Shown here piece after piece: positions 1 to 35,825 of a DNA stretch of 35,825 bases (the stretch's first letter is position 1; each line of letters opens with the position of its first letter). The notes beneath the pieces are model-generated. The model was given only the letters and a program-made list of their open reading frames with translations, was not told where the DNA came from and searched no databases. The stretch lies in contig CAISXI010000384.1 in assembly GCA_903889425.1 (NCBI GenBank), positions 1-35,825 on the forward strand. Reading direction: 5' to 3'. The DNA is from an uncultured Roseiflexaceae bacterium. GTDB taxonomy: Bacteria > Chloroflexota > Chloroflexia > Chloroflexales > Roseiflexaceae. The translations under genes were made by a program, and so were the position numbers.

Positions 1-780
1 GCTATCCAAAACTTAGCCGCTACCGCTACCACGGTGTCGATTGCCTTCACCTATCAAGTGCGGTCCAACGGCGCATTGCAGGGTAGTCCGGCGACAACCA
101 CCGTCACCCTAGAAATTGCCGCCAATTCCAAAGCGAGCGTCCCTGGATGTGATAGTCTGAAAAACTCCGTCGGCAACAAAAATACCGCCACTGGTAGCGG
201 TATGCTGGCCAGTTCGGTTGGTTCGGCAGTGATTACTTCCACGGGTGGCAACATCGTCGCCATCAGCAAAGTACTCGGTGCTGGCTTAACCACTGCCACC
301 CCAGGCATCATGAGTGGTGGCACGACGGTCAATGTGCCATTTGTGCGCTATAGCGACAAATGTTATGTGCCAACGGTCAGCAATACTATCTGCCAAGGTA
401 CCACACGCCAACGCACCCTGTTTGCCGTACAAAACATTGGCAACGCAGCAGCCGCAGTCACAATGACCCTGTATAACCAAAAAGGTGAGTCTGTGGCAAC
501 CTACACCTCCCCATCAATCCCCGCCGGTGGCAAAGTCTCGTTGAGCCCAGTCAGTACATTAGCGCAACCACTTACCCTTACCGCTGCAACAAACGCAACT
601 GCATTTTCTGAGTTCGGTTATTGGTGCCCTGCGATTACCGATGCCCAAGCCAGCTGTACCGTTGCCTATGCCGGCAGTGCCTCGTTTACCAGTAGCAGCG
701 CAATTGCCGTCATCACCCGGGTCTTGACCATGAGCCCACTCGGACCGAGTGGCGACGACTACAACGGTATCCCCGAATAG
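1..780 (+). CDS. Secreted or surface protein, 5'-truncated by the window edge
   Basis: The frame is open from the first base, so the true start lies outside the window; a GTG at 34 is only an internal possibility. The visible 259 residues are rich in Ala, Thr, Ser, Val and Gly, low in charge, and contain five cysteines, which suits an extracytoplasmic beta-rich protein. The stretch around AVQNIGNAAAAVTMTLYNQ and SIPAGGKVSL looks like an Ig/FN3-like beta-sandwich of the kind found in secreted Chloroflexota proteins; this is inference from residue pattern only. No enzyme motif is visible. The stop lies 6 bp from the stop of the convergent regulator gene, and no terminator hairpin separates them. 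Function not recognised. Confidence 0.75.
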   Translation, partial: AIQNLAATATTVSIAFTYQVRSNGALQGSPATTTVTLEIAANSKASVPGCDSLKNSVGNKNTATGSGMLASSVGSAVITSTGGNIVAISKVLGAGLTTATPGIMSGGTTVNVPFVRYSDKCYVPTVSNTICQGTTRQRTLFAVQNIGNAAAAVTMTLYNQKGESVATYTSPSIPAGGKVSLSPVSTLAQPLTLTAATNATAFSEFGYWCPAITDAQASCTVAYAGSASFTSSSAIAVITRVLTMSPLGPSGDDYNGIPE

Positions 781-786
781 TCGCAC

Positions 787-1989
787 TTACGGCATCACTG
801 GCACAAACGTCTGATAGACCGCTTGATAGGCATTAATTATCGTGCCATCGAGATTGGGCATAATCAATTGCGCCTGCCAGGTGACCACTTGTCGTCCCAA
901 TGCAATTTGCGTTGGGACGATTTGTTTGCTCACCACCCCTTGGCCGGGCACATAGGCCCACAAGGCAGGCGTCGCCGCATCGATTACCAAAATAGAACCC
1001 AGCACTGTCGTCACCGCCCCGCGCGACCACACGAATGGTAAATCACGATCGGCGACCCAGCGTTGCGCCGCTGCATCCAAACGCCAGACATGCGCACCAT
1101 CCCCAAACAAATAAACCACACCTTCCAACACCACCAACTGTACATCGGCTACTGCATACGTAAAATCAACCCTAGGCTGCCACGATTGCGCTTGTGGTGA
1201 TAGTGTCCACGCAGAGAGACCGGCAGTCGCCGAAATCTGCCCCAGCACCAGTAATGATCCATCCACACGTACGACACCAGCCACCGTTACGCCAGCAGGG
1301 AGCATTGGTTGTACCTGCCACGATTTGCCATCCCAACGCCACACACCGCGACCATCATCACTCCCCACCACCCACAACCCCGCCCCGTCAGCCCAGGCCT
1401 TGGCACCGGTTGGCACCACAAACGGCAAATCAGCAAGGACAATCCATGTGCGGGTGACGCCATCAAATTGGAGCCACTGGGCACTGTGATTGCCGGTAAA
1501 CGTATACAATTGCCCAGCATACACCACCAATTGTTGGTCTGGCTGGGGATTGGGTAGTGCTGGCAGTCGCGCCCAGCGCGTAGGAGCTGAGGATTGTTGG
1601 CGAATCACTGGGGTTACTGGGGTTTGGGTCGTCCACCACACCAGGCCGCCCCCACCAATCAGCACCACTATACCCGCCGCAAGCAACCATCCCCAACGTG
1701 GCACCAGCACTGGGCGCATCGTATCGGCAGGGACTATTAGCGGGGGCGGCGGTTCAACAATTGGTGCAGGCGCTACGGGCTGGTTTTCCACTATCAGCAG
1801 GCCATGTCGTACCGCATACAGGCTGGCTTCGGTCCGTGAGGCCACATTTATTTTTACAAAAATATTGCGTACATGCACTTTGACGGTGTTGTCACTGATA
1901 TCGAGCTGTCCCGCGATTTGGCGATTACTCAGCCCTTGGGCGACGAGGAGCAAAATCTGCAATTCACGCTCACTGAGTTCGCTGTTCAT
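787..1989 (-). CDS. Membrane-anchored LuxR-type regulator with C-terminal Kelch-like propeller
   Basis: This 400-aa protein starts directly with a LuxR/GerE helix-turn-helix (residues 1-65, with LSERELQILLLVAQGLSN and DNTVKVHVRNIF) and has no receiver domain. A Pro-rich linker (about 71-97) leads to one hydrophobic segment (about 99-120), then about 270 residues of Trp- and Gly-rich repeats (for example VWRWDGKSWQ, VWRLDAAAQRWV) that read as five or six Kelch-like blades. The predicted topology is a cytoplasmic DNA-binding head and an external sensor, like the CadC/ToxR design but with a GerE head. Its ATG overlaps the stop of the upstream membrane-protein gene by 4 bp (ATGA), so the two are co-transcribed and translationally coupled. 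Ligand and targets are unknown. Confidence 0.85.
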   Translation of the reverse strand: MNSELSERELQILLLVAQGLSNRQIAGQLDISDNTVKVHVRNIFVKINVASRTEASLYAVRHGLLIVENQPVAPAPIVEPPPPLIVPADTMRPVLVPRWGWLLAAGIVVLIGGGGLVWWTTQTPVTPVIRQQSSAPTRWARLPALPNPQPDQQLVVYAGQLYTFTGNHSAQWLQFDGVTRTWIVLADLPFVVPTGAKAWADGAGLWVVGSDDGRGVWRWDGKSWQVQPMLPAGVTVAGVVRVDGSLLVLGQISATAGLSAWTLSPQAQSWQPRVDFTYAVADVQLVVLEGVVYLFGDGAHVWRLDAAAQRWVADRDLPFVWSRGAVTTVLGSILVIDAATPALWAYVPGQGVVSKQIVPTQIALGRQVVTWQAQLIMPNLDGTIINAYQAVYQTFVPVMP

Positions 1990-3887
1990 CGTGGCACCGC
2001 AAAAATCGTCACATCACCCACCCGGTATAGCTCAACCAATTCAGGGTTATCACGCAACGTATCGCTTTTGGCGGCGGTGCCCCGATTGGTGGCATAGATG
2101 GTGGTTATGTCAGGATGGTTTTGCAAGAACGTCTGCAATGCCGGCCAACTCCCATCGGCATCACGAATTTGTCCGGTTTGCACGCTGATTTGCTGTACCC
2201 AGTCATCAGCACCATAGGTATAAAGTACTGGTGGTGTAGTGACCTGGCGCCCCGTCAACGGCAACGCCCACCAGCCCCCATCGCTGCCGCGATCAATCTG
2301 CCACATCCAGCCACTGGCATTGGTAAGTATCACGGCATCTTTGGGGAGATTGGCATCAATCCACTGCATGGCATTGAGATCATCTGCGGTGGCGATGATG
2401 GTTTCGTCATTGACTACCTGTTGCAAATCACTCGCACTCATCACTGCCAGCACGGCCACCGCTAACGCCACCACAATCTGCCAGCGTGGTACACGTACCA
2501 CAATCCAACCGAGTAGCCAGGCAATCGTCAAACCGATTGGCACGTACAGCGCCGTAATTACGGTTTCATTAGTAAAAAACGAAATATAGGGCAAACCAAT
2601 CAACACTGGATTCGCCAATAGCATGACCACCAGCACCCAAAGCATAATCTGGGCGATACGCAGATTGCGTTGGCGCACGCCCCACCAGACCGCTACCAGC
2701 AACGCCGGTACTAACCAGCGATTGTTGCGCGCCCAAAAGAGTCCGTCGATGAATGCGTTGTGACTAGAATTCCCCACCACATGCATTGCCGAGGCGCCAG
2801 CACCAGCCCGCACTTGACTCGCCACAAACCACCACCATGGTAACGTCACCAGCAGTGCGAGCCCGGCCGCCCACCACGCCCTTTTGGGCACCTGCATATA
2901 CCGTATCAGGCAGGCCACTCCCCACGTCAACGCCAGTACAAATACCACCATATGCACGAGGCTGAGCCCCGCCAGCACAATGGCGACCCATACCCAGCCG
3001 CGCTCACGCGTGTCTTGCCACAATGATTCGATGGCCACCATGGCGATGGGCAGCCACGCCATCCCCATCAACAACGTATATCGTCCCCAACTGAGGTAGT
3101 AGGCCGGCATAATCGAAATCAAGCCAATCACGACGGCCGCCATAATCACTGCCGGCCACTGCCGCCACCATACCCATGCCAGCGCCGCCACACTTGCCAC
3201 TGCCAGCAGATTAAACACCTGCCCACCATACAACAATACCGCCACCAAATCAGCAGGGGTTAACCCACTCGCATGCAACAAGGCCGCACTAATACTGTGA
3301 TAACCACTGTGGTACGACAAATGAGTCACGGGTAAATACGGCACCAAACTCCACGGCGCATGCCCCTGCTCATAGGCCACCCGCATCAATAACGCATGGT
3401 GGACGGCATCGACCCAGGGCGGAAAAACCAACCCGGCGATTTGAGCATTGCGGGTCCATGCCACCAATCCCGCGACAATTATCGCCAAGGCGCCCCACCA
3501 CCGCCCCGGCGCCACCCAGGTACTATCACCCAGCATTGGCCACAAGCGCCGCAACGCCAGGATCGCAATCACTGGCAACCACCACTCGAGTAACCATGCT
3601 GGTATCGCCACCCCAATCGTAGCCGCCAACATATATACGACAGCAACCACGGTTGGACCAACCGCCGCCCCGAGCATCAATCGTCCCACCCGACTCGTAT
3701 GTGGCGCCGGAATGTATTGATGCAGCCACCACCCCGGTACAACCAACAATATACTCAATGCCACGCCCCATCGCGCCAAACCACCAACCAGCCATAACAA
3801 TACGGCCATCGTTGCGGTAACCATCACGATATTGCGCTGGGTCATTTGCGAAAATGGTGTCGTCACTCTCATGCCTTTCTCAATCAT
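1986..3887 (-). CDS. Large multipass membrane protein, possible glycosyltransferase-like (GT-C type)
   Basis: The 633-aa product has about a dozen or more hydrophobic segments spread over residues 15-510, followed by a soluble C-terminal part of about 130 residues. A loop after the first membrane segments contains AWTRNAQIAGLVFPPWVDAV and a His/Tyr-rich stretch (HLSYHSGYHSISAALLHASG). Such loops with aromatic and acidic residues occur in GT-C-fold enzymes and related Chloroflexota membrane proteins, so a lipid-linked sugar transferase is possible but not shown. The chosen ATG has no clear ribosome binding site; the in-frame ATG at 3872 is an alternative. The gene is followed by the LuxR-type regulator with a 4-bp overlap. 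Confidence 0.8.
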   Translation of the reverse strand: MIEKGMRVTTPFSQMTQRNIVMVTATMAVLLWLVGGLARWGVALSILLVVPGWWLHQYIPAPHTSRVGRLMLGAAVGPTVVAVVYMLAATIGVAIPAWLLEWWLPVIAILALRRLWPMLGDSTWVAPGRWWGALAIIVAGLVAWTRNAQIAGLVFPPWVDAVHHALLMRVAYEQGHAPWSLVPYLPVTHLSYHSGYHSISAALLHASGLTPADLVAVLLYGGQVFNLLAVASVAALAWVWWRQWPAVIMAAVVIGLISIMPAYYLSWGRYTLLMGMAWLPIAMVAIESLWQDTRERGWVWVAIVLAGLSLVHMVVFVLALTWGVACLIRYMQVPKRAWWAAGLALLVTLPWWWFVASQVRAGAGASAMHVVGNSSHNAFIDGLFWARNNRWLVPALLVAVWWGVRQRNLRIAQIMLWVLVVMLLANPVLIGLPYISFFTNETVITALYVPIGLTIAWLLGWIVVRVPRWQIVVALAVAVLAVMSASDLQQVVNDETIIATADDLNAMQWIDANLPKDAVILTNASGWMWQIDRGSDGGWWALPLTGRQVTTPPVLYTYGADDWVQQISVQTGQIRDADGSWPALQTFLQNHPDITTIYATNRGTAAKSDTLRDNPELVELYRVGDVTIFAVPR

Positions 3888-3914
3888 CTTTTGTTATTTT
3901 AACGTGAATTTACT

Positions 3915-4030
3915 ATCTCGCACAGAGTGCGCAGAGAACGCAGAGCGAATGTACCCACTTCAAACTTTACCTCCTACTTCACGCTTCACGCTTCCTACTT
4001 CGTACCTCGCACAGGGTGCGCAGAGGGCAC
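3915..4030 (+). repeat. CGCAGAG-type blocks flanking TTC-anchored heptamers
   Basis: Two related blocks (3915-3946, reading CTCGCACAGAGTGCGCAGAG then AACGCAGAG; and 4004-4030, CTCGCACAGGGTGCGCAGAG) flank five 7-bp units (CTCCTAC, TTCACGC, TTCACGC, TTCCTAC, TTCGTAC; 3971-4005). A similar CGCAGAG block and longer heptamer arrays occur together near 22634-22818, so this looks like a degenerate copy of one dispersed composite repeat. Confidence 0.7.
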
Positions 4031-4075
4031 CATATCTCACCGTCATTGCATGGCGCTACCGGCGCAGTGCAATCT

Positions 4076-4102
4076 CCATTTTCCATTTTCCATTTTCCAT
4101 TT
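4076..4102 (+). repeat. CCATTTT heptamer microsatellite
   Basis: Four consecutive units of period 7 (CCATTTT, the last one incomplete) lie just upstream of the racemase operon. In the rotated frame TTCCATT the unit fits the TTC-anchored heptamer family seen elsewhere in the window. Confidence 0.7.
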
Positions 4103-4178
4103 GCTCCGTAATTCAGTCGCCACAAAGCTGTCGTAGAATAGACCAATCACCGATTTACCATCAGCCTGAGGTAGCCAC

Positions 4179-5120
4179 ATGCCCCATCCCATCGATATCA
4201 TCGATTCCCATACTGCCGGCGAACCAACCCGGCTGGTCATTGCCGGCGGCCCTGATTTGGGCGCTGGGCCCCTCGTTGAGCGCCTCGCCCGCCTCCGCCA
4301 CCACCACGATACCCTGCGCCGCACCGTCATCAACGAACCGCGCGGGAGCGATGTGCTCGTCGGCGCCCTACTCTGCCCCCCACACGACCCTAGTGCCAGC
4401 GCCGGCGTGATTTTTTTTAATAATGTGGGCTATTTGGGGATGTGTGGCCACGGCACCATCGGGTTGGTCGCTAGTTTGGCATACCTCGGGCGCATCACTG
4501 TCGGCGAACATCGCATCGAAACCCCCGTGGGCACGATTAGCGCCCAACTCCACCCTGACGGCAGTGTGACCGTCGCCAATGTCGCTTCCTATCGCCACGC
4601 CCAGCACGTCGCCCTCACCCTGCCCGATAGGCGCACCATCCATGGTGATGTGGCCTGGGGTGGCAATTGGTTCTTTTTGTGTCATGACCACGGCTATGAC
4701 CTGCACCACGACACTATCGCGACGCTCACCCAGGCCGCCAATACCATTCGCCAGGCACTGGTCGCCAACGGGATTACGGGCGTTGACAACGCCGAAATCG
4801 ACCACATCGAATTATTCGGGTCCGCCGCACCCGGCGCCGATAGCCGCAGCTTTGTGCTTTGCCCTGGTGATGCCTACGACCGCTCACCGTGTGGTACCGG
4901 CACCAGCGCCAAGCTGGCCTGCCTCGCCGCCGACGGCCTCCTCGCCCCCGACCACGAATGGATCCAAGAAAGCATCATCGGTAGCCGATTCCAAGCCCGC
5001 TATCGCCGTGATGATGCTGGGCAGATTTGGCCGCTGATTACTGGTCGGGCCTATGTCACCATGGTTGGGCAAATCATCACCGACCCCGCCGACCCTTTTG
5101 TCAATGGCATCCAACGATGA
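4179..5120 (+). CDS. Proline racemase family, 4-hydroxyproline 2-epimerase type
   Basis: The 313-aa protein carries both cysteines that act as the acid/base pair in this family: Cys89 in [10 protein letters not shown] and Cys238 in [11 protein letters not shown]. Keeping the second Cys argues against the trans-3-hydroxyproline dehydratase branch, which has Thr there. The N-terminal [10 protein letters not shown] is typical of 4-hydroxyproline epimerases, which convert trans-4-hydroxy-L-proline into cis-4-hydroxy-D-proline in the cytoplasm. Length is normal. The ATG at 4179 is the natural start, although its ribosome binding site is weak. The stop overlaps the start of the following flavoprotein gene by 4 bp (ATGA). 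The neighbouring three-subunit dehydrogenase would oxidise the epimerised product, which strongly supports a hydroxyproline rather than a proline role. Confidence 0.88.
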
Positions 5121-6220
5121 GCCAATCACACGTCATCATCATCGGCGGTGGCATCGTCGGCTGTGCCTGCGCCCAGCGCCTCGCCGCAACCGGCTGGCGC
5201 GTCACCCTAATCGAACGTGACACCATCGGTAGTGGTGCCACTGCCGCCGGTATGGGACAAATCGTCGCCCTCGATGATTCGCCGGCCGAATTCGCCTTGA
5301 CGGCTGATTCGCAACGGCGCTGGCATGCCCTCGGCCAAGCCAACCCCCTCGTCCACGAATACACTCCCTGTGGCACGATTTGGGTGGCCAGTGATGACGA
5401 AGAGCTGGCCATGGCCGCCGCCAAAGTGCCCAACTACCACGCCGCCGGACTACACGCCGAGCTCCTCGATGCCGCCGCCCTCTACCGCCATGAACCCAAC
5501 CTGCGCCCCGGTTTGCCCGGCGGTCTGCGGATTGCCGGCGATGCGGTGGTCTATCCGTCACGCAGTGCGGACTGGCTGTGGCAACAGACCGGCGGCACGT
5601 TGATCCACGCCGCAGTCACTGCCATTCATGCCGGTGGCGTCACCCTCGCCGATGGCCGCCATTTGCATGCCGATGCGGTGGTACTAGCGACGGGCTCACG
5701 CACCCGTGACCTCGTGCCGGCCCTGCCCATCCGCCCCAAAAAAGGGCATCTCGTCATCACTGACCGCTACCCCGGCTTCATCCACCACCAAGTGGCCGAA
5801 ATGGGCTACGTCAAAAACGCCCATCTCGCCGACGTCGATTCCGTCGCATTCAACGTGCAACCACGCGCCACCGGCCAAATTTTGATTGGGTCATGCCGCC
5901 AATACGACATCCACACCCCCGAAGTCGATCCCGTCATGCTCGGGCAGATGCTCCAACGTTGCCTCGAATTCATGCCAGCCCTCGCCACCTTGAGCTCACT
6001 GCGGGTCTGGACCGGCTACCGCGCCGCCACCCCTGACGGCCAGCCACTGATTGGCCCACATCCCCATCAGCCCGGCTTGTGGTTGGCCACCGGTCACGAA
6101 GGCTTGGGAATTACCACCTCACTAGGGACGGCCGACTTATTAGCGGCGTTAATGAATCACACCACTCCAGCCATCAACCCTACACCGTATTTACCCAGTC
6201 GTTTTTTTCCAGCACCATAA
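5117..6220 (+). CDS. DAO-family FAD oxidoreductase, D-hydroxyproline dehydrogenase beta-type subunit
   Basis: A 367-aa D-amino-acid-oxidase/glycine-oxidase-fold flavoprotein. The FAD-binding Rossmann motif is near the N-terminus ([18 protein letters not shown], residues 6-23) with the acidic strand end VTLIERD. The C-terminal FAD contact [14 protein letters not shown] and ATGHEGLGI are also typical. The start at 5117 was chosen because it places the Rossmann motif at residue 6 and overlaps the racemase stop by 4 bp; longer in-frame extensions run inside the racemase gene. With the [2Fe-2S] protein and second flavoprotein that follow, it matches the three-part cis-4-hydroxy-D-proline dehydrogenase described in Pseudomonas (also like HcnC of hydrogen cyanide synthase). 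It probably passes electrons from substrate through the complex to the respiratory chain. Confidence 0.87.
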
Positions 6221-6246
6221 TCACTATTATAAAAAAGTGAGCCGCC

Positions 6247-6510
6247 ATGGCGACCATTACCGTATTCATCAACAATCATCCCTACACCTGCGACGCCGGT
6301 AATAGTGTCGCAGGCGCAATTGCCCAAGCACACCAACAGCTTGTCACCACTCGCCAATCGGTCCATGGCATGCCGCGGACTGCTGTATGTGGCATGGGAA
6401 TTTGCTTTGAATGTCGCGTCACTATCAATAGCAACGCTCATCAACTCGCCTGCCAAACACCCGTCGCTACCGGCATGCAGATTACCTATGAGGAGACCGG
6501 GTATGCATAG
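6247..6510 (+). CDS. Small [2Fe-2S] protein, dehydrogenase gamma-type subunit
   Basis: An 87-aa ferredoxin-like protein with cysteines at 48, 53, 56 and 69 (C-x4-C-x2-C-x12-C, core VCGMGICFECRV). This is the pattern of the small subunits of D-hydroxyproline dehydrogenase and of HcnA. It would relay electrons within the complex. It begins 26 bp after the preceding flavoprotein and overlaps the next one by 8 bp, fitting a single operon and stoichiometric synthesis. There is no clear ribosome binding site in front of the ATG; the short spacer has a weak 5-bp inverted repeat (TCACT...AGTGA). Confidence 0.88.
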   Translation: MATITVFINNHPYTCDAGNSVAGAIAQAHQQLVTTRQSVHGMPRTAVCGMGICFECRVTINSNAHQLACQTPVATGMQITYEETGYA

Positions 6511-7753
6511 CTACGACGTCATCATCATCGGTGCCGGCCCTGCCGGCATGCATGCCGCCCAGGCCCTCGCCAGCCGCGGCCAACAAGTCGCCCTAATCGA
6601 CGACAACCCCGCTGCCGGCGGGCAAATCTGGCGGGGCGTCAACAATCACGCAACCCAATCAGCCCGTGCGGCCTTGCACTCGCCCCTGATCACCACCTAC
6701 TACCAAACCCGCGTCATCGCCACCTTGGCGGCGCAACAATTGCTGGTCGAAACGCCCAATGACGCCCATTTATTGCATTACCGCCATCTCGTCATTGCCA
6801 GTGGTGCCCGCGAACTGCTGTTGCCGGTGGCGGGCTGGACGCTCCCCGGAGTCACGGGGATTGGTGGTCTACAAGCGCTTGTCAAAGCAGGTATGCCCAT
6901 CACCGGCAAACGAGTCGTGATTGCCGGCACCGGTCCACTCATTTGGCCGGTGGCGGCGTTTTTGCGCACACATGGTGCCCACATCGTGGCCATCGCCGAG
7001 CAACAATCGTTGCCCCGCTTAGTGCGTTTTGGACTGCATCTGGCCCGTTATCCTGGCAAACTCTGGCAGGCCATGAGCTATGCGACCCAACTGATAGGCG
7101 TGCCGTTTTGGCATGATAGTCATGTCATTGCCATCAGCGGTACAACACACAGCACCGGCGTACGCATCCAACGGGGAGAGCATCAATTCCAGCTGGCCTG
7201 CGATTATGTGGCGCTCGGCCACCACCTCGTTCCCAATCTCGACATCGCCCAATCCCTCGGATGCGCCACCACCCCCACCGCCATCACCACCACCGACCTG
7301 CTAGCCACCACCATCCCCCACGTTTATGCCATTGGCGAGGCCCGCGGCATCGGTGGGCTCGATTGTGCCATCGCCGAGGGGCACCTGGTGGCAGCCGTAA
7401 TTTGCCAAGACGCCAGCGCCAGCGCGCAGTGGCACCAGCGTGTCCAGACCGAGCGCCGCATCGCCACTGCCATCGCCGCCACCTTTACGCCACCCCACCT
7501 GCCCCCACTCGCGGCCGACACCATCGTCTGTCGCTGCGAAGATGTCAGCCATGGCCAGCTCCAGCACGCCCCCGATTGGCGCACGGCCAAACTGCAACAG
7601 CGCTGTGGCATGGGTCCTTGCCAAGGGCGGATTTGCGGCGCCGCCACCCAGCACCTGTATGGCTGGGGTCCCGATGCCGTGCGCCCGCCCCTACGCCCCG
7701 CCCGGGTGGCCACCCTTGCGTTGTTGCACGCCATTTCACCGACGGCCGAGTAG
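6503..7753 (+). CDS. FAD/NAD(P)-binding oxidoreductase with C-terminal [2Fe-2S] domain, alpha-type subunit
   Basis: A 416-aa protein with an N-terminal dinucleotide-binding motif (DVIIIGAGPAGMHAAQ, residues 5-20), a second Rossmann-like element (KRVVIAGTGPLIWPVAAFL) and a cysteine-rich C-terminal BFD-like domain (CRCED, then CGMGPCQGRICG). This arrangement is that of the large subunit of D-hydroxyproline dehydrogenase and of HcnB. The start at 6503 is preferred because AGGAG lies 7 nt upstream and the FAD motif then falls at residue 5; it overlaps the [2Fe-2S] gene by 8 bp. The protein should complete the complex encoded by the two genes before it. No hcn-type cyanide role is suggested, given the racemase neighbour. 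Confidence 0.87.
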   Translation: MHSYDVIIIGAGPAGMHAAQALASRGQQVALIDDNPAAGGQIWRGVNNHATQSARAALHSPLITTYYQTRVIATLAAQQLLVETPNDAHLLHYRHLVIASGARELLLPVAGWTLPGVTGIGGLQALVKAGMPITGKRVVIAGTGPLIWPVAAFLRTHGAHIVAIAEQQSLPRLVRFGLHLARYPGKLWQAMSYATQLIGVPFWHDSHVIAISGTTHSTGVRIQRGEHQFQLACDYVALGHHLVPNLDIAQSLGCATTPTAITTTDLLATTIPHVYAIGEARGIGGLDCAIAEGHLVAAVICQDASASAQWHQRVQTERRIATAIAATFTPPHLPPLAADTIVCRCEDVSHGQLQHAPDWRTAKLQQRCGMGPCQGRICGAATQHLYGWGPDAVRPPLRPARVATLALLHAISPTAE

Positions 7754-7855
7754 TTTTTTTCATAAGGCTATTGACAAAAAATAACCCGGCTGCGACGGGA
7801 ATCGACAACAGGAATTACGCTAATCAGCCGAGCCATTCACCAGAAAGTGTGACCC

Positions 7856-8788
7856 ATGACCAGTTTTTCTATTGCCAATGCCCCTTGTTCGTGGGGTACC
7901 CTCGAATTTGCCGGTCTCAGCGGTGAACGCATCAGCTCCACCCAAATGCTCGACGAACTGGTCGCCACCGGCTATACCGGCACCGAACTAGGCGATTGGG
8001 GCTTTATGCCTACCGACCCCAGCCAACTCGCTGCCACACTCCAGCACCGTCAGCTCACCCTGATTGGTGCCTTTGTCCCGGTGGCGTTACAAGGGGATGC
8101 TACCCAAATCGCCACCGCCACCGATCACGCCCAACGCACCGCCGAGCTACTGGCCCGCACCGCCCAAATCCTCGGGCAAGCACACGCACCGTTACTCATC
8201 CTAGCAGATGCAAATGGCACCGATCCAATACGCACGGCCAACGCGGGCAGAATCACGGGTCACACACCTTCTGGTGTCATCGTCCAAGCCGCCAAGGTCG
8301 CCAGCGAAGTCGCCCGGACGGTATATGCGGCCAGCGGCGTACGGAGCGCCTTCCATCACCATTGCGCCGGTATCATCGAAACCCCCGATGAAGTTCGCCG
8401 CTTCCTCATGCACTGCGACAATGACGTGCTTGGTCTCGTTTTTGACACTGGTCATATGCTCTATGGGTCCGGCGACAATACCACCGATATTGCTACGCTC
8501 CTGCACGAATTTGCCCCCCACGTGCGCCTCGTGCACTTCAAAGATTGTCAGCCCCAGATTGCCACTCGCACCCGCCACGACCAGCTCGATTACTTTGCCG
8601 CCATCCAAGCCGGGATTTTTTGTGAGCTGGGGCGGGGCGCCGTCGATTTCGCCGCCATCACCCGCACCCTCACCACCATCGGCTATCAGGGCTGGATTGT
8701 GGTTGAGCAAGACGTCCTGCCCGGCATGGGCGAACCCCGCATCAGTGCCGCACACAACCGCGACTATCTCCGTAGCATCGGTCTCTAA
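7856..8788 (+). CDS. IolE-like TIM-barrel protein (sugar isomerase/epimerase family)
   Basis: A 310-aa xylose-isomerase-like (AP endonuclease 2 superfamily) protein. The C-terminal half resembles inosose dehydratase IolE closely in pattern: FHHHCAGIIETPDEV, VFDTGHMLYGSGD, VRLVHFKDC, and GYQGWIVVEQD, which supply the usual metal-binding Glu, Asp and His. The N-terminus has NAPCSWGTLEF, typical of the group. It probably acts on a keto-sugar or cyclitol in the cytoplasm; the substrate cannot be told. The 102-bp gap after the dehydrogenase genes has no convincing terminator. Why a cyclitol-type enzyme sits next to hydroxyproline genes is unclear. Confidence 0.82.
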   Translation: MTSFSIANAPCSWGTLEFAGLSGERISSTQMLDELVATGYTGTELGDWGFMPTDPSQLAATLQHRQLTLIGAFVPVALQGDATQIATATDHAQRTAELLARTAQILGQAHAPLLILADANGTDPIRTANAGRITGHTPSGVIVQAAKVASEVARTVYAASGVRSAFHHHCAGIIETPDEVRRFLMHCDNDVLGLVFDTGHMLYGSGDNTTDIATLLHEFAPHVRLVHFKDCQPQIATRTRHDQLDYFAAIQAGIFCELGRGAVDFAAITRTLTTIGYQGWIVVEQDVLPGMGEPRISAAHNRDYLRSIGL

Positions 8789-8810
8789 CACCCCTATCAG
8801 GAGCATATCC

Positions 8811-9623
8811 ATGCAATTCACCGTTTGTAGCGCCAATCTGCGCAACGCCAATGCCAATGACGGCGCGGATTCGTGGCCCCACCGCCAGCAATTACTCGCC
8901 CAAACGCTCCACGCCCTCACCCCCGACATCATCGGCGTCCAAGAATGTATGGATACCCAGCTCGACTGGGTGCGTGACACCTTTGCCGGCTATACCATTA
9001 TGCCGGGGTTGCCGTATGGCAATCATGGTCCATACGAATACGCCGCCTTGGCGCTACGCAATGACCTGTTTACGGTTACCGGCCATGGCAACTGTTTTTT
9101 GAGTGAGACGCCTCACGTGCAATCACGGTCATGGGATTGTACTTGGACCCGCGTCGCCAATTGGGTGACCGTCACCCATATCCCAAGTGGGCAAGCATTG
9201 TGCATCTGCAACACCCATCTCGACCACTTGGGTGCGCAATCACGCACCGAATCAATCCACGTCATCGCCAGCCAACTCGCGCCCCTCGCCCACCTGCCCA
9301 CCATCATCATGGGCGACTTCAATGTCGCACCCGCCAGCGCCGCCCACGCCGCCTTGCTCGGCTACGGCTTTGTGGATAGTTGGCAAGCCACTGGGCATGC
9401 CGATGGCGCCGGTGTGCTAACCTTCCACGGCTTCAAAGGCGATATCTGGCCGAGTATCTCGGGCGAACCCGAGGATGCCCGCATCGACTGGATTTGTAGT
9501 CGCGACCCTCACCAGCAACTCCGCGTGATTGCTGCCCAGATCGACAAATCACACGACAACGGACGCTACCCGAGTGATCATTACTTCGTGACGGCACAAT
9601 TTGCGGTGGCGACAAAAAAATAA
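8811..9623 (+). CDS. Endonuclease/exonuclease/phosphatase (EEP) family hydrolase
   Basis: A 270-aa protein with the ordered EEP signature: an N-terminal Asn (VCSANLR), the metal-binding Glu in IIGVQECMD, NTHLDHLG, the catalytic GDFNVAP, and RIDWICS followed by YPSDHYFV. Members are metal-dependent phosphodiesterases or phosphatases with DNA, lipid, nucleotide or sugar-phosphate substrates. No signal peptide is present, so it is cytoplasmic. The ATG at 8811 is chosen because of CAGGAG 7-8 nt upstream; the spacing to the preceding gene is 22 bp, so it is co-transcribed. The small size and isolated domain suggest a metabolic phosphodiesterase rather than a DNA repair enzyme, but that is inference. 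Confidence 0.87.
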   Translation: MQFTVCSANLRNANANDGADSWPHRQQLLAQTLHALTPDIIGVQECMDTQLDWVRDTFAGYTIMPGLPYGNHGPYEYAALALRNDLFTVTGHGNCFLSETPHVQSRSWDCTWTRVANWVTVTHIPSGQALCICNTHLDHLGAQSRTESIHVIASQLAPLAHLPTIIMGDFNVAPASAAHAALLGYGFVDSWQATGHADGAGVLTFHGFKGDIWPSISGEPEDARIDWICSRDPHQQLRVIAAQIDKSHDNGRYPSDHYFVTAQFAVATKK

Positions 9624-9648
9624 TCCTGCACTTCATGGGGAAAAGCAT

Positions 9649-11493
9649 ATGCACGACATCCAAACATCGCGATTCCATGCCCCATATCCCATCGTGATTC
9701 GCGGCATCAAAGGTGATTTAGATCTAGCGGTGGTAATCATGCAAGACCACACTGGCTTGTCACTCTCACTCTGGCATGGACACAACCAGCAATTAACCCC
9801 AGTCGACTATGCCCATGTGAGTTTTGCCACCACCATCACCCCCGACGGCAAATTCATTTTGGATCTCGACGATCCCACCGGGTCTGAATTAGGCCATTTG
9901 CACGCCTTCCCTTTCGCCGGTGGTCCAGCCATCGATCTCACGCCCCTACAAGGGGCCTACACCATTCGGGGAATCGATACCTCGCTTGATGGCAAATCCG
10001 TACTAATTACCGGTGTCGATGACAGTGGTTTTTTTGTGATTTTGACCCCCATTCACGATCCCAGCCAGGCTCGTACCGTCTTTACATCAGCAAACGAGTC
10101 ATGGTCAGGCATCCTTTCTGCCGATAACACGCTCGTTGCCGTTGAAACAACCGACCATAATCCTGGTATCCGCAGGTTTGCAACCTCGGTCGTCGATGTC
10201 GCCACCAGTACCGTCATCGCCGTGTTGAGCGATGGGCCATTGGCGCCGGTCCGCCCAGTGCGCTTTGCCCAGACCGCCGGCGATATGCGCCTCTTGGCCT
10301 ACACCGAAGCCAGCGGGTTTGCCCGGCCATTGATTTGGGACCCGCGCAGTGGCGACCGCATCGACATCCCCCTCCCCGCACTGCACGGCGATGTGATGCC
10401 CCTCGATTGGCATTCCGCCAGTGGGTTGATTCTGTTGGTCCACGTGGCCGAGGGGATTCATCAGCTCTATGAGCACGATGTAGCCACCGGCATCACCCAC
10501 AAATTAGTGCATCCTACAGGAGCATACTTTGAACCAGACGTAGGTGCCGAAGCGCCCATGATTTGGTCCAGCTATTACACCCACACAGGCACCAAACGAT
10601 TGACCCACAGTAGCTGGAATGTGCCCCTGCATCTGCGCGAGTCCGTCCACCGCGAGCCACCGCAAATAGTTATGGCACCGCATCCTGTGCCCAGCGCCAC
10701 GCCATTCACGTCCCACCAAATCACCAGTCGTGATGGCACAAACGTGCAACTGTGGGTGGGAGTTCCCACTGACCGTGACGCCATCCGTGGCATCATTTTT
10801 GACGTACACGGTGGTCCAAATCTCGTTACCGTTGATCGCTACGATGCCCTTGCGCAGTCTTGGATTGATGCAGGCTGGGTCTTTGCATCGCTCAATTACC
10901 GTGGCAGTGTCACCAATGGGCGCGCATTCCGCGAAAAATACTGGCGCAATGTAGGCGTCGGCGAAATAGACGATATCCAAGCGGCCATTGATTGGCTAAC
11001 CCTGCGCCACCCCGCCCAAAAAGAGACTATGTTTATCACTGGCGCATCGTATGGGGGATTTTTGACGCTACTAGCGCTCGCCAAACTACCCGATCGCTTC
11101 CGTGGGGGATTCGCCCATGTCGCATTATGTGACTGGGTGGTGGCCTACCAACAAATGAACCCCGCCATCCAGGTAGCGTGGCGCTGCTTTATGGGCAGCG
11201 ATCCTGCAAACGATATCACCCCGTGGCAGAAAGCCTCACCTATCACCTACGTCGCTACAGTGCGGGCACCAGTCTGGCTCAATCAAGGACTGTATGACTC
11301 GCGTACTCCCCCTTTGCAAGCCAGTCACTATGCCGAAGCACTCAAAGCCCAAGGTGGTGATGTGCGCTTGGATTGGTTTGCCGGTGGACATATGCCCGGT
11401 GGCCTTGCGGGCATGCACAACGATTTCCAAAAAATGCATACGCTGGCCATCCGCGCCTTGCACGGGCAACGCTGGGATGAAATGGAACCGTAA
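9649..11493 (+). CDS. S9 family prolyl oligopeptidase-type serine peptidase
   Basis: A 614-aa protein with an N-terminal beta-propeller region (about residues 10-340) and a C-terminal alpha/beta-hydrolase domain. The catalytic triad can be placed: Ser467 in GASYGG, Asp550 in GLYDSRTPP and His581 in AGGHMPG; DVHGGP and LNYRGS give the oxyanion-side elements typical of acylaminoacyl-peptidase/prolyl oligopeptidase relatives. No signal peptide is seen, so it should cleave short peptides in the cytoplasm. The start at 9649 follows a GGGGAA ribosome binding site, 25 bp after the EEP gene. A peptidase that releases Pro- or Hyp-containing peptides would fit the hydroxyproline genes upstream. A shared terminator hairpin follows. 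Confidence 0.88.
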   Translation: MHDIQTSRFHAPYPIVIRGIKGDLDLAVVIMQDHTGLSLSLWHGHNQQLTPVDYAHVSFATTITPDGKFILDLDDPTGSELGHLHAFPFAGGPAIDLTPLQGAYTIRGIDTSLDGKSVLITGVDDSGFFVILTPIHDPSQARTVFTSANESWSGILSADNTLVAVETTDHNPGIRRFATSVVDVATSTVIAVLSDGPLAPVRPVRFAQTAGDMRLLAYTEASGFARPLIWDPRSGDRIDIPLPALHGDVMPLDWHSASGLILLVHVAEGIHQLYEHDVATGITHKLVHPTGAYFEPDVGAEAPMIWSSYYTHTGTKRLTHSSWNVPLHLRESVHREPPQIVMAPHPVPSATPFTSHQITSRDGTNVQLWVGVPTDRDAIRGIIFDVHGGPNLVTVDRYDALAQSWIDAGWVFASLNYRGSVTNGRAFREKYWRNVGVGEIDDIQAAIDWLTLRHPAQKETMFITGASYGGFLTLLALAKLPDRFRGGFAHVALCDWVVAYQQMNPAIQVAWRCFMGSDPANDITPWQKASPITYVATVRAPVWLNQGLYDSRTPPLQASHYAEALKAQGGDVRLDWFAGGHMPGGLAGMHNDFQKMHTLAIRALHGQRWDEMEP

Positions 11494-11528
11494 ATACCCC
11501 ACAATCACCGCCACCCTGTAACCACCAA

Positions 11529-11569
11529 AAAATCCCCCTCGTGTGCGCCGTGCACGTGAGGGGGATTTT
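11529..11569. terminator. Bidirectional rho-independent terminator
   Basis: A perfect 12-bp inverted repeat (AAAATCCCCCTC at 11529-11540 and GAGGGGGATTTT at 11558-11569) with A/T ends on both sides lies between the convergent peptidase and NADP-reductase genes. It should end transcripts from either strand. Confidence 0.88.
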
Positions 11570-11591
11570 GGTATCGTTACCGTCCGTCTGA

Positions 11592-12980
11592 TTATTCTTT
11601 GGCGACGTCCAACATATCGGCGATGTTGGTAAACTTGACCCGCGGTCGCCCTTGGGCATTGCCCATGGCCGTTTCATGCACATCGATGCACCGCCAGCCA
11701 GCATAACTCACCACCGTCGCACAGCGTGAACGGATCAAGGCATCGACGGCTTGGCCATCGCGCAATTCATCGGCAATGCCGCCGAGTGTGGGCCAATCTT
11801 CCTTCATGGCATTGACTGTCGCCACCGAGTCTGGTTTGTTGGTGCCGATAATCCCTGACGGACCCCGTTTGGCCCAACCCACCACATAGCATTGCGGTAC
11901 GACGGCGCCATTAGCACCATCGAGCAAGCGCCCGTCACGATTGGGGAACAGGCCTCGTTTGTCATCAAACGGCACCCCCTCAATCGGCACGCTCCGGTAA
12001 CCAACCGAGCGCAGTACCAAGCCGGTAGCAATCGTCCGGCGTACGCCAGTACCTTCGGCTTTGACGCCGCCGTTACCATCGGGAACGAGGCGATTGCGTT
12101 CGACCACCACGCCCGTCACCTTGCCATGTTCACCCACAATTTCGATGGGTGACCACAAAAACTGCATCTGGATGCTGCGTGAATGGGCCGGCTGACGCTG
12201 CAAATATTCTTGCATCACATCAAAATTCCGACTGGCGACTTTTTCGTTGGCGAGTTGGGTGGTGCTGACTTCGTCTAGCACGAAATCGCCGCTATCCAGC
12301 AATACATCGACACCGTGAATTTCGCCGAATTCTTTGAGTTCGGGGGTGGTAAAGGCAGCCTGTACCGGTCCACGCCGCCCCAACAACACGACCTGTTTGA
12401 CCGCTGATTGGCGCAAGGCAGCCAAGGCGTGGTCGGCCATGTCGGTGGTGGCAAGTTCGTCGACCGACTCCATCAAGGCCCGGGTGACATCCATGGCCAC
12501 ATTGCCGTTGCCAATCACCACCACCCGCTCCGTCGACAAATCAAATTGGGCATCACGGTAATCGGGGTGGCCGTTGTACCAGCCCACAAAAGCCGTAGCT
12601 GGGGCACTTCCCTGTAAATCCTCACCGGGGATGCCCATTTTGCGGTCAGATTGGGCGCCGACTGCATAAATGACTTGGTCGTAGTAGGTGCGTAATTCGG
12701 TGTGCGTGATATCACGCCCCACGGTTACATTGCCAAAAAACCGCACCCGGGCGTCGGCGAGAAGTTTTTCGTAGATGCGGGTCACCCCTTTGATGGATTG
12801 ATGGTCGGGGGCCACACCCGAACGCACCAAGCCAAACGGCGTGGGTAAGCGCTCAAAAATATCGATGCGCACTTGTGCATCGGCTTTCAACAGGGATTCA
12901 ATTGCATAAAATCCCGCCGGACCAGATCCAACCACTGCCACACACAGGGGTCGTTCGGCACTTGCAATGGGGTGCGTCAT
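11592..12980 (-). CDS. FprA/adrenodoxin-reductase-type ferredoxin-NADP+ reductase
   Basis: The 462-aa flavoprotein belongs to the adrenodoxin reductase/FprA class, which exchanges electrons between NADP(H) and ferredoxins. Visible marks are the FAD motif VAVVGSGPAGFYAIESL near the N-terminus, the family's PFGLVRSGVAPDH, the NADP Rossmann motif VVVIGNGNVAMDVTRAL, and GWAKRGPSGIIGTNKPDS near the C-terminus. The start at 12980 was chosen because AGGATGG lies just upstream; two in-frame ATGs 18 and 21 nt further out are possible. It stands alone or trails the cassette upstream on the same strand (gap about 80 bp). Partner ferredoxin unknown. Confidence 0.9.
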   Translation of the reverse strand: MTHPIASAERPLCVAVVGSGPAGFYAIESLLKADAQVRIDIFERLPTPFGLVRSGVAPDHQSIKGVTRIYEKLLADARVRFFGNVTVGRDITHTELRTYYDQVIYAVGAQSDRKMGIPGEDLQGSAPATAFVGWYNGHPDYRDAQFDLSTERVVVIGNGNVAMDVTRALMESVDELATTDMADHALAALRQSAVKQVVLLGRRGPVQAAFTTPELKEFGEIHGVDVLLDSGDFVLDEVSTTQLANEKVASRNFDVMQEYLQRQPAHSRSIQMQFLWSPIEIVGEHGKVTGVVVERNRLVPDGNGGVKAEGTGVRRTIATGLVLRSVGYRSVPIEGVPFDDKRGLFPNRDGRLLDGANGAVVPQCYVVGWAKRGPSGIIGTNKPDSVATVNAMKEDWPTLGGIADELRDGQAVDALIRSRCATVVSYAGWRCIDVHETAMGNAQGRPRVKFTNIADMLDVAKE

Positions 12981-13061
12981 GGTTCCATCCTTTTTCATCA
13001 ACCGTCGTTATTGCATTCTAGACGCTACCACCAGTCGAGACGTTCCCGATTTGCACGAGAT

Positions 13062-13814
13062 TTAGACGGGTGGCCACGGGTAGCTGCGCTCTGATGATGG
13101 CTGGGGGTATTTGCCTTTGGCAAGCAAGCGCTCGATGCGCCGTTGCAAGGCCTGGATTTCTTCGGGGCTGAGCAGGGTATCGAGCAGGCTCAGGCTCTGT
13201 TCACGGCGGTGGATGCGCCCGCGCAACGTCGCCAATTCTTGCATGATTTCGTCGGGGATTGCGTCGCCGGCAAAATCCCACAACACCGTCCGCAGTTTGT
13301 TTTCGTGGTGGAAGGAGACGCCGTGGTCAATCGCCCACAAGCGCCCATCATTGCCTTTGAGGCAATGGCCACTTTTGCGATCGGCGTTATTGATAACGGC
13401 ATCAAAAACTGCTAGGCGGGGCAGGTATGATTCAAAGCCGCCCTCTTGTTGCATCGTAAAAAGATGGGCTGCTTCGTCGTTTTCAATAAACAGTTGCACC
13501 GAGCCGAGCCCATACGGGCCGTCACGCAACACGGTGGGTGGCACGAGATGCCATTTGAGCTCTTGGCTCATCACAAAGGCTGCCGCCTCGCGTTGACACA
13601 AGGTGCCCCGCGTGAAGTCCCACAATGGACGCTCGCCCCGTTGCGGCTTATAGATGGCAAGTGCTTGGTTGCCTTCATGGGCGACAATACACAAAATCGT
13701 CGCATTGCTACTCCACGGCATCGACGTTTGCGGGATTAGTTCGCCATAGGTGAGCAACGCCAATATCTCATTCATCCCCAAGGCTGGTCGTTCATCGCTC
13801 ATCGCCGTACTCAT
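13062..13814 (-). CDS. SCO1664-family protein with PI3K/HipA-like kinase fold
   Basis: This 250-aa protein shows the family hallmarks: AIYKPQRGERPLWDF in the N-lobe, FDAVINNADRKSGHCL as the catalytic-loop equivalent, WAIDHGVSFH as the metal-binding motif, and NKLRTVLWDFAG. The family resembles phosphatidylinositol-kinase/HipA-type enzymes, but its substrate is unknown. In Actinobacteria the same three families (SCO1664-type, DUF3090, MSMEG_4193 phosphomutase) cluster, often beside the mycothiol gene mshC; here they are adjacent and in order on one strand, without mshC. The next gene upstream ends 22 bp away, so the genes form an operon. No strong ribosome binding site precedes the ATG; the in-frame ATG at 13802 is an alternative. 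Confidence 0.87.
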   Translation of the reverse strand: MSTAMSDERPALGMNEILALLTYGELIPQTSMPWSSNATILCIVAHEGNQALAIYKPQRGERPLWDFTRGTLCQREAAAFVMSQELKWHLVPPTVLRDGPYGLGSVQLFIENDEAAHLFTMQQEGGFESYLPRLAVFDAVINNADRKSGHCLKGNDGRLWAIDHGVSFHHENKLRTVLWDFAGDAIPDEIMQELATLRGRIHRREQSLSLLDTLLSPEEIQALQRRIERLLAKGKYPQPSSERSYPWPPV

Positions 13815-13836
13815 CTATCAATTCAGGAACACCTAA

Positions 13837-14343
13837 TTAGTTCATTTGCGGACAAAAATGCCCTTCGGGGTCTTGGGGGCGCCCACAATTACCACAGATT
13901 TTGCGCCCACCCGCCACCAATTGCACGATGTGTTTGCTGAGCCCCCGCATCTGGTCACGGGGAATACAAATCCGCGCCGACGGCGATTCTTCGTCTTCGT
14001 CTTCATTGATCCCTTGCATGATAATCACACACAAATCACGCTCGGCATCATACCCCAACCCCAATTGTGCCACCCGAAAGGCTGGTTCAATGGGTTCGAT
14101 TAACGACATATCGCGAATCAACAAATCGTCGTCTTTGGGTGACAGCAACGAATTATTGCTGACGATTTCCTCCCCCAAACGATCGAGGGCAATCCCCAAG
14201 GCGCGTACTTGTTCTTTTTCGGTCAAAAAAGCGACCAACTCACGGCCACGCCGGGCCTGAATATAAAACGTGCGTTGGCCTGGTTTGCCAACCGTCCCGG
14301 CAGTCAAATAGGCTGCCGGATCAAAATCATAGGTGTACTTCAT
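13837..14343 (-). CDS. DUF3090 family protein with C-terminal zinc-ribbon-like motif
   Basis: A 168-aa protein matching the DUF3090 pattern: an N-terminal QRTFYIQARRG and FLTEKEQVRALG segment, and a C-terminal pair of cysteine knuckles (CGNCGRPQDPEGHFCPQ) that could bind zinc. Function is unknown, but it is constantly paired with the kinase-fold and phosphomutase-type families that surround it here. Its ATG overlaps the stop of the phosphomutase gene by 4 bp (ATGA), so the two are translationally coupled. Confidence 0.88.
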   Translation of the reverse strand: MKYTYDFDPAAYLTAGTVGKPGQRTFYIQARRGRELVAFLTEKEQVRALGIALDRLGEEIVSNNSLLSPKDDDLLIRDMSLIEPIEPAFRVAQLGLGYDAERDLCVIIMQGINEDEDEESPSARICIPRDQMRGLSKHIVQLVAGGRKICGNCGRPQDPEGHFCPQMN

Positions 14344-15005
14344 GGTGTGGTTGTCGTCGTTGTACTAGGCTGCGCCGGCACCTCAGGTGGCTTGGGGCGC
14401 AGGTGTGCGAGTGCGCCCTGGTCATTCATTACCAACAAACGCGGGCCGGCTTTGGTAAAGCGAAACGCCGTCACCGAGCAGGTGCCGATTTCGAGGCGTT
14501 GAAACAAATCCATGTGCATGCCGATGTAATAGGCACAGGCCAATTTAATCAAATCAGCGTGTGATACCACTGCAATTACTTCTTGATCGCCATGCCCAGC
14601 CCGAATGCGTTCGAGGGCCTGCACCATGCGCATTTGAGATTCACCGAGTGTTTCACCACCGGGGAAGCGCGTGCCACTGGGATAATGTTGCACCCCTGGC
14701 CATAACTCATGCTCGTACAGCACTTTGAGCTCAGCACCCTGCCATTCACCATAATCAACTTCACGCAAATCAGGTACTTGGATGATTGGCATATCACGCT
14801 CTGCCACGATGGCCTGGGCTGTTTCGAGCGTGCGGTCGAGTGGGCTGGCATAGACTGCCGCCAAGGGAATATCATGCAGACGCTGTGCTACGGCCTGGGC
14901 CTGTTGGCGTCCTTCTTCATTGAGGTGTACGCCTGGAATCCGTCCAGCCAAGCGCCCATGCACCCAATCATTGGCACCATGACGAATCAATAATAAGGTC
15001 GTCAC
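14340..15005 (-). CDS. Histidine phosphatase, MSMEG_4193-type phosphomutase family
   Basis: A 221-aa phosphoglycerate-mutase-superfamily protein. The phospho-acceptor motif is LLIRHGANDW (His9), and the second catalytic His lies in VVSHADLIKLA; GMHMDLFQRLEIGTCSVT is typical of the MSMEG_4193 subgroup. The last 20 residues are a Thr- and Pro-rich tail. The start codon is GTG, with AAGGAG 7 nt upstream. It is the first gene of the three-gene cassette and overlaps DUF3090 by 4 bp. The physiological phosphoester substrate is unknown. Confidence 0.88.
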   Translation of the reverse strand: MTTLLLIRHGANDWVHGRLAGRIPGVHLNEEGRQQAQAVAQRLHDIPLAAVYASPLDRTLETAQAIVAERDMPIIQVPDLREVDYGEWQGAELKVLYEHELWPGVQHYPSGTRFPGGETLGESQMRMVQALERIRAGHGDQEVIAVVSHADLIKLACAYYIGMHMDLFQRLEIGTCSVTAFRFTKAGPRLLVMNDQGALAHLRPKPPEVPAQPSTTTTTTP

Positions 15006-15096
15006 GCGGTCGCTCCTTCTATTCCTGCGATGTTGCTTACTCCATCATACCAAAATTTTCTTGCGGTCATGTATACCAACACTGCGTGTGATCCGA

Positions 15097-16476
15097 CTAG
15101 CTCGCTTCGCTCACATCACGCTGATTAATCGATAAGCGCGTCAACAACCCCATCACCACGAAATTCATCAATACCGCCGAGCCACCATACGACACGAACG
15201 GCAAGGTGATGCCGGTCAATGGCATCAAACGCAAATTACCGGCAATAATGATAAACGATTGCACTACCAAAATCGTGGTACACCCCACTGCCAACAATTG
15301 TTCAAACATCGAAAACTTACCCGCCAACCGCATTGCAATCCCATATCCTCGCACTGCCAACAACAAATAGCCCATCAACAGCCCCACCGCACCGAGCATA
15401 CCTAATTCTTCGCCAATACTAGTGAAAATATAGTCGGTATGCGAGGCTGGCACCATACCTGGCATGCCTTTGCCGATGCCACTCCCCAGCACACCACCCG
15501 ACGCCAAGGCATAAATCGATTGAATCGATTGGTAGCCACGCTCTTGGGACCAAGGATCAAGCCACAACCCTACCCGTAATTTCACAATCGGCAAAAAATG
15601 ATAGAGCGCATAGGCCCCAATCACAAATGCCACCAACCCAATCCCGGCATATAAGCCGCGACTAGTCGCCACATAAATCATCGCCAAAAAGACACTAAAC
15701 AACATCAAAGCAGCACCGAGGTCGCGTTGAATCACAATCAACACCATGGCCAGCCCCCACATCACCAGCAACGGCACCATAGCGGTCGCTGATGGTAACG
15801 CAATCCCCCTCCACTGCACGCCACTCGTCAATTGTCCTTGTTGTTCATCGAGGTATGACGCCAAAAAAATCACCAAAGCAAGTTTCAATAATTCTGATGG
15901 TTGAAAGTACAACGGGCCGATTTTGAGCCACGCCCGCACGCCACTGTTGTTGGGATCATCCCCAAAAAACAACGTCGCCACAATCAATAACAACCCCAGC
16001 GACAACCAGACATAGCGGTAATGACCAAGATGATCAATCAGCGTCATGCGCGTGCGTTTGAGCAATACCGTATCCCATGGTACCAGCACAATCAACCCAA
16101 ACACGATAATTCCTATCGTAACCCACACCGCTTGCCGCACATCAATGTTGGGGTAGGTATCAGGATAAAGCACCGCTAAACTCGGGTCGAGCCGTGCGGT
16201 AAACAATAGCCCCATCCCACTAAAAAACGCCGTCAACGGAATCAATAATTGGTCAGCCCGTGGTTGCAAGCGATGCATCAACACCGACAGCACCACGAAG
16301 CAGAGCAATGGTGCCATCGATGGCCACAAAATCCGCAACACCCCCCGCGCCGTAGGGACCAATTCCGTACTCCCCGTCGTCAACGTGAGTTGTACGTAGC
16401 CGACGGCATACAACACGAGTACCAGTAAGAGCAACAATAATTCATCAAACCGGATATACCGGCGCAAAAAATACAT
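15097..16476 (-). CDS. FtsW/RodA/SpoVE (SEDS) family peptidoglycan glycosyltransferase
   Basis: A 459-aa integral membrane protein with about ten to twelve hydrophobic helices. SEDS landmarks are GVRAWLKIGPLYFQPSELLK, QRDLGAALMLFSVFLAMIY, YIFTSIGEELGMLGAVG and LPFVSYGGSAVLMNF. SEDS proteins polymerise lipid II, usually with a class B penicillin-binding protein, during division (FtsW) or elongation (RodA). An extended N-terminal half with extra helices is common in Chloroflexota and Actinobacteria. No PBP is adjacent, so FtsW and RodA cannot be told apart. A perfect TATAAT -10 box lies about 40 bp upstream. Confidence 0.9.
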   Translation of the reverse strand: MYFLRRYIRFDELLLLLLVLVLYAVGYVQLTLTTGSTELVPTARGVLRILWPSMAPLLCFVVLSVLMHRLQPRADQLLIPLTAFFSGMGLLFTARLDPSLAVLYPDTYPNIDVRQAVWVTIGIIVFGLIVLVPWDTVLLKRTRMTLIDHLGHYRYVWLSLGLLLIVATLFFGDDPNNSGVRAWLKIGPLYFQPSELLKLALVIFLASYLDEQQGQLTSGVQWRGIALPSATAMVPLLVMWGLAMVLIVIQRDLGAALMLFSVFLAMIYVATSRGLYAGIGLVAFVIGAYALYHFLPIVKLRVGLWLDPWSQERGYQSIQSIYALASGGVLGSGIGKGMPGMVPASHTDYIFTSIGEELGMLGAVGLLMGYLLLAVRGYGIAMRLAGKFSMFEQLLAVGCTTILVVQSFIIIAGNLRLMPLTGITLPFVSYGGSAVLMNFVVMGLLTRLSINQRDVSEAS

Positions 16477-16517
16477 AATTCACCTGTACCTAGCGCACGA
16501 TACATGCGTATAGCTGT

Positions 16518-16523
16518 ATTATA
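16518..16523 (-). promoter_or_regulatory. Candidate -10 box of the SEDS gene
   Basis: On the minus strand this hexamer is TATAAT, a perfect sigma70 -10 element, about 42 bp before the SEDS ATG. The -35 region (TTTTGG/TTGGCG, 15-17 bp away) is weak and overlaps the T-tract of the preceding terminator. Confidence 0.5.
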
Positions 16524-16542
16524 CTCGTACCGCAAATACGCC

Positions 16543-16589
16543 AAAAAACAGTTCAGCGCAGGCTGACGATTATGTCACCCTGCGCTGAA
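16543..16589 (-). terminator. Rho-independent terminator after ychF
   Basis: An 11-bp perfect inverted repeat (TTCAGCGCAGG at 16552-16562, CCTGCGCTGAA at 16579-16589) is followed on the minus strand by CTGTTTTTT. It ends the ndk-ychF transcript just before the SEDS promoter. Confidence 0.85.
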
Positions 16590-16610
16590 GTTTGGTTTGA
16601 CAGACAGCCC

Positions 16611-17687
16611 CTACACGTTAAACAAGAAGTGACAAATGTCACCGTCTTTGACGATATAGAGCTTCCCTTCAAGTCGCACGGTACCGGCTTTTTTGGCGTC
16701 AACCATAGTACCGGCCTTCATCAAATCATCAAATGCGACCACTTCAGCACGGATAAATCCCCGCTGAATGTCTGAATGGATGGCGCCAGCGGCTTCCACT
16801 GCCGGCGTATTACGCCGAATCGTCCAAGCACGCACTTCGTCTTCGCCGGCCGTCAAAAAGCTCATTAATCCGAGCAACTCATACGACATGCGAATCACGC
16901 GATTACGGGCCGGCTCAGTGATACCGAGATCTTCCATAAAGACTGCCGCATCATCATCAGACATCTGTGCCAATTCTGCTTCGATTTTGCCCGCAATCAC
17001 CGCAACACCGCTCATACGATGGTCATAACTAAAGTCAAACGACCCATTCACGGCATCGTCACTAACATTAATGACTTGTAAAATCGGTTTGGCAGTCAAA
17101 AACTGATACCCGCGCAACAAGCGTGATTCGTCTTCGTTGAGGTCGATATCACGCACGTGTTTCCCGGCTTCGAGTGCTTCTTGCAAGCGCACCAAGGCAT
17201 CACGTTCGATGATACGTTGGTCACGATCACGCCCAGCCATTTTGGTGATTTCACCACCCAAACGTACCAAACGCTTTTCGATGATTGCCAAATCCGAGAA
17301 CGCCAACTCAAGGTCGACAGATTCAATGTCGCGCCGAAAGTCTACGCTCCCGTCTGGGTGCGGCACACCCGAATCATCAAAGGCTCGTACCACATGCAAA
17401 AACGCATCAGCACCACTGATATAATTCAACACTGCTGCTGGTAGACCACTTTTGTTGCCACCGCTCATACCCGCCACATCGACGTATTGCACATCGGCAG
17501 GGGTAAATTTGCGCGGCTTAAACATCCGAGCCAACGCATCTAAGCGCTGATCAGGGACTTTGACGGTGGCGATGTTGGGTTCGAGCTGCCCCGAACTATA
17601 CGCCGCCGTTTCGGCAGTACCCCGTGTCAATGCATTAAATACCGTGGTTTTGCCACTGTTGGCCAACCCAATAATCGCAATCTTCAT
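16611..17687 (-). CDS. ychF: YchF/OLA1-family ATPase (Obg-like)
   Basis: A 358-aa translational-stress ATPase of the Obg superfamily. The P-loop is GLANSGKTT (residues 7-15; most relatives read GLPNVGKST), the switch-type motif is DVAGMSGGNKSGLP, and the base-recognition element is NVSD rather than NKxD, as expected for a YchF protein that prefers ATP. The C-terminal TGS-like part (AVEAAGAIHSDIQRGFIRAE and the final KDGDICHFLFNV) is intact. It binds ribosomes in the cytoplasm. It starts 6 bp after ndk, forming an operon, and ends at a strong terminator. Confidence 0.93.
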   Translation of the reverse strand: MKIAIIGLANSGKTTVFNALTRGTAETAAYSSGQLEPNIATVKVPDQRLDALARMFKPRKFTPADVQYVDVAGMSGGNKSGLPAAVLNYISGADAFLHVVRAFDDSGVPHPDGSVDFRRDIESVDLELAFSDLAIIEKRLVRLGGEITKMAGRDRDQRIIERDALVRLQEALEAGKHVRDIDLNEDESRLLRGYQFLTAKPILQVINVSDDAVNGSFDFSYDHRMSGVAVIAGKIEAELAQMSDDDAAVFMEDLGITEPARNRVIRMSYELLGLMSFLTAGEDEVRAWTIRRNTPAVEAAGAIHSDIQRGFIRAEVVAFDDLMKAGTMVDAKKAGTVRLEGKLYIVKDGDICHFLFNV

Positions 17688-17693
17688 GCTTGC

Positions 17694-18143
17694 TTACTCG
17701 TAAATCCAGCGATCCACGCTGCGCTCTACTTTTACCAACTCATTGCTGGTAAAAAAGATAGCCGTCTCGCGCTCGCCGCTTTCGGGGGAGTCTGAGGCAT
17801 GGATCAAATTACGGCCGATTTCGAGGCCGTAGTCGCCACGAATCGTGCCGGGGGCTGATTTGACCGGGTTGGTGGCACCAACCATGGTACGCACCGTCTC
17901 GATGACGTTTTTGCCGGTGACGGCAATCACCACCACTGGACCTGAGGTGATGTATTCAATCAACGATGGAAAGAAGGCGCGGGCTTCATGCTCGGCATAG
18001 TGGGTACGAGCCAATTCTTCGGTGACCTGCATCAACTTCAACCCAGCCAACTTCAATCCGCGTTGCTCCAACCGCCCCAAAATTGCACTAATCAACCCAC
18101 GTTGTACGGCATCGGGCTTCAAAATAATTAATGAACGCTCCAC
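17694..18143 (-). CDS. ndk: Nucleoside diphosphate kinase
   Basis: The enzyme transfers the gamma-phosphate from ATP to other NDPs through a phospho-His intermediate. The start is GTG at 18143, because AAGGAG lies 6 nt upstream and the product then begins VERSLIILKPDAVQRG with the normal length of 149 aa; earlier in-frame starts would put extra residues before the conserved beginning. The catalytic His115 is in GRNLIHASDSPESGERE. Operon with ychF (6-bp gap). A TATAAT lies upstream on the minus strand at 18199-18204, but with no good -35 partner. Confidence 0.95.
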   Translation of the reverse strand: MERSLIILKPDAVQRGLISAILGRLEQRGLKLAGLKLMQVTEELARTHYAEHEARAFFPSLIEYITSGPVVVIAVTGKNVIETVRTMVGATNPVKSAPGTIRGDYGLEIGRNLIHASDSPESGERETAIFFTSNELVKVERSVDRWIYE

Positions 18144-18217
18144 AACAGACTCCTTCATCACAAGATGACACAATTACCGTATCTATCATACCATTATTCA
18201 TTATACGAGTGCATGAC

Positions 18218-18244
18218 AAAGGGGTGTATTTGGCATACACCCCT
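18218..18244 (-). terminator. Hairpin after the TPR gene
   Basis: A perfect 11-bp inverted repeat (AAGGGGTGTAT / ATACACCCCTT) with a 5-nt loop lies 25 bp beyond the stop of the TPR gene. The following T-stretch on the minus strand is short (TTTGTC), so it is a plausible but weaker terminator. Confidence 0.6.
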
Positions 18245-18269
18245 TCACTCATAGCCAGCACCATTGTTT

Positions 18270-20870
18270 TTATAACAACGGCGCCGGACCACTATTCAAG
18301 GTCATGCGATAGGCCTCTACCGCCTCTTGGACTTTGTTTTGCTTGGCGTAGGCATTGCCCAACAAACGACTACATTCACGACGAATCTGTGGTTCACCGA
18401 TTTCTGTGAGCACATCACGTAAATCATTCACCACATCTTCGAGCAATACGCTATTGCGAATCAAATACCGATATTGCGTAAGTGCCGTGTCATACATGCG
18501 GCATTGTACCGCCACCCGTGCCACCGACAAACGCAATACCCCGTTTTCGGGGTCTTCTTGGAGCGCCCGCAAATAACCGTCAATTGCGAGATTCTCCGAA
18601 ATGACCGCACTCGCCGTAGCGACGGGTGGCACCAAATTCGCTAGTGGCGTATTGACTTTGGGGGCCGCCACAGGAGGTATTTCGCTAACCAATAATTGCT
18701 CGAGATCGGGAGTAATCGGGGCCATTTCCCCTGAAGTCAACCCCAAGTCACGAATCACCTGTGACACATCGACCTCGTTGGGCTGGGTATCAGCAGGAAA
18801 GTCATGCAACCGCATACCATGACTCACGGACAATTGACTAAAGTCCGGTTGACGTTGCACAATTACTGATTCATCTTCGAGTAACGCGAGCAGCGCATCA
18901 TGGGTTGCTTGATCACCGGCACTTGCCCGAGCCACATCATCGGCAGCGACGATGCCTTTGCGCAAGCCATGTTCAAGCAGTTCCGTCAAGGTTTCGTCTG
19001 GCTCAACAGGATTAATCCGGGTATTTGGGTCGACACGTGGCAGAGTCGCCGACAAGCCACGCATTCCTTCGGTCAATCCACTGCCTGGTTGCGCCAACAA
19101 CGATGCCAATAAATTGTCACCACCATGTGCTGGCTCAGCCAAAGGGATGCTACTTTCGTAATCTGGCGTTTGCACATCGAGCAATGATTCGAGTGTCACT
19201 GCCGCGGCTTTGACTGCCTGATTTGCCGCCAAATTGTTACGGTTTACCGGAGTGCGGGTACGGTCAATCACATGCGCCCCGCCCAGCGTCCGCGCCACTA
19301 CATCACGTAAATCCTCGGTCTGTGCCGGATGATACTTGATTTCCAACCGTGCTAATAGGACATACAAATCATCGCTACACGGGGTAGTTTGAATCATGGA
19401 CGTATCAATCCGATTGCTTACGACCACTGGCGTATCCGTTGCACTTGGTTCAGGCTCATTCACCACATCGACCGAATTTTTTTGCATAGCGGATGCCAAA
19501 AAGCGGTCATCATCATCAACCGGATAATCAATATCAAACGGTATTGCCGTGATATTGCCGCCACTGCCGTGGAATTGGACGGGTTCGGTGGCAACCTCAT
19601 CGATATCAGGAGCTACTGGCGTCGTCGTTGGCACACGGACGTTGTTGTTTACCGTCACCGTAGCGACCGGTGTCGGTGGACCATCCCCCAGCATCTGCGG
19701 ATCCAATGCCATCGTCTGAATCATTGATGCATTTATTACCGGCGCAACTGCCGTGACTGAAGAAGTGAAATTCGCTGCCATCGCCATAACCGAGGGATTT
19801 GTGCCGACACTTGCTACCGTTGTTGCCGCTACAGGGAGCGTTGTCACACCGGAATCTGCATGTAACGCCGCTTGGCGTTGTAACGTCCGTTGCAACAAAA
19901 TTCCAGTGCTGTCATGCGCCGTATCATCAAGCATACATGCATGATCATGATCATGATCAATATCCGTCATCCGACCCATTTGGCGCATCTGCCCTAGGAC
20001 CGATTCGACTTCGTGCGCCGCAACCGTCGGCATTTCGGCGGTGACAAGATACGTCACTCGCACACCCGAACTCGCCTTGGACTGCACTTGTTGTTGGTAC
20101 CATGCCGTATCGTCCCAGGCCGGGAGCACCCACTCAAGCTGGGTTGGCACGGCATCACTACCAAATAACTCGTGCGCAGTTTCTAATAATGGATCCAGTG
20201 CTTGCGCCCGTTCCCAACATTTATTACTCACTACACTATCACGACTACTTTGATAGCGCGCTTCAATCAAATTTGCCTTCAATAATTGCGGGGCTTGCAA
20301 CAATATTTCTTGGCAAATTTCGTGCGCTTCAGTTTCGTCACCATTCCGCCACAACGCCTCAGCCAACGCAACCACATGTTCGCGGTGATTGGGGTTGGCA
20401 AGTGCCATTTGATGAAATTCTGGGATGGCCTGGCTATATGCATGCGACCGCATAAACAATCGTGCCAGCCCAGATCGACTCAGATGCAAATAGACATCGT
20501 GGCGGGCCGTGCGTTGATACAAATTCAACAAACGCGGCCGCAATTCACCCATATCGGGGCGAATTTCCATCGCCCGCTCGAGATATTTCGTCGCACTTGC
20601 CAAATCACCTTCGCGCTCGGCAACCGTACTCAATCCCACTTGGGCAATAATGTTCTCTGGGTCACTTTCACATACTGATTCAAACAACTCGCGCGCCTCA
20701 CCCAATGAATTTGCCGCAATTAGCGCCTCACCCAAATACAACTTGGCCTTGAGATTTTGGGGGAATGCACTCAGTACATGCCGCGCAATCCCTGCTAATC
20801 GCTCGTGTTCGCCACTCCCTACCGCCTCACGCATGAGTTCATATGCACTCTGCAATGTCATTTCATTCAT
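18270..20870 (-). CDS. Large TPR protein with long low-complexity centre
   Basis: An 866-aa protein, not recognised as a named family. Residues 1-220 contain TPR-like helix pairs (LKAKLYLGEALIAANSLGEA, ATKYLERAMEIRPDMGELRP, MALANPNHREHVVALAEAL). A central stretch of about 500 residues is rich in Thr, Val, Pro and Asp and looks disordered, with an IDHDHDHACM patch that might bind metal. The last 100 residues return to TPRs (ALTQYRYLIRN, LLGNAYAKQNKVQEAVEAY). No signal peptide or membrane helix is present, so it is probably a cytoplasmic scaffold. The second of two adjacent ATGs was chosen because AGAGGT is then 5 nt away. The preceding 250 bp is AT-rich and likely carries the promoter. Confidence 0.82.
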   Translation of the reverse strand: MNEMTLQSAYELMREAVGSGEHERLAGIARHVLSAFPQNLKAKLYLGEALIAANSLGEARELFESVCESDPENIIAQVGLSTVAEREGDLASATKYLERAMEIRPDMGELRPRLLNLYQRTARHDVYLHLSRSGLARLFMRSHAYSQAIPEFHQMALANPNHREHVVALAEALWRNGDETEAHEICQEILLQAPQLLKANLIEARYQSSRDSVVSNKCWERAQALDPLLETAHELFGSDAVPTQLEWVLPAWDDTAWYQQQVQSKASSGVRVTYLVTAEMPTVAAHEVESVLGQMRQMGRMTDIDHDHDHACMLDDTAHDSTGILLQRTLQRQAALHADSGVTTLPVAATTVASVGTNPSVMAMAANFTSSVTAVAPVINASMIQTMALDPQMLGDGPPTPVATVTVNNNVRVPTTTPVAPDIDEVATEPVQFHGSGGNITAIPFDIDYPVDDDDRFLASAMQKNSVDVVNEPEPSATDTPVVVSNRIDTSMIQTTPCSDDLYVLLARLEIKYHPAQTEDLRDVVARTLGGAHVIDRTRTPVNRNNLAANQAVKAAAVTLESLLDVQTPDYESSIPLAEPAHGGDNLLASLLAQPGSGLTEGMRGLSATLPRVDPNTRINPVEPDETLTELLEHGLRKGIVAADDVARASAGDQATHDALLALLEDESVIVQRQPDFSQLSVSHGMRLHDFPADTQPNEVDVSQVIRDLGLTSGEMAPITPDLEQLLVSEIPPVAAPKVNTPLANLVPPVATASAVISENLAIDGYLRALQEDPENGVLRLSVARVAVQCRMYDTALTQYRYLIRNSVLLEDVVNDLRDVLTEIGEPQIRRECSRLLGNAYAKQNKVQEAVEAYRMTLNSGPAPLL

Positions 20871-20951
20871 CATGACCTCTTTACCCTACTACCAAGCCCT
20901 ATTCCATTAATTCCAATGGTATTAAATTACAATTTGATGACATCTGAAAAT

Positions 20952-20980
20952 ATACTACCACGATTTGTCATATAAATCAA
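20952..20980 (-). promoter_or_regulatory. Candidate promoter of the TPR gene
   Basis: On the minus strand TTGATT and TAGTAT are separated by 17 bp, each matching the sigma70 consensus at four of six positions, about 80 bp before the start codon. In such AT-rich DNA the match could be chance. Confidence 0.35.
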
Positions 20981-21057
20981 TACTATAAAATGTAGTTATT
21001 TACAAATAGATAACAACATTCATTACATTCATTATTTTTGCATAAAAAACAGCCCCT

Positions 21058-21101
21058 AAAAAGATCCCACCCCCCAATGCTGACGCATTCGGGGGTGGGA
21101 T
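21058..21101 (-). terminator. Rho-independent terminator after the secreted glucosaminidase-like gene
   Basis: ATCCCACCCCC (21064-21074) pairs with GGGGGTGGGAT (21091-21101); an inner AATGC/GCATT stem closes a TGAC loop. On the minus strand a CTTTTT tract follows at 21058-21063. Confidence 0.88.
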
Positions 21102-21125
21102 TGCACTGAACGTAAAATCAGCTGC

Positions 21126-22379
21126 TTAGGGTAATCGGCGTAATCGCAGCATGACTTCCAAAATCCGTTGACCATAGGTAGTACCAGGATAGGCCCAGCG
21201 CCCATTCAAGCCAACAACCGTCGGTGCAACTCCACGCAAATTGCTCGGTAACGCGCGGTACCCTAGAGCTTTGGTAATCATTGCTTTCTGGGCAGGGGTA
21301 GCTTGGTCATCACGCAAGGCATAGGCCAGCAAGCGGCCAATATGCGCCGGCACGGCATCCTCACTCCACGTGGGGAAGCTAAGGCCTTTTTCCCACATGT
21401 TACGTTGCGTATTAAAGACCCACCCCGGCTGATTGGGGTTTGTCGACGAAGACTGGCCTTCAACGCCCAACCCCGCCGGATTATTTTGGGGACGTGCCGA
21501 CCAATAACTCGTCAAAAAGCCCGTTTCGTGCGCCATTTGGGCAATAGCCAGGAACCAGTCGACACCCACACTCGAACCCACCTGCTCGTAGGCTTGCACA
21601 ATGGCGCGTACATCGTCGTAACTATACCCATTGTTGACGGCGCGTGGTGCCAGCACCCGCACGGCTTCTTCGACAGTGCCACTCGGCAAGCCAAGGATGG
21701 GCAAATCCTTAGGGGCTTGGGCTGGCAAAAAATCACGCATTTCGTTGCCCAACAAGCCAAACAACACGTCGTACGGGTCGCTGTTTTCGGGGTGTAGCTC
21801 AAAGCGCGCCCGTTCAAACCATTGCACTTGGTATTCTTTGCCATCACTCAAACGCTCGGTGATGATATCAGAGACCGGCAAACCAAACAATGCCAGGCTT
21901 TCGTTTTCGGACACGGCATCTTTGCTATCGAGGTTGAGCCCATAGCGCCGCCACGTATTCAAAAAACGCCCACACACGGTGTGGCCTGTTTCGGCAAAGG
22001 TGCGACAATTTTTGCCACTATCAGTTTTGGGGAAGGTAAACCAGTCACGTGCTTGTTGATTCAAGCGATCAGCACCGAGTCGCCCCAACAATACATCATA
22101 GGGTGCTTTGTTCCCCGGATGAAGTTCCAGCCGGTTGCGCTCAAAGCGTTGCACGGTCAAGGTTTTGCCTTCAATCAAGACATCCACCTGCGGACCAATC
22201 GGCAGCCCAAACACACGTAACCCACCTTGGGATTCCCAATAACTGCGAATTCGTCCCGTGATACAGTACCCTGTTTCACTAAAACAGCGTGGCTCAATGG
22301 TTTGGGCCCGCACCACGCTTGGTCCACTGCCAAGCCACATACTTACACAAGCAATTATTACTACCAAACGTCGTACCAT
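21126..22379 (-). CDS. Secreted protein with two ETG/ELHP modules and C-terminal glucosaminidase-like domain
   Basis: A 417-aa exported protein. Residues 1-25 form a signal peptide (MVRRLVVII..., cleavage after VVRA). Two copies of a module of about 95 residues follow, each with Cys-x3-ETG, CGRF or CITGRIR, FGLP, QxFER and ELHPxNxxPYDVL; such repeats recur in secreted Chloroflexota proteins and are of unknown role. The C-terminal half (FLAIAQMAHETGFLTSYWS, NNPAGLG, WAYPGTTYGQRILEVM) resembles N-acetylglucosaminidase/muramidase domains, with Glu in AHETGF as the likely catalytic acid. It therefore probably acts on the cell wall. The ATG at 22379 follows GAGGTG; upstream in-frame ATG and TTG codons would add 4-5 residues. 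Confidence 0.83.
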   Translation of the reverse strand: MVRRLVVIIACVSMWLGSGPSVVRAQTIEPRCFSETGYCITGRIRSYWESQGGLRVFGLPIGPQVDVLIEGKTLTVQRFERNRLELHPGNKAPYDVLLGRLGADRLNQQARDWFTFPKTDSGKNCRTFAETGHTVCGRFLNTWRRYGLNLDSKDAVSENESLALFGLPVSDIITERLSDGKEYQVQWFERARFELHPENSDPYDVLFGLLGNEMRDFLPAQAPKDLPILGLPSGTVEEAVRVLAPRAVNNGYSYDDVRAIVQAYEQVGSSVGVDWFLAIAQMAHETGFLTSYWSARPQNNPAGLGVEGQSSSTNPNQPGWVFNTQRNMWEKGLSFPTWSEDAVPAHIGRLLAYALRDDQATPAQKAMITKALGYRALPSNLRGVAPTVVGLNGRWAYPGTTYGQRILEVMLRLRRLP

Positions 22380-22406
22380 AACACCTCGCATCAATACAAT
22401 GTACGA

Positions 22407-22435
22407 AAAACGTCGACCTTAAGGGTCGACGTTTT
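22407..22435 (-). terminator. Terminator of the tRNA-Pro transcript
   Basis: A 12-bp perfect inverted repeat (AAAACGTCGACC / GGTCGACGTTTT) with a 5-nt loop lies 24 bp beyond the tRNA 3' end and ends in T residues on the minus strand. A second palindrome (GCTCATAATGAGC, 22440-22452) lies between it and the tRNA. Confidence 0.8.
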
Positions 22436-22458
22436 GGGTGCTCATAATGAGCGTTTGT

Positions 22459-22535
22459 TGGTCGGGGCGAGAGGATTTGAACCTCCGGCCTCATGAACCC
22501 CATTCATGTGCGCTACCAGGCTGCGCTACGCCCCG
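22459..22535 (-). tRNA. tRNA-Pro (anticodon GGG)
   Basis: The 77-nt minus-strand sequence folds as a cloverleaf: acceptor CGGGGCG/CGCCCCG, D stem GCGC/GCGC with loop AGCCTGGTA, anticodon stem CATGA/TCATG with loop ATGGGGT (anticodon GGG), T arm GGAGG-TTCAAAT-CCTCT, and an encoded CCA end. It reads CCC and CCU proline codons. A promoter with a perfect TTGACA lies just upstream. Confidence 0.95.
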
Positions 22536-22551
22536 TCATGCCAACACGCTA

Positions 22552-22581
22552 ATAGTACGCTACAACTATAGCCAATGTCAA
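22552..22581 (-). promoter_or_regulatory. Promoter of tRNA-Pro
   Basis: On the minus strand TTGACA (22576-22581, perfect -35) is followed after 18 bp by TACTAT (22552-22557). Transcription would begin about 10 nt before the tRNA. Confidence 0.7.
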
Positions 22582-22633
22582 ATCGAATTTGCAGGCACTA
22601 TGAAATATGGTGGAAAGGGCGAGATCCTCGTTG

Positions 22634-22818
22634 TCTCGCGCAGAGGCACACAGAGGACGCAGAGGCATTCTCACTTCCGGAGGGCGAATAGCGGCGAATG
22701 AATTCGCCGGCATGATTCGCCCCTTCCTTCACACTTCACACTTCACACTTCACACTTCACACTTCACACTTCCTACTTCCTACTTCCTACTTCCTACTTC
22801 CTACTTCATACTTCATAC
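22634..22818 (+). repeat. Composite intergenic repeat: CGCAGAG block, GGCGAAT palindrome, 13 heptamers
   Basis: Three modules lie in order between the tRNA and a hypothetical gene. First is a CGCAGAG-type block (22634-22665). Second is a palindromic block (22682-22724) containing GGCGAATGAATTCGCC and GGCATGATTCGCCCC. Third is an uninterrupted array of 7-bp units (22728-22818): six TTCACAC, five TTCCTAC and two TTCATAC. The same modules recur elsewhere in the window with the same order and polarity. No coding function is supported; the frames through the array give only a periodic peptide. Confidence 0.88.
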
Positions 22819-22821
22819 TTC

Positions 22822-23160
22822 TTAGAAGGGTTCTATGCCAACGGCGGCTAATTCGTCGGCGAATTGTTCAAAATCGTGGCGCGAGCGTAGGCGTTCGAGT
22901 GCTTGCAGTAATGGATCACGTTTAATCCCAGGCAACAATAATGCCCGACCCACAAATTGGCGTAAGTAACTGAGAATCACGGCGCGATTACTCGCAATCA
23001 TGGTTTCACCTTGAAAATACGATTCCATTGCAAGGGCGAGGCGCCCGGTTTGTTCGGTCATCCAAAAATGCGGTGGCACTGCGACATTGAATGGGTATGG
23101 ATAGCTTGGATCGGGCAAATACGTCAATCCGTCAATTGTTTCTGGGCTTGGAATTGTCAT
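22822..23160 (-). CDS. Hypothetical protein, 112 aa
   Basis: I do not recognise this family. The product is soluble, begins MTIPSPETIDGLTYLPDP, has a Pro/Tyr/Phe-rich N-terminal third (SYPYPFNVAVPPHFW) and a helical C-terminal two thirds (RAVILSYLRQFVGRALLLPG). A good ribosome binding site (GAGGT) precedes the ATG, and a promoter with near-consensus boxes lies 50-75 bp upstream, so it is very probably expressed. The stop lies only 4 bp from the heptamer array. Divergent from the PHP/Schlafen-type gene, with which it may share regulation. Confidence 0.72.
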   Translation of the reverse strand: MTIPSPETIDGLTYLPDPSYPYPFNVAVPPHFWMTEQTGRLALAMESYFQGETMIASNRAVILSYLRQFVGRALLLPGIKRDPLLQALERLRSRHDFEQFADELAAVGIEPF

Positions 23161-23206
23161 GGTGACCTCTCATATATACACGATAAGTAAACATCATTAT
23201 GCTCCC

Positions 23207-23236
23207 ATTATGACGGTTTTAGTGCATTTGTGCCAA
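23207..23236 (-). promoter_or_regulatory. Promoter of the 112-aa hypothetical gene
   Basis: On the minus strand TTGGCA (23231-23236) and CATAAT (23207-23212) are separated by 18 bp, each five of six to consensus. Confidence 0.65.
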
Positions 23237-23304
23237 TACGATAACGATAGTAGGATATGTCATGATACACGATAGTTTTCTTACGAAAACAAAACTATTC
23301 TAGT

Positions 23305-23333
23305 TTGCAAAGAATTACTATTTCTCGTATAGT
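23305..23333 (+). promoter_or_regulatory. Upstream promoter (P1) of the PHP/Schlafen-type gene
   Basis: TTGCAA (23305-23310), a 17-bp spacer and TATAGT (23328-23333). It would leave a 5' leader of about 140 nt before the ATG at 23481. Confidence 0.6.
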
Positions 23334-23382
23334 AGGGGAGTATATGGTTGTAGATTTACATTTTTGCGTGTGCAATCAATTT

Positions 23383-23410
23383 TTTACCGAATCCGGTACG
23401 ATTGTATACT
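23383..23410 (+). promoter_or_regulatory. Downstream promoter (P2) of the PHP/Schlafen-type gene
   Basis: TTTACC (23383-23388), a 16-bp spacer and TATACT (23405-23410), about 70 bp before the start codon. The -35 box is weaker than in P1. Confidence 0.5.
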
Positions 23411-23480
23411 GTTAATTTTGATTAGTGCGACAAAGCGTTCTATTTGCAAAAGGCAAAAACTGAAATATTGGAGTACGTCG

Positions 23481-25679
23481 ATGAATTTGTCCCCTAGTAC
23501 CAGTAGCCACGGCAGTATTGTATTGCGCATCGATCCTTATGTGCGCTATCAACAACGTGATGACAGTGAGCATCTCGAATTGCTCCAAGCTGCAGCAAAC
23601 GCCGCATTGGACATGATTGCCATGACTGATTTAGGCACGCTGAAAGGATTCGAATCACTCCAGCGTGACCTCGAGAAGTTAGTATTACTCGAAAAAGCCG
23701 GTATTCTCAATGCCCAAGATCAAGTGCGCTTAGCGCTCCATCGCGAGCTCCGGGCCCGTACCATGATCCTGCCGGGATTTTCCATAATCAGTAGTGAATC
23801 AGTACTCTTTAGTGCGATTTTTGCAGCAGATACTGCTACTACCAGTATCATCACCATCTTGCAACACCTCGGAGGCGAATCACCTACCGGCCAAAGCCAG
23901 ATGCCTGCCAGCGCCGTGTGTGCACTGGTGCATGCCGCCGGCGGTATCGCCATTGCACATCCTAGTGATGACGACCACCTCAGCGTCGTACAATCATTGC
24001 TTGCCACTGGGCAACTGCATGCCATCGACCAAACGAACCCTGCCATCAGCGATGTGTGTATCCTCGGTGGCTCAGGCGCTACGACCCTCGATGCAATTGG
24101 GGCAGCCTTCAGTGAAATCACGCTGACTGCGCCTACCTTTGCCGCCTTGCGTGATGTCGTCCTCGCCCACCAACACACGGCGATTAGTTTTATCAACACC
24201 CCGATTCGGCGCTGGGCCATCGACCAATTACTCCAAGCCAGCAACGACAATCATATCGTACAACTCCCTGAAGCCAAAAGTGCCGATTTGGCACCACACA
24301 TCGCCGCCTTGGCCAATGCCGGCGGGGGCATCATGCTGCTCGGTAGCGAGCAAGGGCAGATTGTTGGGCTCAAGCAACGCGAAAAAGCCCTCACCGCCGT
24401 CAGTAAAGCAGTCGAACTCTTGTCTCCAGCCCCCCAAATCAACAGCGAATCAATCCAAATCGATGCTGATGAGTTGTTGCGTGTTGAGGTGCGGCCTAGC
24501 GCGAGCGAGCAACCACCCTATGTGCTCCGCGATGGACGCATCATGGTACGCCGTGACGGCCAAACCCAAGCCGCCACTTCGCTCGAGATTCGTCAGCTCT
24601 GCCAAAACCCCGGTGGCGATGGTAGCGACCTCGATCTGCCCCGCAGTGGCGTGTCGGTGGTATCAGCCCAGCGCCGCGCCGGGATTTGGCATTACGAAGT
24701 GCGCGATTTGCGCACCACCGCCGGCGTCACCCGTGACCGTGCCCAAGGCTTGTGGAGCTATGCCATCGAGCAACACGAAAAGCTCCGTGATGGCAGCGAA
24801 AGCCTCGATACCATCAAATGGACCAATCAAATCGGCTTGTGGCGCACGTACGTCCAAGGCGGGCGCCCCAAATACGATTTAGTGCACCGCGATAGTAGCG
24901 GCGTGATTGACCATATCTTCTATGGTGTCTCTGATTGGGGGCTTGGCATCCAATGGCAACAACTCATCAATACCTATGCGCCCCAGTTACCCGTCGATAC
25001 CGTCACCTTTGACGACGAAAATCCGGCTGCTCCCCCACCCTCTACCACCGCCGTCGTTACCCAGACTGTCGCCTATCCCACCAACATGCCCGCCTTGCAG
25101 TTCCCACCATTCCAAGGTGATCGCAAACCACGCTGGCGCGGCCGCGGTGCCATCACCCGTATTTGGCGTGACGAAGAAAATAAGCCACGCTTTGATTTGC
25201 TCCTCAAAAACAAAACTACCGACGATGCCGAAGGCAACGAAGCCTTCGAAATCCAAGAATACCACGGCGTCACCCGTGACCAACTCAACCAAGCCTGGCT
25301 TGATTTGATTCAAGTCAAAAAACCACGTACGGGCATCGAAGTGGTCGAAACCGTCCAAGACGATCAGAGTGAACGGCGCTTCATCTTCCGCAATCTGCGC
25401 AACGACGAAGTCAGCCCCCACCCCTGGCGCATGAACGACATCGAAGAAGGCAGCATCCGTCAATATGCCGCCCGCATGCACCTCGCCGACCAAGCCATCA
25501 ACGAAGAAAACATCCGCTGGTGGGGCAATATCGGCTATATGCGCCCGATGCGCCGCCAAGTCGATCTCATCTTCCGTGACGAAGAGGGCGTCGATCACAT
25601 CTACTATGCAGCCCGCCGTGACGAGCTCATCGGCGAATGGCATGATTTGATGGCCGAATACGACGACGTCGTCGAATAA
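23481..25679 (+). CDS. Degenerate PHP domain fused to Schlafen/AlbA_2 domain and duplicated C-terminal module
   Basis: A 732-aa protein of uncharacterised function. Residues about 13-235 follow the PHP layout (ALDMIAMTDLGTLKGFESL, TMILPGFSII, GGIAIAHPSDD), but the N-terminal HxH is replaced (VLRIDPYVRY) and TDH reads TDL, so PHP phosphoesterase activity is probably lost. Residues about 245-375 match an AlbA_2/Schlafen domain (HIAALANAGGGIMLLGSEQG, ELLRVEVRPS, GRIMVRRDGQTQAATSLEIR). The C-terminus has two related units (about 400-500 and 618-723) sharing IKW/IRW, YDLVHRD/VDLIFRD and IDHIFYG/VDHIYYA, with a shorter similar segment between. The ATG at 23481 has GGAG 7 nt upstream. Single-gene unit with its own promoters and terminator. 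Possible nucleic-acid-binding regulator. Confidence 0.82.
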   Translation: MNLSPSTSSHGSIVLRIDPYVRYQQRDDSEHLELLQAAANAALDMIAMTDLGTLKGFESLQRDLEKLVLLEKAGILNAQDQVRLALHRELRARTMILPGFSIISSESVLFSAIFAADTATTSIITILQHLGGESPTGQSQMPASAVCALVHAAGGIAIAHPSDDDHLSVVQSLLATGQLHAIDQTNPAISDVCILGGSGATTLDAIGAAFSEITLTAPTFAALRDVVLAHQHTAISFINTPIRRWAIDQLLQASNDNHIVQLPEAKSADLAPHIAALANAGGGIMLLGSEQGQIVGLKQREKALTAVSKAVELLSPAPQINSESIQIDADELLRVEVRPSASEQPPYVLRDGRIMVRRDGQTQAATSLEIRQLCQNPGGDGSDLDLPRSGVSVVSAQRRAGIWHYEVRDLRTTAGVTRDRAQGLWSYAIEQHEKLRDGSESLDTIKWTNQIGLWRTYVQGGRPKYDLVHRDSSGVIDHIFYGVSDWGLGIQWQQLINTYAPQLPVDTVTFDDENPAAPPPSTTAVVTQTVAYPTNMPALQFPPFQGDRKPRWRGRGAITRIWRDEENKPRFDLLLKNKTTDDAEGNEAFEIQEYHGVTRDQLNQAWLDLIQVKKPRTGIEVVETVQDDQSERRFIFRNLRNDEVSPHPWRMNDIEEGSIRQYAARMHLADQAINEENIRWWGNIGYMRPMRRQVDLIFRDEEGVDHIYYAARRDELIGEWHDLMAEYDDVVE

Positions 25680-25694
25680 TCTAGGTACCGATGC

Positions 25695-25725
25695 GCCCCT
25701 CGCACACGATGTGTGAGGGGCTTTT
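25695..25725 (+). terminator. Rho-independent terminator after the PHP/Schlafen-type gene
   Basis: GCCCCT/AGGGGC and CACAC/GTGTG pair around a GAT loop with a two-base bulge, followed by CTTTTT. It isolates this gene from the Nudix gene. Confidence 0.85.
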
Positions 25726-25740
25726 TACTGATATACACTG

Positions 25741-26271
25741 ATGCAACGACACACACCACACTATACGGCCCCCATCGATGATGCCATTGTGACCCGGATT
25801 ACCCGCGATGGCCGCATCGGTGAAGTATGTATGGGACTCCGCCGCCCTGATGGACGGCTGTGGTGTGCCGCCAAAGCATACTACCCTGCACATATTGCCC
25901 GGCTACTGACGGGGGGGATTCAACCCGACGAAGACCCAGTGGCCGCACTCTACCGCGAAATCGCCGAAGAAACCGGGCTACAGCCCCGCACGCATCAGCT
26001 CATTTTCACTATCACCTATCATGGCGTCAAACCGTTTGCTACCTATGCCTACGTCTGTGATGTCACAAACGACGAGCCGCAATCACATGACCCCAGCGAG
26101 CAAATCCAGCACTTCGCAGCCCTTACGCCAGCGCAATTGCGCCAGCGTGCCAGCGAATTACGCGCGCTGCCAGCCATCAACCACCCTGACATTGGCGGTA
26201 CCTGGCAGGCCTGGGGGGAATTCAGAGCCTATTGTCACGATTATGTAGGAACCTATCTCAATGATATTTAG
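25741..26271 (+). CDS. Nudix hydrolase
   Basis: The 176-aa protein has a complete Nudix box at residues 58-80 (GGIQPDEDPVAALYREIAEE then TGL), fitting G-x5-E-x7-REUxEExGU, so it should cleave a nucleoside diphosphate linked to another group using Mg2+. The flanking strands (VCMGLRRPDGRLWCA, FTITYHGVKPFATYAYVC) complete the fold. There is no ribosome binding site before the ATG; a TATACA hexamer ends 3 nt before it, so translation may be leaderless or begin from a poor site. The last 11 bp overlap the next gene, so the two products are probably functionally linked. Confidence 0.9.
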   Translation: MQRHTPHYTAPIDDAIVTRITRDGRIGEVCMGLRRPDGRLWCAAKAYYPAHIARLLTGGIQPDEDPVAALYREIAEETGLQPRTHQLIFTITYHGVKPFATYAYVCDVTNDEPQSHDPSEQIQHFAALTPAQLRQRASELRALPAINHPDIGGTWQAWGEFRAYCHDYVGTYLNDI

Positions 26272-27004
26272 TCACCTCGCCAGCCAGGCAGTCCGCTATG
26301 ATTCGCAACAACGCACGCTACATGCCTATGATTGGATGGGCCAGCCCGTGCAATACCAGACCCCCGCTGAACTCTGCCAAGCTCTCGACGATCGGGCCTG
26401 TTATGCGGCCACAGCCGTGATTGCCGGGGGCATCTGGTTGTGTCGTGACCATGGCGTCGACCCACACTGCTTGCCGCTGACCAACCAACCAGACATCGTG
26501 ACTAGCCTGTTCCAGAGCGCCAACCTGGCCGTGGCATTCCCGCAAAGCCTCCAACGCCTCGACCGCGCCCACGAAAAAACCGCCCGGCTCGCCACCGCAT
26601 TGTGTAGCGATGGTGACGTATTGACCATCTATGACAGCGACGGGTTGTTTGCCCACTACTTGCAACGCATATTGCTCCGCGAACAAGGGATGCCCAGTGT
26701 CACGGTCATTATCACCAATGACGCATGGCCACTCGACCCAGCTACCACCGTGGCCGTGATGAGCGGTGCGGTAGATGCATCAGGTAATGCGGATGCGGCA
26801 TTATCACCGTATATCGCCATGCTTGAGGCCGCCAATTTGCCCCGCTATATCGTGGCGCCCCACGGACCGACGGCGAGTCAGGCCACGATTGCGGCCAGCA
26901 ATATCCACGCCATCATTACCGCCCGCGGCATCTATCGCCCCGAAAAAATAAGTAACTTTGCCCGTGACAACGACATCGGTGGCGATATTATTGCATTTGG
27001 CTAA
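26261..27004 (+). CDS. Possible eIF2B/MtnA-superfamily protein
   Basis: A 247-aa soluble protein that I assign only tentatively. The C-terminal half follows the eIF2B/MtnA/ribose-1,5-bisphosphate isomerase layout: a strand and Asp/Ser turn (VLTIYDSDGLFAHYLQRILL), VTVIITNDAWPLDP, then VAVMSGAVDASGNADAAL and LPRYIVAPHGPTAS, comparable to the GADRI...NGD...AP region of that family. Sugar-phosphate isomerase or nucleotide-binding roles are possible. It overlaps the Nudix gene by 11 bp; fused or paired Nudix and eIF2B-like proteins are also known from haloarchaea, which supports the link. AGGA lies about 10 nt before the ATG. Confidence 0.6.
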   Translation: MIFSHLASQAVRYDSQQRTLHAYDWMGQPVQYQTPAELCQALDDRACYAATAVIAGGIWLCRDHGVDPHCLPLTNQPDIVTSLFQSANLAVAFPQSLQRLDRAHEKTARLATALCSDGDVLTIYDSDGLFAHYLQRILLREQGMPSVTVIITNDAWPLDPATTVAVMSGAVDASGNADAALSPYIAMLEAANLPRYIVAPHGPTASQATIAASNIHAIITARGIYRPEKISNFARDNDIGGDIIAFG

Positions 27005-27052
27005 AAACTCATACGACGACGAAAATTGTACGTGTCTATCTCCTCACCCTAG

Positions 27053-27081
27053 TTGAAAAATCAATCTCAATCCGTTATACT
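27053..27081 (+). promoter_or_regulatory. Promoter of the mutL-like gene
   Basis: TTGAAA (27053-27058), a 17-bp spacer and TATACT (27076-27081), both five of six to consensus; a start about 27088 leaves a leader of about 35 nt before the ATG at 27122. Confidence 0.75.
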
Positions 27082-27121
27082 TTGTAAATAGAACATTTGT
27101 GCTAAAAATAAAGTAGAGATT

Positions 27122-28639
27122 ATGCATCAATTAGACAATCTTACAGCGACACAATTAGCCGCTGGTGCCACCCTCGACCGTCCGGCCGCCGTCATCCGCG
27201 AATTGATAGACAACGCCATTGATGCCGGTGCCCGCCACATCCAGATTCACGTCGGCGACCACGGGCGGATGGAAGTACGCGATGATGGGTGCGGCATGAC
27301 CGCCAGCGAATTACCGCTGGCGTTTACTCGACACACCACCAGCAAAATCACCAGTTATGCCGATTTAGTCGGTCTGCAGACATTAGGCTTCCGGGGTGAA
27401 GCCTTAGCGAGTATAGCGGCAGTCGCCCGGGTGACCTGCGTGAGTCGCACCGCCGATACCCCCCACGCCTATGAGTTACGCATCGCCGGCGGCGAAATCC
27501 ACGACATCCGCCCCTGTGCAGGCGCAGTAGGCACGCAAATCACCGTCGAGCGCTTGTTTTATACCACGCCCCACCGCCGCAACTTTTGGCGGCAGCCCTA
27601 TAGCGAAGCGCAACACATCGGCGATATCGTCAGTCGCTATGCCTTGTGTTACCCGGGCATTGCGTTTCATTATGCAAGTGGCGATCGTGAGCCGCTGATG
27701 ACGAGTGGCAGCGGGGATATCATGCAAGCCATATCAGAATTATGGCACGATGGCGACGTTACACCCGTCCACACCCAGCTCACTGGCATGGACGCAACCC
27801 TGAGTGGCGTGATTGCCAGTGCTGCTAGTGCGGCACCGCAACGGCGCCGCCAAATCATCGCCATCAACCAGCGCCCCATTGCCACCCGGGGGTTTATTGC
27901 GCGGTTACTCGATGAATTGCTCCCGCCGCAACGCCAGCACTACCCGGCGGTCGTCTTGCACTTCCAACTCCCCAGTGACGGCATCGACGTCAATATGCGA
28001 GCCGGCAAAGAAGAAGTAGGCATCCGCACGCCCAGCGCCATCGCACGCTTGTTGTACAGTACCTTCCGGCAACCGTTGTTTATGCCGCTCCCCACTACCA
28101 CGCCACTAGTGGCTATGCCCCCGCAACGATTGTTGGGATACCACCATAGCTGGCTGGTGGCGAGTGCGAGTGACGGGCTGACGGTGTTTTGTCCTGCCAA
28201 CATCATGGCCCATTGTGGTATTACCAGCCTCCCCAGTGGCGCATTGGTGGTGCCACCCTACCCACTATCGACCCGTGCCCAGCAGGCCCTGAGTCCACAT
28301 ATCGTGGCACTCGCCGCGCTCGGGATGGTATTGCAGTGGCAAGATGGGGTGTTAGTGATTATGCGCTTACCTGCCAATTACCACCAACGCCCCCTCGATC
28401 AATGCATTACCGCCATGATGCAGACGTTGCATCATGGCGGTACCCCAGCAATGGCTGTTGGTCATTTAATTGATGGAGATTATCTGATTGCCCAACTCCG
28501 CACCCACCATGCCCCATGGCAGGGCCATACCAGCTTGATTATTGCGCATTACCGCATGCTAAGCGCCCTACGCATGCCCCGAACTACTGAAGCACCTGAC
28601 GAATCGCCACTACCACCACCAGCAATATCACTACCGTAA
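27122..28639 (+). CDS. MutL homologue lacking the endonuclease motifs
   Basis: A 505-aa mismatch-repair-type protein. The GHKL ATPase half is well kept: RELIDNAIDAGA with the catalytic Glu27 and Asn31, DDGCGM (54-59), RHTTSKI, GFRGEALASIA and a Lys in VNMRAGKEEVG. The early LAAGATLDRPA departs from the usual IAAGEVVERPA. The C-terminal domain is recognisable (LLGYHHSWLVASASDGL) but the DQHAxHER metal motif reads FCPANIMAH, and the late CPHGRP site reads APWQGHTSLI, so nicking activity should be absent, as in E. coli MutL. Length is below the usual 600-680 residues. It has its own promoter. No mutS is in the window. Confidence 0.87.
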   Translation: MHQLDNLTATQLAAGATLDRPAAVIRELIDNAIDAGARHIQIHVGDHGRMEVRDDGCGMTASELPLAFTRHTTSKITSYADLVGLQTLGFRGEALASIAAVARVTCVSRTADTPHAYELRIAGGEIHDIRPCAGAVGTQITVERLFYTTPHRRNFWRQPYSEAQHIGDIVSRYALCYPGIAFHYASGDREPLMTSGSGDIMQAISELWHDGDVTPVHTQLTGMDATLSGVIASAASAAPQRRRQIIAINQRPIATRGFIARLLDELLPPQRQHYPAVVLHFQLPSDGIDVNMRAGKEEVGIRTPSAIARLLYSTFRQPLFMPLPTTTPLVAMPPQRLLGYHHSWLVASASDGLTVFCPANIMAHCGITSLPSGALVVPPYPLSTRAQQALSPHIVALAALGMVLQWQDGVLVIMRLPANYHQRPLDQCITAMMQTLHHGGTPAMAVGHLIDGDYLIAQLRTHHAPWQGHTSLIIAHYRMLSALRMPRTTEAPDESPLPPPAISLP

Positions 28640-28685
28640 GGCTGATTTCGACTATACCGAGGCCATTTAATAATCGCCGCAACAT
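28584..28685 (-). CDS. Small single-pass membrane peptide, 33 aa
   Basis: The product is MLRRLLNGLGIVEI followed by a strongly hydrophobic stretch (residues 14-28, rich in Val, Leu and Ile) and a short RQVLQ tail. AAGGAG stands exactly 7 nt before the ATG, the best ribosome binding site in this part of the window, which is why I call it real. Basic residues precede the helix, suggesting an inner N-terminus. It overlaps the 3' end of the mutL-like gene by 56 bp in antisense. Function unknown. Confidence 0.55.
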   Translation of the reverse strand: MLRRLLNGLGIVEISLTVVILLVVVVAIRQVLQ

Positions 28686-28733
28686 GGCTCTACTCCTTTT
28701 TGTATGGTTGTGCAAATCATACCATAAGCCAAA

Positions 28734-28866
28734 GTATGAAGTATGAAGTATGAAGTATGAAGTATGAAGTATGAAGTATGAAGTATGAAGTATGAAGTAT
28801 GAAGTAACGTAAGGGCACACGTAAGGGCGAATCATGCCGGCGAATTTATTCGCCGCTATTCGCCCG
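28734..28866 (-). repeat. Composite repeat: GGCGAAT palindrome block plus ten TTCATAC heptamers
   Basis: Read on the minus strand, a palindrome block (28866-28823, containing GGCGAATAAATTCGCC and GGCATGATTCGCCC) is followed after about 20 bp by ten perfect TTCATAC units (28803-28734). Order and polarity match the plus-strand copies near 22700 and 29950-30085. Confidence 0.88.
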
Positions 28867-28912
28867 TAGCCCGTAGCGAGCAAAAAATCTTCATCAAATC
28901 TTGATATTTCTC

Positions 28913-28941
28913 GGGAACGAAAGGCTACTGAGGGTGGTCTA
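28913..28941 (+). promoter_or_regulatory. Candidate ECF-sigma promoter of the DUF1996 gene
   Basis: GGGAAC (28913-28918) and GTCTA (28937-28941) are separated by 18 bp, the arrangement typical of extracytoplasmic-function sigma promoters (GGAAC / GTCTA). No sigma70-like pair is obvious in the same stretch. The start codon is about 37 bp further on. Confidence 0.45.
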
Positions 28942-28977
28942 GATAGGGAAGATTACAAAACAAGGAACAAATCAATC

Positions 28978-29856
28978 ATGAAGATCAAATCACTCGCCAT
29001 CATCGCCGTCAGTACCGTGTTGTTGCTCGCAGGCATTAGCGTCGCCGGAGCTAATCCTATCGCTGTCCACACCGCCGCCACCAATGATGTCACAACCCTT
29101 GCTGCCCCGCCCCGTCGCCCCCAACCCCAGCCCACCCGCGTGCCTCCTGCACCACAGGTCCAAGCCATCCGCATTCAATGTGGTGTCGGACAAATCAACA
29201 ACGTTGACCCCATCGTAATGCCAGGCATGCCCGCGATGAGCCACTACCATCAATTCTTTGGCAATCGCAGCACCAACGAAAACACCACGATTGCCTCGTT
29301 GCTGGCCAACCGCGCCACCACCTGTAACGACCGCACTGACTCATCAGCCTACTGGGCACCCCAATTGTGGCAGGGCAGCACCGCTATCGCCCCCCGAAGC
29401 GTGACCGTGTTGTACGCCAAGACAGTCACGAGTGCCGTGGTAGCCCACCCTGCAGGCTTAGTCTTGATTGCGGGTGACGCCAAAGCTGCCGAAGCCCAAG
29501 ATTTGTCGATTGTCTCTTGGTATTGTGGCAACAACGTGCAAAACGCCTCCGCCACCCCACCAGCCTGTGCTCGCAACCAAGAGTTGGTCGGCTTGATTCG
29601 GTTCCCCGAATGCTGGAACGGCAAAGACCTTGATTCGGCCAACCACAAAGACCACGTGACCTACGCTGTCAACCGGACGTGTGCTGCCGGAACAGTGGCC
29701 TTGCCCCAACTCCAGATGCACATCCGCTACCCCGCCCAGGCCAATGTAAGCACCTTGGCACTGGCATCAGGTTCGATCTTCTCACTCCACGCCGACTTCA
29801 TGAATGGCTGGAACCAACGCGCCTTCGAACGCCAAGTTGCCCAACGCCTGCGCTAA
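28978..29856 (+). CDS. Secreted DUF1996 domain protein
   Basis: A 292-aa exported protein: signal peptide at residues 1-25 (MKIKSLAIIAVSTVLLLAG..., cleavage near VAGA), a Pro-rich linker (PPRRPQPQPTRVPPAP), then the DUF1996 domain with DPIVMPGMPAMSHYHQFFGN, SSAYWAPQLW, FPECWNGKDLDSANHKDHV and LHADFMNGW. The conserved His, Asp and paired Cys residues suggest a disulfide-stabilised enzyme-like or binding domain, but the family has no firm function. AAGGA lies 11 nt before the ATG. A strong terminator follows, so it is monocistronic. Confidence 0.88.
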   Translation: MKIKSLAIIAVSTVLLLAGISVAGANPIAVHTAATNDVTTLAAPPRRPQPQPTRVPPAPQVQAIRIQCGVGQINNVDPIVMPGMPAMSHYHQFFGNRSTNENTTIASLLANRATTCNDRTDSSAYWAPQLWQGSTAIAPRSVTVLYAKTVTSAVVAHPAGLVLIAGDAKAAEAQDLSIVSWYCGNNVQNASATPPACARNQELVGLIRFPECWNGKDLDSANHKDHVTYAVNRTCAAGTVALPQLQMHIRYPAQANVSTLALASGSIFSLHADFMNGWNQRAFERQVAQRLR

Positions 29857-29874
29857 CGATTGATTGCGACCATA

Positions 29875-29909
29875 ACGCACCGGGGGCAAATGCCCCCGGT
29901 GCGTTTTTT
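29875..29909 (+). terminator. Rho-independent terminator after the DUF1996 gene
   Basis: A GC-rich inverted repeat of up to 14 bp (ACGCACCGGGGGCA / TGCCCCCGGTGCGT) with a very small loop is followed by TTTTTT. Confidence 0.92.
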
Positions 29910-29945
29910 GATCGTACGGCGTCATTCCATGGCGCCCCTGCTAAG

Positions 29946-30085
29946 GACGAATAGCGGCGAATGAATTCGCCGGCATGATTCGCCCCTACTTCTTCATCGC
30001 GGCGAATGAATTCGCCGGCATGATTCGCCCCTACTCTCCTTCCGACTTCACTTCACACTTCCGACTTCACACTTCCGACTTCATT
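29946..30085 (+). repeat. Composite repeat: two GGCGAAT palindrome blocks plus imperfect heptamers
   Basis: Two almost identical blocks (29946-29988 and 29999-30034), each with GGCGAATGAATTCGCC and GGCATGATTCGCCCC, stand 10 bp apart. They are followed by a degraded array of TTCCGAC, TTCACAC and TTCATTT-type units (about 30040-30085). It lies upstream of the F420-type oxidoreductase gene. Confidence 0.85.
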
Positions 30086-30131
30086 TCTGTTATTATCACT
30101 ACAGATTCACCCGTGCCCGAGGAGCATATCT

Positions 30132-30905
30132 ATGCCACGCATCCGCGTTGGTGTCCAACTCACCAACCAACATACCAGCTACGCTGATTATGCCGCTGCC
30201 GTCACTCGCTGCGAAGCCGCTGGCGTCGATTCATTGTGGAACTGGGACCACTTCTTCCCGTTGTCTGGCGACCCCCAAGGTGACCACTTCGAAGGCTGGA
30301 CCCTGCTCACCGCCATGGCCACCTTGACCACCCGCGTCGAAATCGGCTGTTTGGTATTGTGCAACAGCTACCGCAACCCCCGTTTGCTGGCCCACATGGC
30401 CAAAACTCTCGACCATATCAGCAATGGGCGCTTCATCCTCGGGATTGGCGCTGGCTGGTTCGAGCGCGATTATGTCGAATACGGCTACGAATTCGGCACC
30501 GCCGGCGATCGCTTGCGCTCACTCGGCCAAAACCTGCCCAAGTTCCGTGAGTTTTGGGAACAAGAAGTCCCCAAACCAATGCGCGACATCCCGATTTTGG
30601 TGGGCGGTGGCGGCGAAAAAGTCACCCTCAAGTTGACTGCTCAATACGCCAACATCTGGAATGGCTTTGGTCCCGTCGAAAACTATGCCCACAAAAACAA
30701 CGTCCTCAACGATTGGTGTGCCCAAGTCGGCCGCAACCCAGCCGACATCGAACGCAGCATCACCATTGGCGCCGGCGACCTCGACAACCTCGATGCCTTG
30801 GCTGCCGCTGGTGCCACCCACTTCATCATGGGCCACGGACATCCCTACGACCTCGAACCAGTCGCCAAGCTAGTCGCCTGGCGCGATGCCCGCAACCAAG
30901 CCTAA
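30132..30905 (+). CDS. LLM-class (luciferase-like) F420-dependent oxidoreductase
   Basis: A 257-aa TIM-barrel flavin/F420 protein. Typical elements are IRVGVQLTNQ at the first strand, AGVDSLWNWDHFFPL, TTRVEIGCLVLCNSYRNPRL, LDHISNGRFILGIGAGWFE and DIPILVGGGGEKVTLKL. Such enzymes use reduced F420 or FMN to act on small organic substrates; the target cannot be told. GAGGAG lies 8 nt before the ATG. It is followed 24 bp later by glutamate racemase, so the two may be co-transcribed. F420 use is suggested by subfamily resemblance, not by a diagnostic residue. Confidence 0.87.
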   Translation: MPRIRVGVQLTNQHTSYADYAAAVTRCEAAGVDSLWNWDHFFPLSGDPQGDHFEGWTLLTAMATLTTRVEIGCLVLCNSYRNPRLLAHMAKTLDHISNGRFILGIGAGWFERDYVEYGYEFGTAGDRLRSLGQNLPKFREFWEQEVPKPMRDIPILVGGGGEKVTLKLTAQYANIWNGFGPVENYAHKNNVLNDWCAQVGRNPADIERSITIGAGDLDNLDALAAAGATHFIMGHGHPYDLEPVAKLVAWRDARNQA

Positions 30906-30929
30906 TCTCAAACGAATTGATGGCCCACG

Positions 30930-31715
30930 ATGATTGCAATTTATGACAGTGGCATCGGCGGAGCAAGTGTCCTCAATGCGGTCCGCGCCCTTGCCCCTAC
31001 TGCCGACATCATCTATCTCGCCGATCAGGCCCGTTGCCCCTATGGCGACCGCCCGGTAGGCGAGTTGCACCAAATTGCGTTAGGGTGCGTCGCCTGGCTC
31101 ATACGCCAAGGCGCCGCACCCGTCGTGGTGGCCTGCAATAGTGCCAGTGCCGTGGCCTTGACCGATATGCGCATCGCCCACCCCGCCGTGCCGTTTGTGG
31201 GCATGGTCCCTGCCGTCAAACCAGCCGTCCAACAAACCCGCCACGGCGTGGTCGGCGTGATGGCCACGGCTGCGACGTTGCAAGGGCGGCTTTTCCATGA
31301 AGTCAAAACCCAATATGCCGCTGGTGTCACCGTCGTCGGCCAAGCCTGCCATGGGTTGGTGGAATTTGTCGAGGCTGGCGATATCTCATCACCGGCGCTC
31401 CACGCCGCCGTCAGTGCCCATTTGGCGCCACTCCACACTGCCGGCGCCGATGTGATAGTGCTAGGGTGTACGCATTATCCGTTTTTACAATCGGTCATCC
31501 AACACCTCGCCCCCGATGTCACCATCATCGACCCCGCCCCCGCAGTGGCGCGACAAACACTCCACATCACCCAAACCCATGGCCTCTCCCGTCCCGAACA
31601 AGGACAGACGTGGTATTACACCACCGGGTCAAAAGATCATTTGGCATGGCAAATCCAGGCTTTAGGACTTCCCTTTGGCGCAGTCGCCCATGTTGCAGTA
31701 GAGGAATTAGTATGA
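30930..31715 (+). CDS. murI: Glutamate racemase
   Basis: A 261-aa enzyme that makes D-glutamate for peptidoglycan. Both catalytic cysteines are present: Cys69 in VVVACNSASA and Cys180 in VIVLGCTHYPFL. The N-terminal AIYDSGIGGASVL with Asp6-Ser7 and YLADQARCPYGDR complete the signature. Its stop overlaps the start of the next gene by 4 bp (ATGA). There is no strong ribosome binding site, and the 24-bp gap after the oxidoreductase suggests translation within an operon. Confidence 0.92.
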   Translation: MIAIYDSGIGGASVLNAVRALAPTADIIYLADQARCPYGDRPVGELHQIALGCVAWLIRQGAAPVVVACNSASAVALTDMRIAHPAVPFVGMVPAVKPAVQQTRHGVVGVMATAATLQGRLFHEVKTQYAAGVTVVGQACHGLVEFVEAGDISSPALHAAVSAHLAPLHTAGADVIVLGCTHYPFLQSVIQHLAPDVTIIDPAPAVARQTLHITQTHGLSRPEQGQTWYYTTGSKDHLAWQIQALGLPFGAVAHVAVEELV

Positions 31716-32410
31716 ATATCGAGTGGATCGGGCTTCTCGCCTCATATCTCTATGCCGGTGGGTTGTTGGGTATCGGCGAGCTGTTGCATCGCCAATTCAA
31801 CATCAGCAATGACATTACCCGCAAAGTGGTGCATATCGGGGCGGGGATGTGGATTTTCGGCGTGCTCTATTTCTTTCATACCTGGCAAATCGGTGTCATC
31901 CCCTTTGCCACCTTTATCGGACTCAACTATTTCTTTTATCGCGTCAAATTATTTCGGGGCATCGACAGCGATACCGCCAGCCCCGGCACTATCTATTTTG
32001 CTTTTGCCATTACCGTCATTTCGGTGGTGTTTTGGCGGCCACAGGGGCCCATCGACCACGCCCCCGCCGTTGTGGCCGGCATCATGACCATGACCTGGGG
32101 CGACGCCTTGGCCGCCTTGATCGGCAAACACTTTGGGCGCCATCGCTATACCATCAACGGCGGCACCCGTAGCTACGAAGGCAGCGCCGTCATGTTTGGC
32201 GTGTCACTGCTCGTGATTGCCTTGTCACTCAGCCTTTTGCCCGGCTCAAGCCTCACGCCCTATGCCGACTTGCCCACTACCAGCGCCATTGTGCTGGCCA
32301 GCGTTGCCGGTGCCATCACCGCAACAGTCGTCGAAGCACTATCGCCCCACGGTACCGACAATTTGACCGTGCCGATTTGTGTGACCCTCGTGGCGCTCCT
32401 CGCTGGCTAA
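31712..32410 (+). CDS. Phytol/dolichol-kinase-like membrane protein
   Basis: A 232-aa polytopic protein with six or seven hydrophobic segments. The conserved blocks of the SEC59/VTE5 (diacylglycerol and polyprenol kinase) group are visible: TRKVVHIGAGMWIFG, TWGDALAALIGKHFGRH, GGTRSYEGSAVMF and EALSPHGTDNLTVPI. These enzymes phosphorylate a membrane alcohol, commonly with CTP. The start at 31712 overlaps the racemase stop by 4 bp and GAGGAA lies about 6 nt upstream. Possible substrates are phytol, undecaprenol or a related isoprenoid alcohol. It meets the convergent MFS gene with a 4-bp stop overlap. Confidence 0.85.
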   Translation: MNIEWIGLLASYLYAGGLLGIGELLHRQFNISNDITRKVVHIGAGMWIFGVLYFFHTWQIGVIPFATFIGLNYFFYRVKLFRGIDSDTASPGTIYFAFAITVISVVFWRPQGPIDHAPAVVAGIMTMTWGDALAALIGKHFGRHRYTINGGTRSYEGSAVMFGVSLLVIALSLSLLPGSSLTPYADLPTTSAIVLASVAGAITATVVEALSPHGTDNLTVPICVTLVALLAG

Positions 32411-33714
32411 TCGCGGCTTACCACCCACCATTTCATCAACACGGCACTCAACAGTCCGGCACTCGCCAGCAACACAAACAACACGTTGTAACCGTACTGT
32501 CCGGCCAACCACCCTGCCATAAGCGGCGCGCCAGCCATCACCGGCACATTGAATGAATTCGCCAAGGCAATGTAGTTGGCGCGTTTTTCGGCAGGGGCAA
32601 AACTAAACACCATCGCCGTGTTGGCCGGTTGTGTCCCGCCCAAGGCAATCCCACCCAACACAAACACCGGATAAAACCATACTTCGCTCGTCGCCAACCA
32701 CGGCAACAACAGCGACACCATTCCCAATATCCCCACAAAAATCAATACCCGCCGCCGCCCCCAGCGATCAGCCAACGTCCCCAAACCAAAGTTCCCCAAC
32801 GCTTGTGACGCCAGCAACACAATCGTAAAGGTGCCGACCGTACTGCCACTCACCTGGAAGCGCACCAACGCCGCCGCTGTCACAAAGCTCTGCCCCATCA
32901 ACGCCAACGACAAAAAGGCAAAGGCCACCAAATAAATCAAAAACGCCCGATCGTTACGCAGTAAACTGGGCATATCACGGAGCAACGACCAAAACGCCTG
33001 CTTCTCGGGGTGTGGTTCCACCCGTGGCTCAATGCTAAAGGCCAAAAACAGGTACGAAATCGCCATCACCACAAAACAACCCAACGACAAAATCCCAATG
33101 TTTTGCGGGAAGCTATACGCTCCCACTAGTTGCCAGCCCCACAATGTAAATGGTTTATTCGCCAAAATCTGCGTGGCGACCGCCGCCCCCGCCACCCCCA
33201 ACAGACTGCCAACCCCACTTTGCATACCAAAAAACGTCCCCCATGATTTTTGCGGGATAATCCGACTAATCAAATCTTGCCACGGTACCGCATTGGCACC
33301 CGCACTCACCATAAACAAGGCATATAAACCAAAAAATAACGCCAATGTGGTAGTCGCATCGAGCGCATCACCCAACAATAACCACAACCCCAATACCAAC
33401 CACGGAATCCGCTCGAGAATCGTAATTACCATCGTTATGGGCTTGCGCGTCCACATATGTGCAATCAGTGGTGCCACAAATAATCCGGGTAATAGCCAAC
33501 CGATATTAGAGATGGCGGGAATCAGACCTTGATGCCATTGTTGATCCGAAAACTGCTTCACAAAATAGGGCAGCACGGTGTAGCTCGACACCATGTTCAT
33601 GCCAAACATAAACAACCCGCCCTCAATCACATTGAGGATAAAGTTACGCCGCGCATGGATCGAGACAAAGGCATCACTCGTATCGAGTGGAATCGTTTTT
33701 ATGCCCGTATTCAT
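32407..33714 (-). CDS. MFS transporter, second of a tandem pair
   Basis: A 435-aa protein with about twelve transmembrane segments. The motif between helices 2 and 3 is weak, but the MFS signature before the second half reads GLGTLADRWGRRRVL. It shares extended blocks with the upstream transporter: HARRNFILNVIEGGLFMFGM, NIGWLLPGLFVAPLIAHMW, ERIPWLVLGLWL, and SWGTFFGMQSGVGSLLGVAG. Substrate unknown. Its ATG overlaps the stop of the first transporter by 4 bp (ATGA), so they are coupled and may work as a pair or have diverged in specificity. Confidence 0.9.
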   Translation of the reverse strand: MNTGIKTIPLDTSDAFVSIHARRNFILNVIEGGLFMFGMNMVSSYTVLPYFVKQFSDQQWHQGLIPAISNIGWLLPGLFVAPLIAHMWTRKPITMVITILERIPWLVLGLWLLLGDALDATTTLALFFGLYALFMVSAGANAVPWQDLISRIIPQKSWGTFFGMQSGVGSLLGVAGAAVATQILANKPFTLWGWQLVGAYSFPQNIGILSLGCFVVMAISYLFLAFSIEPRVEPHPEKQAFWSLLRDMPSLLRNDRAFLIYLVAFAFLSLALMGQSFVTAAALVRFQVSGSTVGTFTIVLLASQALGNFGLGTLADRWGRRRVLIFVGILGMVSLLLPWLATSEVWFYPVFVLGGIALGGTQPANTAMVFSFAPAEKRANYIALANSFNVPVMAGAPLMAGWLAGQYGYNVLFVLLASAGLLSAVLMKWWVVSRD

Positions 33715-35024
33715 GCCGTTCCTATACTTTCTGTCAGTGGTGCCTTTTTAGGCAACGTAACCTTCCATTGCATCACCAGTGTCCCAATCACCCCAAACGC
33801 CGCTAACAACACAAACAACCCGATAAAGCCCATTTCGCCCGCCAACCAACCAGCCAGCATCGGCGCAATAGCCGACACCGGCACATTGAACGTATTGGCG
33901 GTGGCAATATAGCTCGGCCGCAGTTCCTTGGGCGACAACAGCATCACAATCGCCAAACTACTCAATTGATAACCCGCCATGGCAATTCCACTACACACAA
34001 AAATCACAAAATACCACCACTCCGTCGGTGCCGCCCACGCCAACAACAACGAGAGTGCGCCGATAAATCCCGACAACACCAACACTTGTTTGTGGCCCCA
34101 ACGATCCGCCAATGCCCCTAACCCAAAGCTCCCCAAGGCTTGGGCGGCCGAGAGTACGACAGTAAATGCACCTACCATTTCACCCGACGATTGAAAGCGG
34201 TTGATGGCTGCCGCCATCACAAAACTATGCCCCAAAATCCCCAACGAAACCCCTGTCCGCGCCAACAAATAGGTGCGAAACACACTGTCTTGGCGCAACA
34301 GTTGCGGCATTTGTTTGACCGATCCCCAAATCGGTTGCTTGGCTTGGGGCGGGATACGCGGCTCGACGGTCAACACCAAAAAGACAAACGACACCACCAA
34401 ACAGGCAAAACAAATCAGCGACAATACGCCGATGTTGAATGGAAAGGTATAGCTCCCCAACAGATTTACGCCACCCACCACGATTGTTTGGCCACCAAGT
34501 ACTTGCGTTGCGACTGTCGCACCTGCCACTCCCAGCAGACTCCCCAGCCCACTCTGAAACCCAAAAAAAGTCCCCCAGCGCTGCTCGGGGATGACACGAC
34601 CAATGTAGTCTTGCCACGGAATAGACGTCGCACCCGCACTAAACATGTGCATGGCATATAATCCAAAAAACATCACCAACGTGGTCGTTGGCGCCAAGGT
34701 ATTGCCCATAAATAACCAGATACCCATGAACAACCATGGAATCCGTTCAAAAAACGTTCCTATCAACATGGGCATTTTGCGCGTCCAGAGCTGCGCAATA
34801 TAAGGAGCCACAAATAACCCAGGCAACAACCAACCGGTATTGGCGATGGTCGGGAGCAACCCTTGGATCCAATTGGCCTGCGAATAATGTGACACAAAAT
34901 ATGGCAGCACGGTGAAACGTGACACCATACTAATCCCAAACATAAAAATCCCACCCTCGATGACATTCAACCAAAAATTACGACGGGCGTGGCGGGCCAC
35001 AAACGTCGCAGTTGCATCAGACAT
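33711..35024 (-). CDS. MFS transporter, first of a tandem pair
   Basis: A 437-aa twelve-helix transporter, clearly a paralogue of the next gene: HARRNFWLNVIEGGIFMFGI, NTGWLLPGLFVAPYIAQLW, ERIPWLFMGIWLF, RWGTFFGFQSGLGSLLGVAG, and GLGALADRWGHKQVLVL. The start at 35024 has AGAGAGG about 6 nt upstream. Transport substrate and direction cannot be inferred. It is divergent from the prenyl-synthase-like gene, separated by about 100 bp. Confidence 0.9.
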   Translation of the reverse strand: MSDATATFVARHARRNFWLNVIEGGIFMFGISMVSRFTVLPYFVSHYSQANWIQGLLPTIANTGWLLPGLFVAPYIAQLWTRKMPMLIGTFFERIPWLFMGIWLFMGNTLAPTTTLVMFFGLYAMHMFSAGATSIPWQDYIGRVIPEQRWGTFFGFQSGLGSLLGVAGATVATQVLGGQTIVVGGVNLLGSYTFPFNIGVLSLICFACLVVSFVFLVLTVEPRIPPQAKQPIWGSVKQMPQLLRQDSVFRTYLLARTGVSLGILGHSFVMAAAINRFQSSGEMVGAFTVVLSAAQALGSFGLGALADRWGHKQVLVLSGFIGALSLLLAWAAPTEWWYFVIFVCSGIAMAGYQLSSLAIVMLLSPKELRPSYIATANTFNVPVSAIAPMLAGWLAGEMGFIGLFVLLAAFGVIGTLVMQWKVTLPKKAPLTESIGTA

Positions 35025-35061
35025 GAAAACCTCTCTTGTGTCATCTATCTACTCCCGAGGT

Positions 35062-35090
35062 TTGACAGCACGTCATCGCTCGGGTATGCT
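35062..35090 (+). promoter_or_regulatory. Promoter of the prenyl-synthase-like gene with overlapping inverted repeat
   Basis: A perfect TTGACA (35062-35067), a 17-bp spacer and TATGCT (35085-35090). The inverted repeat CCCGAG (35054-35059) / CTCGGG (35079-35084) frames the -35 box and spacer and could be an operator. Confidence 0.75.
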
Positions 35091-35126
35091 ACAACTTGTG
35101 AACTTCATCGCAAACTATTGGCGACC

Positions 35127-35825
35127 ATGCCTCATATTACGACACTACACGACGCCTTACAACATATCGACGCATTGATTCAGTCGCGGCTTGCGCCCAA
35201 TGCCAGCGAAATCGCCACCGAAGCACTCAACAGTACTGCAGTAGCGTTACCCCGCCATGCCGTGGCAAGTGTCATATTGGCTGTGGCCAATATGGGCACC
35301 ATTGACACCCAACGCACCACCCATGCCGCCGCCGCCCTAGAGCTCATCCGGGCAGGGACTGCCATGCATCGCCGCCTCATCGACCCCAGCTTACGCACGA
35401 CCACACAACGTACCAGTACGCCTTCGTTTGTGCATGGGCCCACATTAATGCTCGGTGATTATTTTTATGCCCTCGCCGCCAATGAAATGGCCGAATCACC
35501 CAATGCGCGCATCATTGCTGACTATGCGACCTGTGTCATGCATATTGCTGAAGCGTTCCTTACCAGCATACCATTAAGTGACCCCGCAGTATTTCACAAT
35601 GCCCTTTTGCACATCGACGCCATTGAAGGTGCATTAATGCAACGCGCCATTCGTGCTGGCCAGATTTGTGGCGGTATCACGTCGTTTATTGATGAAAACA
35701 ATGCCGTCGCCTGCGAATTGGCACGCTTGTATGCCACTACGCTCCATATCCACGAGGCCCAGACCGACCCCTTACGCTCACTCCAACGTGGCATTATCAT
35801 ATTGCCGTTGGCACATGCCCTACAA
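35127..35825 (+). CDS. Polyprenyl-synthetase-fold protein without Asp-rich motifs, 3'-truncated
   Basis: The frame runs open from ATG 35127 to the window end (233 codons visible). The layout follows all-alpha isoprenyl diphosphate synthases: AAAALELIRAGTAMHRRLID where the first DDxxD helix should be, PTLMLGDYFYALAANEMAE (the usual GD-L-A element), HIDAIEGALMQRAIRAGQIC where the KT-helix should be, and YATTLHIHEAQTDP where FQ-DD-D should be. Both DDxxD motifs and the KT Lys are absent, so chain elongation is unlikely. It may be a regulatory or non-catalytic subunit of a heteromeric synthase. No strong ribosome binding site is visible; a consensus promoter lies 40-65 bp upstream. Confidence 0.68.
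   Translation, partial: MPHITTLHDALQHIDALIQSRLAPNASEIATEALNSTAVALPRHAVASVILAVANMGTIDTQRTTHAAAALELIRAGTAMHRRLIDPSLRTTTQRTSTPSFVHGPTLMLGDYFYALAANEMAESPNARIIADYATCVMHIAEAFLTSIPLSDPAVFHNALLHIDAIEGALMQRAIRAGQICGGITSFIDENNAVACELARLYATTLHIHEAQTDPLRSLQRGIIILPLAHALQ

Follow-up and report, generated by a model that had tools for sequence, protein, structure and literature searches.

The window, by which we mean the whole stretch of 35,825 nucleotides analysed here from an uncultured Roseiflexaceae bacterium, carries on its forward strand an open reading frame at positions 23481 to 25679 that encodes a protein of 732 aa, with orthologues in most genomes of the order (counts below). A GGAG at 23470-23473 (+) is a likely ribosome-binding site before the ATG and fits a start that is conserved with the relatives, and the frame is followed at 25695-25721 (+) by a strong terminator-like hairpin of 12 pairs, 8 of them G-C, and then TTTTT. 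A preliminary description of this DNA, made from the letters alone, had the gene standing alone with two promoters and its own terminator. The gene does stand alone, and the hairpin upholds the terminator, but the promoter calls are weak: the region has 9 of them, where 4.8 +/- 2.1 are expected. The divergent gene at 22822-23160 (-) encodes 112 aa without a match in Pfam or NCBIfam and is a neighbour, not a part of the protein. The protein itself had been described as an inactivated PHP domain joined to an AlbA_2 domain and a duplicated unrecognised module, and this domain reading is correct.

The PHP domain spans residues 12-242 (23514-24206, +). In the window protein it was not detected by the sequence profiles of Pfam and NCBIfam, the NCBIfam scan (including the Ppl and TrlF models) gave no match at all, and a sequence search of the PDB returned nothing useful. 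An intact orthologue matches the Pfam PHP profile with E 1.2e-4, its 22.9 bits falling short of the cut-off of 26.4, and its residues 11-267 only match NCBIfam TrlF (E 2.8e-28, 99.2 bits against a cut-off of 350) and Ppl (E 6.2e-20, 70.8 bits against a cut-off of 1000). AlphaFold2 models were made of the window protein (pLDDT 81.9) and of an intact Roseiflexus orthologue (pLDDT 81.7). Foldseek matched the model of the window protein to 2anu (E 2.4e-6), and VIA-align matched its predicted N-terminal domain to EndoQ 7k30 (Z 16.7, 214 residues aligned at rmsd 3.6), to PsfC (Z 16.6), to 2anu (TM0559; Z 16.3, 182 residues aligned at rmsd 2.9) and to RNase AM (Z 13.7); the model of the intact orthologue gives Z 18.6 with EndoQ. 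The N-terminal domain is thus predicted to retain the PHP fold, in line with the fold pattern that had been noticed in its sequence. Since the pTM values are low in both models (0.45 and 0.47), the placement of the domains relative to each other is not readable from them.

The positions that we take to be metal-binding, from knowledge of the PHP family together with the conservation seen here, are intact in all 43 aligned orthologues outside the window's genus (column counts), where the motifs read DLHxHTPASEDYAEP, TDHN, LPGFEFTSHxGAH, IAxH and GSDAH. Copies from the genus were read from ten genomes, two of them cut by contig ends, and in these the ligand set (HxH, TDH, E, H and DxH) is replaced throughout, the one exception being the first H, which is kept in clade B. 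The motifs of the genus are DPYVRY or DPHVCY, TDLG or TGIG, LPGFS or LPGFT, IAHP and GGSGAT, and its PHP domain is shorter by about 50 residues when aligned with the orthologues outside the genus. The alignment bears out that HxH and the TDH histidine are lost, as had been described, and shows that the E, H and DxH positions are gone too; an intact metal site was looked for in the N-terminal domain and none was found. The AHP that had been counted as a kept trace of the PHP site is not at the homologous position, as the conserved H173 of the orthologue L040 pairs with P161, and this rules it out as a retained ligand. Short orthologues in two genomes (G003 and G001) were considered as truncations and rejected, both being contig ends. 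The genus was searched for another gene of this PHP type that could have rescued the function, and none was found, though other PHP proteins are present.

Outside the order, the strictly conserved ligands are kept in 43 of 44 additional relatives, drawn from other orders and classes, and as far as the sequences tell, the complete inactivation is limited to one genus, the surrounding family having retained its intact site. In one relative of the same class (L107:4224-6581 (+), genome G087) GSDAH reads FSNAH, with the aspartate lost, and an internal stretch is missing; this PHP domain, in a protein with two and a half modules, is partly eroded, perhaps in a second and incomplete loss.

A tree calculated without the PHP domain places all sequences of the genus on one side of one branch, with support of 100/100 and a long stem of 1.24. 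Both clades of the genus have H173->P, D242->S and the deletion in common, which also points to one loss event, and the metal site was accordingly lost once, on one branch leading to a single genus. The 112-aa gene described above is common to 12 loci, is conserved in Roseiflexaceae and is the only neighbour shared by the genus and the intact Roseiflexus-type loci; that the same gene flanks dead and intact copies supports their orthology.

What happened to the domain after the loss can be judged from the substitutions within the genus. In the two least diverged pairs, dN/dS for either half of the former PHP domain lies between 0.024 and 0.12. Between the window and its nearest relative the former PHP domain has 67 synonymous and 31 nonsynonymous changes, where about 80 nonsynonymous changes are expected neutrally; this expectation comes from random placement of the same number of changes in 2000 runs, of which the minimum for the window pair was 65 nonsynonymous. 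A second pair has 59 synonymous and 21 nonsynonymous changes, against about 63 nonsynonymous expected. The dead PHP domain was therefore under strong purifying selection after the loss and has not decayed. One could imagine that the domain is a decaying relic in a lineage with reduced genomes, in which only the AlbA_2 and C-terminal parts matter, and the genomes of the genus are indeed small (1.7-3.6 Mb, some of them incomplete, against mostly 4-8 Mb in the relatives), about 50 residues have been deleted and the identity of the domain to the relatives is down to 0.27. We find this most improbable, as the selection on the domain within the genus already largely refutes it, every copy read has an uninterrupted frame across the domain, and the predicted model is confidently PHP-like. 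It had been suggested that the protein switched from catalysis to binding. The departure from catalysis is well supported by the continued purifying selection on the dead domain; binding would be its putative new role.

Between the genus and other Roseiflexaceae the identity is 0.27 for the PHP domain, 0.36 for AlbA_2, 0.67 for module 1 and 0.62 for the latter half of the C-terminus, and the corresponding values among the other Roseiflexaceae are 0.84, 0.68, 0.87 and 0.79. By this measure the C-terminal modules are more strongly conserved than the enzyme domain.

Some observations on the genomes of the genus may be added here. Record titles that look like lake samples, such as 'ErkenSummer', lead us to infer a freshwater genus. 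Two records of the genus (L032 and L037) are titled Singulisphaera sp. GP187 and Thermoflexus hugenholtzii JAD2, and these titles are probably mistaken. The MAG Roseiflexaceae bacterium UBA965 also belongs to the genus (L036 being the same contig as G009), and on its contig of 3461 bases (L004 and L036) the frame breaks in the linker between the modules into frames of 593 and 259 aa, perhaps through a fault of the assembly, perhaps because the gene is truly split.

The second domain, at residues 243-376 (24207-24608, +), matches SLFN_AlbA_2 (PF04326) over residues 268-365 with E 1.7e-11 and 45.1 bits, well above the Pfam gathering score of 25.3, so that the AlbA_2 assignment of the preliminary description is secure. 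Its predicted fold matches 3lmm, DIP2311 (Z 11.1), the human Schlafens (Z of about 8) and the RecG-related 2kyy. A Schlafen nuclease is expected to have an acidic stretch, ExxxxE(F)K. The Pfam match begins at model position 19, and no such stretch was seen in the family alignments. Compared with a Schlafen core, the window protein has the domain and the fold in common, but it has one lobe only, lacks a visible acidic motif and joins the domain to PHP and to the C-terminal module. Judged from these family alignments, the AlbA_2 domain does not look nucleolytic, and since the PHP ligands are gone as well, the genus protein has no recognised catalytic site. It could still be an enzyme if an active site had been rebuilt at another place in the PHP pocket or within AlbA_2, and a few polar pocket residues (D18, H160 and E212) are kept and the AlbA_2 superfamily includes nucleases; we consider this improbable, however, for a PHP fold without its ligand set, next to an AlbA_2 domain in which the acidic motif is not seen, in a protein that matches no known enzyme family in Pfam or NCBIfam.

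The rest of the protein is built from one repeated module. Full copies lie at residues 386-502 (24636-24986, +) and 614-729 (25320-25667, +), and hhalign finds the two homologous with 98.9% probability and E 2.8e-16, where six column-shuffled controls give nothing. The duplication that had been described is thus real, and in addition residues 546-613 (25116-25319, +) form a half copy, comprising only the second half of the module (97.1% against residues 441-502). Between the first copy and the half copy runs a variable, low-confidence linker (residues 503-545, 24987-25115, +) with pLDDT below 50 at residues 506-543 and the lowest identity of all segments. Searches of the module against Pfam and the PDB gave no significant match and no named family. 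Three resemblances were set aside. AP2 was matched by 4 of 17 members with a best E of 0.22, and the single PDB matches to lysozyme (E 0.003, with no stretch passing alone) and to an InaD-like protein were likewise dismissed as chance. The order of helix, three strands and helix recalls a dsRBD, for which the TARBP2 row (E 0.13, probability 0.20) is too weak to be accepted.

The module is found across Chloroflexota. Outside the order most relatives have a single module, two and a half are present in the order itself and in a few others (L107 and L152, for example), and in one other Chloroflexota class the module is present in 157 of 249 genomes sampled. In a genome of another Chloroflexota class (G472) the protein L128:1286-2815 (+) carries the module, with 50.4 bits in the module profile and as the sole module match of that genome, behind an N-terminal NYN domain (Pfam E 4.7e-32). 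Like the window protein it thus has the module behind a nuclease-type domain, but here NYN replaces PHP-AlbA_2, and this in one genome only: in other members of that genome's family the module lies in frames of about 610 aa, and no second NYN-module fusion was found in five other genomes of its order that were searched. NYN domains are known as RNases, and the fusion is therefore a hint at RNA.

A class-wide search found the gene in single copy in 76 of 82 sampled genomes of the order Chloroflexales, with shorter relatives in other Chloroflexota orders, and it was found in 56 of 60 relatives searched. Roseiflexus, Chloroflexus, Oscillochloris, Chloroploca, Herpetosiphon and Kouleothrix all have it. 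Two genomes of a neighbouring genus of the same family (g3; G012 and G018) gave no match to the gene, one of them being 95% complete, and outright loss in that genus is possible. Among the whole-protein families searched, no named one matches the gene, clustering of the neighbours showed no partner genes conserved across the order, and a literature search for a PHP domain joined with Schlafen or AlbA_2 found none.

The gene had been called the best candidate in the window for an undescribed system, and its AlbA_2 domain had been linked to nucleic acids and defence; the analysis supports neither defence nor an undescribed system. An anti-phage role would fit the link from Ppl and Schlafen, and over its first 250 residues the intact PHP domain does resemble both Ppl (6.2e-20) and TrlF (2.8e-28). 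Defence genes are usually patchy in their spread, however, and this is a near-universal single-copy core gene, which makes the role unlikely. The survey of gene neighbourhoods gave no conserved partner and no conserved defence neighbourhood, there is no NTPase domain, and the PADLOC models gave no match to the window protein at E up to 10, and so we regard a defence system as very improbable.

Known PHP proteins offer closer parallels. Some enzymes of this kind act on DNA, Ppl as an exonuclease and EndoQ as an endonuclease. The solved PHP nucleases EndoQ and RNase AM share the fold of the window domain (Z 16.7 and 13.7), but their metal sites are intact and the window domain is without any. 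The named families nearest to the intact PHP domain are Ppl and TrlF (NF042955 and NF045780), of the DLHxHTPAS type; their C-terminal parts are, unlike ours, of ATPase type, and the intact orthologue scores far under their cut-offs. The nearest precedent is the E. coli Pol III alpha subunit, whose PHP domain has lost metal residues and is reported to serve the polymerase as a major structural element (PMC3666897). The pattern seen here is the same, with ligands lost in one lineage and the fold kept under selection, but in Pol III the domain is part of a polymerase and only some ligands are lost, whereas in the window protein the whole site is gone and the partners are AlbA_2 and the module. 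A domain on which the stability or activity of the remaining protein depends would fit the purifying selection.

The best explanation, to which we give a probability of about one half, is that the window protein is the catalytically dead form, peculiar to its genus, of a Chloroflexota core protein passed on by vertical descent, a putative nucleic-acid binder that was ancestrally a PHP enzyme. AlbA_2 and the modules would bind nucleic acid, RNA being the likelier kind; the bound molecule would be cut or trimmed by the PHP domain in most of the family, and in the window's genus the PHP fold would be a structural or regulatory part of a protein acting by binding alone. The genus protein probably works by binding, most likely of nucleic acid, rather than by cutting. 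The preference for RNA is hinted at by the one NYN fusion and by general knowledge of NYN and AlbA_2 domains; Ppl and EndoQ act on DNA, which is therefore also a possible substrate. A different use of the same domain would be as a sensor of a small molecule such as a nucleotide, in which the metal-free former pocket binds a ligand and controls the rest of the protein. New residues specific to the genus, for example AHP (159-161) and GGSGAT, are kept in both clades in the pocket region, selection on the domain is strong, and Ppl has been reported to be inhibited by nucleotides bound to its PHP exonuclease and NTPase domains (PMC12904381). As none of the evidence here separates a sensor from a structural part, we hold the sensor to be unlikely.

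The enzyme site was lost in one genus while the fold stayed under selection, which shows that whatever keeps the gene does not need catalysis, and the intact and the naturally dead orthologue can be compared directly. This is also a further and more complete case of a non-catalytic PHP domain, after Pol III, in a gene that is single-copy across an order, has relatives in other classes and is without a named whole-protein family among those searched. More tentatively, the family could be a near-universal Chloroflexales factor, with relatives across Chloroflexota, whose undescribed, repeated and putatively nucleic-acid-binding module is combined with interchangeable nuclease domains (PHP-AlbA_2 or NYN), the essential role being binding and the nuclease having become a pseudoenzyme in one genus; that genus would then be an experiment of nature in which binding is set apart from cutting.

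Two genes further along the window deserve mention. A short second MutL-like gene at 27122-28639 (+) encodes 505 aa and has full-length matches only within the genus, where an ordinary MutL is present too; in other genomes of the family the match covers just its N-terminal 320 residues. The gene at 28978-29856 (+) encodes a DUF1996 protein (Pfam E 1.3e-42).
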